Shown here piece by piece: positions 1 through 64,000 of a DNA stretch of 64,000 bases. The stretch comes from Hamadaea tsunoensis DSM 44101 (GTDB lineage Bacteria > Actinomycetota > Actinomycetes > Mycobacteriales > Micromonosporaceae). How positions within the stretch are numbered: position 1 is the stretch's first letter; each line of letters opens with the position of its first letter. The stretch is from the NCBI RefSeq assembly GCF_000428945.1, contig NZ_AUAX01000005.1:372001-436000 (forward strand), given 5' to 3'. Position numbers and translations under genes: made by a program. The notes beneath the pieces were generated by a model. That model searched no databases. It was not told the origin of the DNA and worked only from the letters and a program-made list of their open reading frames with translations.

Positions 1-307
1 GGCCGCCGCCGGTGATGATGGCGTAGCCGGCCCGGGCGAGCTGCTCGCCGAGCTGTTCGGCCAGGGCGCACTCGAAGCTGTCCTCGGCGCTGCGGGCCGA
101 GCCGAAGACGCTGACGGCCGGGGGCAGGTCGGAGAGCTCCTCGAAGCCTTCCACGAATTCGCTGAGAATCCGCAGCGTGCGCCAGGCGTCCCGGGTCTTC
201 CAGTCGGGCCGGTTGACGGTGTCCAGCAGGGCCTGGTCGGCGGTGCCGGTACGCACGGAGGTGCCGCGCAGCGTGACCGGACCGGTGTGCCGCTCTCGGT
301 TGCTCAT
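1..307 (-). CDS. LOG-family Rossmann-fold protein (TIGR00730 type), partial
   Basis: Only the N-terminal 102 residues lie in the window; the gene runs off the left edge. The frame starts MSNRERHTGPVTLRG and reads into 'VSVFGSARS' and then 'GYAIITGGG', the two hallmark stretches of the LOG/lysine-decarboxylase-like family (the PGGxGT nucleotide motif would follow just outside). Members cleave nucleoside 5'-monophosphates at the N-glycosidic bond; the bacterial role is usually unassigned. The start ATG at 307 is followed upstream by a 150-base gap to a small divergent ORF. Family assignment rests on these motifs only; the catalytic half cannot be seen. Confidence 0.85.
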   Translation of the reverse strand, partial: MSNRERHTGPVTLRGTSVRTGTADQALLDTVNRPDWKTRDAWRTLRILSEFVEGFEELSDLPPAVSVFGSARSAEDSFECALAEQLGEQLARAGYAIITGGG

Positions 308-458
308 GCCTGTGAACATAGCGCCCTCGGCCGAGTGTGCGAGATTCGGCGCGTCGGGCAACCCTCCGAGCCGCGTAGCCCCTTATAAAGGGTGTGACAC
401 CACGGGGTCCTGGGGTAATGCTGGACGGAACACGGGCCCGGTGGAGGGGGGTTGAGCA

Positions 459-590
459 GTGAATCGGAACGAACAGTTGCGGCAGCGGGAAGTGATGCGC
501 CGCCGTATCCGCGTCGTCATCGCGCAGCGCAGGCTCGCCCAGGAGACTCCGCAGCCGGCCGAGCCGGTCGCCGCCGAGCGGCGTGATTAG
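459..590 (+). CDS. small basic hypothetical protein (43 aa)
   Basis: A GTG start at 459 sits just after a purine-rich GGAGGGGGG stretch and opens a 43-residue frame (MNRNEQLRQREVMRRRI...) ending in TAG at 590. It is very basic, with a predicted amphipathic helix of the RRRIRVVIAQRRLAQ type and an acidic/proline tail. No family is recognised. The good ribosome binding site and GC-rich third positions support it as real, but it is short. It is divergent from the LOG-family gene. In the shared gap an AT-rich hairpin (CCCTT-ATA-AAGGG, about 380-392) may belong to its promoter. Confidence 0.5.
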   Translation: MNRNEQLRQREVMRRRIRVVIAQRRLAQETPQPAEPVAAERRD

Positions 591-754
591 GACTTTCTGA
601 ACGCCTGCCGCGGTTCTCCCGCGTCCGGGTACGCGTTGAGCGCAAGCCACGCCATCGTGGACGGTCGGCGGCGGCGTCACGGTGAGTGACCTCGCGCGGA
701 TCGGGACGCAGACGCGGACCGGGGCGGAGGCATCGGCTGATCCGGCGTACGCGG

Positions 755-922
755 GTCGGGAACGCGACTGTCGGCACCCTCGTGGTCAACCATGAGGTGG
801 GCCACTTTCTCGGGTTCGGCCATGTCGGCCGTCCGGGTGCCGGGCGGCTCGCCCCGCCGGTGACGCGGCGGTACTTCGGGCTGGCCGGATGCAGGCCGAA
901 CCCCTGGCCCTATCCGGGTGAC
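755..922 (+). pseudogene. remnant of a DUF3152 metalloprotease-like gene
   Basis: In the frame beginning at 686, residues 24-79 read 'VVNHEVGHFLGFGH' followed by 'PGAGRLAPPV' and 'GLAGCRPNPWPYP'. Intact actinobacterial DUF3152 proteins (extracellular, zincin-like HExxHxxGxxH motif) end in almost this order: NHEVGH..GH..CPG.GRPAPVMQQQT.GL.GC.ANPWPY. Here the HEVGHxxGxxH metal site survives, but the conserved Cys after it is Arg, the APVMQQQT block is altered to APPVTRRYF, and nothing upstream (signal peptide, beta-rich body) is recognisable in any frame. I read it as a C-terminal relic rather than a working gene. A fusion or a very divergent short protein is the alternative. Confidence 0.6.
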
Positions 923-1041
923 GGCGTGCCGGCGGCCCCGGCCGGGGAGCGCTCCCCGGCTGCGGCGGGAGGAAGTGCAGTTTTTGTTCACCAGCGAAGG
1001 GTCTTGTAACCGATTCCGCAGTGCTATTGGATGACATAGGT

Positions 1042-1085
1042 CCGATCGGCCCGGTCTCCGCCATGGCCGAGCCGATCGGGCTTTT
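1042..1085 (+). terminator. putative intrinsic terminator before adnA
   Basis: CCGATCGGC (1042-1050) and GCCGATCGG (1071-1079) form a perfect 9-bp stem with a 20-base loop, followed by GCTTTTG. It would insulate adnA from upstream transcription. The loop is long, so strength is uncertain. Confidence 0.45.
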
Positions 1086-1127
1086 GCGGGTGATCTGTCC
1101 CTTCGGCGCGCGTGCGACGTCGGTCGT

Positions 1128-4100
1128 GTGTGGTTCCATAGCGCTGTGACGAGGGGTGCCTTCCGCCTGGTCCGGCCCGCGCCGGACGGCGACGCGACCG
1201 CACCCCCGCCCGTCCTCGATCCGGCCCAGGCCGCGGTCGTCGCGCATCGCGGCGGGCCGTTGCTGGTGCTCGGCGGACCCGGCACCGGCAAGACGACCGC
1301 GCTGGTCGAGTCGGTCGCCGCGCGCGTCACGGAGGGTGAGGATCCCGAGCGGATCCTGGTGCTCACGTTCGGCCGGCGTACCTCCGCCGAGTTGCGGCGG
1401 CGGATCGAGGCCCGGGTGAGCGGAGCGTCACCACGCCGGGTGATGCGCGAACCGGTGGTGCGGACCTTCCACGCCTGGGCCTTCGGCCTGCTGCGCTCCG
1501 CGGCCGCGCTGCGCGGCGAGCCGGCCCCCCGGCTGCTCACCGGACCCGAGCAGGACCTCCTCATCCGGGAGCTGCTGGAGGACGGCGAGATCGCCTGGCC
1601 CGACGGCGTACGCCCGGCGCTGAAGACCCGCGCGTTCGCCGAGCAGTTGCGCGATCTGATGCAGCGGGCGGCCGAACGGGGGCTCGGTCCGGCCGGCCTG
1701 GACGAGGTCGCCGCGCGGACCGGCCGCGCCGACTGGCACGCGGCCGCCGAGTTCCTGGGGGAGTACGAGCAGATCCTGGCCCTGAGCGAGATGACGACCC
1801 GCAGTGCGGCCGCCTACGACCCGGCGGAACTGGTACGCGCCGCGAGCGAACTGCTGCTGCGCGACCCCGCCCTGCTGGACGGGGAGCGCCGCCGGCTGGG
1901 CCACGTCTACGTCGACGAGTACGCCGAGGTCGACCCGGCCCAGGTGGAGCTGCTCGAGCTCGTGGCGGGCGGCGGGGCGCCGGTGATCGCGTTCGCCGAC
2001 CCGGACTCGTCGACGTTCGGGTTCCGGGGCGCCGACCCCGGCCTGACCGGCGCCTTCCCGGCCACCTTCCACCAGGCCGACGGCCGGGCCGCGCCGGTGC
2101 TCACGCTGCCGGTCGATCACCGGGGCGGTGCCGCGCTCTCCGATGCCGCCGCGCGGGTCGCCGTCCGCCTGCGTACGCCGGCCGGGCTCGGGACGGGTCA
2201 TCGCCGCGCGGTCCCACCGGCGGGCGGTCCCACCGGACACGTCGAGGTCGTGAGCCTGCGCAGTGCCGCCGGGGAGGCCGCCTTCGTGGCGCACCGGCTG
2301 CGGGAGGCCCACCTGGTCGACGGCATCCCCTGGGACCGGATGGCCGTCATCCTCCGGTCGCCCGCGATCCGGCTCGCCAGCCTCCACAGAGGACTTCGGC
2401 AGGCCGGCGTTCCGGCGTACGTGCTGGGCGAGGATCTGGCCCTGCACGAACACCCCGCCGTACGCCCGCTCCTGCTGCTCCTGCGCTGCGCACTGCGGCC
2501 GGCCGAGCTGACCGAGCAGACCGCGATCGCCCTGCTGCACTCGCCGCTGGGCGGGGCGGATCCGTACTCCGAGCGCAAGCTGCGACAGGGGCTGCGGGCG
2601 CTGGCCCACGCCGCCGACGATCACCGGGGGAGTGGCGAGCTGCTGGTCGAGGCGCTGCGCGAGCCGGCCGAGCTGGCGGTCCTCGACCGGCACTGGGCGA
2701 TCCCGGCGACGCGTATCGCGACGCTGCTCGCGACCGCGCGGGAGGCGGCGGCCCGCCGGAACGCGACCGCGGAGGACGTGCTGTGGGCGGTCTGGCGGGC
2801 GAGCGGCCTGGCCGAACGCTGGTCGGCGGTGGCGACCGCGCCGGCCGCCGGGCCCGACCAGCAGCGCCGGGCCGAGGCCGCCGACCGTGACCTCGACGTG
2901 GTCATGGTGCTGTTCGACGCGGCCGCGCGGTTCACCGACCGGCTGCCCGGCGCGAAGATCGACACGTTCCTGGACCACGTCGAGGGGCAGCAGCTGCCGC
3001 TCGACTCGATCGCCCCGCACGCCGACCGCGGCGCGGCCGTACGCCTGCTCACCGCCCACGCCGCGAAGGGCTTGGAGTGGGATGTCGTGGTGGTCGCCGG
3101 TGTGCAGGAGGGCGTCTGGCCGGACCTGCGGCTGCGCGGCAGCCTGCTCGGCTCCGAGCGGCTCGTCGACGTGCTCGCCGAGCGGTCCGGCAGCACCGAG
3201 CGGGAGATCGTCGTCGCCCAGTCGGCCGCGCTGCTCGACGAGGAGCGGCGGCTGTTCCACGTCGCCGTGACCCGGGCGCGGCGGCGGCTGCTGGTCACCG
3301 CGGTCGACTCCGGTGCGGTCGGCGGGGACGACGGCGAGGAGCGGCCCAGCCGGTTCCTCTTCGAGCTGGCCGGCGGCGAGGTCATACCCGGCGAGCCCGA
3401 GCCGGAGGAGGCCGCCGAGCTGACCGTCGGCCGGCCGCCCCGCGCTCTCACACTGCCCGCGCTGGTCGCCGAGCTGCGGGTCGCCGCGATGGATCCGCGC
3501 CAGTCCGAGCCGCGCCGGAAGGCGGCCGCCGAGCAGCTGGCCCGGCTGGCGCGGGAAGGCGTACCGGGGGCGCATCCGGACGAGTGGTGGGGACTGCCCG
3601 AGCTGTCCGACGAGCGGCCGCTGTCCGACGAGGGCGAGGTCGTGACGGTCACACCGTCCACCATGGAGTCCGCTCTCCGCTGCAGCCTGCGCTGGCTGCT
3701 GGAACGCCACGGCGGCAATGCCCCCGACAGCTACCAGCAGGGCGTGGGCAACCTCGTGCACGCGGCCGCGATGCTCGCCGAGGACGCCGTCGTCGACCGC
3801 GGCGCGCTGCTCAACTACGTCACCGAGCGTTTCGAGGTCATCGAGCTCGCCGCCAAATGGCTGGCCCCGCGTGAACAGCGCCGCGCCGAGGACATGGTCG
3901 ACAAGCTCGTCCGCTGGCTGTCCGACAACCCCCGCCGGCTGATCGCCATCGAGCGCGATTTCCTGGTACGCGTCACCGAGGACACCGCGCACCCCGTGGA
4001 CCTGAAGGGCCGGGTCGACCGGCTGGAGGTGGACGCCGACGGCCGCCTGGTCGTCATCGACCTGAAGACCGGCAACAGCACGGTCGCCACCGCCGCCGAG

Positions 4101-4412
4101 CTGCCCGAGCATCCGCAGCTGGGCGCGTACCAGGTGGCGGTCGAGGCGGGGGCGTTCCCGGAGGGGGTGGAATCGGGCGGCGCGGCCCTGGTCCAGCTCG
4201 GCGGGGACCGCAAGGACGCCCGGGAGCAGGTGCAGGACGCCCTCGGCGTCAGCGGCAACCCCGAATGGGCCCTGGAGATGGTCCGGCGCACGGGCACCAC
4301 GATGGCGGCGGCCACCTTCGTCGCCAAGGCCAACGACAAGTGCCGGGTGTGCCCGGTGCGGCCCAGCTGTCCCGTCTCCGGCAAGGGCCGCCAGGTGGTG
4401 TCCGATGAGTGA
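1128..4412 (+). CDS. adnA: AdnA-like subunit of the AdnAB helicase-nuclease
   Basis: A 1094-residue protein with an N-terminal UvrD/PcrA-type motor and a C-terminal RecB-type nuclease. Walker A is GGPGTGKT (49-56); motif II is DEYAE (263-267) rather than the usual DEYQD; motif VI region is 'VAVTRARRRLLV'. The nuclease has GRVDR with D964 and IDLKTG with D978/K980. C852 plus C1072, C1075 and C1081 form the four-cysteine Fe-S set of RecB/AddB-type nucleases. In mycobacteria AdnA and AdnB form a heterodimer that unwinds and resects double-strand breaks; AdnB is the essential motor there. The gene is first of a two-gene operon with adnB, overlapping it by 8 bases. No Shine-Dalgarno precedes GTG 1128, and GTG 1146 is an alternative start. 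Assignment as AdnA rests on order, length and paired architecture. Confidence 0.88.
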   Translation: MWFHSAVTRGAFRLVRPAPDGDATAPPPVLDPAQAAVVAHRGGPLLVLGGPGTGKTTALVESVAARVTEGEDPERILVLTFGRRTSAELRRRIEARVSGASPRRVMREPVVRTFHAWAFGLLRSAAALRGEPAPRLLTGPEQDLLIRELLEDGEIAWPDGVRPALKTRAFAEQLRDLMQRAAERGLGPAGLDEVAARTGRADWHAAAEFLGEYEQILALSEMTTRSAAAYDPAELVRAASELLLRDPALLDGERRRLGHVYVDEYAEVDPAQVELLELVAGGGAPVIAFADPDSSTFGFRGADPGLTGAFPATFHQADGRAAPVLTLPVDHRGGAALSDAAARVAVRLRTPAGLGTGHRRAVPPAGGPTGHVEVVSLRSAAGEAAFVAHRLREAHLVDGIPWDRMAVILRSPAIRLASLHRGLRQAGVPAYVLGEDLALHEHPAVRPLLLLLRCALRPAELTEQTAIALLHSPLGGADPYSERKLRQGLRALAHAADDHRGSGELLVEALREPAELAVLDRHWAIPATRIATLLATAREAAARRNATAEDVLWAVWRASGLAERWSAVATAPAAGPDQQRRAEAADRDLDVVMVLFDAAARFTDRLPGAKIDTFLDHVEGQQLPLDSIAPHADRGAAVRLLTAHAAKGLEWDVVVVAGVQEGVWPDLRLRGSLLGSERLVDVLAERSGSTEREIVVAQSAALLDEERRLFHVAVTRARRRLLVTAVDSGAVGGDDGEERPSRFLFELAGGEVIPGEPEPEEAAELTVGRPPRALTLPALVAELRVAAMDPRQSEPRRKAAAEQLARLAREGVPGAHPDEWWGLPELSDERPLSDEGEVVTVTPSTMESALRCSLRWLLERHGGNAPDSYQQGVGNLVHAAAMLAEDAVVDRGALLNYVTERFEVIELAAKWLAPREQRRAEDMVDKLVRWLSDNPRRLIAIERDFLVRVTEDTAHPVDLKGRVDRLEVDADGRLVVIDLKTGNSTVATAAELPEHPQLGAYQVAVEAGAFPEGVESGGAALVQLGGDRKDAREQVQDALGVSGNPEWALEMVRRTGTTMAAATFVAKANDKCRVCPVRPSCPVSGKGRQVVSDE

Positions 4413-7400
4413 CCGGCCGCCCCGCCTGGCCCCCGAGCGCTACGACTCCGGCCCCCGGTACACGCCGCACGAGCTGGCCCACCGGCTCCGGCTCCCGCCG
4501 CCCACCGACGAGCAGGCCGCCGTCATCTCCGCGCCGGTCGCACCGTTGCTCGTGGTCGCCGGGGCGGGCTCCGGCAAGACCGAGACCATGGCCGCGCGCG
4601 TCCTCTGGCTGGTCGCCAACGAGCACGTCCGGCCCGATCAGATCCTCGGCCTCACCTTCACCCGCAAGGCCGCGGGCGAGCTGGCCCACCGGGTCCGCGT
4701 ACGCCTGGGCCAGCTGCGCCGCCGGATGCCCGAACCGGGTCAGCACCGGCCGGCGGGCGAGCCCACAATCTCGACGTACCACTCGTTCGCGGCACGTATC
4801 GTGTCCGAGCACGGGCTGCGGGCCGGCTTCGAGCCCAGCGCCCGGCTGCTGTCCGAGGCGGCCTGCTGGCAGCTCGCCGACGAGGTCGTGAGCGCGTACG
4901 ACGGCGACATGTCGCATGTGGACAAGGCGAAGTCGACCGTGACCCGGGCCGTGCTCGAACTGGCCGGGCAGATGGCCGAGCACCTGGTCGGCCCGGACGA
5001 CCTGTCGGCGTGGACCGGCCGGTTCATCGGCGCCGCCCAGGGACTGCCCGGCCGGGTGTACGCGCCCGTCCGCGACCTGCTCGACAACCAGCGCGCCCGG
5101 CTGCAGCTGATGCCGATCGTCCGCGCGTACGCGGCTCGCAAGGCCGTGCTGGAGGCGATGGACTTCGGCGACCAGCTGTCCCGGGCGGCCCAGGTCGCCC
5201 GCGACCACGCGGAGGTCGGCGAGATCGAGCGGCAGCGGTTCGGCGTGGTGCTGCTGGACGAGTACCAGGACACCAGCCACGCGCAGGTGGTGCTGCTCAA
5301 GTCGTTGTTCGGCGGCGGCCATCCGGTGACGGCGGTCGGCGACCCGTGCCAGTCGATCTACGGCTGGCGCGGCGCCTCGGCCGGTACGCTCGACCGCTTC
5401 CCGGCGGACTTCCCGCAGTCGGACGGGCGGCCGGCGACCGGGCAGGCGCTGAGCCGGTCGTTCCGCAACCGCCGGGAGATCCTGCACGTCGCCAACGCGA
5501 TCTCGGCGCCGCTGCGCGAGCGGGGCGCCCGCGTCCTGGCGCTGCGCGGCGACGGGCGGACCGGATTCGTCCACTGTGCACTCACGGAGACCATCGAGGC
5601 CGAGGCGCAGTGGATCGCGCGGCGGATCGACGAGATCTGGCAGGACGTCGCGGGCGAGGCCGAGCGCGCCGGTACGCAGGCCGCCCCGCCCACCACCGCC
5701 GTGCTGGTACGCGTCCGGTCGCAGATCGAGCCGATCGAGGCGGCCCTGCGCGAGCGCGGCATCCCGGTCGAGGTGGTGGGTCTCGGCGGCCTGCTGGACA
5801 CCCCGGAGGTCCGCGACGTCGTCTGTACGCTGCGCGTACTGGCCGATCCGGCGGACGGCGCCTCGCTGCTGCGGATGCTGACCGGCGCCCGGTGGCGGAT
5901 CGGTCCCCGCGATCTCGTGGCGCTGCACCGCCGCTCCCGTCAGCTGGCCGCCGCCCGCCGGGGCGATCCCGACGCGATCGTCCGCGACCGGCTCGACGAG
6001 GCCGCCCTGAGCGAGGCGCTGCACGACCTCGGCGATCCCGAGCACTACTCCGCGCCGGGCTATGCACGCTTCCGCGCGTACGCCGCCGAGTTGGCCGAGG
6101 TGCGCCGGCATCTCGATCAGCCGCTGCCGGACCTCGTCGCCGAGATCGAACGCGTCACCGGGCTCGAAGTCGAGGTCTCCGTACGCGCGCAGTCGGCGGC
6201 CGGTGGCGACGCCGGGCTCGCCCGGTCCCACCTGGACGCCTTCGGTGACGTCGCGGCCCGGTTCGCGGCCGAGACCGAGGGCGCGACGCTGTCGGCGTTC
6301 CTCGCGTACCTGCGGGCGGCCGAGGACGAGGAGCGCGGCCTGGCGCTGGGCGAGGTCGAGGTCGTCGAGGGGGCGGTGCAGATCCTCACCGCGCACGCGG
6401 CCAAGGGCCTCGAATGGGACCTGGTCGCCGTCGCCGGGCTGACCCAGGGCGTCTGGCCGGGCAAGGCCAAGAACAGCGACCACTACCTCGACGGGCTCGG
6501 GGTGCTGCCGTTCCCGCTGCGCGGCGACCACGACGGCCTGCCCGCGATCGACCTCGCCGGCTCGCCGGACCAGAAGGCGCTGCGGGACTCGGTCGAGGCG
6601 TTCCGCGCCGAATGGCAGGCGCACGACGAGCGCGAGGAGCGGCGGCTGGCGTACGTGGCGGTGACCCGGCCCCGGATGTGGCTGCTGGCCAGCGGTTCCT
6701 GGTGGGGCACCGGGATCACCCACCGCCGCCCGTCGCTGTTCCTGGAGGAGATCGCCGCCGTCTGCCGCGACGGGGACGGCATCGTCGAGGAATGGCACCC
6801 CGAACCCGAGGCCGGCGCCACGAACCCGACCCTGGCCCATATCCCGGTCGCGGAGTGGCCGACCGACCCGCTCGGCCGGCGCCGTCCACGCGTACGCGAG
6901 GCCGCCGATCTCGTGCTCGACGCGCTGGCCGCCAAGCCGTCGCGGCGCCGGCGGAAGGCGTCCGGCGACGACACGGTCGAACGCTGGCGGCGGGAGGCCG
7001 AACTCCTGCTCGCCGAGCGGGCGGAGCTCGCCCGGTCGGCCGCCGCCGTCGAGGTCGTCATGCCCCGGCACCTGTCGGTGTCGCAGCTGGTCTCGCTGCA
7101 GAAGAACCCGCGCGAACTCGCGTACACGCTGCGCCGCCCGCTGCCCCAGCGCCCGGACCGGGTGGCCCGCCGGGGAACGGCGTTCCACCTGTGGCTGGAA
7201 CGGCGGTTCGGAGCGTCGCGACTGCTGGACGTCGACGAGCTGCCCGGGTACGCCGACGGCGAGGCGGCCGAGGACACCAAGCTGGCCGCGTTGCAGGCGG
7301 CGTTCCTCGGCAGCGAGTGGGCCGACCGGCAGCCGGCCGAGGTGGAGGTCCCGTTCGCGACGGTTCTCGGCGGCGTCGTCGTCCGCGGCCGGATGGACGC

Positions 7401-7665
7401 CGTGTTCCAGGACGACGACGGCACGTACGACGTGGTCGACTGGAAGACCGGCCGGCGTCCCACGGGCGCGACGGCGACCGCGGCGGCGGTGCAGCTCGCG
7501 GCGTATCGGCTGGCCTGGGCGGCCCTGGCCGGCGTGCCGGTGGAGCGGGTGCGGGCGGCTTTCCACTACGTCCCCGAGAAGCTGACCGTACGCCCGGCCG
7601 ACCTGCTCGACGAGGCGGGCCTCACCGCGATGATCGCCGGATTGCCGACGGCGTCCGGTTCCTGA
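4405..7665 (+). CDS. adnB: AdnB-like subunit of the AdnAB helicase-nuclease
   Basis: A 1086-residue UvrD-like motor/RecB-like nuclease. Walker A is AGAGSGKT (52-59) and motif II is DEYQD (285-289), which coincides with the Asp285 known as essential in M. smegmatis AdnB. Further motifs are 'VGDPCQSIYGWRG', 'TAHAAKGLEWD' and 'AYVAVTRPRMWLL'. The nuclease shows GRMDAVF with D998, VVDWKTG with D1012/K1014, and the following QLAAYR. The start ATG lies inside the last codons of adnA (ATGAGTGA), so translation is probably coupled. Role: double-strand-break end resection with AdnA. The next intact genes do not look functionally related, so the operon probably ends here or at the small membrane ORF. 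Confidence 0.92.
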   Translation: MSDRPPRLAPERYDSGPRYTPHELAHRLRLPPPTDEQAAVISAPVAPLLVVAGAGSGKTETMAARVLWLVANEHVRPDQILGLTFTRKAAGELAHRVRVRLGQLRRRMPEPGQHRPAGEPTISTYHSFAARIVSEHGLRAGFEPSARLLSEAACWQLADEVVSAYDGDMSHVDKAKSTVTRAVLELAGQMAEHLVGPDDLSAWTGRFIGAAQGLPGRVYAPVRDLLDNQRARLQLMPIVRAYAARKAVLEAMDFGDQLSRAAQVARDHAEVGEIERQRFGVVLLDEYQDTSHAQVVLLKSLFGGGHPVTAVGDPCQSIYGWRGASAGTLDRFPADFPQSDGRPATGQALSRSFRNRREILHVANAISAPLRERGARVLALRGDGRTGFVHCALTETIEAEAQWIARRIDEIWQDVAGEAERAGTQAAPPTTAVLVRVRSQIEPIEAALRERGIPVEVVGLGGLLDTPEVRDVVCTLRVLADPADGASLLRMLTGARWRIGPRDLVALHRRSRQLAAARRGDPDAIVRDRLDEAALSEALHDLGDPEHYSAPGYARFRAYAAELAEVRRHLDQPLPDLVAEIERVTGLEVEVSVRAQSAAGGDAGLARSHLDAFGDVAARFAAETEGATLSAFLAYLRAAEDEERGLALGEVEVVEGAVQILTAHAAKGLEWDLVAVAGLTQGVWPGKAKNSDHYLDGLGVLPFPLRGDHDGLPAIDLAGSPDQKALRDSVEAFRAEWQAHDEREERRLAYVAVTRPRMWLLASGSWWGTGITHRRPSLFLEEIAAVCRDGDGIVEEWHPEPEAGATNPTLAHIPVAEWPTDPLGRRRPRVREAADLVLDALAAKPSRRRRKASGDDTVERWRREAELLLAERAELARSAAAVEVVMPRHLSVSQLVSLQKNPRELAYTLRRPLPQRPDRVARRGTAFHLWLERRFGASRLLDVDELPGYADGEAAEDTKLAALQAAFLGSEWADRQPAEVEVPFATVLGGVVVRGRMDAVFQDDDGTYDVVDWKTGRRPTGATATAAAVQLAAYRLAWAALAGVPVERVRAAFHYVPEKLTVRPADLLDEAGLTAMIAGLPTASGS

Positions 7666-7692
7666 CTGTTTCCGTCGTACCACCGGTGCACT

Positions 7693-7845
7693 GTGGAACA
7701 CGTGGGAGCGTCGGCGAGGGAGATCCTCATGGTGCTGGGCCTGGCGACGGCCGGGCTGATCCTGGCGGGCGCGGTCGCCTTCACGCCGTGGCAGACACAC
7801 GCCGCGCCGGGCATCCGCGTCGTCGAGGTGCACCAGGAACGGTGA
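7693..7845 (+). CDS. small single-pass membrane protein
   Basis: An unlisted short frame: GTG at 7693 (GTG 7702 and ATG 7729 also in frame) reads VEHVGASAREILMVLGLATA... and ends in TGA at 7845, 50 residues. Residues 14-32 (MVLGLATAGLILAGAVAFT) form one clear transmembrane helix, followed by a short soluble tail. The hydrophobic helix in a coding-like GC pattern just after adnB supports it as real, but no clear ribosome binding site is seen and no family is recognised. It could be cotranscribed with adnAB. Confidence 0.5.
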   Translation: MEHVGASAREILMVLGLATAGLILAGAVAFTPWQTHAAPGIRVVEVHQER

Positions 7846-7925
7846 GCGTTCTCCGCGATCAGCCGAGAGCGCTCCGGCGTTGTAGCCTGTGCGCGTATCC
7901 CACCGTCCCCCTGGAGAAGCCCCTC

Positions 7926-9038
7926 ATGTCAGCGGTGCGTTCCACCGGCCTCGCGGCCGCCGGCTGCCTTCTGAGCGTCGTCGTCTCGCTCGGCGCGGGC
8001 GCGACACCGGCGCTGGCGGACGGCGTACGCGGCCAGCAGTGGTATCTGTCCGGCCTGGACCTGACCGCCGTGCACGCGGTGACCCGCGGCCAGGGTGTGA
8101 CCGTGGCCGTCGTGGATTCCGGCGTGGCGGCCGACCATCCCGATCTCGTCGGCTCCGTGCTCGCCGGGACCGAGACCGCCGGCGCCCGCGACATCGACGG
8201 CCGGGGAACCGCGCTGGCCTCGCTCATCGCCGGGCACGGCCACGGCGTGAACGGTGCCGACGGCGTCCTCGGGGTCGCGCCGGACGCCCGGATCCTGCCG
8301 GTCGCGGTGGCTTCCCTGCCGGGCACGGTCATGGACCCGAACGTGCTGGCCGGCGGCATCGACATGGCCGTCTCCAAGGGCGCCAAGGTGATCTGCGTCG
8401 GCCGCGGCGTCGCGCCCAGCGCCCAGTTGCGCTCGTCCGTGGACGGTGCGGCCGACGCCGACGTGCTCGTCGTGGCCGCCGACGGTGACGTGGCGGGCAC
8501 GGCCTTCTCCCCGTGGCCGTCCTCGATCGAGGGCGTGCTGACCTCGATCGCGCTCGACCGTTCGGGCAATGTCGCCGTACCGCCGGCCAGTCATCGCACC
8601 TCCGGCATCGCGGTGCCCGGCGTCGACCTGATCAGCGCCGCGCCGAACGGGGGCTACCGCATGCAGACCGGCGCCACCGGCGTCGGCATCCTCTGCGGCG
8701 CGGCCGCGCTCGTCCGGGCGGCGTACCCGGGGCTGTCGGCCGGCCAGGTCGCCGAGCGGCTGCGCGCGACCGCCGACGACAAGGGCGCCGCCGGACCGGA
8801 CAGCGCGTTCGGCGCCGGGGTGCTCGATCTCGGCAAGGCGCTGTCAGCCCCGGCCCCGTCGGCGTCCCCGTCGCCGGTCGAGGAGCCCGCCGCGGAGCCG
8901 TCCGGCGTACCGGCCGCGCACGCCGCGACCCCGCTGCTCGACAGCCGGGACTGGCACCGGTGGCTCGTGGTGATCCCGCTCGTGCTGTTCCTCGCGGGCC
9001 TCGCCGGGTACGCCTTCCGCCGGCCGGTCACGGACTGA
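7926..9038 (+). CDS. mycosin-like subtilase fold protein lacking catalytic residues
   Basis: A 370-residue exported protein: signal peptide 1-31 (ending TPALADG), S8 domain about 40-275, Pro/Ser-rich linker, and a C-terminal transmembrane helix (WLVVIPLVLFLAGLAGYAF) with a short cytoplasmic end, the layout of mycosins of type VII secretion. The Asp block 'AVVDSG' (D64) is intact. The His block, normally GHGT, is GRGT (R93). The oxyanion AAGN is ADGD (D188), and the Ser block GTSxA is GATGV (T251). So only one of the triad remains and proteolysis is not expected. No ESX genes are nearby. A GGAGAAG ribosome binding site precedes ATG 7926. It may bind peptides or act as a scaffold; that is inference. 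Confidence 0.82.
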   Translation: MSAVRSTGLAAAGCLLSVVVSLGAGATPALADGVRGQQWYLSGLDLTAVHAVTRGQGVTVAVVDSGVAADHPDLVGSVLAGTETAGARDIDGRGTALASLIAGHGHGVNGADGVLGVAPDARILPVAVASLPGTVMDPNVLAGGIDMAVSKGAKVICVGRGVAPSAQLRSSVDGAADADVLVVAADGDVAGTAFSPWPSSIEGVLTSIALDRSGNVAVPPASHRTSGIAVPGVDLISAAPNGGYRMQTGATGVGILCGAAALVRAAYPGLSAGQVAERLRATADDKGAAGPDSAFGAGVLDLGKALSAPAPSASPSPVEEPAAEPSGVPAAHAATPLLDSRDWHRWLVVIPLVLFLAGLAGYAFRRPVTD

Positions 9039-9101
9039 CCCCCTGCTCACCACGTGTTCCCTGGGCCGAGGAAGATCGGTGGCTGGTCGGGGTGCACAAA
9101 A

Positions 9102-9120
9102 TCCTATCTCCCAGATAGGA
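9102..9120. promoter_or_regulatory. palindromic operator upstream of the FAD-binding protein
   Basis: TCCTATCT-ccc-AGATAGGA is a perfect 8-bp inverted repeat, strikingly AT-rich for this genome, ending 26 bases before the start codon. A TAGGAT -10-like element lies in its right arm, so a bound repressor would block the promoter. Length and symmetry fit a dimeric regulator (for example of the Rrf2, MarR or GntR class); no regulator gene is adjacent. Confidence 0.55.
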
Positions 9121-9146
9121 TAAGTGGGATTAGGGAGGTGGCCGGC

Positions 9147-10427
9147 ATGGAGCAGGTCGTGGCCGTCATCGGGGGTGGCCTCAGCGGCGTCCTCGTGACC
9201 CGGGAACTTCTCACCACACCCGGGCGCTCGGTCGTCCTGGTCGACCCGTCGGCGCGACCTGGGCGCGGACTCGCGTACGGCGCCGCGGAGCCGTGGCACC
9301 TGCTCAACTCGCCGGTCAAGGCGATGAGCGCCGACCCGGACCGGCCCGACGCCTTCCTCGCCTGGTGCCGCGCGCAGGACCCCCGCGTCGGACCCGACGA
9401 CTTCGTCTCCCGCGCCTGGTACGGCGAGTACCTCAGCGAGGTGCTGCGCGGCCTCGACGGCAGCCGGCTCGCCGTGCACCGCGGCCGCGTCTCGCGGATC
9501 TTCGAGGGCAGCGAGAAGCTGACCGTCCTGCTCGGCGACGGGGTGGTCATCCCCGCCGACCAGGTCGTCCTCGCCGTGGGCAACGGCCGTTCGGCGCTCA
9601 TGCGCCGTCCGGGAGTCGTCGATCCGTGGGCTCCCGGCGCGCTCGCCGCGCTGCCGCCCGGCCCGGTCCTCCTAGTCGGCACCGGCCTCACCGCCGTCGA
9701 CGTCGTGCTCACCCTCGCCCGGCTCGGCCGCCGCGAGATCGTCGCGCTCTCCCGGCACGGCCTGCTGCCCCAGGCCCATCGCACTCCCGCCCCGCCGATC
9801 CCGTCCCGGCCCGTGGGCGGTCTCACCCAGCTGGTACGCGCGATCAGGCGATCGGCGTCCGCGGACTGGCGGCCGGTGCTGGACGGCCTGCGGCCGCACT
9901 GGGACGAGCTCTGGCGCGGGCTCACCCCGGCCGAGCAGGACCGGTTCCTGCGGCACCTGGCCCGGTACTGGGAGGTGCACCGGCACCGGATGGCGCCGCC
10001 CGTGGCCGCCGAGATCGACCGGCTGCGCGCGGACGGCGTACTGACGATCCGGAAGGGCACCTACTCCGACGAGATCGCCGCCGAGTACGCGGCGGTCGTC
10101 GACTGCACCGGACCGGGCCGGCTGACCGACTCCGATCCGCTCGTGCGGGTCCTGGTCGCCGAGGGGCTGGCCCGATCCGGCCCGCACGGTCTCGGGCTGG
10201 ACGTCACTCCTGAGGGGCGGCTGGTCGGGCGCGGCGGGCGTACCGAACCGGCAATGTGGACGCTCGGTCCGGCCCGCCGGGGAGTGCTGTGGGAGACGAC
10301 GGCCGCGCCGGAGATCCGCGCGCAGGCCCGCCAGGTCGCCGCGGCGATCAGCCGTCGGCGTGGTTCCGTGCTGGCTGGTGCGCTGGGGCGAGGAGTCGGC
10401 CCCGACGGCGCGCGCGGTTCTCGTTGA
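9147..10427 (+). CDS. FAD/NAD(P)-binding protein (NAD_binding_9 type)
   Basis: 426 residues. The N-terminus VAVIGGGLSGVLVTREL is a dinucleotide-binding GxGxxG fold, followed by 'GRGLAYG..EPWHLLNSP', typical of the FAD-NAD(P)-binding family that includes HpnW-like and lysine-monooxygenase-like proteins of unknown substrate. A second GTGLTAVDVVL segment (about 180-195) would bind NAD(P)H, and 'AVVDCTGPGR' matches the ATG-like third motif. The start ATG has an AGGGAGG ribosome binding site 9 bases upstream. A palindromic operator precedes it, so it is probably regulated alone as a single-gene unit. The substrate cannot be deduced. Confidence 0.8.
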   Translation: MEQVVAVIGGGLSGVLVTRELLTTPGRSVVLVDPSARPGRGLAYGAAEPWHLLNSPVKAMSADPDRPDAFLAWCRAQDPRVGPDDFVSRAWYGEYLSEVLRGLDGSRLAVHRGRVSRIFEGSEKLTVLLGDGVVIPADQVVLAVGNGRSALMRRPGVVDPWAPGALAALPPGPVLLVGTGLTAVDVVLTLARLGRREIVALSRHGLLPQAHRTPAPPIPSRPVGGLTQLVRAIRRSASADWRPVLDGLRPHWDELWRGLTPAEQDRFLRHLARYWEVHRHRMAPPVAAEIDRLRADGVLTIRKGTYSDEIAAEYAAVVDCTGPGRLTDSDPLVRVLVAEGLARSGPHGLGLDVTPEGRLVGRGGRTEPAMWTLGPARRGVLWETTAAPEIRAQARQVAAAISRRRGSVLAGALGRGVGPDGARGSR

Positions 10428-10489
10428 GCCGCACGGGCCGGCCCCGCAGACCGCGCCGATGGCAACGCCCGGTGCGCTAGGGTCGCGGT

Positions 10490-11866
10490 GTGGCTATGGC
10501 GATCGAGATTCCGCGTACGCGTTACCCCGTGGAGCGGTTCACGCTCCCGAACGGCTTGCGAGTCGTCCTCGCGCCCGATGCGAGCGCCCCGGTGGTCGGG
10601 GTCGCCGTCGTCTACGACGTGGGCATCCGGTCCGAGCCCGAGGGGCGTACCGGCTTCGCGCACCTGTTCGAGCACCTGATGTTCCAGGGCAGTGCGAACC
10701 TGGAGAAGCTCGCCCACTTCCGGCACGTGCAGGGCGCGGGCGGCACGTTCAACGGGTCGACCCACCTGGACTACACGGACTACTACGAGACGCTGCCCAG
10801 CAACGCGCTGGAGCGGGCGCTGTTCCTGGAGGCCGACCGCATGCGCGGGCCGCGGCTGACCGAGGAAAACCTGCGCAACCAGGTAGACGTCGTCAAGGAA
10901 GAGATCCGGGTCAACGTGCTGAACCGCCCGTACGGCGGGTTCCCGTGGCTCAAGCTGCCGCCGATCCTCTTCGACACCTTCCCGAACGCGCACGACGGCT
11001 ACGGCTCCTTCGTCGACCTCGAATCGGCGACGGTCGAGGACGCGGCCGACTTCTTCCACCGCTTCTACGCGTGCGGCAACGCCGTCCTGTCCGTCGCGGG
11101 CGACCTCGACGTGGACGCGGCGCGGGCCCTGATCGAGAAGCACTTCGGCGACGTCGAGGCCCGCCCCGCGCCGGTACGCCCGGACTTCAGCGAGCCCGAC
11201 CTCACCGGTGAGCGCCGCGAGATCTACACCGACCGGCTGGCCCCGCTGCCGGCCGTCGCGTCGGCGTGGCGCGTACCGGACCCGGCCGTGGACCTGGCCG
11301 GCTATCTGTCCTATGTGGTGCTCGCCGAGGTGCTGACCGACGGCGACGCCTCCCGGCTCGTGGAGCGGCTGGTCCTCAAGGACCGCAGCGTGACCAGTGT
11401 CGGCGGCTACATCGGCTTCATGGGCGAGCCCTTCGAGGTACGCGACCCCACCGCCCTCGTGCTCCAGTCGCACCTGCCCCCGGGCGGGAGCGTGGACCGC
11501 GTACTGGCGACGGTCGACGAGGAGCTCGACCGGCTGGCCCACGACGGCCTGACCCCCGGCGAACTCTCGCGTACGCAGGCGCGGATCGCGACGCAGCTGC
11601 TGCGCGACAACGACGCGGCGCTGAACCGGGCGCTGCGGATGGCGGTCCTGGAGCAGCAGCGCGGAACCCAGACCCTTGCCGGTACGGACATCTCCGGCGC
11701 CGCCCTGCTGAACGAGCTGCCGCACATGCTGGCCGCGGTCACCGAGGAGCAGATCGTCGCGGCCGCCGCCACCCTCCGCCCGGAACGCCGGGCGTCCATC
11801 GAGGTCATTCCCGGCGCCGGTGCCGGCGCACAGGCCCCCGCGGCCGCCGAAGGAGACGAGCAGTGA
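10490..11866 (+). CDS. M16 family zinc peptidase, catalytic subunit
   Basis: 458 residues of the pitrilysin/mitochondrial-processing-peptidase family. The inverted zinc motif HLFEH (58-62) and the distal E138 ('VVKEE', the HxxEH-x76-E spacing) are all present, so this is the active subunit. A TAGGGT -10-like box lies 6 bases before GTG 10490, which suggests a leaderless transcript and supports that start over ATG 10496. The next gene overlaps by 4 bases (GTGA) and encodes the partner subunit. Such pairs degrade peptides, often in an MPP-like heterodimer; the physiological substrate is unknown. Confidence 0.9.
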   Translation: MAMAIEIPRTRYPVERFTLPNGLRVVLAPDASAPVVGVAVVYDVGIRSEPEGRTGFAHLFEHLMFQGSANLEKLAHFRHVQGAGGTFNGSTHLDYTDYYETLPSNALERALFLEADRMRGPRLTEENLRNQVDVVKEEIRVNVLNRPYGGFPWLKLPPILFDTFPNAHDGYGSFVDLESATVEDAADFFHRFYACGNAVLSVAGDLDVDAARALIEKHFGDVEARPAPVRPDFSEPDLTGERREIYTDRLAPLPAVASAWRVPDPAVDLAGYLSYVVLAEVLTDGDASRLVERLVLKDRSVTSVGGYIGFMGEPFEVRDPTALVLQSHLPPGGSVDRVLATVDEELDRLAHDGLTPGELSRTQARIATQLLRDNDAALNRALRMAVLEQQRGTQTLAGTDISGAALLNELPHMLAAVTEEQIVAAAATLRPERRASIEVIPGAGAGAQAPAAAEGDEQ

Positions 11867-13200
11867 CCGCGACCGCCGTACACACCCTGCCCGAACTCGG
11901 CCCGACCCGGCCGCTGACCATCCCGCCGGCGGCCGAGCGCACGCTGTCGAACGGGCTGACCGTCATCGCGATCCGCCGGCCGGCGGTGCCGCTCATCGAG
12001 GCGCGGCTGCGCGTACCGTTCGCGGGCGCGGACCTGGCCACCTCGGCGCTGATGTCGAACACGCTGTTCTCCGGCACCAGCACGATGAGCACCGTCGAGA
12101 TCGCCGCCGAACTGCAGGCGGTCGGCGGCGCCCTCGGGTCCGGTGTGGACCCCGACCGGCTGATGATCTCGGGCAACTCGCTGGCCTCCGGCCTCGACCG
12201 GTTCCTGGAGATCCTCGCCCAGGTGCTGACCGACGCCAACTACCCGACCAACGAGGTCGAGACCGAGCAGGCCCGGCTGATCGACCGGCTGCAGGTGCTC
12301 CAGTCGCAGCCCTCGCATCTCGCCCGGGTCGCCCTGCAGCGCCGCATGTACGCCGACCACCCGTACGCCGTCCAGACGCCCACGGTCGACCAGGCGCGCT
12401 CGGTGGAGCGCGACACGCTGCTGGCATTGCACCGCGACCGGCTGCACCCGACCGGCGGCCACCTGATCTTGGTCGGCGACCTCGACCCGGACACCGTGCT
12501 CGACGTCGTCGAGCGGCGGCTGGGCGGCTGGGCGGGCGCGGGTTCGCCGGTCGAGCTGCCGCCGACCCCGGCGCTGGTGGCGGGGCCGCTGGTGCTGGCC
12601 GACCGCAAGGACTCGGTGCAGTCGTCGCTGCGCATCGCCCTGCCGGCGGTGTCGCGCAAGCACCCGGAGCACGCCGCGCTGCAGCTGGCGAACCTGGTGT
12701 TCGGCGGTTACTTCTCCAGCCGCTGGGTCGAGAACATCCGCGAGGACAAGGGCTACACCTACGGGCCGCACTCGCTGATCGACCACTCGATCGCCGGCTC
12801 CGCGCTGCTGGTGAGCGCCGAGGTGGCCACCGGGGTGACCGCGCCGGCCCTCGTCGAGACGCTCTACGAGCTCGGCCGGATCTCCACCAAGCCGGTCGAG
12901 GCGGCCGAGCTGGAGCAGGCCCGCCAGTACGCGCTCGGCACCCTGCAGCTCGGCATGTCGACCCAGGCCGGGCTGGCCGGTCTCGCCAGCACCTACGCGG
13001 GCTACGGCCTGCGGCTGGACTTCCTGGCCGAGCACTCGGAACGGCTGGCGTCGGCGTCCCTGGCGGACGTGGCGGCGGCGGCCGAGAAGTACATGGGCCC
13101 GGCCAAGGGCGTCGTGGTGGTGCTCGGCGACGCGGACGTCGTCGGCGACTCGCTGTCGGCGGTCCTGCCGGTGACCGTGCAGCCGTCCACCTCCGCATGA
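11863..13200 (+). CDS. M16 family peptidase, non-catalytic partner
   Basis: 445 residues with two M16 repeats ('ERTLSNGLTVIAIRR' near the N-terminus; 'EDKGYTYGPHS' and 'RISTKPVEAAELEQA' in the C-terminal half). Where the zinc motif should be, the sequence is LMSNTLFSGTSTMS, with no HxxEH, so this subunit cannot hydrolyse peptides and likely plays the substrate-binding role of MPP-alpha. The GTG start overlaps the stop of the catalytic subunit and is preceded by AAGGAGACGAGCA. Its own stop overlaps the nudC start. The operon thus couples both peptidase halves 1:1. Confidence 0.9.
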   Translation: MTATAVHTLPELGPTRPLTIPPAAERTLSNGLTVIAIRRPAVPLIEARLRVPFAGADLATSALMSNTLFSGTSTMSTVEIAAELQAVGGALGSGVDPDRLMISGNSLASGLDRFLEILAQVLTDANYPTNEVETEQARLIDRLQVLQSQPSHLARVALQRRMYADHPYAVQTPTVDQARSVERDTLLALHRDRLHPTGGHLILVGDLDPDTVLDVVERRLGGWAGAGSPVELPPTPALVAGPLVLADRKDSVQSSLRIALPAVSRKHPEHAALQLANLVFGGYFSSRWVENIREDKGYTYGPHSLIDHSIAGSALLVSAEVATGVTAPALVETLYELGRISTKPVEAAELEQARQYALGTLQLGMSTQAGLAGLASTYAGYGLRLDFLAEHSERLASASLADVAAAAEKYMGPAKGVVVVLGDADVVGDSLSAVLPVTVQPSTSA

Positions 13201-14120
13201 GGCAGAGCGAACTCCCGCCGCTGTCGCGGTCCGCGCTCGACCGGGCCGCGCATCGGCGTAAGGATCCGGAATGGCTGGCGGCCGCCTGGGATCGGGCGCT
13301 CGTGCTCGTCATCGGCGTCGACGGGCGCGCCCTCGTACGCGGGGACGCGCTCGTCCTGCTGCCCGCCCACAAGGCACCGGCGGGAGACCGGCTGTTCCTC
13401 GGAGTCGACGGCGAGCAGCCCTACTTCGGAGTGACCGCCGACCTGAGCGCCCAGGTCGAACCGGTTACTGGAGAAGCGCCCGAGCCGCTGGGCGAGGAGA
13501 TGTTCCTGCACCAGGTGGGCGAGCGGCTCAGCGATCTCGAAGCCGGGCTGTTCACCGAGGCCCTCGCGCTCGTCCAGTGGCACCGCGATCACCTGTTCTC
13601 GCCGGCCACCGGGGAGAAGACCGAGATCTCCGACGGCGGCTGGGTACGCCGTGACCCCGACGGCCGCCAGCACTTCCCGCGTACGGACGTGGCGATGATC
13701 GTGCTGGTCCACGACGGGGTCGCCGGTCCGGACGGCCGGGCACTGCTCGGCAGCAACGCGATGTGGCAGAAGGCGCCCAAACCCCGCTACTCGACGCTGG
13801 CCGGATTCGTGGAGCCCGGCGAGTCGGCGGAGGCCGCGGTCGCCCGCGAGGTACGCGAGGAGGTCGGCGTCGAGCTGACCGAGATCGCGTACGTGTGCAG
13901 CCAGCCGTGGCCGTTCCCGCGCTCGCTGATGCTCGGCTACTTCGCCGAGGCCGATCCGGCCGAGCGGATCGTGACGGATCCGGACGAGATCACCCACGCC
14001 CGGTGGTTCACCCGGACCGAGGTGGCGGCCGCGCTGGCCGACCCCGAGGCGGCCGCCTTCGGGCTGCCGATGTCCTCGGCTATCTCGCACTTCCTGCTGC
14101 GACGGTGGCTGGCTCTGTAG
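13197..14120 (+). CDS. nudC: NADH pyrophosphatase NudC
   Basis: 307 residues. The Nudix box GFVEPGESAEAAVAREVREE starts at residue 203 and is followed by 'VCSQPWPFPRSLMLGY', the SQPWPFPxS motif that marks NAD(H)-cleaving Nudix proteins. It hydrolyses NADH to NMNH and AMP and may decap NAD-RNA. The zinc-ribbon region (about 130-160) normally has two CxxC pairs; here it reads 'HLFSPATGEKTEIS' and 'RRDPDGRQHFPRTD' with no cysteine, so the zinc site is lost although the fold may persist. The ATG overlaps the M16 partner stop (ATGA). Its 3' end overlaps the convergent MFS gene by 41 bases. Confidence 0.92.
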   Translation: MRQSELPPLSRSALDRAAHRRKDPEWLAAAWDRALVLVIGVDGRALVRGDALVLLPAHKAPAGDRLFLGVDGEQPYFGVTADLSAQVEPVTGEAPEPLGEEMFLHQVGERLSDLEAGLFTEALALVQWHRDHLFSPATGEKTEISDGGWVRRDPDGRQHFPRTDVAMIVLVHDGVAGPDGRALLGSNAMWQKAPKPRYSTLAGFVEPGESAEAAVAREVREEVGVELTEIAYVCSQPWPFPRSLMLGYFAEADPAERIVTDPDEITHARWFTRTEVAAALADPEAAAFGLPMSSAISHFLLRRWLAL

Positions 14121-15318
14121 GTTCCGCCGGGGCGGCGGGCACGGCCAGCCGCCGCCCCCGGAACACCCACGCGCCGGTCAGCAGCGCCGCCGCGGCCATC
14201 ACGCCGAGCAGCAGCCGGTAGTCCACGAGCCCGACGAGGACCGCGCCGGCTCCGATGGACAGCGCCTGCGGACCGCTCACCAGCGCGTCCAGCGCGGCCG
14301 AGGTCCGGCCCATGATCTCCGGTGGCGTCGACCGCTGCAGCAGCGTGTTCAGGCCGACGATCAGGTACGGCAGGCCGAATCCGGCCAGGACCATGCCGGG
14401 GAAGGCCAGCCAGAGCGACGCGTACAGGGCGCCGGAGCCGTAGATCGGAACGAACAGGGCGAGCCCCAGCGCCACCGTGCCGACCTCGCCGAGCCGCCGG
14501 ATCATCGCCGCCGCGGTGAGCCCGCCCAGGAGGCCGCCGATGCCCTGCACGCTGATCAGCACGCCCAGGAACGCGGCCGGCCGGTGCAGGCCCTGATCGT
14601 TGTACGCGAAGAACACCGACTCGCCCAGCCCGAAGACGACCAGGGCCAGCGCCGTGCCGAGGGCGACCCTGCGCAGGGCGGGCCGGCCGAGCAGGTGGAG
14701 TACGCCGGCCGACACCTCGGCACCCCACCGCTGGGGTACGCGTACAGGAGGAGGTTCCTGCACGCGCAGGACGGTGATGACGCCGGCGGCGGACAGGAAG
14801 CCGGCGATGCCGAGCGTGGCGAGGGCCCAGCCGCCCAGGGCGGTGTAGAGGCCGGCGCCGAGCAGCGGAGCGAACAGGCGCAGACCCTGCTTGACGGTCT
14901 GCAGCGCGCCGTTGGCCTCGCTGAGGTTGCTCGCCGGGACGACCACCTGGATGAGTCCGGACAGCGCGGCGCCGACGGCGATGTAGGACAGGCCGTAGAG
15001 CGCGGCGACGGTGTAGACGATCCACAGCCCGCCGCGGTCGTGGACCAGGTAGAGCGGCGTGAGGATGATCGCGGAGAAGACGTTGGCGGCGATCAGGAAG
15101 GGCCGCCGCCGGAAGCGGTCGGCGACCAGGCCGACCAGCGGCGCGAGGATGGTCGGGGCGAACAGCGCGAAGAACGTCGCGCCGGCGAGGCCGTCGGAGC
15201 CGGTGATGTCCTTGACCCAGATGCCGAGCGCGAGCAGCAGCACCGACTCGGCGGTCATGCTGAAGCATAGGCCGGTGAACAGCAGGCGGAAGGCGGGACG
15301 GCGCAGCACGGAACGCAT
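14080..15318 (-). CDS. MFS transporter
   Basis: 412 residues with about 12 hydrophobic segments; the N-terminal half carries the MFS signature 'GLVADRFRRRPFLIAAN' between helices 2 and 3, as in macrolide-efflux (MefA/ Tet-like) and enterobactin-exporter type carriers. The gene lies 13 bases downstream of an ArsR-type regulator on the same strand, so the pair is one operon in which the regulator probably senses the exported compound. The substrate is unknown. The 3' end overlaps nudC convergently. Confidence 0.88.
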   Translation of the reverse strand: MRSVLRRPAFRLLFTGLCFSMTAESVLLLALGIWVKDITGSDGLAGATFFALFAPTILAPLVGLVADRFRRRPFLIAANVFSAIILTPLYLVHDRGGLWIVYTVAALYGLSYIAVGAALSGLIQVVVPASNLSEANGALQTVKQGLRLFAPLLGAGLYTALGGWALATLGIAGFLSAAGVITVLRVQEPPPVRVPQRWGAEVSAGVLHLLGRPALRRVALGTALALVVFGLGESVFFAYNDQGLHRPAAFLGVLISVQGIGGLLGGLTAAAMIRRLGEVGTVALGLALFVPIYGSGALYASLWLAFPGMVLAGFGLPYLIVGLNTLLQRSTPPEIMGRTSAALDALVSGPQALSIGAGAVLVGLVDYRLLLGVMAAAALLTGAWVFRGRRLAVPAAPAEPTEPATVAAGSAR

Positions 15319-15331
15319 CAGGGGTGCCCTT

Positions 15332-15898
15332 TCACTCCGTCGGAACGCCCCACGCCACCAGGCGCACGGGGCGGGCGGTCGGCGGCCGCAGGCGGGGTTC
15401 GGCCATGCGGTCGAGGTGGCGGAAGACGATGTCCTTGATCTCCTTGCCGATGGCTTCGAGTTCCTCGTCGGTGGCCCAGACGAGGCTCTGGCTCAGGAAT
15501 GCGGCGTCCTGCCAGGCGGCCGGCTCGCGGCGTTTGCGCTCGCGCCAGCCGGACAGCTCCCCGACCTCCCGATCGACCAGGTAGGCCTCGGTCTCGTCAC
15601 CGGCCCGGGCGAGTTCCGGGGCGTCCGTCCGTGCACCCCAGCGGTTGCCCCGGGCCACGGCCCGCCAGGGCCGCTGCCGGCCGACGCCGCCGGGTGCCTC
15701 CTCGATGTAGCCGTACTTGGCCAGCTGGCGCAGGTGCCACGAGCAGTTCGGCGCGGAGTCGCCGAGGCGGTCGGCCAGTTCGGTGGCGGTCAGCGGCCCG
15801 CGCAGGGCCAGCTCTTCCAGCAGGCGCAGGCGTAGCGGGTGGGCCATGGCGCGTAGCGCCTGCGGGTCGGTGTGCTCGCGAAACTCGGTCACGCCCAC
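15332..15898 (-). CDS. ArsR-type winged-helix repressor
   Basis: 188 residues. An N-terminal winged helix (about 10-75: 'DPQALRAMAHPLRLRLLEELA', 'TELADRLGDSAPNCSWHLRQLAKYGYIEEA') is of the HTH_20/ArsR class used by MFS-linked regulators; the rest is a dimerisation/ligand region with no CxC metal site, so metals are unlikely ligands. GTG 15898 is chosen because GAGG lies 8 bases upstream; GTG 15892 is possible. Two tandem palindromes immediately upstream are the probable autoregulatory operator. It heads the operon with the MFS transporter. Confidence 0.85.
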   Translation of the reverse strand: MGVTEFREHTDPQALRAMAHPLRLRLLEELALRGPLTATELADRLGDSAPNCSWHLRQLAKYGYIEEAPGGVGRQRPWRAVARGNRWGARTDAPELARAGDETEAYLVDREVGELSGWRERKRREPAAWQDAAFLSQSLVWATDEELEAIGKEIKDIVFRHLDRMAEPRLRPPTARPVRLVAWGVPTE

Positions 15899-15910
15899 AC
15901 TGTACGCCTC

Positions 15911-15938
15911 GAAAGCAATCTTTCGAAAGACTTCTTTC
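15911..15938. promoter_or_regulatory. tandem ArsR operator
   Basis: Two perfect, abutting palindromes, GAAAG-caat-CTTTC (15911-15924) and GAAAG-actt-CTTTC (15925-15938), lie 13-40 bases upstream of the regulator start. Identical half-sites and zero spacing suggest two dimers side by side, controlling the regulator-MFS operon. Confidence 0.75.
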
Positions 15939-15954
15939 AACGCTGTTTACGCGG

Positions 15955-16022
15955 CGATCTTGCGCGAATGTTCGGGCATTGAGGACAAAGCCCCCGGGAT
16001 GTGAGGCATTCGCGCAAGATCG
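15955..16022. repeat. 16-bp perfect inverted repeat with 36-base spacer
   Basis: CGATCTTGCGCGAATG (15955-15970) is the exact reverse complement of 16007-16022. The loop is GC-mixed and has no coding potential. The element lies between the ArsR regulator promoter and the end of the 81-aa gene, both on the minus strand. It lacks a T tract, so it looks more like an extragenic palindrome than a terminator. Confidence 0.7.
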
Positions 16023-16139
16023 TCGACCGATGGGCGCGGAAGGCGCGAGCCGGGCGGGCGATGCGCGAGCGGGAATACCGACGCGACGGGCGCGAAGAGG
16101 AATCAGGAGGCGGAGCCTGATCGGGTGACGCGAGGTGGA

Positions 16140-16385
16140 TCAGATGAGGCGGGGCTGGCCGAGTTTGAGGACCTTCACCCGCTGGCGACCCGCGCGGACC
16201 GCGCCGACCGACGCCAGTGCCCGGGCAAGACGAAGCGCCGCTTCCAGCGAGTCGGCCTCGGCTGTCTGACGGCGCGGTTCGGGGGTTTCGGTCTCGTCGC
16301 GAAGCGGCACGTCATCGGACCAGAGGTTGTTGATGTCGTCAAGTCCTACGGGCCGAACCTCGGTCCGTACGATGAGGTACCGCAT
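16140..16385 (-). CDS. hypothetical protein (81 aa)
   Basis: An ATG at 16385, with GGAG 7 bases upstream, opens MRYLIVRTEVRPVGLDDINNLW... and ends PRLI at 16140. The N-terminus could form a short beta-strand, and the C-terminal half is a helical, basic stretch (LEAALRLARALASVGAVRAGRQRVKVLKL). No family is recognised. It lies downstream of an XRE/DUF5753 regulator on the same strand, in the position often held by a DUF397 protein, but it does not resemble DUF397. Confidence 0.6.
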   Translation of the reverse strand: MRYLIVRTEVRPVGLDDINNLWSDDVPLRDETETPEPRRQTAEADSLEAALRLARALASVGAVRAGRQRVKVLKLGQPRLI

Positions 16386-16576
16386 GTTGCGTCTCCGTGT
16401 TCTGGTCCGGGGCGGGTGCGCGCCGGGCGGCGGAGGGGGTCGGGGAGATCCATCGGTGGAACTTCCACGAGTGAGGACTATCCTCCGGTACTGCACGGAG
16501 CGTTAACAAGGACTTCACCCCGAACGGGGCGCAGGCCCGTCCGTACGGATGAATCCCGACGGTCTTTCAGTGGACC

Positions 16577-17503
16577 TCAGCGAGTCGCATTGACATGGTC
16601 GGCCAACCAGGTCGCCGTCTGCTCCGCGGTCAGCGCGGCCGACCGCAGCCACTCGTACACTCTGGCATATCGGCTGGCAGCGGCGCGGTCCGTGAGAATC
16701 AGATCACTCGCGAGGGCTTCGACGGCGACGGTGGGGAGGTCGTCCGGGCCGGCGTACGCGTAGATCGAGAACCCGTGTTGCGGTTGATAGAAGTCGGACA
16801 CGCGGGCGTTGCCTGGAAGCACCCGTAGCGTCACGTTCGGTAACGAAGCCATGGCCCGGAGATGGTTCAACTGTCCGCAAAGGACATCCTTCGGCGCGGA
16901 CCGCCCGCCGAGGGCCGTTTCGTCGAGGATCGCCTCGTACGCCGGTGCGTCGTCGGACCGGGTCAGGATGCTCTGCCGGGCCAGCCGGGCCTCGACCTCG
17001 TGGTCCTCGTTGACGGCCCCGGACGCGGCCGGCTGGGCGGGGATGAGGGCCGGCGTCCACAGCAGAGCGCGCGTCGACCGGATGCGTACGCGGGCGTAAT
17101 CGGGCGTCTGGAGCAGGCCGGGGATGGTCGTGGCGGCGTACTCGCGGATGTCGGCGGCACTGCCTTCGAGTTCGGCGTACCCCCGCTGGCGCGGTGTCAT
17201 CACCGAATAGGCGCGCAGCCAGCGGGTGTTGCCGGCGTCACGGGCCAGGGTGACGAGATCGTCCCGCTGCGGCCCGCGTACGCCGTAGGCGTCCAGCAGA
17301 TCGAGGATGTCGGCGAGGTCCGGGCGGCTGCGCCCGTTCTCGAGCCGGGACAGCTTGGACTTCGCCGCCCAGCCGACCTGCTCGACGACTTGGTCACCGG
17401 TCAGGCCGGCGGCGACGCGCAGCCGGCGCAGCTCCAAGCCGAGGCGGCGCCGGCGCATGTCGGGACTGGGCGGGCGCTGCATGGGGCCGGGGACCTCCGC
17501 CAT
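16577..17503 (-). CDS. XRE-family regulator with DUF5753 domain
   Basis: 308 residues. An N-terminal helix-turn-helix (about 17-75: 'GLELRRLRVAAGLTGDQVV', 'KSKLSRLENGRSRPDLADI') is followed by a DUF5753 region starting at 'IREYAATTIPGLLQTPDYARV' and ending 'YARVYEWLRSAALTAEQTA'. This actinobacterial family (BldB/WhiJ-like networks) normally pairs with DUF397 proteins; the gene here has an unrelated 81-aa ORF downstream instead. Start ATG at 17503. No ligand is known. Confidence 0.9.
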   Translation of the reverse strand: MAEVPGPMQRPPSPDMRRRRLGLELRRLRVAAGLTGDQVVEQVGWAAKSKLSRLENGRSRPDLADILDLLDAYGVRGPQRDDLVTLARDAGNTRWLRAYSVMTPRQRGYAELEGSAADIREYAATTIPGLLQTPDYARVRIRSTRALLWTPALIPAQPAASGAVNEDHEVEARLARQSILTRSDDAPAYEAILDETALGGRSAPKDVLCGQLNHLRAMASLPNVTLRVLPGNARVSDFYQPQHGFSIYAYAGPDDLPTVAVEALASDLILTDRAAASRYARVYEWLRSAALTAEQTATWLADHVNATR

Positions 17504-17595
17504 GTCATGTCACTGAGGCAGTACGCACAGTGATGGAAGACATAGCATAAGCCGACAATGCGGTTGCGCCCGCGTACGCCACACGGGTTCGTCGC

Positions 17596-17829
17596 TCAAT
17601 CGCCGAGGCGCTGCTTGACCTGGACGATGTTCGGGTTGGTCATGGTCGTGCCGTCGGCGAACAGGACGGTCGGCACCGTCTGGTTGCCGCCGTTGACGCT
17701 CATGACGAACTCGGCGGCGGCCGGGTCCCGCTCGATGTCGATCACCGTGTAGCCGATGCCTTCGCGGTCCATCTGGGACTGCAACCGGTGGCAGTAGCCA
17801 CACCAGGTGGTGGAGTACATCGTGACCAT
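17596..17829 (-). CDS. mrx1: mycoredoxin Mrx1-like glutaredoxin
   Basis: 77 residues from ATG 17829 (GGAGG 10 bases upstream; an in-frame ATG at 17865 has no such site). The active site is WCGYC near residues 9-13, and the 'NGGNQTVPTVLFADGTTMTNP' block is characteristic of actinobacterial mycoredoxin 1, which reduces mycothiol mixed disulfides using mycothiol. It is divergent from uvrD2, the arrangement seen around Rv3198A. Cytosolic redox repair role. Confidence 0.93.
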   Translation of the reverse strand: MVTMYSTTWCGYCHRLQSQMDREGIGYTVIDIERDPAAAEFVMSVNGGNQTVPTVLFADGTTMTNPNIVQVKQRLGD

Positions 17830-17898
17830 GGTCGGGAAACCTCCGAGATCGAGCCGGTGTCGCATCAGGTGCTACCCGTAACGTCGCACCGGCCTGGA

Positions 17899-20061
17899 AT
17901 GATGCCAGCTGTGGCGCGTGACTCCGGAGGTTCCCTCCCCAGACCGGACGCCGGCCCGGCCGCATCGCTGCGCGGCCTGGATCCGGAGCAGCTGGCGGCC
18001 GTGACGGCGCCGGCGGGGCCGGTGTGCATCCTGGCGGGTGCGGGCACCGGCAAGACGCGGGCGATCACCCACCGGATCGCCCACCGGGTCACCACCGAGC
18101 AGGTCGAGGCCAGGCACGTGCTCGCCGTCACCTTCACCGCCCGCGCCGCGGCCCAGCTGCGCGAACGGCTCGCCGCTCTCGGCGCGACCGGGGTCGCCGC
18201 GCGGACCTTCCACGCCGCCGCCCTGCGCCAGCTGCGCTACTTCGCCCCGCGGCTGCTGCGCGGCCGGGCGATGCCCGAACTGGTCGACAGCAAGGCCCGG
18301 CTCATCGGCCTGGCCGCCACCCGCGCCGGCATCCGGGCCGACCGCACGACCGCCCGCGACCTCGCCGCCGAGATCGAATGGGCGAAGTCGTCCCTGGTCG
18401 AGCCGGACGAGTACGAGGTGCAGGCGGCCAAGGCGGCCCGCGAGGGGCCGCTGACGCCGCCCGAGATCAGCGCGGTGTTCACAGCGTACGAGCAGGTCAA
18501 GCGGCGGGCCGGAGCGATGGACTTCGAAGACCTGCTGCGCGCCATGGTCTGGGGGATCGAGGAGCACTCCGACGTCGCCGAGCAGGTCCGCAGCCAGTAC
18601 CGCCACCTCGTCGTCGACGAGTACCAGGACGTCAACCCCCTGCAGCAGCGCCTGCTGGAGGCCTGGCTGGGCGGCCGCCGCGACCTCACGGTCGTCGGCG
18701 ACGCCGCCCAGACGATCTACTCGTTCACCGGCGCCACGGCCGCCTACCTCATCGACTTCCCCCGCCACCACCGAAACGCCACCGTTGTACGCCTTGTCCG
18801 CGACTACCGGTCGACCCCGGAGGTCGTCGGGCTGGCCAACCACGTCATCCGGCAGGCGACCGGGCAGGAGGCGCGGCTGCGGCTGGACCTGATCGGCCAG
18901 CGGCCCAGCGGACCCGCGCCGGACATGCGTACCTTCCCGGACGAGGTCGCCGAGGCGAACGCGGTGGCCGCCCGCTGCCGGGAGCTGATCGCCGCCGGGA
19001 CCCCCGCCGCCGAGATCGCCGTCCTCTTCCGGGCCAACGCCCAGTCGGAGGCCTACGAGGAGGCACTGGCCGAGGCGCAGGTGCCCTACGTCGTCCGCGG
19101 TGGCGAACGGTTCTTCGAGCGCGCGGAGGTACGCCAGGCGATGGTCGCCCTGCGCGCGGCCGGCCGCTCCGTGCCAGAGGGGGCCGACGTGCCCGACGCG
19201 GCCGCCGACGTGCTGCGCGGCCTCGGCTGGGAACCCGCGCAGCCGCCGTCCGGCGGGGCCGCCCGCGAGCGGTGGGAGGCGCTGGCCGCCCTGCACCGGC
19301 TGGCTCAGGAGTCCCGGGCGGCGACCCTGGCCGACTTCGCCGCCGAACTGGGCCGCCGCGCCGACGCCCAGTACGCCCCGACCATCGACGGCGTGACCCT
19401 GGCCAGCCTGCATTCGGCGAAGGGGCTGGAGTGGGACGCGGTGTTCCTGGTCGGCCTGGTCGAAGGGACGCTGCCGACCGCGTACGCGAAGACGCCCCAC
19501 GCGGTCGAGGAGGAGCGGCGGCTGCTCTACGTCGGGATCACCCGGGCCCGGCAGTGGTTGTGGCTCAGCCACGGGCAGGCGCGGTCGCCGGGTGGCCGGG
19601 CGCGCAAGCCGTGCCGGTTCCTGCCGCAGCTGACGGGCGAATCGGCGTCGACCGTGCGGGCCCGGCGGGAGGCGGCCAAGGTCGACCGGCGCCGGGCGAT
19701 CGCGGTCTCGTGCCGGATCTGCGGCACCACCCTGCTCGGCGGCGCCGAACGGAAACTCGGCCGCTGCTCGGGCTGCCCCGCCGACGTGGACGAGCAGATC
19801 CTGCAGAAACTGCACGAATGGCGTACGCGGGTGGCGGCGGCCCAGCAGGTTCCGGCGTACGTGGTGTTCACCGACGCGACCCTCACCGCGCTGGCCGAAC
19901 GCCGTCCCACCAGCACCGATGACCTGCTGGCCATCGCTGGGGTGGGGCCGCGGAAGATCGAACTCTATGGTGCCGCTACATTGGCCCTGCTGGGTGGGGC
20001 TGACGTGGACGAACTTACAGTCGATCTTGTCGCCGAAAAAAACTTGGCAACAGAACCGTAA
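17899..20061 (+). CDS. uvrD2: ATP-dependent DNA helicase UvrD2
   Basis: 720 residues. Walker A AGAGTGKT (46-53), motif II VDEYQD, 'GDAAQTIYSFTGA', 'LHSAKGLEWD' and 'LYVGITRARQWLWLS' are all intact SF1A motifs. The C-terminal part has the tetracysteine CRIC...CSGC region and an HRDC domain ('ALAERRPTSTDDLLAIAGVGPRKIELYG'), the two features that define mycobacterial UvrD2. Start ATG 17899; ATG 17902 and GTG 17911 are alternatives, since no strong ribosome site is visible. The whiB7 promoter appears to lie within the last codons. Confidence 0.93.
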   Translation: MMPAVARDSGGSLPRPDAGPAASLRGLDPEQLAAVTAPAGPVCILAGAGTGKTRAITHRIAHRVTTEQVEARHVLAVTFTARAAAQLRERLAALGATGVAARTFHAAALRQLRYFAPRLLRGRAMPELVDSKARLIGLAATRAGIRADRTTARDLAAEIEWAKSSLVEPDEYEVQAAKAAREGPLTPPEISAVFTAYEQVKRRAGAMDFEDLLRAMVWGIEEHSDVAEQVRSQYRHLVVDEYQDVNPLQQRLLEAWLGGRRDLTVVGDAAQTIYSFTGATAAYLIDFPRHHRNATVVRLVRDYRSTPEVVGLANHVIRQATGQEARLRLDLIGQRPSGPAPDMRTFPDEVAEANAVAARCRELIAAGTPAAEIAVLFRANAQSEAYEEALAEAQVPYVVRGGERFFERAEVRQAMVALRAAGRSVPEGADVPDAAADVLRGLGWEPAQPPSGGAARERWEALAALHRLAQESRAATLADFAAELGRRADAQYAPTIDGVTLASLHSAKGLEWDAVFLVGLVEGTLPTAYAKTPHAVEEERRLLYVGITRARQWLWLSHGQARSPGGRARKPCRFLPQLTGESASTVRARREAAKVDRRRAIAVSCRICGTTLLGGAERKLGRCSGCPADVDEQILQKLHEWRTRVAAAQQVPAYVVFTDATLTALAERRPTSTDDLLAIAGVGPRKIELYGAATLALLGGADVDELTVDLVAEKNLATEP
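20036..20049 (+). promoter_or_regulatory. WhiB7-type promoter element (A-tract plus -35)
   Basis: Seven A residues (20036-20042) are followed one base later by TTGGCA (20044-20049). WhiB7 activates its own promoter through an AT-rich tract placed a few bases upstream of the -35 hexamer, so this is the likely start of the whiB7 leader transcript. The -10 is not clear. The element overlaps the 3' end of uvrD2. Confidence 0.5.
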
Positions 20062-20170
20062 AATCGTTTGCGCCGTCTTTAGCAGGCGGAATAACCTTCG
20101 GTCACACCACTTCGAGCGGCGTGGGAAACGCTGCCCGACGACGACGAGAGCAGAGATGGAGGCGAGCCAG

Positions 20171-20500
20171 ATGCTGAACGTGACTTTGACGTCGCAGCGT
20201 CCGTGGCTGGCGTCCCTGTGCCCGTCGCCGATCGGCGCGGTCGCCGCGATCAGCCCGAACGGTGTGTCCTACCTGCCGGTCCTCGTCGAGGGCCACGTCA
20301 TCGGCGGCGTTTCGCCGGTGGCCGCGCCGCGGCCGTATGCCGTCCCGAGCCAGGAGTCCCTCCAGGCCCCGGGCGCCAGCGGTAGCCACGCCACCACTCT
20401 GACCATGATCAAGCCGGAGACCGTCCGGACGCAGGGACTGCAGAAGCTGCCCACGTTCGATGGATTCCGCGGCGTTCCGCCTCGAGGTAGGCCGGTCTAA
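20171..20500 (+). CDS. whiB7 leader ORF (109 aa)
   Basis: ATG 20171 (GGAGG 8 bases upstream; ATG 20156 also in frame) reads MLNVTLTSQRPWLASLCPSP... and ends PPRGRPV-TAA at 20500, between uvrD2 and whiB7. No protein family is recognised. In mycobacteria and other actinobacteria whiB7 is controlled by a translated upstream ORF whose disturbed translation prevents termination. Here the last codons (DGFRGVPPRG) overlap an antiterminator arm, and a strong terminator follows 22 bases after the stop. So its translation, rather than its product, is likely what matters. It is much longer than the short mycobacterial uORF, so a functional peptide is not excluded. Confidence 0.65.
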   Translation: MLNVTLTSQRPWLASLCPSPIGAVAAISPNGVSYLPVLVEGHVIGGVSPVAAPRPYAVPSQESLQAPGASGSHATTLTMIKPETVRTQGLQKLPTFDGFRGVPPRGRPV

Positions 20501-20536
20501 CACAGACCACCGGCACACTTCGAGGCCGCGGAACCC
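20463..20536 (+). promoter_or_regulatory. whiB7 antiterminator helix
   Basis: GGATTCCGCGG (20462-20472, inside the leader ORF) can pair with CCGCGGAACCC (20526-20536) with one mismatch. The second strand overlaps the 5' arm of the terminator (20522-20532), so the two folds exclude each other. A ribosome delayed early in the leader ORF would leave the first strand free and favour read-through into whiB7. Confidence 0.55.
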
Positions 20537-20567
20537 GCACACCGGGATCCGCGGCCTCATTTATTTG
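20522..20567 (+). terminator. whiB7 leader terminator (attenuator)
   Basis: GAGGCCGCGGA (20522-20532) and TCCGCGGCCTC (20548-20558) form a perfect 11-bp stem with a 15-base loop, followed by ATTTATTTG. It lies between the leader ORF stop and whiB7, as expected for an attenuator. Confidence 0.8.
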
Positions 20568-20618
20568 CACCGCACAGCCCTGGGACACCCCCTGAAGGAA
20601 GAAGAGGTGAGTAGGACT

Positions 20619-20975
20619 ATGAGTCTGGCGTTGGCCCCTCTCGACATCACCGTCGAGCTGGGTGCGGAGCTGCCCTGCCGGAAGTTCGACCCCGACCTGT
20701 GGTTCGCCGACGCTCCAGCCGAGCTGGAGCTGGCCCGGGCCCTCTGCGGCGAATGCCCGCTGAAGGCCGAGTGCCTGGCGGGCGCGCTGGAGCGGGCCGA
20801 GCCCTGGGGCGTCTGGGGTGGTGAGATCTTCGAGCGTGGGGCGATCGTGGCGCGCAAGCGGCCGCGTGGCCGTCCTCGCAAGGAGGACCTCGCCCGGGAC
20901 GCCGACCTGCGGGCCGAGACCGTCGCCCGGGTGGCGGAGGTCACCGGCCGCGAGTCGGTACGCCTCGCCGCCTGA
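20619..20975 (+). CDS. whiB7: WhiB7-type redox-responsive antibiotic-resistance regulator
   Basis: 118 residues from ATG 20619 (GTG 20607, better placed behind AAGGAAGAAG, would add 4 residues). Cysteines C20, C43, C46 and C52 bind the [4Fe-4S] cluster; EPWGVWGGEIF (61-71) is the WhiB sigma-A-binding turn, and RGRPRK (83-88) is the AT-hook unique to WhiB7. It activates intrinsic resistance genes with SigA. A 30-residue charged extension follows the AT-hook, longer than in M. tuberculosis WhiB7. Expression is probably autoregulated and attenuated by the leader above. Confidence 0.95.
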   Translation: MSLALAPLDITVELGAELPCRKFDPDLWFADAPAELELARALCGECPLKAECLAGALERAEPWGVWGGEIFERGAIVARKRPRGRPRKEDLARDADLRAETVARVAEVTGRESVRLAA

Positions 20976-21065
20976 TCGGCAGCTTCGCACAACACCAGCC
21001 GGTCTTACCGGCAAGGAAAAACCTGAACCCGCCGGACGGCGGACCGAAAAGAAAAGAGAAGGAAG

Positions 21066-21221
21066 ATGAATCAGATCAACGGTCTCACCGAGATGTATCT
21101 AATGAACGAAGCGCTGACCCGGGCCCGAATGACGGAGCCTCAGGCCGAGGCTCCCCGCACCGCTCGCCGCATCGCCATGAAGGCGCGCCGCAAGCAGGCC
21201 CGTACGTTGGGCAACCTCTGA
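21066..21221 (+). CDS. small basic protein downstream of whiB7 (51 aa)
   Basis: ATG 21066, preceded by GAGAAGGAAG, opens MNQINGLTEMYLMNEALTRARM... and ends TLGNL at 21221. The first half is a mixed helix and the last 20 residues are strongly basic (RTARRIAMKARRKQARTLG). No family is recognised. It lies 90 bases after whiB7 on the same strand and before a strong terminator, so it is probably cotranscribed with whiB7 and induced with it. Confidence 0.6.
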   Translation: MNQINGLTEMYLMNEALTRARMTEPQAEAPRTARRIAMKARRKQARTLGNL

Positions 21222-21237
21222 TACACCGGTGATCTCC

Positions 21238-21268
21238 AGCCCGGTCCGCGAGAGCGGACCGGGCTTTA
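21238..21268 (+). terminator. intrinsic terminator of the whiB7 unit
   Basis: AGCCCGGTCCGC (21238-21249), a GAGA tetraloop and GCGGACCGGGCT (21254-21265) form a perfect 12-bp hairpin followed by TTACTGT. Confidence 0.8.
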
Positions 21269-21314
21269 CTGTCCGTTCGCCCTTCGGGCGAGACGAGGGC
21301 ACGTCGGCCCTTAT

Positions 21315-21382
21315 GCGACGTCCGGCAGCACAGAGATCCTCAAACGCTTCGCGCTTGCGGATCTTGCACTGCCGGACGTCGC
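21315..21382. repeat. long three-tier stem-loop, intergenic
   Basis: Outer arms GCGACGTCCGGCAG (21315-21328) and its exact complement (21369-21382) enclose a second pair AGATCC/GGATCT and an inner GC-TTC-GC tip, giving a nearly continuous 68-base hairpin. It lies in the convergent gap between the whiB7 unit and the kinase-like gene, after the terminator. Function unknown: extragenic palindrome, minus-strand terminator or small RNA. Confidence 0.65.
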
Positions 21383-21426
21383 GGCCGAGTGCGGGGCGGT
21401 TCATCCGCCTGCCTCGGTAGGAGCCC

Positions 21427-22755
21427 TCATTCCTCCTCATACCCGGGGAGGTAGCTGGTGATGATCTCGCCGTAGTGGGCCTTGGCCTCCAGCTGGCAGA
21501 GGACGCCGATGGTGCCCATCGTCACGCGCTGGATCATCAGGTACGCGGGCGGCAGGTTCAGTTGCCGGCCCATCGCGTACGCGGGGCTGCGCGGGCTGGC
21601 GATGCGGGCCGCCTCTCCCCGCAGCCACGAACGGGTGAACCGGAATTCCTCCGCCCGCAACGGTTCCAGCATCGGCTGGATCCAGTCCAGGATGGCCGCC
21701 GCGTCGATGTCCACATCGGGCTTGACGAAGCCTTCGTCCCGCAGTCCGGTGAGGACGGCGTCGGCGTCGCCGGCCAGCGCGAGCCGGGTCAGCCGGCCGA
21801 TCGGGGCCGGCAGGCCGCCGGGGAGCCGGGCGACCGCCCCGAAGTCGATCACGCCCAGCCGGCCGTCGGGCAGCAGGCGGAAGTTGCCCGGGTGCGGATC
21901 GGCGTGCAGCATGCCGGCCCGGGCCGGGGCGGAGAACGCGAAGGTCGCGAGCAGCTGCCCGGCCCGGTCCCGGTCGCCGACCGTGCCGGAGTTGATCACG
22001 GCGCTGATCGGCTGCCCCTCGACCCATTCGGTGACGAGCACCCGGGGCGACGACTTGAGCACCCGCGGGATGTAGAACTCCTTGTCGTCCGCGTACGCCT
22101 CGGCGAAGGCGGTCTGCGACGCGGCTTCGAGGTCGTAGTCGAGCTCCTCGACGACGCGCTCGCGCAGCTCGGCGACGAGGGGCTTCACATCGAGCCCCGG
22201 CTGGATCACGCCGAAAAGGGCCGAGAACCGGGCGAGCTGCGCGAGGTCGGCGATGAGCGCGTCCCCGGCGCCGGGGTACTGCACTTTCACGGCGACGGGC
22301 AGCCCGGCCCTCCGGCGGGGCAGCTTCCACACCGCCCGGTGCACCTGGCCGATGCTGGCGGCCGCGGCCGGATGGTCGTCGAACGAGACGAAAAGCGACC
22401 GCCAGTCCTCGCCGAGCTGCCCGGCCAGTACCTTGTGGACGGACGCGGCCGGCAGTGGCGGGGCGGCTTCCTGGAGCTTCGTGAGCGCCTGACGGTAAGG
22501 GCCGGCCAGCTCCTCGGGCAGGGCGGCCTCGAAGACGCTCAGCGCCTGGCCGAGCTTCATCGCACCGCCCTTGAGCTGGCCGAGAACGCTGAACAGCTGC
22601 TCGGCGGTGCGCTCCTGGATCCCGGCGGCGACGACGTCGGCGGCCATGCCCGTCACCCGCTTGCCGAACCCGAGAACGGTACGCCCGGCGAAGCCCAGCG
22701 GAAGGGAGGCGAGCTTGGCTGTGCGGGCGACGGCCCGGCGCGGGATCTCGGTCAC
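21427..22755 (-). CDS. ABC1/AarF (UbiB-type) kinase-like protein
   Basis: 442 residues from GTG 22755 (GAGGGAGA 8 bases upstream). UbiB-family marks are the KxGQ motif in 'GGAMKLGQALSVFE', 'AAAASIGQVHRA' (the Ala-rich loop that replaces the protein-kinase G-loop), 'VAVKVQYP' with the ATP-binding lysine, 'HADPHPGNF' and 'VIDFGA'. The family are atypical kinases/ATPases linked to lipid or quinone metabolism. The orthologous position next to whiB7 in M. tuberculosis is Rv3197, reported to bind macrolides. Convergent with the whiB7 unit. Confidence 0.9.
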   Translation of the reverse strand: MTEIPRRAVARTAKLASLPLGFAGRTVLGFGKRVTGMAADVVAAGIQERTAEQLFSVLGQLKGGAMKLGQALSVFEAALPEELAGPYRQALTKLQEAAPPLPAASVHKVLAGQLGEDWRSLFVSFDDHPAAAASIGQVHRAVWKLPRRRAGLPVAVKVQYPGAGDALIADLAQLARFSALFGVIQPGLDVKPLVAELRERVVEELDYDLEAASQTAFAEAYADDKEFYIPRVLKSSPRVLVTEWVEGQPISAVINSGTVGDRDRAGQLLATFAFSAPARAGMLHADPHPGNFRLLPDGRLGVIDFGAVARLPGGLPAPIGRLTRLALAGDADAVLTGLRDEGFVKPDVDIDAAAILDWIQPMLEPLRAEEFRFTRSWLRGEAARIASPRSPAYAMGRQLNLPPAYLMIQRVTMGTIGVLCQLEAKAHYGEIITSYLPGYEEE

Positions 22756-22840
22756 CGTGCCATTCTCCCTCATCCGGCCCGGTGACTTGGGTATCGACGG
22801 TGGCGCGTGAGCACGTCGGCACTCTCCGCTACATGGCGGT

Positions 22841-23719
22841 TCAGGGCGGGCAGTGGCAGGCGGGGTGGCGGTCCCAGCGGCGTACCGCGATCTCGTGCGG
22901 GCCTTTGATGTCGACGCTGGCCCCGACCAGCACCGGTGGTTCGCCGTCGAGCAGCGCCACAGCCTCGGCGACCACCCGTCCCGCCGCCGTGTACGCGGTC
23001 GCGGCCGAACACGGCTCACCGGTGATGTCCGGCGGCAGCTGCTTCTCCAGCCTCGGCCAGGCCGGGTCGCGGTCCGCCCGGCGCAGTCGCAGGCAACCCA
23101 GGCACGGTCCCAGGTTCGGCACCTGGAGCGGACCGACCGTCACGATCCCCTCATGCACCACGACCTGCAGGTACGGCCGGGGGCCGGGGTCGGCCGGGCG
23201 GCCCGCGGAGACCTCCACGTGCAGCGAGGACGACGCCACGCGTACGCGGGGATGGTCGTGACCGGCCAGCCGGTGGCCCGGACTGCGCGCGGCGACCCTG
23301 CCCACCCCGGCCTCGCGCAGGCCTTCGGCGATGAGCCGCGGCAGCAGGCCGGCGCCGCCCACGACCACGCGGCGGCCACCTCGGCGGCGCATGATGTCGG
23401 CGGGCCGGTCGTGATCGAGGGCGAGGGCACCGGCCTCGGGACCGGCGACGGCGAGCTGGTCGGCGGCGATCAGCAGGCCGTGCGCCGCGAGATCGGCCAG
23501 CAGCGTCCGCGCGGCGGTGCCGTCGATGCCCAGCCTTGCGGCGGCGTCGACCAGGTCAGGCTCGGTACGCGAGCCGTCGAGGAGGTCGAGCAGGCGGCCG
23601 GCGGCCGGGTCGGCGAGTTCGAGGACCACGGCGCGGCGGTGGCCGACGCCGAGCTGCACGCGGTGCCGGTCCCGCCACAGCGGGCGGATGCCGGGGAGGA
23701 GCGCGGGGCGAGCCTTCAC
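22841..23719 (-). CDS. ThiF/TOMM-cyclodehydratase-like protein (Rv3196-type)
   Basis: 292 residues from GTG 23719. An N-terminal winged-helix-like part (1-85) is followed by a weak nucleotide-binding segment ('RRVVVGGAGLLPRLIAEGLRE') and a C-terminal region with 'NLGPCLGCLRLRR' and a terminal 'HPACHCPP', which together give four cysteines for a structural zinc. This resembles the E1-like leader-binding proteins of azole-peptide pathways and the protein at this place in M. tuberculosis (Rv3196). No precursor peptide gene is seen, so the biochemical role is open. Three DnaA-box-like sites lie in its upstream region. Confidence 0.7.
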   Translation of the reverse strand: MKARPALLPGIRPLWRDRHRVQLGVGHRRAVVLELADPAAGRLLDLLDGSRTEPDLVDAAARLGIDGTAARTLLADLAAHGLLIAADQLAVAGPEAGALALDHDRPADIMRRRGGRRVVVGGAGLLPRLIAEGLREAGVGRVAARSPGHRLAGHDHPRVRVASSSLHVEVSAGRPADPGPRPYLQVVVHEGIVTVGPLQVPNLGPCLGCLRLRRADRDPAWPRLEKQLPPDITGEPCSAATAYTAAGRVVAEAVALLDGEPPVLVGASVDIKGPHEIAVRRWDRHPACHCPP

Positions 23720-23757
23720 AGCCTCAAGTGTGGTGGCGCTGTCGGCCCGTGGACGAG

Positions 23758-23820
23758 TTATCCACAGGCTGTGTATACGCCGACGGCCAGTTATCCACAG
23801 AACACAGCGAGTTATCCACA
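23758..23820. promoter_or_regulatory. cluster of three perfect DnaA-box sequences
   Basis: TTATCCACA occurs at 23758-23766, 23791-23799 and 23812-23820, each as (A/G)GTTATCCACAG or close to it and all in one orientation, 33 and 21 bases apart. They lie 39-101 bases upstream of the ThiF-like gene (minus strand). TTATCCACA is the strong E. coli DnaA box; actinobacterial boxes are usually TTGTCCACA. Confidence 0.65.
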
Positions 23821-23882
23821 GCTACGGGCACCCGCCGCCGGGGTCACCGGCAGCGGGAGCCACGGGTTTATCGCTGCGTGTC

Positions 23883-24038
23883 TCAGGCCTTGCCGAGAAT
23901 GCGGTTCACCGTGGTGCCGCAGACCGGGCACGGGCCCTTCGCCATCCGCATCCCCGTCTTCGAGACACTGACGGTTCCCTTGAAGTCGCGCTTCTCCTTG
24001 CACTTCACGCAGTACCCGTTGTACGTCTCTTCAGCCAC
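23883..24038 (-). CDS. DUF5679 zinc-ribbon protein (51 aa)
   Basis: A short frame from GTG 24038 with GGAGGGG just upstream: MAEETYNGYCVKCKEKRDF ... GPCPVCGTTVNRILGKA. Two CxxC pairs (C10/C13 and C37/C40) make a small zinc ribbon. The family is widespread and conserved in actinobacteria; no function is established. It sits in the conserved whiB7-UPF0182 neighbourhood between the ThiF-like and metalloprotease genes. Confidence 0.88.
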   Translation of the reverse strand: MAEETYNGYCVKCKEKRDFKGTVSVSKTGMRMAKGPCPVCGTTVNRILGKA

Positions 24039-24311
24039 GATGCCCCTCCTGTTGCCTTCTCCACCCGGAATTGCGACGGGTCCGCCCGGAAGTGTGCCTT
24101 CCCCAACGTTCCGGATTTGTCAGGTACGCCGGGACACGCCGGGCGCTCTCCCGATGATCTTCAGATGATTTGCCGGTTTCCCGCTGAATGCGAAGAAAAA
24201 AGGCGCCGGACGGGTCTTGCGGACCCCTGGACCCGGCCCGCTACCGTCCAACGCATGAACCGCCGGAACGTCACCCTCGGCGTCGGCTGAACCTGCCATC
24301 TGGCACACGCG
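24039..24311. other. divergent gap with a possible leaderless 11-codon ORF
   Basis: Between the DUF5679 and YgjP-like genes. TACCGT (24242-24247) lies 7 bases before ATG 24255, which opens MNRRNVTLGVG-TGA (to 24290), 21 bases before the YgjP-like start. This may be a leader peptide or chance. Nothing else is recognisable. Confidence 0.3.
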
Positions 24312-24848
24312 ATGGCCGGCCCCCAGCAAACGCCCCTCGTAGAGGTGCGGCGCAGTACGCGCCGACGCCGGACGGTCGCCGCCTATCGCGAGGGCGAGCG
24401 GGTCGTCATTCTGATGCCGAGCCAGTTCTCCCGGGCGGAGGAGTCGGCCTGGATCGACAAGATGCTGGCCAGGCTGGAGGCGAAGGAGAGCCGGGGCCCG
24501 CGGTCCGACGACGCGCTGACGGCCCGGGCCGGCCAGCTCGCCGCCCGCTACTTCGGCGACCACGGCACCGCCGCCGTCCCGGCCGGTGTGCGCTGGGTCA
24601 GCAACCAGCGCGGCCGGTGGGGCTCCTGCTCGTCGGACGAGCGCACGATCCGGCTGTCGGACCGGTTGCGCGACATGCCGGCCTGGGTCGCCGACTACGT
24701 GCTGATCCACGAGCTGGCGCACCTGATCGAGCCGAACCACGGCGCGGCGTTCTGGCGCCTGGTCGGGCGCTACCCGAAGACCGAGCGCGCCCGAGGCTTC
24801 CTGGAGGGAGTCGCCGCCGTCGCCGGCGACGCGTACGCCGAGGACTAG
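24312..24848 (+). CDS. YgjP-like metallopeptidase (DUF45)
   Basis: 178 residues. The zincin motif HELAH is in 'VLIHELAHLIEPNHGAAFW', with the third ligand H in NHGxxFW, and the family block 'WVSNQRGRWGSCSSDERTIRLS' precedes it. The family is predicted to be zinc-dependent proteases related to the M48/SprT type; E. coli YgjP is its model. No signal peptide, so cytosolic. Its stop overlaps the convergent DUF2342 gene by 4 bases. Confidence 0.9.
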   Translation: MAGPQQTPLVEVRRSTRRRRTVAAYREGERVVILMPSQFSRAEESAWIDKMLARLEAKESRGPRSDDALTARAGQLAARYFGDHGTAAVPAGVRWVSNQRGRWGSCSSDERTIRLSDRLRDMPAWVADYVLIHELAHLIEPNHGAAFWRLVGRYPKTERARGFLEGVAAVAGDAYAED

Positions 24849-26158
24849 TCGGCCGGCTTGTCCGGCTCGCCACCGTCCCCGGTCTCCGGCCGGTGCGGCG
24901 GGGTCTCGCCCTTGAGCAGCTTGTCCAGGTCCTCGTCGAACGTGCTCAGGTCGATGCCGACGTCGCCGTCCGCCCGCGCGTACGCCTCGGGGTCGGTGAA
25001 CGCCTCGTCGGTGGGCATCAGGTCCGGGTGGCCCCAGAGCCCGTCCCGGCCGCCGACGCCGCGCTGCTCGGTCAGCGCCTTCCAGAGCTGGGTCGCCTCA
25101 CGCAGCCGGCGCGGCCGCAGTTCCAGCCCGACCAGGGCGGCGAACGTCTGCTCGGCGGGACCGCCGGCGGCCCGGCGGCGGCGGAAGGCCTCGCTCAGCC
25201 GCGCGACGTTGGGCAGGCGGCCCTCGGCCGCGGTGTCCACGACGTGGCTGACCCAGCCCTCGATCAGCGCCAGTATGGTCTCCAGCCGGCGCAGCGCGGC
25301 CTGCTGGGCGGGCGAGTCGTCGGGCGTGAAGATGCCGGCCATCTGCAGCTGCTGCATCGACGCCGGGTCGCTCGGGTCGACGCGGCTCATCGCGTCCTCG
25401 ATCGCGTCCCGGTCGACCCGGATGCCGCCCGCGTACGCCTCGACGGCCGCGAAGACGTGTCCGCGCAGCCACGGGACGTGCATGAACAGCCGCTGGTGGG
25501 CCGCCTCACGCAGGGCGACGTACAGCCGCACCTCGCCCGGGTCGAGTTCGAGCCCGTCCCCGTACGCCTTGAGGTTCGCCGGAACGATGGCGGCGGTGCC
25601 GGCCGGGCCGAGCGGCAGGCCGATGTCGCCGGCCGAGAGCACCTCCGCGGCGAGCGACGCCAGCGCCTGTCCGAGCTGGCCGCCGAAGACGGCGCTGCCG
25701 AGCGCGGAGAGCATGCCCTGCATCATGCCGAGCTGGGCCCGCGCCTCCTCCGGCACGAGGTCGCCCATGGCGTTGACCATGCGGGCGGCCACCGGGTCGC
25801 AGAGCTTCTTCCAGGCGTCCAGGGTGTGGTAGAGCCACTCGTTGCGGTTCCACGCCGCCGAGTTCGACAGCCCGCTCGGCCAGCTCGTCACCGGTTCCAG
25901 CCAGAGGTCGGCCAGGCGCAGGGCCTCGGCGACCGCCGCCTTGTCGGCCGGCGTCACGGCCGGATCGCCGACGTTGTTGAGCTGGCCGGTCGCCACCTGC
26001 CGGGCCAGGTCCCAGTTCACCGGGCCGTCGGTCGCGGCGCTCTGCGCCAGCATGTGCTGCAGACCCGCCAGGAACTGCTGCATCTGCCGCGGGTCGTTGG
26101 GGTCGGGCGCGCCGCCCGGCAGGCCGAAGCCGAAAGGAGTGTCAGGCACGCTCCCCAC
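24845..26158 (-). CDS. DUF2342 zinc-dependent metalloprotease-like protein
   Basis: 437 residues (GTG 26158; GTG 26149 gives VPDTPFGFG, equally plausible). It shows the N-terminal 'PFGFG', central 'AVFGGQLGQALASLAAEVLSAGDIG' and 'GIFTPDDSPAQQAALRRLETILALIEGWVSHVV' blocks of the actinobacterial DUF2342/coenzyme-F420-associated zincin-like family (Rv3195 at this locus in M. tuberculosis). The usual HExxH-like position reads 'LREAAHQRLF', so the first His is Arg; proteolytic activity is therefore doubtful. The acidic C-terminal tail is poorly conserved. Confidence 0.85.
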   Translation of the reverse strand: MGSVPDTPFGFGLPGGAPDPNDPRQMQQFLAGLQHMLAQSAATDGPVNWDLARQVATGQLNNVGDPAVTPADKAAVAEALRLADLWLEPVTSWPSGLSNSAAWNRNEWLYHTLDAWKKLCDPVAARMVNAMGDLVPEEARAQLGMMQGMLSALGSAVFGGQLGQALASLAAEVLSAGDIGLPLGPAGTAAIVPANLKAYGDGLELDPGEVRLYVALREAAHQRLFMHVPWLRGHVFAAVEAYAGGIRVDRDAIEDAMSRVDPSDPASMQQLQMAGIFTPDDSPAQQAALRRLETILALIEGWVSHVVDTAAEGRLPNVARLSEAFRRRRAAGGPAEQTFAALVGLELRPRRLREATQLWKALTEQRGVGGRDGLWGHPDLMPTDEAFTDPEAYARADGDVGIDLSTFDEDLDKLLKGETPPHRPETGDGGEPDKPAD

Positions 26159-26285
26159 GGTACAACGAAGTTGAGTCTTGCCGACTCAGGGAGCACCCGG
26201 ATCTTGGCTGTGGGAAGGCTGTGGATCCGGGCCGACGGCGCACACCGGCGCCGGCGCGCGTACCCGCTGAATTAGGGTGTGTGCC

Positions 26286-27305
26286 ATGAGACGTCGCGGG
26301 TGGACCGTACTGATGGGCGCGCTCCTCGCGGCGTTCCTCGTGTACCTCATCGGCCAGGCGCCCGTGCGCTACGTCATCCTCGGGCCGGGCCCGACCTTCA
26401 ACACCCTCGGGCAGTACGACGGCAAGTCTGTGATCCAGGTCACCGGCAAGCCGACGAGTACGAGCGACGGCCAGCTGCGGATGGTGACGGTCAACATCAC
26501 CGACAACATCACACTGCTGGAGGCCATGAAGGCCTGGTTCGACCCGCACGAGAAGGTCGTCCCGCGCGAGCTGATCTACCCACCCGACCAGTCGAACCAG
26601 CAGGTCGAGCAGGAGAACAAGGAAGCCTTCACGGCGTCGCAGTCCAGCGCCGAGACGGTCGCCCTGCGCGAACTCGGCTACCCGGTCCTCGTCACGGTCA
26701 CCGACGTCGTCGCGGACGGCGCCGCCGCGGGCAAGCTGGCCAAGGGCGACGTGATCGCCACCGTCGACGGCACGCCCGTGACCTCCGCCCAGAAACTCCA
26801 GGATCTCGTACGCGCCAAACCGGCCGGCTCGACGCTGGCGGTGGGCCGTGTCCGGGCCGGAGCGACCGAGACCGTGCAGATCACGACCAAGCCGGCCGAC
26901 GACGGTACGCCCCGCATCGGCGTCTCGGTCGAGAACAAGCAGCCGCACGACGGCATCGACATCACGTACCACCTGGAGAACGTCGGCGGCCCGAGCGCGG
27001 GGCTGATGTTCACGCTGGGCACGATCGACGTGCTGAAGCCGGAGGACCTCACCGGCGGCAAGGTCATCGCGGGCACCGGCACGATGGACGACGAGGGCAA
27101 CGTCGGCGTCATCGGCGGCATCGCGCAGAAACTGGTCGGCGCCAAGGACGACAAGGCGACCTACTTCCTGACCCCGGCGGGCAACTGCGCCGAGGCCAAG
27201 GCCAACGCGGTCGCCGGCCTGACCCTGGTCAAGGTGGACACGATCGACAGCGCGCTGACGGCGCTGGAGGAGATCCGTGACGGAAAACCGACACCGTCCT
27301 GCTGA
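26286..27305 (+). CDS. membrane-anchored PDZ/Lon-type (S16) protease, YlbL family
   Basis: 339 residues: one N-terminal transmembrane helix (6-28), a PDZ domain (about 125-215: 'VTDVVADGAAAGKLAKGDVIATVDG'), and a Lon catalytic domain with Ser in 'GGPSAGLMF' and Lys in 'IGGIAQKLVGAKD', so the Ser/Lys dyad is intact. It acts outside the membrane on unknown substrates. A TAGGGT box ends 7 bases before the ATG, which suggests a leaderless transcript. Matches Rv3194c in order and architecture. Confidence 0.93.
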   Translation: MRRRGWTVLMGALLAAFLVYLIGQAPVRYVILGPGPTFNTLGQYDGKSVIQVTGKPTSTSDGQLRMVTVNITDNITLLEAMKAWFDPHEKVVPRELIYPPDQSNQQVEQENKEAFTASQSSAETVALRELGYPVLVTVTDVVADGAAAGKLAKGDVIATVDGTPVTSAQKLQDLVRAKPAGSTLAVGRVRAGATETVQITTKPADDGTPRIGVSVENKQPHDGIDITYHLENVGGPSAGLMFTLGTIDVLKPEDLTGGKVIAGTGTMDDEGNVGVIGGIAQKLVGAKDDKATYFLTPAGNCAEAKANAVAGLTLVKVDTIDSALTALEEIRDGKPTPSC

Positions 27306-27369
27306 TCACGGTCGTCGGCGCGCGGCCGCGGGGCCCGGGCGGCTCTTGACAGGCGACTAACCTGGCAGG

Positions 27370-30297
27370 GTGACTCTGCCGGAGCATCCCCCGCTCAGCC
27401 GTCGCGGTCGCACGACCCTCATCGTGCTCGGCTCGTTCCTGATCCTGCTGCTCCTGCTGGGCTGGACGGTCAGCATCTGGACCGACTGGCTCTGGTACGA
27501 CGAGGTCGGCTACACCTCGGTGCTGACCCGTGAGCTGAGTACCCGGCTGGCGCTCTTCGGCGTCGCCGCGATCGTGGTCTCGGTGTTCCTGCTGGGCAAC
27601 TTCGCCCTGGCCGTGCGCCTGCGCCCGTTCACCCTCCCGCTCGGCCCCGACACGCCCCCCGCCGAACTGGTCATCGACCGGCTGCGGTTCGCGCTGACGA
27701 CGCGGCTGGGGCGGTGGGTCGGCGTACCGGTGGTGGCGCTGGGGATGATCTTCGGGCTCGCCGCCCAGGGGCAGTGGAAGACCTGGCTGCTGTTTCGCAA
27801 CGCGCAGCCGTTCAACTCGGTCGACCCGCTCTTCGGGCAGGACATCGGCTTCTCGGTGTTCCGGCTGCCCTTCTGGCAGTTCCTACTGGGCGTCGGCTTC
27901 GCGCTGGTCACCCTGACCCTGGCCGGCTCACTCGCCGTGCACGTCATCTCGGGCGCCGTCCGCTTCACCGGGCCCGGCGACCGGATCACCCCGGCCGCCC
28001 GCGTACACGTCACCACGCTCATCGCGCTGTTCGTCGGCTTGAAGGCGGTGGCGTACGCGCTGGACAAGCGGGCGCTCGTGCTGGACCAGAACTCCACGTT
28101 CTCGTTCAACGGGGCCGGCTACACCGACGTGCACGCGCTGCTGTCGGCGAAGGACATCCTGATGTACCTGGCCGTCACCGTGGCCGTGGCGATCCTGGTC
28201 TTCTCCAACGTGGTGCTGCGCAACATCGTCTGGCCGGGCGTTGCCCTGGGCCTGCTGGCCATCTCGGCGATCGCCATCGGCGGCGTCTACCCGTGGTCGG
28301 TGCAGACCTTCAAGGTCAACCAGACCCCGACCCTGGAGACCCCGTACGCGCAGCGGGCCATCGACGCGACGCTCAAGGCGTACGGGATGTCCGAGCTTGT
28401 GAACCAGCCGTACGCGGCGACGAACATGACGCCGCCGCAGAGCCTGACCACGGACACGACGGTGGTGCCCACGATCCGGCTGCTGGACCCGGCGATCGTG
28501 GCGGACACGTTCGCGCAGCCGCAGGTGCGCAGCTTCTACGACTTCGGCAAGAAGCTGGACGTGGACCGGTACACGGTCGACGGCAAGACCGGCGACTACG
28601 TCGTCGGCCTGCGCGGCATCGACTACGGCAAGCTCGCCGACGCGCAGCGCAACTGGCAGAACACCCATACGGTCTACACACACGGCTACGGCCTGGTCGC
28701 CGCGCCGGCCGACCGGGTCGGCAACAACGGCCAGCCCTGCTTCGTCTCGGGCTTCCTCAACGCCGGCGGCGCGGCCACCGCCTGCTCCTCGACCACCGAC
28801 CAACTCGGCGTCGACGAGCCCCGGATCTACTACGGCGACGGCTTCACCGAGTACGCGGTCGTCGGCGCCCACGGCGGCCGCAACGTCGAGTACGACCGGC
28901 CGACGGGCGACACCGGCGACCAGTACTACACGTACAAGGGCGCGGGCGGCGTACCGCTGAACTCGACCTGGCGGAAGATCCTGTACTCGCTGGACTACAT
29001 GGAGACCAGTTTCCTGCTGTCCGACGCGGTCACCGACAACTCCAAGATCCTCTACGTACGCGATCCCCGCGAACGCGTACAGAAGGTGGCGCCGTTTCTG
29101 ACCCTCGACGGCGACCCGTACCCCGCGGTCGTGGACGGGCGCATCATGTGGATCGTGGACGGCTACACGACCGCCACCCACTACCCGTACGCCCAGGTCG
29201 TCGATCTCCGGGACGCCACCAGCGACTCGCTGACCGGCAGCGGCACGGTCGCGCAGGACCGCCAGCGGATCACCTACATGCGCAACTCGGTCAAGGCGAC
29301 GGTCGACGCGTACGACGGGACGGTCACGCTCTACCAGTTCGACGACGAGGACCCCGTCCTCAAGGCGTGGAACCAGGCCTTCGGCGGGATCATCCAGCCC
29401 AAGTCGGCCATCCCGACCTCCCTCGCGGCGCACTTCCGCTACCCCGAGGACCTGTTCAAGGTCCAGCGCGATCTGCTGACCCGCTACCACGTCCGGGACG
29501 CGGCCGACTTCACCGCCGGACCGGACTTCTGGAAGGTGCCCGACGACCCGGCCGACTCGTCGGCGACGAAGGCCAAGCAGCCGCCCTACTACCTCTACAC
29601 CCAGCTGCCCGGCCAGACGCGTACGCAGTTCCAGCTGGTGTCGGTCCTCGCCCCGGTGGGTGACCGGCAGACCCTTTCCGCCCTGCTGTCCGCCTCGTAC
29701 GCCGACGGCCGCCCGCAGTTGCGCGTCCTCGAACTGCCCAAGGACACCCAGGTCCCCGGCCCGAGCCAGGCGCAGCAGCTGATGGAGAACAAGGACCTTC
29801 CGCGTACAGACATCAATATATGGAAGGACAACGTTCAACGAGGGAATCTCCTGTCCTTGCCTTACGGCGACGGCATCCTCTACGTCGAACCCCTCTACGT
29901 ACGCAGTGCGGACCAGAAGGCGTACCCGCAACTGCGGAAGGTGCTCGTCGCGTACGGCGACAAGGTCGGCTACGCGGACACCCTCGAACAGGCGCTCGCC
30001 CAACTCGTCGGCACGACCGCGCCACCCACCACGACAACGCCGCCCCCGCCGGGCTCCTCGGCGGTCGACGCCGCGGTCGCCAAAATCCAGAAGGCGCTGG
30101 CCGACCTCAAGGCGGCCCAGCAGACCGGCAACTTCCAGGCGCAGGGCCAGGCGCTCGCCGACCTGGACGCCGCGATCAAGGAGTTCAACGAGGCCAAGGG
30201 CGGCTCCGGGACACCACCGTCAGCCTCGCCTTCGACCTCCCCAACGGCCTCGCCGTCACCGTCGCCCGGCAGCGGCGGGGCGGCGATGGCAGGGTGA
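27370..30297 (+). CDS. UPF0182 family large membrane protein
   Basis: 975 residues. Seven transmembrane helices fill the first 310 residues; the large extracytoplasmic rest contains the family blocks 'TPTLETPYAQRAIDATLKAYG', 'WNQAFGGIIQPKSAIP' and 'YLYTQLPGQ'. The C-terminus has a TTTTPPPPG linker, a helical repeat (AVAKIQKALADLKAAQ) and a Ser/Pro tail. Function unknown; conserved in nearly all actinobacteria (Rv3193c at this locus). GTG 27370 follows TAACCT by 6 bases, consistent with a leaderless start. It lies 64 bases after the PDZ-Lon gene. Confidence 0.93.
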   Translation: MTLPEHPPLSRRGRTTLIVLGSFLILLLLLGWTVSIWTDWLWYDEVGYTSVLTRELSTRLALFGVAAIVVSVFLLGNFALAVRLRPFTLPLGPDTPPAELVIDRLRFALTTRLGRWVGVPVVALGMIFGLAAQGQWKTWLLFRNAQPFNSVDPLFGQDIGFSVFRLPFWQFLLGVGFALVTLTLAGSLAVHVISGAVRFTGPGDRITPAARVHVTTLIALFVGLKAVAYALDKRALVLDQNSTFSFNGAGYTDVHALLSAKDILMYLAVTVAVAILVFSNVVLRNIVWPGVALGLLAISAIAIGGVYPWSVQTFKVNQTPTLETPYAQRAIDATLKAYGMSELVNQPYAATNMTPPQSLTTDTTVVPTIRLLDPAIVADTFAQPQVRSFYDFGKKLDVDRYTVDGKTGDYVVGLRGIDYGKLADAQRNWQNTHTVYTHGYGLVAAPADRVGNNGQPCFVSGFLNAGGAATACSSTTDQLGVDEPRIYYGDGFTEYAVVGAHGGRNVEYDRPTGDTGDQYYTYKGAGGVPLNSTWRKILYSLDYMETSFLLSDAVTDNSKILYVRDPRERVQKVAPFLTLDGDPYPAVVDGRIMWIVDGYTTATHYPYAQVVDLRDATSDSLTGSGTVAQDRQRITYMRNSVKATVDAYDGTVTLYQFDDEDPVLKAWNQAFGGIIQPKSAIPTSLAAHFRYPEDLFKVQRDLLTRYHVRDAADFTAGPDFWKVPDDPADSSATKAKQPPYYLYTQLPGQTRTQFQLVSVLAPVGDRQTLSALLSASYADGRPQLRVLELPKDTQVPGPSQAQQLMENKDLPRTDINIWKDNVQRGNLLSLPYGDGILYVEPLYVRSADQKAYPQLRKVLVAYGDKVGYADTLEQALAQLVGTTAPPTTTTPPPPGSSAVDAAVAKIQKALADLKAAQQTGNFQAQGQALADLDAAIKEFNEAKGGSGTPPSASPSTSPTASPSPSPGSGGAAMAG

Positions 30298-30361
30298 GTT
30301 TCGCCGTGGCGTACGGGCCGTGTACTATTCTGCGAGTGCCCGGGCAACGGGCGCGACCTGC

Positions 30362-30434
30362 GGGGACGTGGCGCAGCTGGTAGCGCACCACACTGGCAGT
30401 GTGGGGGTCAGGGGTTCGAATCCCCTCGTCTCCA
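30362..30434 (+). tRNA. tRNA-Ala (GGC anticodon)
   Basis: A 73-base cloverleaf: acceptor GGGGACG/CGUCUCC, D arm GCGC-AGCUGGUA-GCGC, anticodon stem CCACA/UGUGG with loop CUGGCAG (anticodon GGC), T arm AGGGG-UUCGAAU-CCCCU, discriminator A. Pair 3-70 is G-U, the alanine identity determinant. CCA is not encoded. It reads GCC, a dominant alanine codon here. Confidence 0.97.
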
Positions 30435-30442
30435 CCCGTGGA
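30427..30442. repeat. 16-bp direct repeat, copy 1 (tRNA-Ala 3' end)
   Basis: CGTCTCCACCCGTGGA covers the last 8 bases of tRNA-Ala and 8 bases of flank and recurs exactly at 32029-32044. Confidence 0.7.
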
Positions 30443-30460
30443 TCGGTTCCATCCGATGAC

Positions 30461-30494
30461 CGAAAGCCCAACTCATTCGTGAGCTGGGCTTTCG
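30461..30494. terminator. bidirectional terminator after tRNA-Ala
   Basis: CGAAAGCCCA (30461-30470) pairs with TGGGCTTTCG (30485-30494), with an inner CTCA-TTCG-TGAG helix. The A/T-rich outer arms would serve both tRNA-Ala (+) and the convergent DUF998 gene (-). Confidence 0.8.
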
Positions 30495-30544
30495 GCTTTC
30501 TCGGTGAAGTCCGGCGCAAGCGCCAGTGGTTCTTGCCCTCCTCG

Positions 30545-31201
30545 CTATGCCGTCTCGCCGGGCTGCCGTGACCGTTCCCGGGTCGCGAGTCGCCCTCCGA
30601 TCACGGCGTACCAGGCGAGGATCTCCAGGAAGAAGGCCCGTTCGGTCAGGCCGCCGACGCCCAGGGTCCAGGTTCCGAACATCGCGACGATCAAGGCGAG
30701 TGCGCCGAGCCCGGCGGCGATCGAGTAGGTGCCCAGGCCACGCCAGGATTCCCGACGGCGCAGGCGTACGCCGGTGGTGATGAATCCGCCGATGGCACCG
30801 AGGCCGACCAGCGGCATGCCGACGACCCAGTGCAGGGTCAGTGTCGCGGGTGCCTCGGTGAAGACGCCGGCCCAGGCGAAGCCGATTCCCGGCAGCATCA
30901 GCAGGCCCGTGGGGATCCACTGCCATGGGTCGGTCCGTCGGGGGTCGAGTGCCCGGTGGAGGCCGATGCTGACGGCGACAAGTGCCGCGCCCATCACCAT
31001 CAGCGAAATGTTGAGCAGCCAGGGCTGGTCGCCGACGCCGAGATCGCTGATGGCCTGGTGGATCGGGGAGTAGTCCGGGCGGAGGAGGCCGGCGACGGTG
31101 GCGGCCATGACGAAGATCAGCGGCCCGAGGATGCCGCACCACCCCAGGATCTGGATGGTCGGGAAGTTCCGCTCCGATGTTCTCGCGGGCGTTTCGGTCA
31201 T
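30545..31201 (-). CDS. DUF998 membrane protein
   Basis: 218 residues with six hydrophobic segments ('CGILGPLIFVMAATVAGLL', 'LNISLMVMGAALVAVSIGL', and others); 'PDYSPIHQAISDLGVG' after the first helix is the DUF998 signature. Function unknown; the family often sits beside TetR regulators, as here, where a TetR gene is divergent across a 96-base operator region. Confidence 0.85.
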   Translation of the reverse strand: MTETPARTSERNFPTIQILGWCGILGPLIFVMAATVAGLLRPDYSPIHQAISDLGVGDQPWLLNISLMVMGAALVAVSIGLHRALDPRRTDPWQWIPTGLLMLPGIGFAWAGVFTEAPATLTLHWVVGMPLVGLGAIGGFITTGVRLRRRESWRGLGTYSIAAGLGALALIVAMFGTWTLGVGGLTERAFFLEILAWYAVIGGRLATRERSRQPGETA

Positions 31202-31230
31202 CAGGCGCCGTCCTTGGAGAGAGGCTTAGA

Positions 31231-31271
31231 TTTGGTAACTAAAATTTTATGGTCACCAAAATTTTTTGGCA
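31231..31271. promoter_or_regulatory. AT-rich TetR operator with 17-bp periodicity
   Basis: ACTAAAATTTTATGG (31238-31252) and ACCAAAATTTTTTGG (31255-31269) are near-identical units with a 17-bp period, and TGGT-AAC / TGGTCACC / TGGCAACC half-sites recur at the same period. The block lies between divergent DUF998 and TetR genes and overlaps the probable -35 region of the TetR promoter. Confidence 0.7.
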
Positions 31272-31284
31272 ACCCAGCGTGCGA

Positions 31285-31300
31285 TACGCTTCGCGACGTG
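31285..31300 (+). promoter_or_regulatory. leaderless promoter of the TetR gene
   Basis: TACGCT (31285-31290) fits a -10 hexamer and ends 7 bases before GTG 31298, so the transcript should begin at or next to the start codon. Confidence 0.5.
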
Positions 31301-31948
31301 GCTGAGCTTGGGCTTCGCGAGCGGAAGAAGCAGCAGACGCGGCAGCTGATCCTCGACACGGCCGCACGGCTGTTCACCGAACGCGGGTTCGACGGGGTCA
31401 GCGTGGCCGAGATCGCCCGGGCGACCCAGCTCTCGGAGGTGACGGTCTTCAACTACTTCCCGGCGAAGGAGGATCTTGTCTTCGGCCGGATGGAGTTCTT
31501 CGAAGAGCGCCTGGTGGCCGCCGTGGAGCAGCGTGCGGCGGGAGAATCGGCGGTGGCGGCGTTCGGCCGGGCGGTGATCGCGGGGGCCGATCAACTGGTC
31601 GCGCGGGTGGACATGATCGCCAAGGCGGCGACGCTCATCCGGTCCAGCCCGGCCCTGCAGGCCCGGGAGCGCGAGGTCACCGAGCGCTACACGAAGCGGT
31701 TGACCGAGGTGCTGGCCGCCGGAACGGGCGGGGGTGGCGATGACATGGAGGCGCGCGTCGTCGCGGGCGCGCTGATGGCTGTCCACCGCGGGTTGCTGGA
31801 ATACGTACGGGACGCGGTGCTGGCGGGTCGCCGGGGCAAGCGCCTCGCCCAGGATGCCACCGCGCAGGCCGGCCGCGCCCTCGCCCGGTTGGAGTCCGGT
31901 CTTGCGGACTACCCAGCGAACCGGCAGGCCGGGACCGCCGCCGACTGA
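31298..31948 (+). CDS. TetR-family regulator
   Basis: 216 residues. N-terminal TetR HTH (about 8-60: 'RKKQQTRQLILDTAARLFTERGFDGVSVAEIARATQLSEVTVFNYFPAKEDLV', quoted here only as motif order: LILDTAARLFTERGF, VAEIARA, TVFNYFPAKEDL), then an all-helical ligand domain resembling the AcrR/TetR_C group. GTG 31298 is chosen from the leaderless promoter; no ribosome site exists upstream. Divergent from the DUF998 gene, which it probably represses together with itself. Confidence 0.9.
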   Translation: MAELGLRERKKQQTRQLILDTAARLFTERGFDGVSVAEIARATQLSEVTVFNYFPAKEDLVFGRMEFFEERLVAAVEQRAAGESAVAAFGRAVIAGADQLVARVDMIAKAATLIRSSPALQAREREVTERYTKRLTEVLAAGTGGGGDDMEARVVAGALMAVHRGLLEYVRDAVLAGRRGKRLAQDATAQAGRALARLESGLADYPANRQAGTAAD

Positions 31949-32028
31949 CCTCGCTGTGGCCGGGAAGCCGCGGCTTCGTCGGGCTCGGGTCCGGGTAACC
32001 GAGGGCGATGAGTTTCACCGAGGCGTTC

Positions 32029-32044
32029 CGTCTCCACCCGTGGA
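32029..32044. repeat. 16-bp direct repeat, copy 2 of the tRNA-Ala 3' end
   Basis: Exact copy of 30427-30442, located 29 bases before the DHFR-like start codon. The two copies bracket the DUF998-TetR pair; no integrase gene lies between them. Confidence 0.7.
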
Positions 32045-32072
32045 AGCGGTGAACGCCATGGAGGAGGGCATC

Positions 32073-32651
32073 ATGACGACCACGTACACCTTCGATGTGT
32101 TTTCCAGCCTGGACGGCTTCGCGGCGGCCGGCGGCGACTGGACCGGCTACTGGGGCAAGCAGGGGCCGGAGCTGCTCGAACACCGCCTCGACCTGTACGC
32201 CGACCAGCAGCGCATGGTGTTCGGCGCCAACACCTACCGGCTGTTCGTGCAGATGCTGGCCGACAGCACCGAGGACTCCGACGTCCGCGATCCCTGGGTC
32301 ACCAGGATGGTCGGCCTGCCCGCGACCGTGGTGTCGAGCACCCTGCAAGGGCCGCTCGACTGGCCGGATGCGACCGTCGTACCCGGTGACGCCGTCGAGG
32401 TCGTCGCCCGGCTCAAGGAGGAGTCGGCGGTGCCGTTGCGTTCGCACGGCAGCCTGTCGATGAACCGGGCGCTGATGGCCGCCGGTCTGGTGGACCGGGT
32501 GCAGGTGACGGTGTTTCCGGTGATCACCGGCCGGACCGGACTGGAGCCGATCTTCCAGGGCGCGGCCGACTTCGACCTGACGCTGCTGGAGAGCCGGACG
32601 ATGGACAACGACATTCAGGAGCTCGTCTACCGGCCGACGCTGCACAGCTGA
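32073..32651 (+). CDS. dihydrofolate-reductase/RibD-C-like protein
   Basis: 192 residues from ATG 32073 (GGAGGAGGG upstream). 'FDVFSSLDGFAA' at the N-terminus, 'MVFGANTYRLF' and 'HGSLSMNRALMAAGLVDRVQVTVFPVITG' are the marks of the RibD_C/YwjB-like family of NADPH-dependent reductases. Such stand-alone proteins are common in actinobacteria; the substrate is usually unknown and true DHFR activity is not implied. A copy of the tRNA-Ala 3' end lies just upstream. Confidence 0.85.
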   Translation: MTTTYTFDVFSSLDGFAAAGGDWTGYWGKQGPELLEHRLDLYADQQRMVFGANTYRLFVQMLADSTEDSDVRDPWVTRMVGLPATVVSSTLQGPLDWPDATVVPGDAVEVVARLKEESAVPLRSHGSLSMNRALMAAGLVDRVQVTVFPVITGRTGLEPIFQGAADFDLTLLESRTMDNDIQELVYRPTLHS

Positions 32652-32777
32652 GCCCAGCAGGTCGCGCAGGGCCCCAGATGGCACAGGGGCCAGACGGTGC
32701 GCGGCCCAGATGACGCAAGGCGCAGAGTGTGGCGCAGCCCACGCCCGGATCGCCGGCCCACCGGTCATGATCGACTG

Positions 32778-33335
32778 ATGCGACGGGGACTCGTGATCAT
32801 CGCCGTGGTCGGGTTGCTGCTCTGCGGCGGGCTCGGCGTCACGTTATGGCAATGGCGGTCGGCGGAGAAGGACCGGCGCGACCTGTCCGACCTGACGATG
32901 CTGTCGCCTTGGCCGCGTACGCAGTTGCTGCTGCCGGACGGTCTGCCCCTCGACAGGGCCATGGGGGACGTCGGCTCGGCCGGCTTGAGCGTGTCCTACG
33001 TGACCGAAGACGGGCCGCTCGCGTACGCCATCGAGGTTCTCGACGACCGCGGCGAGCCGGTGTGGGGCGTCAGCTGTGGTGCCCGGGCGGTCGCGGTGTG
33101 CACGGATCTCGGCGGCGGCTACACCTACGTGAAGGTGCTGGACACCGGCAACAGCGACCCGGCCACGATCGTGCGGCGGCGCGACGGCGACCGGATCTTC
33201 AGCGCGACCCTTCTCGGCGATCATCCCGATCGGGTCACGGACCTGCGCGCCGTCGTCACGGCCGTGCATCAGCCCAGCGACGCGGAGCTGCTCAAGATCC
33301 TGCGGTTCGACGGCTACCAGACCGACTGGAGCTGA
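32778..33335 (+). CDS. hypothetical single-pass membrane protein
   Basis: 185 residues. One N-terminal helix (MRRGLVIIAVVGLLLCGGLGVTLW, split: RGLVIIAVVGLLLCG then GLGVTLW) anchors a soluble extracytoplasmic domain of about 155 residues with two cysteines (C101-like 'GVSCGARAVAVC'). No family is recognised. The 126-base stretch before it holds three or four degenerate 17-base units around GGCCCAGATGGCGCA. Followed by a bidirectional terminator. Confidence 0.7.
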   Translation: MRRGLVIIAVVGLLLCGGLGVTLWQWRSAEKDRRDLSDLTMLSPWPRTQLLLPDGLPLDRAMGDVGSAGLSVSYVTEDGPLAYAIEVLDDRGEPVWGVSCGARAVAVCTDLGGGYTYVKVLDTGNSDPATIVRRRDGDRIFSATLLGDHPDRVTDLRAVVTAVHQPSDAELLKILRFDGYQTDWS

Positions 33336-33395
33336 GTCCGCTCCTCGACTCGGGCGCCTCATGGCTGTGGATCTTCTAGGTCTGTGACGAGAATG

Positions 33396-33444
33396 CCGCG
33401 CGGCCCGTCCCCAAGGGGCAGCCACCCCGGTCCGGGCCGCGCGG
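33396..33444. terminator. bidirectional terminator
   Basis: CCGCGCGGCCCG (33396-33407) and CGGGCCGCGCGG (33433-33444) form a perfect 12-bp stem; the loop holds a CCCC-AA-GGGG mini-hairpin. It separates the convergent membrane-protein and DHA2 genes. Confidence 0.65.
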
Positions 33445-33474
33445 AGCTTGTGTCGTGCTACTCCCGACGCCGGA

Positions 33475-35235
33475 TCACTCCCGGACCGACGGCTCGGCCG
33501 CGGCGGGCACCGGCGACAGCGGCTGTACGCCCAGCTCGTCCAGCAGTTCTTCTTCCCGCGTGACCAGGTCGGCGGCCGGGGCCGGCACCTTCTTGGCGCG
33601 GATGAGCGACGCGAGTGCGCCGAGGATGCCCATGATGATGGCCAGCCAGAAGACGATCACCAGACCGTCGTGGAACGGCGTCGCGATCAGGTTCGGGAAG
33701 AACTGGTGGTCGGTCAGGGTGGCCGCGTTGGCCGCCGGGAGGTTGCCGAGCACCTGCGGTCCGAGCAGTTCCTGGATCGGGTTGTAGCCGAGGAACGCAG
33801 CGAACAGCGTGCCGACGGGCGGCAGGGTGGCGATCGTGTGCGCCGCCGCCGGCGGTACGCCCTGCGCGGTGAGTCCGGCGTCCAGTGTGGACGGCAGCGA
33901 GTCCGACAGGCCGGCGACCATGAGCGAGAAGAAGATGCCGATGGACAGCACCATGCCGGCGTTCTGGAAGGTCGCCCGCATGCCCGACGCGACGCCGCGC
34001 AGGTGGGCCGGGACGCTGGACATGATGAGGTTGGTGTTGGGCGCCGAGAACAGGCCGCCGCCGAAGCCGTTGAGGAACACCAGGACGGCGAAGACGCCGT
34101 AGTGGAAGTTGGTCGGCACGAGCAGGAGCGCGGCGAACGACGCCGACATGAGCAGCAGGCCGCCCGCGGCGAACAGGCGGGCGCCGAACTTGTCGGAGAG
34201 GAACCCCGACAGCGGTCCGGCGGCGAGGAAGCCGACCGTCAGCGGGAGCAGGTAGATGCCCGCCCACAGCGGCGTGTCCTCGTAGTTGTAGCCGTGCAGC
34301 GGCAGCCAGATGCCCTGCAGCCAGATGATCAGCATGAACTGCAGGCCGCCGCGGGCGATCGAGCCGAGCAGGCTGGCCGCGTTGCCGCCGCTGAAGGCCG
34401 CGATGCGGAACAGGTGCAGGGGGAACATCGGCTCGGCGACCTTGGCCTCGATGATCCCGAACGCGAGGAGCAGCAGGGCGCCGCCGCCGAGGCCGGCGAT
34501 GATCCACGGGTTCGTCCAGCCCATGGAGTGCCCGCCGTAGGGCTGGATGCCGTAGGTGATGGCGGCGAGCAGGGCGGTGAGGCCGGCCGCGAAGGTCAGG
34601 TTGCCCCACCAGTCGATCCGGCCCGGCCGGCGTACGCCGTTGTCGCGCAGGGACTTGAAGGCCCAGATGGTGCCGACGACGCCGATCGGGACGTTCACCC
34701 AGAAGATCGAGCGCCAGTTCCACTCCGCCAGTACGCCGCCCAGCACCAGGCCGATGAAGGAGCCCGCGATGGCCGCCACGATGTTGATGCCGAGGGCCAT
34801 GCCGCGCTGCTTGGCGGGGAAGGCGTCGGTGATGATCGCGGCCGAGTTGGCCATCAGCATCGCGCCGCCGATGGCCTGCACGACGCGCCAGCCGATCAGC
34901 CAGAGGGCGCCCTTGCCCCCGGTGAACGGGTCCAGCGACAGGATGATCGACGTCGCGGCGAAGATCGCGAAGCCGAGGTTGTAGATGCGTACGCGTCCGT
35001 AGATGTCGCCCAGCCGGCCCAGCGTCACCACGAGGACGGCCGTCACGAGCATGTAGCCCATGAGCATCCACAGCAGGTAGCCGACATTGCCGGGCTGCAG
35101 CGGATTGAGGCCGACGCCGTTGAAGATCGCGGGCAGGGAGATGAGCACGATCGAGGAGTTGATCGTCGCGATCAGCATGCCCAGGGTCGTGTTCGACAGG
35201 GCGACCCACTTGTAGCGGTCGTCGTGCGTGGTCAT
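33475..35235 (-). CDS. DHA2-type MFS drug transporter (14 TM)
   Basis: 586 residues with about 14 transmembrane helices. The motif A region '[17 protein letters not shown]' and the motif C-like '[20 protein letters not shown]' and '[21 protein letters not shown]' (the antiporter-type motif before helix 6) place it in the EmrB/QacA family of proton-driven multidrug exporters. The C-terminal tail is soluble. It lies 20 bases downstream of a MarR regulator on the same strand, a common efflux arrangement. Confidence 0.92.
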
Positions 35236-35255
35236 CGTTCGCCTTCGGTTGTGGG

Positions 35256-35732
35256 TCAGGGGTGTGCGGCGAGTGTTGCCAGGGTGTTCAGGGCGGGGAG
35301 GGCGGCCTCGATCGCGGCCGCCTCGTGCGGCTGCAGGCGGGCCAGGAGCGCCTCGACCTTCTCCGTGCGTACGCGGCGGCGATGGTGCAGCAGGTCGCGG
35401 CCGGCCGAGGTGATCTCGACGAGCACGACGCGCCGATCGGACGGGTCCGCGGTACGCGCGGCGAGCGAGTCCCGTTCCAGCCGCGACACGATCTGGGTCA
35501 TCGCCGGCTGGGTGACGCCCTCGGCGACGGCCAGCTCGGTGAGGCGGCGGGCGCCGTCGCGCTCGAGCGTGGCGAGGGTCGATGCCGCGGAGAGGCTGAG
35601 CCCGAGCGGGCTCAGCTGCCGGAACGAGGAGAAGAGGCGCTGGACGGTCACCACGAGATCGGGCTGCGCGGCGGCTGCCGTGCCGCTTTCCGCTGTGCTG
35701 CTTTCCGCGGGGACCACCTCAGTCGGGCGCAT
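35256..35732 (-). CDS. MarR-family regulator of the DHA2 exporter
   Basis: 158 residues. Winged helix at about 55-120 ('[57 protein letters not shown]', in motif order: [37 protein letters not shown]), including the wing DxRxxxxxLT signature. It heads the operon with the transporter, and a palindrome upstream is the likely autoregulatory site. Divergent from padR. Confidence 0.92.
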
Positions 35733-35749
35733 GCTCTTTTTCTATCACG

Positions 35750-35763
35750 TACTTATAGAAGTA
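35750..35763. promoter_or_regulatory. MarR operator palindrome
   Basis: TACTT-ATAG-AAGTA is a perfect inverted repeat 18 bases upstream of the MarR start codon, in an AT-rich stretch. It overlaps a TATAAG -10-like element read on the minus strand. Confidence 0.65.
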
Positions 35764-35803
35764 GTTAATGCATCGGACGGGTGAGCGGGATCACGATGGG
35801 CCG

Positions 35804-35832
35804 TTGACCGTCAAAGTCTTCATATGTAGAGT
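35804..35832 (+). promoter_or_regulatory. sigma-A type promoter of padR (leaderless)
   Basis: TTGACC (35804-35809), a 17-base spacer and TAGAGT (35827-35832) form a near-consensus promoter; ATG 35839 follows 6 bases later, so the mRNA should be leaderless. Confidence 0.7.
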
Positions 35833-35838
35833 TTCGAT

Positions 35839-36153
35839 ATGCCGCGCACTCCCGACACCTCGCCGCAGACCCTGAAGGTCTTCGACGCCCTGCTGGAAGA
35901 CCCGCAGGGCTGGCATTACGGCTACGCGCTCAGCAAGCGGACCGGGCTGGCGTCCGGCACCCTCTATCCGATCCTCATCCGTCTCGTCGAGCGTGAGCTG
36001 CTCGACACCCGCTGGGCCGAGGCCGAGCCCGGCCGCCCGCCGCGCCACCTCTACCGGCTCACCGGCGACGGCGTACAGGTCGCCACGCAGCGGCTCGCCG
36101 TCGGCCGCAAGAGCATCCCCCTGTCCGGCCTCACCCCCAGGACCGTGTCATGA
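35839..36153 (+). CDS. PadR-family regulator
   Basis: 104 residues, a short PadR (winged helix only): 'LKVFDALLEDPQGWHYGYALSKRTGLASGTLYPILIRLVERELL' in motif order VFDALLEDP, GYALSKRTGL, GTLYPILIRL, then the wing 'RPPRHLYRLTGDG'. It starts from a leaderless promoter and overlaps the next gene by 4 bases (ATGA), so the two products are made together. PadR proteins commonly repress their own operon. Confidence 0.92.
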   Translation: MPRTPDTSPQTLKVFDALLEDPQGWHYGYALSKRTGLASGTLYPILIRLVERELLDTRWAEAEPGRPPRHLYRLTGDGVQVATQRLAVGRKSIPLSGLTPRTVS

Positions 36154-36842
36154 CCCGTGAACCCGTCCTCCGCCGCGCCGCCCGCCGCCTGCTCCAGTGG
36201 GCCGTCCACCGATCCGGGCGTACGCCGTGGGGCCAGGCTCTGCTCGGCGAATTCGAGGAGACGGCCACCACGGGAGAGGGCGTCCGCTGGGTCCTCAGTG
36301 GACTTCCCGTGCTCCTGCGCGGCCGGCGTACCCGTCGCACGATCCTGGCCTGGCGGCTCGCGTACGCGTCGGTGCTCGGGTCGGCCGTGCTGCTGGGGGC
36401 GCAGGCGTTCCTCGTGTCGCCCGCGTACGTGCCGACCGACCCGAACAACCCGACACTGGCGGTCGGCGACCGGGTGCTGGTGCAGCACTCCGGTTTCGAT
36501 CTCCACTATGGACAGATTGTGCAGTTCCACGTGAGCCGGGAGTTCGGGCGGCAGGAGCCGATGCTGCGGCGGATCATCGGGCTGCCCGGGGACGTCATCG
36601 ACTGCGCCGGCGGCCACGTCCTGCGCAACGGCGAGCCGCTCGACGAGGCGTACCTGCCGGCGGGCACGCTCACGGCCTGCGACCACACGACCGTCCCCGC
36701 CGGCGACATCTACGTGCTCGGCGACAACCGGTACACCGCCGTCGACTCCCGGGCGTTCGGCGTGGTCGCCGCGTCCGCCGTCCAGGGCCGGGTCGTGGGC
36801 CGGTTCTGGCCGCTCACCCGGCTGGGACCGGTCGGAGGCTGA
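36150..36842 (+). CDS. signal-peptidase-I-like protein without catalytic dyad
   Basis: 230 residues. Residues 1-60 resemble the N-terminal part of membrane proteins next to PadR genes ('RTPWGQALLGEFEE', 'RWVLSGLPVLLRGRR'); a transmembrane helix follows (70-90). The rest aligns with S26A signal peptidase: 'PTLAVGDRVLV', 'RRIIGLPGDVID', 'LRNGEPLDEAYLP' and 'LGDNRYTAVDSRAFG'. At the Ser motif YxPSGSMxPTL the protein has YVPTDPNNPTL, so Ser is Pro98; at the Lys of xxKRxIGLPGD it has Arg140. Both catalytic residues are gone while boxes C-E are well kept. It is translationally coupled to padR. Likely a binding or sensing pseudoenzyme. Confidence 0.82.
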   Translation: MTREPVLRRAARRLLQWAVHRSGRTPWGQALLGEFEETATTGEGVRWVLSGLPVLLRGRRTRRTILAWRLAYASVLGSAVLLGAQAFLVSPAYVPTDPNNPTLAVGDRVLVQHSGFDLHYGQIVQFHVSREFGRQEPMLRRIIGLPGDVIDCAGGHVLRNGEPLDEAYLPAGTLTACDHTTVPAGDIYVLGDNRYTAVDSRAFGVVAASAVQGRVVGRFWPLTRLGPVGG

Positions 36843-36928
36843 CCGGCCGGATCGCGGGCTGACCGGCCGGGGCGGGCGGCAGCGCGGGGATCCCGGAAGC
36901 AGGGATCCCGGAAGCGGGCCGGACGAGA

Positions 36929-36960
36929 CCGGCCCGGCCCCTGGTGGCGGGCCGGGCCGG
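36929..36960. terminator. GC-rich bidirectional terminator hairpin
   Basis: CCGGCCCGGCCC (36929-36940) and GGGCCGGGCCGG (36949-36960) form a 12-bp stem with an 8-base loop between convergent genes. Two direct copies of GGGATCCCGGAAGC lie just upstream (36887-36916). No T tract. Confidence 0.55.
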
Positions 36961-36989
36961 AGCTTCCGTGCGGTTCGTTCGGGTAGCCG

Positions 36990-37355
36990 TCAGGCGTTGC
37001 GCGTCCGGCGGGTGCGGCGGCGGGGCCGCTCCTCACCGCGGCGGAAGCTCAGCGCCCGGCCGACGGCGACCGCCAGCATGACGCCGATCGCCGCGAACGC
37101 CACCTGGATGCCGAGCTCCGCCCAACTCCAGGAGAAGTGCCAGTTCACCGCGTTCCAGTCGAAATGGGCCACGGCGTTGTCGGTGACGTCGAGGGCGTTG
37201 GACGCCCACGACCCCAGCAAGGCGGCGCCGAATCCGATGAGCCAGGTCGTGAGGATGCCGATGCTCTGGCGGCCGGGGATGACCAGGCGACCGAGCGTAC
37301 CCACGACGAGGCCGATCACGATGGCGCTGACGATGTCGTCGATCCGCATCTGCAA
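36990..37355 (-). CDS. GlsB/YeaQ/YmgE-like small membrane protein
   Basis: 121 residues (ATG 37355 or 37349). Three hydrophobic segments; 'IVIGLVVGTLGRLVIPGRQSIGILTTWLIGFGAALLGSW' in motif order GLVVGTLGRLVIPG and GILTTWLIGFGAALLG is the transglycosylase-associated (YmgE) family signature. A basic C-terminal tail (RRGEERPRRRTRRTR) is added. Stress-related envelope proteins of unknown mechanism. Confidence 0.85.
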   Translation of the reverse strand: MQMRIDDIVSAIVIGLVVGTLGRLVIPGRQSIGILTTWLIGFGAALLGSWASNALDVTDNAVAHFDWNAVNWHFSWSWAELGIQVAFAAIGVMLAVAVGRALSFRRGEERPRRRTRRTRNA

Positions 37356-37417
37356 TCGCTCCCCTCAGGTCTGCCGGTACCTTTGCCGAATCTCCCGGAT
37401 TCCAAACCGCCCCGCCG

Positions 37418-38920
37418 TCAGCCGCTGAAGACGTCCAGGTAGGACAGCTTGTCGTTGACGCCCCCGGTGGCGTTCGTCACGGTCAGCCGGCCGTCGGTCA
37501 CGGTCACCGTCACGGTCGCCTCCACCCAGTGGTTCGCGGTGGTCGGCGTACCGGAGACGGCCAGGGTGCCCTCGACGGCTATCCGGTAGACGCTGTCGGT
37601 GTTGGACGGATCACCGGCCGCCACGTGGACGACGTAGGTGCCGTTCGGCACGGCCAGTTCCCAGAAGTTCGCGTTCGTCGGCCGGGCGGCGTGGTTGAGC
37701 GTGTCGTAGCGCTGGTCCGGGGAGTTGGCCGCGTCCCGGTCCCGCGTGTTCGCCGTGTTGTCGACCGACCAGCCGTAGCTGAGACCGTTGCCCCGGTTGG
37801 CGTACACGGCCCCGGTGTCCTTCGCGTACCCGGTGGGGACGGTCGAGCCCGCGGGCTGGAAGTTGACCGACGCGTGGAACAGCGGCGTCAGCAGGAACGC
37901 GTGGTACGCGCCGTTGTGCCGGCCGACGCCCACGATCTGGCCCAGGTCGTTGAGGCCGTTCGCGCGCTCCAGCGTCCAGCCGGTGCCGGTCCCGATGAGG
38001 GTGTCGAGCGCGGTGATCGTGCCACCCGGCCGCCAGATCCAGGCGCGCGGCGAGACGCACGGCTGGCACATCGGATCGGCGGTCCCGACGACGACCCCGG
38101 CCGCGTTGACCGCCAGGCCGGTGCTGTAGGTGATGCCGTCGAGCGTACCGATGTCCACGATGGACGGACCGGACCACAGGACGGCATGGGTGTTGGACGG
38201 GCCCGTGACCGCGGCCGCGCCGGTCACCTGGCCGCGGATGTTGATCGCGGTGGCGGCGGCGCCGCTGGGCTGGCCGGGCAGCCCCGGCAGGAACGCCAGC
38301 GAGCCGTTCTGCCAGACGAAGGCGGGCGTGCCGACGACCTGGCCGACGGCGTTGATGCCGTTGGCCGCCCCGAGCTGGTCCGGCGGGTTCGCCAGGTAGG
38401 TGCCGTTGCCCGCGAGGTCGAAGATCTCCGCGAGCGGGCTGCCCTCGGAGTCCGCCGGCCGGCGCCCGCCGACCACGCGGCCGGCCGGGTCGATGCCGTT
38501 GCCGACGCCGAGCCGGTTCTCGATCGGCCCGCCGAGATCCTGCGGTACGCCGCTCGCGCTCCACCGGATCGGGTAGCCGTAGGACGTCGTGGCCCGGTCG
38601 CCGGTCCCGGCCACCTGCCCGGCGTCGTTGATCGCGTTCGCCCGGCTGTTGCCCGCGCCGGGCAGCGTACCGAGGTCGGTCATGGTGCCGTTCGCCCACT
38701 TGAAGGCGTGTTCCGCGCCGGACGCGACGGTCGTGTAGCCGACCACCACGCCGGCGTTGTTGATCGCGTTGGCGACGCTGATCGCGTACGTGGAGGTGCT
38801 GAGTACGCCGAGGTCGACGATGGTGTAGCGGGCCGGTGCCGCGGCCGCGGCGGGTGCGGCGAGCAGGCCGCCGGCCAGTAGCGCGGAGCTGATGAGAGCC
38901 CAACGGGTGCGGGTGGACAC
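37418..38920 (-). CDS. secreted HAF-repeat protein with malectin-like C-terminal domain
   Basis: 500 residues from GTG 38920 (GGGGACATC upstream). Signal peptide 1-29 ends AAAAPA. Residues 35-355 are six to seven repeats of the extracellular HAF type (NAINNAGVVVG, NAINDAGQVAG, NGINAVGQVVG, NGLNDLGQIVG with W.NG..TDLGTLPG), expected to build a beta-propeller. Residues about 360-500 ('VNFQPAGSTVPTGYAKDTG', 'FWELAVPNGTYVVHVAAGDP', 'LSYLDVFSG') form a malectin/galactose-binding-like beta-sandwich. Probable extracellular adhesin or carbohydrate-binding protein; no catalytic site seen. Confidence 0.8.
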   Translation of the reverse strand: MSTRTRWALISSALLAGGLLAAPAAAAAPARYTIVDLGVLSTSTYAISVANAINNAGVVVGYTTVASGAEHAFKWANGTMTDLGTLPGAGNSRANAINDAGQVAGTGDRATTSYGYPIRWSASGVPQDLGGPIENRLGVGNGIDPAGRVVGGRRPADSEGSPLAEIFDLAGNGTYLANPPDQLGAANGINAVGQVVGTPAFVWQNGSLAFLPGLPGQPSGAAATAINIRGQVTGAAAVTGPSNTHAVLWSGPSIVDIGTLDGITYSTGLAVNAAGVVVGTADPMCQPCVSPRAWIWRPGGTITALDTLIGTGTGWTLERANGLNDLGQIVGVGRHNGAYHAFLLTPLFHASVNFQPAGSTVPTGYAKDTGAVYANRGNGLSYGWSVDNTANTRDRDAANSPDQRYDTLNHAARPTNANFWELAVPNGTYVVHVAAGDPSNTDSVYRIAVEGTLAVSGTPTTANHWVEATVTVTVTDGRLTVTNATGGVNDKLSYLDVFSG

Positions 38921-39227
38921 GATGTCCCCAATCCAGTGCCGGGTGAGAGTTTCCGGGGTCCGGGAGAGCGCTCCATCACCCTGCGGTGGACAGTGACGGT
39001 TGTCAACATGTTGGAAACGTTGCCGCGCGTGCCGACTCCCCGACCGGCTCCGATCAGGGATCGTGAAGGGCGGCGGGCGCGCGGGCGTCCCGAGGAGTGG
39101 ACGCGGGTGGGCGGTGGTCCGGAAGGTGGGGCATCGTGAAATGCCGAGCGCAACGTCGGGCTCGCCGTCGGCCGCACCCGGCCGCCCATCAGCCGCCCAC
39201 CCCGCGGCTCGCCCGATGGAGCCCCGC
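38921..39227. other. divergent promoter region with a CAACATGTTG palindrome
   Basis: 307 bases between the HAF gene and the next ORF. CAACATGTTG (39004-39013) is a perfect 10-bp palindrome within a TTGTCAACATGTTGGAAACG context and could be an operator. Otherwise GC-rich sequence without recognised genes. Confidence 0.4.
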
Positions 39228-39668
39228 ATGCAAGTGAGCGTTCCCGTGCCCGCGTACCCGCATCTGCTGCTGCGCCGCGTCGCCGCCACCCTGCGGTCCG
39301 GCACCGCCTTCGCCGACCGCGTACGCCTCCCGCGGGTGGCCGCGCCGACCGGGCCGGTGCCGCCGCCGACCTGGACCACCGTTCCCGGCAGCGCCATCGC
39401 CACCGAGGCCCAGCGGTTCGTCGCGTACCGGCACGGTGATGCGGAGGTACGCGTCCACGCCACGACCGGTCTCGACCACCCGGCTCCCGCCGAGGGACTG
39501 GTCGCCCGGTTGACCCTCGGTTCCCACCCGGTACGCGTCCACGCCGACGGCACGCCCGGCGGCTACGAGGCGCGCTGGACCGACGGGGGAGCGGCGTACC
39601 AGCTGTCGGCCCGGCCGGTCAGCCTCGCCGAGTTCATGGAACTCCTGCTGAGCATGGACTGGAACTAG
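39228..39668 (+). CDS. hypothetical protein (146 aa)
   Basis: ATG 39228 (ATG 39216 also in frame) opens MQVSVPVPAYPHLLLRRVAA. It is a soluble alpha/beta-looking protein with no signal peptide, ending 'SLAEFMELLLSMDWN'. No family is recognised. Good coding character; convergent with the response-regulator gene 14 bases downstream. Confidence 0.65.
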   Translation: MQVSVPVPAYPHLLLRRVAATLRSGTAFADRVRLPRVAAPTGPVPPPTWTTVPGSAIATEAQRFVAYRHGDAEVRVHATTGLDHPAPAEGLVARLTLGSHPVRVHADGTPGGYEARWTDGGAAYQLSARPVSLAEFMELLLSMDWN

Positions 39669-39682
39669 TCCACACGCGACGG

Positions 39683-40327
39683 TCAGGCGGGCGGCCCGCC
39701 GAGCCCGTGCCGGTACGCGTACCGCACCGCCTGCGCCCGGTCGCGTACGCCGGTCTTGGCGAACAGCCGGTTGATGTGCGACTTCACCGTGGCTTCGCTG
39801 ACGTACAGCCGGGTCGCGATCTGCCGGTTGGACAGCCCCTCGGCGATCAGCGCGAGCACCTCGGCCTCGCGGGCGGTCAGCTCGTCAGGGAGATCCACCC
39901 GCGTGCCGGGCGGGTCCGAGGCGGCGACGAGCCGGCGGCTCACCTCGGCGTCGAGCACCGCGGCACCGACCGCGGCGGCCCGGACGGCCTGGGCGATCTG
40001 CTCGCGGTTGGCGTCCTTCGTCAGGTAACCGGTCGCGCCCGCGCGCAGGGCCGCCACGATGTCGGCCTCCTCGGCGTACGTGGTGAGGACGACGACCCGG
40101 GTTCCGGGATGCTCGGCGTGGATGCGGGCGGTCGCGGCCACCCCGTCGACCCGCGGCATCCGCAGATCCATGAGCACCACGTCGGGGGCGTGCTCGGCCA
40201 CCAGGCGCAGGGCTTCCTCGCCGTCGGCGGCGGTCGCCACCACCGTCACATCGTCCAGCAGGTCGAGCAGGACGGCGAGGCCTTCGCGTACGGCGGTCTG
40301 GTCGTCCGCCACCACCACGGAGATCAC
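39683..40327 (-). CDS. NarL/LuxR-type response regulator
   Basis: 214 residues from GTG 40327, which overlaps the kinase stop (GTGA). Receiver domain with acidic pocket 'VVADDQ' and phospho-acceptor Asp in 'DVVLMDLRMPRVDG', Lys in 'GYLTKDA'; C-terminal LuxR HTH 'LTAREAEVLALIAEGLSNRQIA ' followed by LYVSEATVKSHINRLFAKTG. Partner of the kinase upstream in the same operon; target genes unknown, possibly its own membrane protein. Confidence 0.95.
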   Translation of the reverse strand: MISVVVADDQTAVREGLAVLLDLLDDVTVVATAADGEEALRLVAEHAPDVVLMDLRMPRVDGVAATARIHAEHPGTRVVVLTTYAEEADIVAALRAGATGYLTKDANREQIAQAVRAAAVGAAVLDAEVSRRLVAASDPPGTRVDLPDELTAREAEVLALIAEGLSNRQIATRLYVSEATVKSHINRLFAKTGVRDRAQAVRYAYRHGLGGPPA

Positions 40328-41376
40328 CGGGGAATCGTCACATTCACGGCCCAGCCGCCGTCCACCGGCCCGGCCTCGAACACGCCGCCGGCCAGGCGCG
40401 CGCGTTCGCGCAGGCCCGCGAGGCCGTAGCCGCCGCCGGTCCCGGCCAGGTCGCCGGCCGGCCCGGCGCCGTCGTTCGTCACCGTGAGCCGCACGCTCGT
40501 CTCGGCGTACGCGAGAATGATGTTGATCTTTGCCCCTGGGGCGTGCTTGCGCGCGTTGGTGACGGACTCCTGCGCGGTGCGGTAGAGGACCAGGGTCTTG
40601 CCGGGATCGACGGGGCCGGGCGTGCCCTCGACGGCGACCTCGGCCTGGCCCTCGTACGCGTCGGCCAGCTCGCCGAGCAGCTCGCCGAGGCCGACGGAGT
40701 CGCCGCGCAGGACGCCGATGGCGCGCCGGGTCTCGGCGAGGCCGTCGCGGGCGAGCCGGCCGGCCCGCTGGACCGAGGTGCGGGCCTGGTCCGCGCGGCC
40801 GTGTTCGAGCAGAGCGTCGGCGGTTTCGAGCTGGACGGCCAGCGCGCCGAGAGAGTGGGCGAGGACGTCGTGGACCTCGCGGGCGAGGTCGGTCCGCTCG
40901 GCCATGGCGCGGGCCTGCTGGGCGGCGACGCGCAGCTCGTCGCTCTGCCGGCGGGCGAACCCGACGACGAGGCACAGCGCGATCAGGCCGAGCCCCGGCC
41001 ACAGCAGGTGCATGGGGTCGCCGGTGACCAGCAGGACGAGGATGAAGGCGACGGCGAGCAGGGACGCGGCGGTGGCGGCGACCGCCGGGCGGATCTGGCG
41101 GGCGACCCGGAGCGTCGCGGTGATCAGGAAGACCAGGCCGATGCCGTTGGGCCAGGCGATGATCGTGAGACCGCCGAAGCCGAGCAGCGCCAGGCCGGCG
41201 AGTTCCCAGCGCACGTCGCCGGGGCGGAGCACGCCGGGAATCCAGCCGAGGGCGGCCGCCGCCAGCCCGGCGATCGCCCACGCGGTCACCGGCCGGGGGC
41301 CGCTGCTGACCGCCGCCACGACGATCAACGTCAGGACGATGGCGCTGCGCAGCCACACCCACCAGCCGGGTCTCAT
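40324..41376 (-). CDS. histidine kinase (HisKA_3 type)
   Basis: 350 residues. Four to five N-terminal transmembrane helices, then the HisKA_3 dimerisation motif 'REVHDVLAHSLGALAVQLE' with the phospho-His, and a HATPase with 'QESVTNARKHAPGAK' (N box) and 'GGGYGLAGLRERARLAGG' (G box). It is typical of actinobacterial NarL-type pairs that sense envelope or membrane cues. Operon order: membrane protein, kinase, regulator. Confidence 0.95.
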   Translation of the reverse strand: MRPGWWVWLRSAIVLTLIVVAAVSSGPRPVTAWAIAGLAAAALGWIPGVLRPGDVRWELAGLALLGFGGLTIIAWPNGIGLVFLITATLRVARQIRPAVAATAASLLAVAFILVLLVTGDPMHLLWPGLGLIALCLVVGFARRQSDELRVAAQQARAMAERTDLAREVHDVLAHSLGALAVQLETADALLEHGRADQARTSVQRAGRLARDGLAETRRAIGVLRGDSVGLGELLGELADAYEGQAEVAVEGTPGPVDPGKTLVLYRTAQESVTNARKHAPGAKINIILAYAETSVRLTVTNDGAGPAGDLAGTGGGYGLAGLRERARLAGGVFEAGPVDGGWAVNVTIPR

Positions 41377-41394
41377 GGGACTAGTTGTACCCGG

Positions 41395-41907
41395 TCAGCC
41401 GAGGATCCGGCCGCGGGCGCGGTCGTCCGGGGCGAACGGGATGCCGAGGCCGTTGGCCCGCCAGGCCACCATCAGGCCCTCGCCGAGCAGGCTGACCCCG
41501 AAACCGATCATCAGCACCTGGCTGTTGCCGTCGTCGGCGCCCACCATGTGCCCGCCGAAGGCGAAGGCCAGCCGGACCACGATCGACAGCACCCACAGCG
41601 CCACGGTGGTCCAGCGGTAGCGCATCCAGAGGAAGCCGTCGCGCTCGTAGAGGTGGATCGTCCAGCCGCGCAGCGCGCCGAGCCCGAGACCGAGCACGAC
41701 CTGGACCACCAGCAGGGCGATGTCCATGACGGTCAGGTGGACGCCGTTCAGCCGGGTCAGGCCGATCACTGCCAGGATCGCGGGGATGACGAAGAGCCTG
41801 CGGGTCCGCAGCGGGCGGCCCGCCATCCGGCCGGCGATGGTCCAGATCACGAGGCCGGCGATGAGCACGATGGTCACAGCGTTCATGTCCACGACGGTAC
41901 GGATCAT
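41395..41907 (-). CDS. DUF1453-like membrane protein of the two-component operon
   Basis: 170 residues (ATG 41907; ATG 41886 removes 7 residues). Four to five hydrophobic segments with the central 'LRGWTIHLYERDGFLWMRYRW' (in parts: GALRGWTIHLY, ERDGFLWMRYR) pattern typical of CcdC/DUF1453-like proteins near two-component systems. It ends 18 bases before the kinase, so it is the first gene of the operon and could be its sensor partner or regulated target. Confidence 0.75.
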   Translation of the reverse strand: MIRTVVDMNAVTIVLIAGLVIWTIAGRMAGRPLRTRRLFVIPAILAVIGLTRLNGVHLTVMDIALLVVQVVLGLGLGALRGWTIHLYERDGFLWMRYRWTTVALWVLSIVVRLAFAFGGHMVGADDGNSQVLMIGFGVSLLGEGLMVAWRANGLGIPFAPDDRARGRILG

Positions 41908-41938
41908 GGACGCGCGCGGCGTCGAACCGTGGGTGGAG

Positions 41939-41964
41939 AAGGGGTGGAACCGGGTCCACCCCTT
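41939..41964. terminator. hairpin terminator of the methyltransferase gene
   Basis: AAGGGGTGGA (41939-41948), loop ACCGGG, TCCACCCCTT (41955-41964): a perfect 10-bp stem. It lies downstream of the tandem-repeat tail of the DUF574 gene (minus strand). Confidence 0.6.
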
Positions 41965-41971
41965 GCTGCCT

Positions 41972-42042
41972 CAGTTCTGCGGTGGCCTCAGTTCGTGCGG
42001 CCGGTTCAGTTCGTGCGGCCGGTTCAGTTCTTGCGGCCGACG
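41972..42042. repeat. four tandem 18-bp units over the methyltransferase stop
   Basis: CAGTTCGTGCGGCCGGTT repeats exactly at 41989-42006 and 42007-42024, flanked by diverged units at 41972-41988 (17 bases) and 42025-42042. The last unit is the 3' coding end of the DUF574 gene, so read on the minus strand each unit contains a TGA stop. Confidence 0.85.
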
Positions 42043-42842
42043 GCGGCGTACTCGGTGACGATCGTGGTGTCGTCGCCGTCGGGACGCCACTGCGACGCCG
42101 TCACGATGCCCGGTTCGAGGATCTCCAGACCGTCGAAGAACCGCGCGATCTGCTCCGGCGTACGCGAGCAGATCGGCGCGGAACCGCTGGAGTTCCACAT
42201 CTGCATGGCCTGCTCGACCGCCTCGGCGTGCACCTCCTTGGTCGGGTGCGACAAGACGAGGTAGCTGCCGGCCGGCACGGCGTCGACGAGCTTGCGCACG
42301 ATCGCGTACGCCTCGTCGTCGTCCACCACGAAGTTCATGATCCCGAGCAGCATCACGGCCACCGGCTGGTCGAAGTCGAGCGTCTCGGCGGCGGCGGCCA
42401 GGATGGCGTCCGGCCGGCGTACGTCGGCGTCGATGTAGTTCGTGGCGCCCTCGGGCGTGCTGGTCAGCAGGGCCCGCGCGTGCACCAGCACCATCGGGTC
42501 GTTGTCCACGTAGACGATGCGCGCGGCCGGATTGGCGCGCTGCGCGACCTCGTGGGTGTTGTCGGCGGTCGGCAGCCCCGTGCCGATGTCGAGGAACTGC
42601 CGTACGCCGACCTCGCCGGCCAGATGCCGGACGGCGCGGCCGAGGAAGCCGCGGTTGTAGCGGGCCGACTCGACGAGTTCGGGCATGAAGGCCAGCACCT
42701 GCTCGGCCGCCTCCCGGTCGGCGGCGAAGTTGTCCTTGCCGCCGAGCAGGTAGTTCCACAGCCGGGCCGAATGGGCCACCGAAGTGTCCAACCGGGACAG
42801 GGGGTCCGCGGCGCCGGGGATCGTCTCAGTCACGGGGTGCAC
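42024..42842 (-). CDS. S-adenosyl methyltransferase of the DUF574 family
   Basis: 272 residues. 'SVAHSARLWNYLLGGKDNFAAD' (in parts: ARLWNYLLGGKDNF) and 'QFLDIGTGLPTADNTHEVAQ' are diagnostic of this actinobacterial SAM-binding family (PF04672), whose members are abundant near XRE/DUF397 genes and have no proven substrate. GTG 42833 is an alternative start. The gene ends inside an 18-bp tandem repeat array. It lies 46 bases from the XRE-DUF5753 gene on the same strand. Confidence 0.92.
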   Translation of the reverse strand: MHPVTETIPGAADPLSRLDTSVAHSARLWNYLLGGKDNFAADREAAEQVLAFMPELVESARYNRGFLGRAVRHLAGEVGVRQFLDIGTGLPTADNTHEVAQRANPAARIVYVDNDPMVLVHARALLTSTPEGATNYIDADVRRPDAILAAAAETLDFDQPVAVMLLGIMNFVVDDDEAYAIVRKLVDAVPAGSYLVLSHPTKEVHAEAVEQAMQMWNSSGSAPICSRTPEQIARFFDGLEILEPGIVTASQWRPDGDDTTIVTEYAAVGRKN

Positions 42843-42888
42843 CTTACGGTAATAGGGATGTCGATGCGTGCCCGTCCGCCGGGCGGCT

Positions 42889-43782
42889 TCACTCGCCCTT
42901 GAGGTCGCGGGCGATGCGATAGAGCAGGTCGTGCGTACGCTCCGGCGGGGCCGCCTCGATGCACAGCGTCTCCATCATCAGCGCGTACTGATCGATGTCG
43001 TCGCGTTTGTCGAGGTAGAGAGCGCTGGTGAGCTGCTCGACGTAGACCACGTCGGGCAGGTCCGGATCGGCGAAGCGCAGGATGCTGAAGGCGCCGCCCA
43101 CCCCGGCGTGCCCGCCGACGTCGAAGGGCACGATCTGCACCCGGACGTTGGGCAGCGAGGTCGCGTCGATGAGCGCCTCGATCTGGGCGAGCATGATGTC
43201 GCGGCCGCCCATCGGCCGGCGCAGCGCCCCCTCGTCGACCACCGCCCAGAACTGGGGCGGGTTGTCCGGCCGGGACAGCACCTGCTGGCGGCGCATGCGC
43301 AGTTCCACCCGGCGCTCGATGGCGTCCGCGTCGGCCCGGCCGTGGCCGAGCCGGACGAGAGCCCGCGCGTACTCCTCGGTCTGCAGCAGGCCGGGGACGA
43401 ACTGGACCTCGTAGTTGCGGATCATCGAGGCGGCGGCCTCCAGCCCGATGTACGGCTGGAACCAGCCCGGCAGGATGTCGCTGTAGCGGTGCCACCAGCC
43501 GGGCGCGTTCGCCTCGCGGGTCAGGGCGAGCAGCCGCTCGCGCTCGTCGCCGTCATGCAGGCCGTAGAGCGTCAGCAGGTCCTCGACGTCGCGTTCCTTG
43601 AAGCTGACGCGGCCGAGCTCCATCCGGCTGATCTTCGATTCGGAGGCGCGGATCTGCCAGCCCGCGTCCTCCCGGGTGACGTTGCGGGCCTCGCGCAGCC
43701 GGCGGAGGTTGGCCCCCAGCAGGATGCGCAGCGCGGTGGGTCCGCCACCGGCTGTCCCGCCATCCGTGGGGGGCGATGTCAC
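42889..43782 (-). CDS. XRE-family regulator with DUF5753 domain
   Basis: 297 residues from GTG 43782. HTH at about 18-75 ('LGANLRRLREARNVTREDA', 'SESKISRMELGRVSFKERDV'), then the DUF5753 region with 'MIRNYEVQFVPGLLQTEEYAR' and 'FAVVDEGALRRPMG'-like 'WAVVDEGALRRPMGGRDIM'. Upstream on the same strand is a DUF397 gene, its usual partner; the pair may act with the DUF574 methyltransferase downstream. Confidence 0.93.
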   Translation of the reverse strand: MTSPPTDGGTAGGGPTALRILLGANLRRLREARNVTREDAGWQIRASESKISRMELGRVSFKERDVEDLLTLYGLHDGDERERLLALTREANAPGWWHRYSDILPGWFQPYIGLEAAASMIRNYEVQFVPGLLQTEEYARALVRLGHGRADADAIERRVELRMRRQQVLSRPDNPPQFWAVVDEGALRRPMGGRDIMLAQIEALIDATSLPNVRVQIVPFDVGGHAGVGGAFSILRFADPDLPDVVYVEQLTSALYLDKRDDIDQYALMMETLCIEAAPPERTHDLLYRIARDLKGE

Positions 43783-43908
43783 GCTCTCTCCTCCGCTGCC
43801 GGCCGAAGGTCGCCCGCGGTCGCCCGCGCTCGATCCGTAAGCATGCCACGCCCTCCGGACCCGGCACCCCGGGCGGCCGGGGGTGGGTTACCCGTCGGAG
43901 CGTCCAGA

Positions 43909-44172
43909 TTACTCAACCAGATCATCGAAGTCACCGTCGCGGATGCCGGCCAGGAATGCCGTGATCTCGTCGCGGGTGAACACGAGGGTCGGGCCGTCGG
44001 GATTGCGGGAGTTGCGGACGGCGAAGCCGGCGTTCTCGGGCAGGCGTGCGACCTCGACGCAGTTCCCGCTGGAGTTGCTGCGCCGGCTCTTGCGCCAGGC
44101 GAGATGGGCCAGCGCCGAACCCGGCATGCCGGAGTAGACGGATGATCCTGAGGCGCGGACGTCGGTCGTCAC
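43909..44172 (-). CDS. DUF397 protein
   Basis: 87 residues from GTG 44172 (GGAGGAGATAG upstream). 'LAWRKSRRSNSSGNCVEVARL' (parts: AWRKSRRSNSSGNCVEVA) and 'NSRNPDGPTLVFTRDEITAFL' are the DUF397 signature. These small proteins pair with XRE/DUF5753 regulators and modulate them in development and secondary metabolism. The XRE partner starts 126 bases downstream. Confidence 0.93.
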   Translation of the reverse strand: MTTDVRASGSSVYSGMPGSALAHLAWRKSRRSNSSGNCVEVARLPENAGFAVRNSRNPDGPTLVFTRDEITAFLAGIRDGDFDDLVE

Positions 44173-44475
44173 GAAAACTATCTCCTCCTCATCAATCCCA
44201 CTCGATGGCCTGGTGAGGCCCTCGGAGGGGATGTTGCCTGCGTTCCGCCCTGCCCGCCCCCGGGTTCGCACGGTCATCTGCACGTGCATCCGCTCTTGCA
44301 TTTGCAACATGCGTGGCGCATCATAACCCAAGCGGCCCACTGCGGTAGCTCGGCTTTTCCGGTCGAACAGCCAGACGGGCGCCGATCGGCGAGGCGCACA
44401 CACATCATCTTTTCGGACCATGCACGGCGATACGAGAGTGCCACCCGGAACTCCGCCAAAAGGACGATCTCCGGA
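44173..44475. other. divergent regulatory gap between DUF397 and the GGDEF gene
   Basis: About 300 bases. TTGCA-TT-TGCAA (44296-44307) is a perfect palindrome and a candidate operator. An open frame continues upstream of the GGDEF start to 44284, but its translation has no domain character. Confidence 0.4.
44296..44307. promoter_or_regulatory. TTGCA-TT-TGCAA palindrome
   Basis: A perfect AT-rich inverted repeat midway between the divergent DUF397 and GGDEF genes. The regulator is unknown. Confidence 0.4.
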
Positions 44476-45240
44476 ATGACGGCGTCCGACGAAGGGACGG
44501 CCACTGTGGACCCATTCGACCCTGTGCTCATCGCAGCCGCGGTGACGGCGCTCGCCGTCGCCGCCGGCGCGGTGTTGTGGTCGCGGCGGCGGATCCGGCG
44601 GGTGGCGGCCGAGGCGGCCGCGCTACAGCGCCGGCTGCAGGCCGAATGGCAGGCCGCCCGCCAGGACCCGGTCACCGGGCTGCCCAACCGGCGCGCGCTG
44701 GACGAGATGAGCGCCGAGCTCCTGGCGGAACCGGAGCAGCCGCCGCTGGTCGCCGTCCTCGTCGTGCTCGACGACATCAAGAAGATCAGCACGCAGCTCG
44801 GTCGCGCCGCGGCCGACCAGGTGCTGGTCGCCCTGGCCCGGCGGTTCGCTGACTACGCCCCCGGTCAGCTGGTCGCCCGGATGGGCGACGACGAGTTCGT
44901 CGGCTTGCTGGCCAACTCGTCGTCGCCCTTCTCGACGCCGTACCCGGACGAGCGCGAACTCGCCCGGATGCTGGCCATGCCGATCTGGGCGGCCGGGCAC
45001 TGGCTGCGCGCGGCCGCCTCCGTCGGCATCGCCGCCGTCCACCCGTCCGACGGGCTGCCGGGTGCGCTGCGCCGGGCCGACGCCGCGGTCCGCCGCGGCC
45101 GCACGCAGCGGCGTACCAACGGGGCGCATCCGATCCTCGCCCTGCACGACCCCACCCACGACCCGCACGCCGAGAGCCACCGGATCGTCTGGCCGGCGTA
45201 CTGCAGCGCACAGGCTCTCGCCCGGCGCCGCAAGTCCTGA
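44476..45240 (+). CDS. membrane-anchored degenerate GGDEF-domain protein
   Basis: 254 residues from ATG 44476 (GTG 44506 possible). A transmembrane helix (18-36) is followed by a coiled linker (AAEAAALQRRLQAEW) and a GGDEF domain starting 'DPVTGLPNRRALDEM' (64-78). The signature loop is MGDDEF (136-141), with the second Gly replaced by Asp, and the RxxD inhibitory site is absent. Diguanylate cyclase activity is therefore doubtful; GTP binding or protein contact may remain. A GC-rich hairpin follows the stop (45248-45277). Confidence 0.85.
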   Translation: MTASDEGTATVDPFDPVLIAAAVTALAVAAGAVLWSRRRIRRVAAEAAALQRRLQAEWQAARQDPVTGLPNRRALDEMSAELLAEPEQPPLVAVLVVLDDIKKISTQLGRAAADQVLVALARRFADYAPGQLVARMGDDEFVGLLANSSSPFSTPYPDERELARMLAMPIWAAGHWLRAAASVGIAAVHPSDGLPGALRRADAAVRRGRTQRRTNGAHPILALHDPTHDPHAESHRIVWPAYCSAQALARRRKS

Positions 45241-45247
45241 CGCACTT

Positions 45248-45277
45248 CGGCCGCGGCCCGTGGAGACGCCGCGGCCG
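45248..45277 (+). terminator. hairpin after the GGDEF gene
   Basis: CGGCCGCGGC (45248-45257) and GCCGCGGCCG (45268-45277) form a perfect 10-bp stem with a 10-base loop, 8 bases after the stop codon. No T tract. Confidence 0.45.
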
Positions 45278-45348
45278 TCGCACCGCCCGGTCCCGCCGGC
45301 CCCCACCCCCCGAGGAGCCGGTTCCCCTCACACCGGGGCCGAGCGGCT

Positions 45349-45382
45349 GCGGCGGGGACGGCCCGACAGCCGTCCCCGCCGC
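45349..45382 (+). promoter_or_regulatory. very stable hairpin in the NYN gene leader
   Basis: GCGGCGGGGACGGC (45349-45362), loop CCGACA, and the exact complement (45369-45382) give a 14-bp GC-rich stem, 23 bases before the NYN start. It may be a second terminator for the GGDEF gene or a structured 5' leader. Confidence 0.5.
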
Positions 45383-45405
45383 GCCGCGTACGGCACAATG
45401 TCCTG

Positions 45406-45765
45406 GTGGAGCCCTTGCTCGTCGTCGACGCGGCCAACGTGGTCGGATCCGTCCCCAATGGATGGTGGCGGGACCGCCGCGGCGCCGCGGTCAAGCTCCG
45501 CGACGCGCTGGCCGGTCTGGGCGAGGCCAGGTCCGTCGAGGTCGTCCTGGTCGTCGAGGGCGCGGCCCGCGATGTCCCGCCCATTCCGGGAGTACGCGTG
45601 GAGCGCGCCCCCGGCTCCGGCGACGACGCGATCGTGGCGGTCGTCGCGGCCGGCCGGGCCGGGGATCGGACCGTCGTCGTGGTCACGGCGGACCGCGAAC
45701 TGCGGGACCGGGTCACGGCGCTCGGCGCCGAGGTGACCGGCCCCAGATCCCTTCCCTACCCCTGA
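45406..45765 (+). CDS. NYN-domain (PIN-like) RNA-processing protein
   Basis: 119 residues from GTG 45406. 'LLVVDAANVVGSVPNGWWRDR' (parts: VVDAANVVGSVP, GWWRDRRGA), 'APGSGDDAIVAVVAAGR' and 'VVVVTADRELRDRV' carry the conserved Asp residues of NYN/PIN-like metal-dependent nucleases (D8, D74-D75 region, D95-region). Members cleave or bind RNA. No toxin-antitoxin partner is adjacent. A stable hairpin precedes the gene, and a palindromic repeat follows it. Confidence 0.85.
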   Translation: MEPLLVVDAANVVGSVPNGWWRDRRGAAVKLRDALAGLGEARSVEVVLVVEGAARDVPPIPGVRVERAPGSGDDAIVAVVAAGRAGDRTVVVVTADRELRDRVTALGAEVTGPRSLPYP

Positions 45766-45804
45766 CCCCTCCGCCCCCTCTCGGGGCCCGGCCGTGGGCC
45801 GGCC

Positions 45805-45885
45805 CATGATCTGGTTTGGATCACGGTTGTCACCCGAATCTTGGTCCATGATTCGGGTGATTTCCCTGATCCAAACGGGATCATG
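45805..45885. repeat. palindromic intergenic repeat, copy A (81 bp)
   Basis: Three nested arm pairs: CATGATC/GATCATG, GTTTGGATCA/TGATCCAAAC and CACCCGAATC/GATTCGGGTG. It lies between the convergent NYN and prepilin-peptidase genes and can act as a bidirectional terminator. Its right half matches the left half (reversed) of the copy at 56594-56672. Confidence 0.8.
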
Positions 45886-45945
45886 AGGGCGGTCCGCGGC
45901 CGGGGCAGGGGCCGGGTGGGTGCGGTGGTCCGCGGTGGGTGGGGG

Positions 45946-46527
45946 TCAGGCGGCGGTCAGGGCGATCGCGGGGACGACGCCGAGCAGCAGGAACGGGCCG
46001 AGCGGTAGCGAAGACTGCCAGCGCACCTTCCCCAGGGCCAGCAGGACGAGCGCCCACACCGCCATGACCAGGCTGGTCACGAGCGGCCAGAGCAGCAGCG
46101 CCCCCCAGCCGGACCAGCCCAGCGCGACCCCGATCGGGAAGCCGAGGATCGCGTCGCCGAGGCCGATTCCGCGCCGGGGCAGGCAGAGCAGGAACAACCC
46201 GACCGACAGGACGGCGCCCGCCGCGGCCGCCCGCCCGAGCCGCCCGACGTCCTCGATCCCCAGCAGCAGGCAGGTGCCGGCTGACATCGCCGCGATGAAC
46301 GGCAGCGGAAGTCGATGCGTACGGACGTCGACGCGGGCGAGGAGGAGGGCGAACGCGGCCCACCACGCGACGGCCAGCCGGATCCACACAGGCTGCCCGG
46401 CGAGGGCCACCCCGGCGAGCGTACCGACCACGAGCACGCCCAGGGCCAGGTCGGACAGGGTCCACCAGGAGATCGGGCCGGGCCGGCGATCGGAAGATCC
46501 GGCAAACCGCACTGTACGTATGGACAT
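45946..46527 (-). CDS. A24 prepilin peptidase of the Tad locus
   Basis: 193 residues from ATG 46527 (AAGGGGTG upstream). Six hydrophobic segments with the two catalytic Asp sites: 'LARVDVRTHRLPLPF' (first Asp) and 'GIGLGDAILGFPIG' (GxGD motif). It lacks the N-methyltransferase domain, as in TadV/archaeal-type enzymes. It would mature the pilin and pseudopilins of the divergent operon starting at 46646. Confidence 0.88.
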   Translation of the reverse strand: MSIRTVRFAGSSDRRPGPISWWTLSDLALGVLVVGTLAGVALAGQPVWIRLAVAWWAAFALLLARVDVRTHRLPLPFIAAMSAGTCLLLGIEDVGRLGRAAAAGAVLSVGLFLLCLPRRGIGLGDAILGFPIGVALGWSGWGALLLWPLVTSLVMAVWALVLLALGKVRWQSSLPLGPFLLLGVVPAIALTAA

Positions 46528-46645
46528 TGATCACCCCTTGTTACATAGGTGCCAATCATCGTACGATCGGCCCTCGGGAGCGCAAGCTTTCCGTGTGCAC
46601 ATGGTCACCGCCAGTAGATCACTAGCGCGTGACGAGGGGGGATGC

Positions 46646-47224
46646 ATGGCGCGAATCGGCCATTGTGGACGATTGTTGGCGGCTGCACTTTTGCTGCTGT
46701 CAATGGCTTCCGCGTGCACCGAGCGCGTGGAGCCGTCCGCTCTGCCGTCCTCGCCGGCGTACCGGCCCGCGCCGCAGCCGAGCATCGAGGCCGCCGATCA
46801 GGCCGTCGTCAACGACGCGTGGCAGGCGTACCTCCGGTTGAACATGATCTATCTCAAGGCGGCGCAGACCGGCGTCTACGACTGGACCGACGACACGACC
46901 AAGCGCCCGATGTACGCGTACGCGGGTGGCCCGTATCTGTCCGCGCTGGAGCGCGACCTGGACCTGATGCGGGACCAGGGCCTGGTCCGGACCGGTACGC
47001 CGCACGTGACGCTGCGCCGGGTGGTCTCGGTGAGCCCGACGTCGATCGTCGTGGAGGCCTGTGTGGACGACGCCGGCACCGACACGGTGGCCAAGGCGAC
47101 CGGGAAGTCGGTCGCCAAGGCCGGCCAGAACCACCGGTACCCGGTGACCCTGCGGGCCGGGCTGTATCCCGACGCCCGCTGGCGCTGGGTCGAGTCGCGC
47201 GCGGATCGGAGTTCGTCATGCTGA
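46646..47224 (+). CDS. lipoprotein at the head of the Tad operon
   Basis: 192 residues from ATG 46646 (GAGGGGGG upstream). Signal peptide with lipobox-like 'LLSMASAC' (cysteine near residue 23), a Pro/Ser-rich spacer, and a soluble domain ('DAWQAYLRLNMIYLKAAQTG', 'RRVVSVSPTSIVVEACVDD') resembling the small secreted proteins of actinobacterial Tad/Flp loci. Its stop overlaps the next gene by 7 bases. Function unknown; probably an envelope accessory of the pilus. Confidence 0.8.
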   Translation: MARIGHCGRLLAAALLLLSMASACTERVEPSALPSSPAYRPAPQPSIEAADQAVVNDAWQAYLRLNMIYLKAAQTGVYDWTDDTTKRPMYAYAGGPYLSALERDLDLMRDQGLVRTGTPHVTLRRVVSVSPTSIVVEACVDDAGTDTVAKATGKSVAKAGQNHRYPVTLRAGLYPDARWRWVESRADRSSSC

Positions 47225-48135
47225 AGCGGCGGATCGGGCAACTCCTCGCCTTCATCTTGATCGCCGTAGGCGTCGTGGTCGTCACGCCGTCCGCAGCGCT
47301 GGCCGACTACATCTACTGCCCGCCGGACAACGGACCCTGCTACATCGTCGTGACCGGATCGGGCGGCGGTGGCGGGGGCGGCGGAGGTGGTGGCGGCGGC
47401 GGTGGCGGCGCGAAGTGCTACGACCCGCAGCTCGGCGAGATCCCGTGCCACAAGGCGGGTCTGGGCTGGTACAACCCGACCGACGGCTGCTACTACGACC
47501 GGCTGTCGCTGTCCATCAACGACCCCATCTGGGGCTCGCACGATCCCAGCAAGGGCGACATGTACAACGTCTGGTGCTGGGGCGGCGCGGCGGCCGGCTG
47601 GGAGCTCTCCGGTACGCGCTACCTCACGAACGCGCCGCCGGGCTACGGCGGCGGCCCCACACCCCTCGAACTGGCGCTGCGTGCCATCAACCAGCTGCCC
47701 ATCGACGGTCCCGCCATCGGGACGGCACCGAGCCGCGCCGGCGCGGGCCTGGTCGGCCTGAAGGTGTGGATGTGGACGGCGATCAAGCCCAGCACGTGGG
47801 GATCGGTTTCGGCCACCGCCGCCGTCCCGGGTCTGTCGGTCACCGCCACCGCCACGTCGACGAAGATCGTCTGGTCGATGGGCGACGGCCAGACGAAGAC
47901 GTGCCGCAATCCCGGGAAGCCGTACCTGACCTCGTACGGATCGACGGGTAAGACCCCCTGCGGCTACGTGTACACGACGAGTTCGCGAGGCCGGAAGGGC
48001 GGCCGGTACGCCGTCGTGGCCACCACCTACTGGCACGTGCACTGGACCGGTGGTGGGGAGAGCGGAGACCTCGACGTTCAGCGCTCCTCGAACACCACTC
48101 TCCGTATCGACGAAATGCAGGTGGTGACGAAATGA
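47218..48135 (+). CDS. secreted Gly-rich protein of the Tad operon
   Basis: 305 residues. Signal peptide 1-33 ends 'SAALADY', then 'CPPDNGPCYIVVTGS', a run of 16 glycines (47361-47408 region), and a cysteine-containing beta-rich domain with 'YNPTDGCYYDRLSLS', 'YNVWCWGGA' and 'YWHVHWTGGGESGDLD'. No family name is certain; similar proteins sit at this position in Micromonosporaceae Tad loci. Six cysteines suggest disulfides outside the cell. The stop overlaps the next start (ATGA). Confidence 0.75.
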   Translation: MLKRRIGQLLAFILIAVGVVVVTPSAALADYIYCPPDNGPCYIVVTGSGGGGGGGGGGGGGGGGAKCYDPQLGEIPCHKAGLGWYNPTDGCYYDRLSLSINDPIWGSHDPSKGDMYNVWCWGGAAAGWELSGTRYLTNAPPGYGGGPTPLELALRAINQLPIDGPAIGTAPSRAGAGLVGLKVWMWTAIKPSTWGSVSATAAVPGLSVTATATSTKIVWSMGDGQTKTCRNPGKPYLTSYGSTGKTPCGYVYTTSSRGRKGGRYAVVATTYWHVHWTGGGESGDLDVQRSSNTTLRIDEMQVVTK

Positions 48136-48872
48136 GCATGGTCACGTCCGCCCGGCCGCCCGCCGCGCCGCTCACCGTCCCGCGGCTGGCGCCCCGCCGC
48201 CGGTCGCTGTGGCAGGGCGCGCTCGCCGTGCTGCTGATCGCGGCCGGCGCGCTCACCGCCGGCTACGTCGCCCAGCGCATGGGGTCCACACAGGACTATC
48301 TCGCCGTCGCCCGGCCCGTCGGGCAGGGGCAGGCGATCACCGTGCAGGACCTCCTGATCGTCCGGGTCAACAGTGCGATGGGCCTGCGGCCGGTCGCCGC
48401 GAGCCAGGCGGGCAAGGTGATCGGCAAGCACGCGGTGATGGCCCTGGTGCCCGGCGCGCTGCTGACGATGGACCAGGTCACCGACACGCCGATCCCGGCG
48501 CCCGGCAAGCAGCTCGTCGGCCTCGCGCTGGACGAGGAGTACCTGCCGTCGGCCCGGCTCGCCATCGGGGCCGCCGTGGTCCTCGTGGTGATTCCCGACA
48601 ACAGCGTCAGCTCCGATCAGACCTCACCCGACCTGACGCCGCCGCGTACGATCGCCGCCACCGTGGTCGACGTGCGGCCGGGCAGCAAGGACGGGACCAC
48701 GCTGCTCAACGTCGAGGTGGCCGCGGCCGACGCCGCGACGGTCGCCGCCCTCGGCCCGGCCAAGCGCATCGCGGTGGCCCTGGTCAACGCGCCCGAGCAG
48801 AACGCCGGCCAGCCCCAGGTCGTCGATCCGTCGCCGGAGCCGTCGGCGGCCTCGCCCAAGGCGTCGTCATGA
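48132..48872 (+). CDS. SAF-domain CpaB/RcpC-like pilus assembly protein
   Basis: 246 residues. A transmembrane helix (28-46) is followed by a SAF domain ('DYLAVARPVGQGQAITVQDL', 'AASQAGKVIGKHAVMALVPGALLT') and a beta-rich region ending in a Pro/Ser tail. CpaB/RcpC family proteins bind the cell wall or channel of Tad pili. Overlaps both neighbours by 4 bases. Confidence 0.88.
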   Translation: MSMVTSARPPAAPLTVPRLAPRRRSLWQGALAVLLIAAGALTAGYVAQRMGSTQDYLAVARPVGQGQAITVQDLLIVRVNSAMGLRPVAASQAGKVIGKHAVMALVPGALLTMDQVTDTPIPAPGKQLVGLALDEEYLPSARLAIGAAVVLVVIPDNSVSSDQTSPDLTPPRTIAATVVDVRPGSKDGTTLLNVEVAAADAATVAALGPAKRIAVALVNAPEQNAGQPQVVDPSPEPSAASPKASS

Positions 48873-49636
48873 CGCTCATCTCCATGGTCTCCGCCAAGGG
48901 CTCGCCGGGCGTCTCGACGACCCTGCTGGCCTGCGCGCTGACCTGGTCCGCGCCGGTCCTGCTGGCGGAGTGCGACCCCGCCGGCGGCGCCCTGCTCTCG
49001 GGCTACCTCAGCCGCTACGAGCTGCCCGCCGACCGGGGGATCCTGCCGCTGGCCGGGGCGGCGCTGCGCGGTATCGCCCCGCAGGAGCTGGCCGGCCAGC
49101 TCATCGACCTCGACGGCGACAAGCGCGAGCGGATGGCCCTGCCCGGCCTCGCCGACCCGGCGCAGAGCGCCTCGCTGGAACCGGCCTGGCTCGCGCTCGG
49201 CATGTTCTTCGCCTCGCTCGGCCCGGTGGTCCTCGCCGACTGCGGCCGGCTCGCCGCCCCGCATCCACCGCTGGCCCTGCTGCGCCAGTCCGACCTCGTG
49301 CTACTGGCCGTCCGGCCCCGGTCGCTGCGTACGCTGTCCCCGGCCGTGCCCGCCATCGCCGCACTGCGCCGGGAGCTGGCCGAGGCGAATGTCCCCATGG
49401 GACTCGTGCTCGTCGGCGGGGGATCGTCCGGCCGCGAGGTCGCCCGGCACCTGATGGCGCCGGTCGTCGGCGAGGTCGCGTGGGATCCCAAGACGGCGGC
49501 CGCCCTGTGCGGCCAGGGTCGCGGGCGCCGCCGGGGCCCGCTCATGCGTACCGCGTCGGGGCTGCGCGAACGGGCCGCCGCCGCGATCGCCGCCCACGCC
49601 GGGCAGACCACCGTCCCGCAACCGGCGGCCCGATGA
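48869..49636 (+). CDS. TadZ/MinD-like ATPase-fold protein
   Basis: 255 residues of the ParA/MinD fold: 'MVSAKGSPGVSTTLLACALTW' (parts: SAKGSPGVSTT, residues 8-18), 'VLLAECDPAGG', 'VVLADCGRL' and 'DLVLLAVRPRSLRTL'. The deviant Walker A should be KGGxGKT/ST; here Val15 replaces the second Lys, so ATP hydrolysis is unlikely. TadZ localises the Tad machinery, and several TadZ proteins also have atypical P-loops. Overlaps cpaB-like and tadA genes. Confidence 0.85.
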   Translation: MTLISMVSAKGSPGVSTTLLACALTWSAPVLLAECDPAGGALLSGYLSRYELPADRGILPLAGAALRGIAPQELAGQLIDLDGDKRERMALPGLADPAQSASLEPAWLALGMFFASLGPVVLADCGRLAAPHPPLALLRQSDLVLLAVRPRSLRTLSPAVPAIAALRRELAEANVPMGLVLVGGGSSGREVARHLMAPVVGEVAWDPKTAAALCGQGRGRRRGPLMRTASGLRERAAAAIAAHAGQTTVPQPAAR

Positions 49637-58337: not shown

Positions 58338-59159
58338 CTAGGAGATCACGCGGTGCGGGTGCGTATAGACGTTCATGCTGTCTCCACGCAGGAATCCGAC
58401 CAGCGTCTGGCCGGCCGCGTCGGCCAGCTCCACCGCGAGTGAGCTGGGCGCCGACACCGCGGCGACCACGCTGATCCCGGCCATCCACGCCTTCTGCGTC
58501 AGCTCGAACCCGGCCCGCCCGGACAGCATCAGCACCGTGCCCGCGAGCGGCAGCCGGCCGTCCTTCAGCGCCCAGCCCACCAGCTTGTCCACCGCGTTGT
58601 GCCGGCCCACGTCCTCGCGCGCCGCGAGCAGCTCGCCGTCCGCCGTGAACAATGCCGCCGCGTGCAGTCCGCCTGTACGCGCGAACGCCCGCTGGGCCGG
58701 CCGCAGCTTGTCCGGCAGTCCCACGAGGACGGCCGCGTCCACGGTCACCGGGTCGGCGCGTACGTCGAAGCGGGAACGCGTACGGATGGCGTCGATGCTC
58801 GCCTTGCCGCACACGCCGCACGAGCTGGTCGTGTAGAAGTTCCGTTCGGCCGTCGGATCGGGCGCGGGCACGTGCGGCGCGAGCACCACGTCCACGACGT
58901 TGTAGGTGTTCGGCGTCTCCGCTCCGGCGCACAGCTGGGCCGTGTACACGTCCTCGGCCGTCGTGATCACGCCCTCGGTGAGCAGGAAGCCGAGGGCGAG
59001 ATCGATCTCGTCGCCGGGCGTGCGCATGGTGACGGCGAGGGGCTTCTTGCCGACCCGGATCTCCAGCGGTTCCTCGCCGGCGAGCAGGTCGCCTCTGGTC
59101 TGCGGAGTTCCGCCGACGGTGACGCGCGTGACGGGACGGCGTACGGTGACCCGGCTCAT
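58338..59159 (-). CDS. fdhD: FdhD sulfur-carrier/insertase for formate dehydrogenase
   Basis: 273 residues from ATG 59159. The active cysteines lie in [10 protein letters not shown] (C114 and C117), and 'EEPLEIRV', '[17 protein letters not shown]', '[18 protein letters not shown]' and '[12 protein letters not shown]' are family blocks. FdhD passes sulfur from IscS to the molybdenum cofactor before its insertion into formate dehydrogenase. It overlaps the oxidoreductase gene by 4 bases (ATGA), so the two are made together. Confidence 0.96.
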
Positions 59160-61417
59160 GGCGCCGCGCAGGGTTCGAGCCGCACGATGATCTGCTTCGA
59201 GACCGGGGTGTTCGACTCGGCCGCGGTGGAGTCCAGCGGCACGAGCACGTTCGCCTCCGGGAAGTACGCCGCGGCACAGCCCCGCGCGGTCGGGTACGCG
59301 ATCACCCGGAACTGGTGCGCCGTCCGCTCCGACCCGTCGACCCACTCGGAGACGACGTCCACATAGGATCCGTCGCGTACGCCGAGGGCATCCAGGTCGT
59401 CGGGGCTCACGAAGACCACCCGGCGACCCTGCTTGACCCCGCGGTAGCGGTCGTCGAGCCCGTAGATCGTGGTGTTGTACTGGTCGTGGCTGCGCATGGT
59501 CTGCAGGATCAGCCGGCCCGGCGGGACGTCGATCGTCGCTAGTGGACTGACCGTGAAGTGCGCCTTGCCGTCCGACGTCGCGAACGTACGCGAGTCCCGC
59601 GGCGGATGCGGCAGCGTGAACCCGCCCGGCACGGCGACCCGCGCCTCGAAGTCGGCGAACCCTGGCACGTGCGCGGCGATCAGTTCGCGGATCGCCCGGT
59701 AATCCGCCTGCCACGTACGCCACGGCAGCGCGTCGCCGAGCAGCCGTTCGGCGATGCCGCAGATGATGGCCACCTCGGAACGCAGCTCGGGCGAGGCCGG
59801 TTCGAGCGATCCTTGCGACGAGTGCACGGCCGACATCGAGTCCTCGACCGTCACGAACTCCCCTTTGTCGAACTCCGTACGCCCCAGGCAGGGCAGGATC
59901 AGCGACACCTCGCCGGGCACCACGTGCGACCGGTTGAGCTTGGTGGACACGTGCACGGTCAGGTCGCAGGCGGCCAGGGCGGCCTCGGTGACCGGGGTGT
60001 CGGGCGTGGCCGCCGCGAAGTTGCCGCCGACCGCCACGAACACCTTCGCGTGCCCGTCGCGCATCGCCCGGATCGCCTCGACCGTGTCCAGCCCCTTCTC
60101 CACCGGCATCGCCACGCCGAGGCTGGCCCCGAGCTTCGGCACCCAGGCCGGCGGCTCGTGCCAGATCCCCATGGTCCGGTCGCCCTGGACGTTGGAGTGG
60201 CCGCGTACCGGGCACAGGCCGGCACCGGGTTTGCCGATCATCCCGCGCAGGAGCTGCACGTTCACGATCTCGCGGATCGTCGCCACGGCGTCGCGCTGCT
60301 GCGTCAGGCCCATCGCCCAGCACACGATCGTCGCCGGGCTGCCCGCGAACGCCCGGGCCGCCCGCTCGATCTCGCTGCGCCGCAGCCCGGTCGCCCGCTC
60401 GACCTCGGGCCAGTCCACCGTGGTACGCGCGGCCGCGTACTCGTCGAAGCCCTGCGCGTACGCGGAGATGAAGTCCTGGTCGAGCGCGCCCCAGCTGAGT
60501 AGGAGGTGACCGATGGCCTGGAAGAGGGCGAGGTCGCCGCCGAGGCGGATCTGGAGGAACTGGTCGGCCAGCGGCGTGCCCTTGCCGACGTAGCCGCCGG
60601 GCTTCTGGGGGTTGCGGAAGTTCATCAGCCCGGCCTCGGGCAGCGGGTTGATCGCGATGATCCGCGCGCCGCTCTTCTTGGCCTTCTCCAGCGCGGTGAG
60701 CATGCGCGGGTGGTTGGTGCCGGGGTTCTGGCCGACGATGACCAGCAGTTTCGCCTCGTGGATGTCGTCGAGGGTGACCGACCCCTTGCCGATGCCGATG
60801 GTGCTGGACAGGGCGGTGCCGGAGGACTCGTGGCACATGTTCGAGCAGTCCGGCAGGTTGTTCGTCCCGTACGCCCGCGCCAGCAGCTGGTAGAGGAACG
60901 CGGCCTCGTTCGACGTACGCCCCGACGTGTAGAACAGCGCCTCGTCCGGCCGCCCGCCCCGCAGCCGGTCCGCGACCACGTCGAACGCCTCGTCCCAGGA
61001 GACCGGGGTGTAGTGCCCGGCGCCGGCCCGGCGGATCATCGGCGAGGTGAGGCGGCCCTGCTGGCCCAGCCAGTAGTCCGTCTTCGCGGCCAGCTCGGAG
61101 ATCGCGTACCGGGCGAAGAACTCGGGGGTGATCCGCCGGAGCGTGGCCTCCTCGGCGACGGCCTTCGCGCCGTTCTCGCAGAACTCGGCGTGCGGCCGCT
61201 GTTCCGGCGCCGGTTCGGGCCAGGCGCAGCCGGGGCAGTCGAACCCGCCGGCCTGATTGATCTTGAGAAGGGTGAGTGTGGTGCGGCGTACGCCCATCTG
61301 GGCCAGGCCGGCCCGCAGGCCGTGCGTGACTCCGCCCAGCCCGGCGGCCGAGGTCATCGGCTTGCCGACCCGGGGGTGGCGTTCGTCGGGGTCCTCGACG
61401 GGCGGCTTGCGTGCCAT
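59156..61417 (-). CDS. FdhF-type molybdopterin oxidoreductase (YdeP/TIGR01701 group)
   Basis: 753 residues. '[12 protein letters not shown]' near residue 60 is the N-terminal Fe-S region of this group, followed by '[28 protein letters not shown]', the molybdopterin half with '[22 protein letters not shown]' (in parts: [14 protein letters not shown]), '[12 protein letters not shown]', and the C-terminal molydop_binding domain ('[20 protein letters not shown]'). The group is cytosolic, related to formate dehydrogenase H, and depends on FdhD; real substrates are uncertain. No NADH-linked subunits are encoded here. Confidence 0.92.
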
Positions 61418-61494
61418 AACGGCAGCCTAGCCCGGCCGGACGCACTGTGTACGCGCCGGTGCGGGCCAGGCCGCCGTCAAGGGCTCGCCCGGTT

Positions 61495-61881
61495 TCAGGA
61501 TTTGCTGGGCGTGCCGAAGGCGAGGTTCACCACCCAGCTGATCAGGCCGACGATGATCGCGCCCCAGAACGCCGCCCAGAAGCCGTTCACGTGGAACGGG
61601 ATGTTGAGCTGGTCGCAGAGCCAGCTGACCAGCAGGAACAGCAGGGCGTTGACCACGAGTGCGATCAGGCCGAGGGTCAGCACGTAGAAGATGCAGCCCA
61701 CCACGTGCAGGATCGGTTTCAGGATCGCGTTGACGAGGCCGAAGATCAGGGCGACGCCGAGGTACGTGAGCACCTTCTTGACGTTGTTGTCGGTCGTCAC
61801 CTCGATCCCGTCGACGAGCGCGGTCGCGAGCCACAGCCCGCCCGCGGTGACGAGCAATCGGACGAGGAATCCCATGCTCAC
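61495..61881 (-). CDS. phage-holin-4 superfamily small membrane protein
   Basis: 128 residues (GTG 61881 or ATG 61875). Four hydrophobic segments with '[20 protein letters not shown]' and '[19 protein letters not shown]', the pattern of the DUF/phage-holin family IV (YvlD-like) proteins. Chromosomal members are not phage-derived; their role in the membrane is unknown. Stands alone downstream-convergent to no gene. Confidence 0.85.
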
Positions 61882-62004
61882 GATCGTGCCGGAAACACGG
61901 CGTACGCGAGGCGAAATGTCGCAGTTGGACGGCCCGCATTACAGATAGGCCTCATCGGCGCTCTTCGGTATTGACGGACGTTGTCGGCACTGGTACCAAC
62001 GTTT

Positions 62005-62023
62005 GTTAAGCAACTTGTCTAAC
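62005..62023. promoter_or_regulatory. operator-like dyad upstream of the sugar ABC operon
   Basis: GTTAAGCAACTTGTCTAAC is an imperfect 19-bp dyad (GTTA...TAAC arms), AT-rich, 22 bases before the binding-protein start. The pattern resembles ROK or DeoR/GntR-type operators of sugar uptake genes. Confidence 0.5.
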
Positions 62024-62045
62024 TATCTGCTTTCCGTAGGACGGA

Positions 62046-63362
62046 ATGGAGTTCGGCATGTCGGCAAACGGAATGGGCGGCGTCTCGCGCCGGGGTCTGC
62101 TCGCGGGCGGGATCGGCGCGGCCGCGCTCGCCGCCGCGGGCTGTGACGTCGGCGGGGGCGGGGCCGACTCGGGCGGCGCGGGCACCGGCGAAGGCAAGAT
62201 CACGGCACTGTTCATGCAGCAGGCGGGCTACTCGGAGGACGACATCCGGGGAATGACGGCGGACTTCGCGAAGGCGTACCCCAAGATCACGGTCGAGCCG
62301 ACGTTCGTCGCGTACGAGGCGCTGCACGACAAGATCGTCGCGGCCGCCCCGGCGGGCACGTACGACGTCGTCCTCATCGATGTCATCTGGCCGGCCGAGT
62401 TCGGCAGCAAGAAGATCGTCACCGACGTCACCGCGCAGTTCCCGGCGGCGTGGAAGACGGACATGCTCGGCGGCGCCCTCACGACCGCCGAGTACCAGAA
62501 CAAGTTCTACGGCGTTCCGTGGATCCTGGACACCAAGTACCTGTTCCACAACACCGAGATGCTCGGCAAGGCCGGTGTCGACGCCGCGTCGCTGTCCACG
62601 TGGGACGGCGTCCTGGCGGCGGCCACGAAGATCAAGAACGCCGGCCTGGTCAAGTACCCGCTGATCTGGAGCTGGAAGCAGGCCGAGGCGCTCATCTGCG
62701 ACTACACGCAGTTGCTCGGCGCGTTCGGCGGCAAGTTCCTCTCCGACGACTTCCAGTCGACGGCATTCGCCACCGGCGGCGGTCTCGACGCGCTCAAGTG
62801 GATGAAGAAGACCCTCGACGACGGGCTGACCAACCCCAACTCGATGGAGTCGCTGGAGGAGGACGTCCGCAAGACGTTCTCCGAGGGCGGCGCGGCGATG
62901 GCCCTCAACTGGACCTACATGTTCAACGCCGCCAACGACCCGGCCCAGTCGAAGGTGGCCGGCAAGGTCGACGTGCTGCCCACGCCGGCGGGCTCGGCGG
63001 GCGCCCCCGGCGTCAACGGCTCGATGGCGCTGTGCGTGACCGGCGGCAGCAAGAACCAGAAGGCGGCCTGGACCTACATCTCCTACCTGACCGGCGCCGA
63101 CGTCCAGAACAAGTACGCCAAGAGCAGCCTGCCCTGCTGGGCGAAGTCCTACGACGACCCTGCCGTGCTGTCGGTGGCCCCGAAGATGGTCCCGGCGGCC
63201 AAGAAGGAGCTGGCGAACCTGATCTCCCGGCCGGAGGTGCCCCGGTACAACGAGATCAGCCAGATCCTGCAGGCCGAGGTGCAGAACGCGCTGCTCGGCC
63301 GCAAGACCCCGGAGAAGGCCCTCGCCGACGCGGCGGACCAGGCGAAGTCGCTCTTGTCGTGA
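62046..63362 (+). CDS. extracellular sugar-binding lipoprotein of an ABC transporter
   Basis: 438 residues (ATG 62046 after AGGACGGA, or ATG 62058 after GGAG). The N-terminus has a twin-arginine-type SRRGLLAGG stretch and lipobox 'LAAAGC' (Cys about 33), then a family-1 solute-binding fold ('FMQQAGYSEDDIRGMTADFAKAYPKITVE', 'YGVPWILDTKYLFHNTEML', 'VNGSMALCVTGGSKNQKAAWTYI'). It captures a sugar or oligosaccharide and hands it to the permease that starts in its last codon. The sugar cannot be predicted. Confidence 0.92.
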   Translation: MEFGMSANGMGGVSRRGLLAGGIGAAALAAAGCDVGGGGADSGGAGTGEGKITALFMQQAGYSEDDIRGMTADFAKAYPKITVEPTFVAYEALHDKIVAAAPAGTYDVVLIDVIWPAEFGSKKIVTDVTAQFPAAWKTDMLGGALTTAEYQNKFYGVPWILDTKYLFHNTEMLGKAGVDAASLSTWDGVLAAATKIKNAGLVKYPLIWSWKQAEALICDYTQLLGAFGGKFLSDDFQSTAFATGGGLDALKWMKKTLDDGLTNPNSMESLEEDVRKTFSEGGAAMALNWTYMFNAANDPAQSKVAGKVDVLPTPAGSAGAPGVNGSMALCVTGGSKNQKAAWTYISYLTGADVQNKYAKSSLPCWAKSYDDPAVLSVAPKMVPAAKKELANLISRPEVPRYNEISQILQAEVQNALLGRKTPEKALADAADQAKSLLS

Positions 63363-64000
63363 CCGGATTCCTGCGCAGGGGACGGGTGGCGCTGCTCGCG
63401 TACGCGCTGCTCGTCCCGGCCGCCCTGGTCGTCTTCGGGGTGGTGCTCTACCCAGCCGGCCGGGCGCTGGTGATCTCGTTCTTCGACGTGGACAGCCCGT
63501 TCCCCGGCGCGTACCCCTTCGTGGGGTTGAAGAACTACGCGGACATCCTGACCGGGGCGCGGTTCTGGACCGCGGCGCAGCACACGCTGTACTTCACGCT
63601 GGCCTCGACGACGCTGGAGGTGGTGCTGGGCCTCGGCCTGGCCCACCTGCTGGCGGCGCCGATCCGGCTGCGGTGGCTGTTTCGCGGCATCGTGATCCTG
63701 CCGTGGGCGCTGCCGACGATCGTCAACGGCGCGATGTGGCGCTGGATCCTCAACGCGGAGTACGGCGCGCTCAACGCCCTGCTCACCCAGCTGCACGTGC
63801 AGGGCGACTACCGCTCGTGGCTCGGCTCCGACCCGTTCGTGGCGCTCAACATGGTGGTGGTCGCCGACGTCTGGAAGAACACGTCGCTGGTGGCGTTCTT
63901 CCTGCTGGCCGGCCTACAGACGATCCCGGGCGACCTGCTGGAGGCGGCCCGCATCGACGGGGCCGGCCCGGTACGCGCCTTCCTGCGGGTCACGCTGCCG
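63359..64000 (+). CDS. sugar ABC transporter permease (MalF type), partial
   Basis: 214 residues are visible before the right edge. GTG 63359 overlaps the binding-protein stop (GTGA). Five transmembrane helices are seen: 'LLAYALLVPAALVVFGVVLYP', 'TLYFTLASTTLEVVLGLGLAHLL', 'GIVILPWALPTIVNGAMW' (quoted separately), and more. The cytoplasmic EAA loop 'EAARIDGAGPVRAFLRVTLP' at the very end contacts the ATPase. A second permease normally follows. Confidence 0.93.
   Translation, partial: MTGFLRRGRVALLAYALLVPAALVVFGVVLYPAGRALVISFFDVDSPFPGAYPFVGLKNYADILTGARFWTAAQHTLYFTLASTTLEVVLGLGLAHLLAAPIRLRWLFRGIVILPWALPTIVNGAMWRWILNAEYGALNALLTQLHVQGDYRSWLGSDPFVALNMVVVADVWKNTSLVAFFLLAGLQTIPGDLLEAARIDGAGPVRAFLRVTLP

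Follow-up and report, generated by a model that had tools for sequence, protein, structure and literature searches.

The whiB7 gene in the window—the whole 64,000-nucleotide stretch analysed here, from a Micromonosporaceae genome—is preceded by a long leader that is very probably a ribosome-controlled transcription attenuator of the whiB7 family, one that should end transcription early as long as its upstream reading frame is translated at the usual pace; the part played by the ribosome is predicted from the arrangement of the leader. The kind of switch is already known from mycobacteria and Streptomyces. Across the family, comparison of the loci displays a shared anatomy, a conserved reading frame and stop position, two predicted competing folds and compensatory changes within them. 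The parts of the locus are as follows.

17788 to 20061, forward strand: uvrD2, the upstream neighbour, a UvrD-like helicase with an HRDC domain (Pfam UvrD-helicase, UvrD_C and HRDC).
20036 to 20049, forward strand: A-rich box plus TTGGCA, from a reading of the printed loci.
20059 to 20097, forward strand: WhiB7-type promoter, from family conservation and the GAAAWY box rule.
20158 to 20162, forward strand: ribosome-binding site of the upstream open reading frame (uORF), GGAGG, from the sequence.
20171 to 20500, forward strand: uORF of 109 codons with its TAA stop at 20498–20500, from the open reading frame and conservation.
20474 to 20488, forward strand: putative antiterminator 5′ arm within the last uORF codons (GVPPRG), from folding and conservation.
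20492 to 20514, forward strand: inner hairpin spanning the uORF stop codon, from folding and conservation.
20517 to 20534, forward strand: putative antiterminator 3′ arm, which shares bases with the terminator 5′ arm, from folding, conservation and compensation.
20522 to 20566, forward strand: intrinsic terminator (stem 20522–20558, T-rich tail 20560–20566), from folding and conservation.
20595 to 20607, forward strand: purine-rich ribosome-binding region of whiB7, from the sequence; its counterpart in relatives is GAGAGGTGACC.
20619 to 20975, forward strand: whiB7 with an ATG start (Pfam Whib, E 5.3e-14; weak AT-hook match).

whiB7 is 95% identical in three genomes of the same genus. A search of the whole window against Rfam at gathering scores returned a tRNA at 30362–30434 as its sole match, leaving the leader without a curated RNA family.

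The uORF of 109 amino acids with a good ribosome site that the first-pass annotation had described is borne out, with GGAGG lying eight bases before the ATG. Its tail and the terminator are present in all 68 loci of the Micromonosporaceae family, and the whole uORF in 67 of them (79–181 codons), the remaining locus (L010) ending at a contig end that removes the uORF start, for which it was left out of the 67. Ribosome site and stop position are conserved in 67/67 complete loci, and the uORF is predicted to be translated. In one locus (L029) the start was reassigned manually to the ATG that follows the ribosome site, ahead of the constraint, promoter and open-frame analyses and all later ones. 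The same annotation had taken this uORF to be about ten times longer than known ones, a view that finds no support: a long uORF is the rule, with 43–202 codons and a median of 86 in the 125 leaders passing our filters, among which none fell below 43. Start choice required a match to a ribosome site, which favours true starts and may misplace them. For the class and the Pseudonocardia group, 58 of 76 loci were kept, four having no acceptable uORF and 14 no terminator with a GGCC[AG]CG core. The draw listed only one other family of the same order (f2, most likely Mycobacteriaceae). Of its ten fetched loci eight passed the filter, and seven of these have uORFs of 45–113 codons; in the eighth, with 202 codons, the start was probably placed too far upstream. 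In M. smegmatis, a published mutation situated 390 bp ahead of whiB7 falls inside the uORF (PMC13393426).

An open frame alone is weak evidence at such GC content, because after dinucleotide shuffling the uORF bodies remain open in an average of 21% of trials (window: 19%); the case for the leader therefore rests on conservation. When the frame was set by tail and stop, with no start used, all 67 complete family loci kept it open over 96 or more upstream codons; of the two remaining sense frames, one reached 79 codons in 12/67 and the other in 9/67. Over the 6,538 uORF codons no in-frame stop occurs, whereas the other frames contain 173 and 94; this count is partly built in, as each uORF was delimited inside its own open frame, and the test was repeated without the start. 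One antisense frame, however, is likewise fully open in 58/67 loci, so that the argument lies not in openness but in indel lengths. A length divisible by three is found for 53 of 55 indels inside the uORF, as opposed to 7 of 100 in the flanking 5′ UTR and spacer; these counts, and those of 54/60 versus 10/108, come from gap costs chosen to keep single-base gaps from being placed in pairs, and at low gap cost the share is 46% inside (71/153) and 15% (15/102) and 7% (5/72) outside. By way of such in-frame indels uORF length varies more than twofold. The structure of the uORF body is neither unusually folded nor unusually unfolded (z −2.7 to +0.55, 11 loci).

At the upstream end, the leader is predicted to start at a family-conserved promoter overlapped by the 3′ end of uvrD2: a TAAAAT box, a three-base spacer CGT, the −35 element TTGCGC (20068–20073), an 18-base spacer and the −10 element TAACCT (20092–20097). 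The published rule for WhiB7 boxes puts GAAAWY three nucleotides before the −35 element (PMC7157823); TAAAAT matches five of the six positions at the correct spacing and is conserved in the family, making it a candidate box. A run of seven A with TTGGCA had been proposed as the promoter instead. We rejected TTGGCA as a −35 element, there being no TANNNT-like −10 element 16–18 bases downstream of it. The conserved promoter lies about 24 bases further downstream; an A-rich stretch is nonetheless widely kept at that place, upstream of the conserved promoter, in the printed loci as read. With the promoter so placed, the expected transcript start moves from near 20050, as earlier supposed, to near 20104, which would give a leader of about 515 bases.

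At the downstream end, two predicted folds compete for the same strand. The proposed terminator with a T-rich tail held up well: its stem at 20522–20558 is strong and followed by TTTATTT, and 98.4% of its cells are paired in the family. Of the antiterminator first suggested, a helix of 20462–20472 with 20526–20536, the idea that a stretch of the uORF tail can pair with the terminator 5′ arm survives, whereas its exact register is less conserved. Across 64 distinct family sequences that helix, which by reading has one A–C mismatch, has 71.3% of cells paired, against 93.4% for 20474–20488 with 20517–20534, inner hairpin included. The four G–C pairs at the inner end of the former are conserved, and a mixture of two registers is therefore possible. 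Covariation scores of terminator and antiterminator each exceed all 500 shuffles. Double changes in the antiterminator affect 3 of 24 pairs, a number matched by 18 of 500 shuffles, and shifting it by two columns gives a covariation of 0.027 compared with 0.028 in place; covariation within the family is sparse because the arms are almost invariant there.

The uORF stop codon pairs within the inner hairpin in many relatives. Its second base forms a GC pair in 44 of the 64 distinct sequences and an AU pair in 7, and is unpaired in 11, which include the window—where the hairpin pairs only the first base of the stop—and its own genus. The facing base follows the stop codon, being C in most UGA loci and U in most UAG loci (Fisher test, omitting eight UAA loci and one UGA locus that faces A).

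Since reading showed that the class-wide alignment (A2) places family arms one column out of register, we relied on register-free swaps of uORF tails between families. In 59 of the 66 loci the native tail folds better with its own downstream arm than do tails of other families (mean z −1.35), a moderate class-wide effect, as just 38% of loci rank in the best 5% of their own swaps; the opposite was seen in seven of the 66, with the Pseudonocardia group supplying five. A tally of loci showing at least six switch pairs gave no separation of native from swapped tails, 86% of swaps passing. Compared with random synonymous versions, 54 of 66 tails fold better, and z is above zero in the four f19 loci. 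Compensated arms recur about 17–21 bases before the stop in many families, as in CCTCGGGG/CCCCGAGG and CCACGGAG/CTCCGTGG.

Three other explanations were weighed against an attenuator. That the terminator merely ends a uvrD2 or chance ORF transcript, with no switch, would accord with a promoter at the end of uvrD2 and with the frequency of open frames at such GC, but a passive terminator would not lead one to expect folds that compete, compensation in the helices, covariation at the stop codon or indels that preserve the frame, and we regard this explanation as extremely improbable. A second alternative is that particular internal codons or an arrest motif sense specific drugs or one amino acid. 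Stalling at defined sites is described for some resistance leaders (PMC12421871), and further leaders of this sort are known. Mycobacterial whiB7 is said, by Poulton in 2024, to be induced by alanine starvation, and alanine makes up 26% of the f2 uORFs against a family mean of 14% here. Against this, strong residue constraint is absent from the uORF body among relatives, where we found no conserved arrest motif in the nascent peptide, and the window translation, by reading, contains neither a run of a single amino acid near the stop nor a cluster of one amino acid's codons shortly before it; such sensing is very unlikely.

Less likely still is a uORF encoding a leader protein with its own function, regulation being secondary. 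The frame is kept across 79–181 codons, and nearest-neighbour pairs show weak in-frame constraint (dN/dS 0.71 versus 0.88 and 1.07 off frame; 36 pairs, each at least 80% identical). By genus group, however, dN/dS of the body is 0.87–1.00, with bootstrap ranges that include 1, whereas whiB7 gives 0.05–0.19 on the same pairs (four genus groups, 56 loci in all; excluding pairs whose proportion of synonymous differences exceeded 0.6 removed none). Pfam and NCBIfam searches found no family for the peptide, and a peptide search matched only 6 of the 150 family genomes, one being the window's own and two of the others having E near 1e-3, yet the leader is present in 68/68 loci of another sample; length, moreover, differs more than twofold through in-frame indels. 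The last 14 codons are conserved, but they are low in synonymous change too, as RNA pairing predicts: they are constrained as RNA. Free drift of synonymous and helix positions among relatives had been named as grounds for abandoning the switch, and the outcome is split. Codons of the body do drift almost freely, but the frame and the majority of helix positions are kept; this speaks against a leader protein under conservation and against any single fixed codon for drug sensing. It is no argument against the switch itself. Our answer to the leader-protein question is a tentative one, favouring a sensor of translation that is indifferent to sequence.

The attenuator reading agrees with the whiB7/wblC systems of Streptomyces (Lee, Lee and Roe 2022) and mycobacteria (Burian and Thompson 2018), which, as summarised in PMC11550727, PMC9618640, PMC7157823, PMC13393426 and PMC4128351, share a uORF with a ribosome site, a terminator between uORF and whiB7, an antiterminator that forms upon disrupted uORF translation, and an autoregulated promoter. 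Here, too, a uORF with a ribosome site lies upstream of whiB7, a Rho-independent terminator stands between them, and the uORF 3′ end and terminator 5′ arm form a predicted antiterminator exclusive of the terminator; palindromic arms particular to the Micromonosporaceae (CCTCGAGG) and a stop-codon hairpin may set this leader apart. The whiB7-type logic first proposed for the locus stands on its conserved anatomy and on compensatory changes in the competing folds, shorn of the exceptional uORF length. In the short attenuators of resistance genes (are5sc, tiaA and relatives), too, a ribosome stalled on a uORF allows an antiterminator to form, but their uORFs can go down to 3–9 codons (MLV, MVGDDDISG), the ribosome stalling on the start codon (PMC12421871), in contrast to about 80–180 codons with a non-conserved body here. 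The ilvB1 leader of M. tuberculosis, an amino-acid attenuator, shares mutually exclusive hairpins set by ribosome position (PMC13236596), whereas our leader has no single-amino-acid codon cluster before the stop.

In the mechanism we propose, transcription would begin at the WhiB7-type promoter, and ribosomes would load at the strong site and translate the 109-codon uORF just behind RNA polymerase. A ribosome at the stop codon would mask the antiterminator arm and the stop hairpin, so that the terminator forms and whiB7 stays off; were translation delayed, or halted at any earlier point, the end of the uORF would instead pair with the terminator 5′ arm, termination would fail and WhiB7 would be made. 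Ribosome position would thus decide, translation inhibitors would be the trigger, and WhiB7 would feed back on its promoter. Because the lag behind polymerase should grow with the number of codons, we tentatively suggest that the long uORF, selected for its frame and nearly neutral in sequence, might gauge elongation in general, as a meter that carries its information in length and open frame and has its gain set by codon number, a possibility to which we give somewhat less than even weight.

Antibiotic stalling of ribosomes within the whiB7 uORF is stated as not yet tested in a 2025 eLife paper (PMC12121999). With a frame under strong selection and residues that are nearly free, the question of how a single leader responds to so many classes of drug narrows to length and generic elongation, and the comparison points away from a special codon or peptide. 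If the uORF does act as a meter, a slowing of translation from whatever cause would open the switch, and selection would keep the uORF long rather than preserve any codon in it.

The whiB7 gene of the window, which is 95% identical to its counterparts in three same-genus genomes, belongs to a 9.48 Mb genome, and a whiB7 search placed its closest named loci in Catellatospora, Allorhizocola, Rhizocola, and Micromonospora, which assigns the window to the Micromonosporaceae. The locus contains the following elements.

Upstream of whiB7: uvrD2, a UvrD-like helicase with an HRDC domain
20474–20488 with 20517–20534: the strongest and best conserved antiterminator, enclosing a hairpin (20492–20514) around the stop codon of the upstream reading frame (uORF)
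20619–20975, + strand: whiB7, with a WhiB domain and a weak AT-hook match
21066–21221, + strand: small ORF of 51 amino acids (MNQINGLTEMYLMNEALTRARM...), just 3′ of whiB7, with a purine-rich stretch before it

The small ORF gave 62 tblastn hit lines (E ≤ 1e-3) among 80 named whiB7 loci, with matches at ~3.2–3.6 kb in the twelve loci listed. It matched nothing in Pfam at E ≤ 1 or in NCBIfam, and looks like a genuine conserved small protein encoded beside whiB7.

The first-pass annotation placed the uORF (20171–20500), its ribosome site, and a terminator with a T-rich tail correctly. Folding of 20430–20572 yielded the terminator (−63.6 kcal/mol), while a fold ending at the terminator 5′ arm (20430–20540) had this arm captured by the last uORF codons (−50.3 kcal/mol). 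The proposed tail–arm pairing stands, but the 11-base helix suggested (20462–20472 with 20526–20536) is its less conserved form: in the family alignment, 71.3% of its cells were paired versus 93.4% for the antiterminator including its hairpin; the terminator reached 98.4%. The promoter, previously sought at an A7 tract and TTGGCA inside uvrD2, was reassigned to TAAAAT-CGT-TTGCGC-18-TAACCT, whose first bases form the uvrD2 stop codon. A scan aligned on GTTTG found this word in 61 of 67 family loci (misplaced in one of them, L059), and reading the six missed loci and L059 by hand revealed a related –35 and –10 box in every one. A hairpin is predicted at 20112–20138, 3′ of the inferred transcript start and 5′ of the uORF; some family loci, such as L046 and L060, are likewise predicted to form a strong one at this position, with a different sequence.

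To define conservation within the Micromonosporaceae, we compared 68 loci (64 named, three from the same genus, and the window). All 68 possess the uORF tail and the terminator, and 67 a complete uORF of 79–181 codons (median 92), the last being interrupted by a contig end. Despite this retained structure, no Rfam family reached its gathering score over the window leader at 20522–20566, and the leader structure of the 68 loci could serve as a new RNA family model. At least four loci (L013, L024, L032, and L060) also harbor an inverted repeat, GCGATC(C/T)A(C/A)GAGATCG, between terminator and whiB7 ribosome site, which is absent from the window.

In 41 nearest-neighbor pairs, indel length was a multiple of three for 53 of 55 indels inside the uORF but for 7 of 100 in the flanking 5′ UTR and spacer. 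With the frame set by the stop codon only, the first upstream stop lay at least 96 codons away in 67/67 loci (median 142; other two sense frames, 2 and 37). Shuffles predicted 14.1 of 67 loci to be fully open; one antisense frame was likewise open in 58 of 67. In four genus groups, dN/dS of the uORF body was 0.96, 1.00, 0.87, and 0.89, with bootstrap ranges including 1, against 0.05–0.19 for whiB7 in the same pairs and 0.71–1.01 for the same uORF bases read off frame. The closest pairs gave a weak signal (0.71 in frame versus 1.07 and 0.88 off frame), and their substitutions were spread nearly evenly over codon positions (260, 306, and 323). In the last 14 codons, both synonymous and non-synonymous changes were few. 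Together, these sequence comparisons argue that selection maintains translation all the way to the stop, that RNA-level constraint acts on the tail, and that the peptide outside it is nearly free to change.

Family uORFs end in UGA (49), UAG (11), or UAA (8). UGA stands opposite a C in 47 loci. For UAG, the facing base is a U in six loci by script and in L047 by reading, together spanning at least five genera; in four other loci it is a C (two called by script and two by reading), and two of these four belong to the window's genus. Over 64 distinct sequences, the stop-codon pair was GC in 44, AU in seven, GU in one, and unpaired in 11; this last group includes the window, whose UAA faces a C and pairs only through its first base. 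A Fisher test on the counts 47, 1, 4, and 7 gave p = 7e-6, ignoring relatedness, excluding UAA, and drawing the UAG row partly from alignment reading. Given that a stop codon can only be replaced by another stop, such compensated swaps support translation up to the stop and the hairpin jointly.

In the whiB7/wblC model, as outlined in excerpts of PMC11550727, PMC9618640, PMC7157823, and PMC13393426, translation of the uORF favors the terminator, whereas its disruption tips the balance to the antiterminator, after which WhiB7 raises the activity of its own promoter. The leader anatomy, on which the comparisons show selection, fits this model; the switch dynamics at the window leader we infer. 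This kind of uORF attenuator is already known, and the window leader is a further example. In searches of the open full-text literature, none of the titles or abstract openings listed addressed the Micromonosporaceae leader or near-neutral whiB7 uORF evolution, a weak negative since subscription papers lie mostly outside that scope. To the model we add the hypothesis that the uORF acts as a meter. For a ribosome trailing the polymerase over L codons, lengthening every step by a fraction e would cause a delay of about L × e × (seconds per codon). A 100-codon uORF would thus turn a slowing of roughly ten per cent into a lag for which a 10-codon uORF would need the speed to be halved, which would account for a long, bland uORF responding to many inhibitors.

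A class-wide draw of 158 genomes gave a whiB7 match in 133. From it, 60 leaders were fetched and joined by 16 named Pseudonocardia-group loci (76 in total), of which 58 were retained by a more stringent filter on terminator and uORF; with the 67 family loci, these yielded 125 uORFs of 43–202 codons (median 86). The arms are family-specific yet complementary in many families, ~17–21 bases before the stop (for example, CCTCGAGG/CCTCGAGG, CCTCGGGG/CCCCGAGG, CCTGGAGT/ACTCCAGG, CCACGGAG/CTCCGTGG, and CCCTGGAG/TTCCAGGG), although only 31 of the 58 loci reached 7 of 8 base pairs. Of 66 loci, 59 folded less well once tails were swapped between families (mean z −1.35); in the other seven, five of them from the Pseudonocardia group, the native tail had no advantage. 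By family, native pairing exceeded swapped pairing in 15/21, 16/21, and 13/21 over three spans. In the Pseudonocardia group and in f2, another family of the same order (probably Mycobacteriaceae), the arm immediately 5′ of the terminator was mostly unmatched; by reading, direct tail pairing with the terminator arm is possible in f2.

The f2 uORFs (L124, L133, L135, L136, L139, and others) are alanine-rich, averaging 26% over eight loci versus 14% in Micromonosporaceae. Mycobacterial whiB7 reportedly responds to alanine starvation, and the two may be linked. If so, whiB7 of the Micromonosporaceae would be predicted to respond more weakly to alanine starvation.
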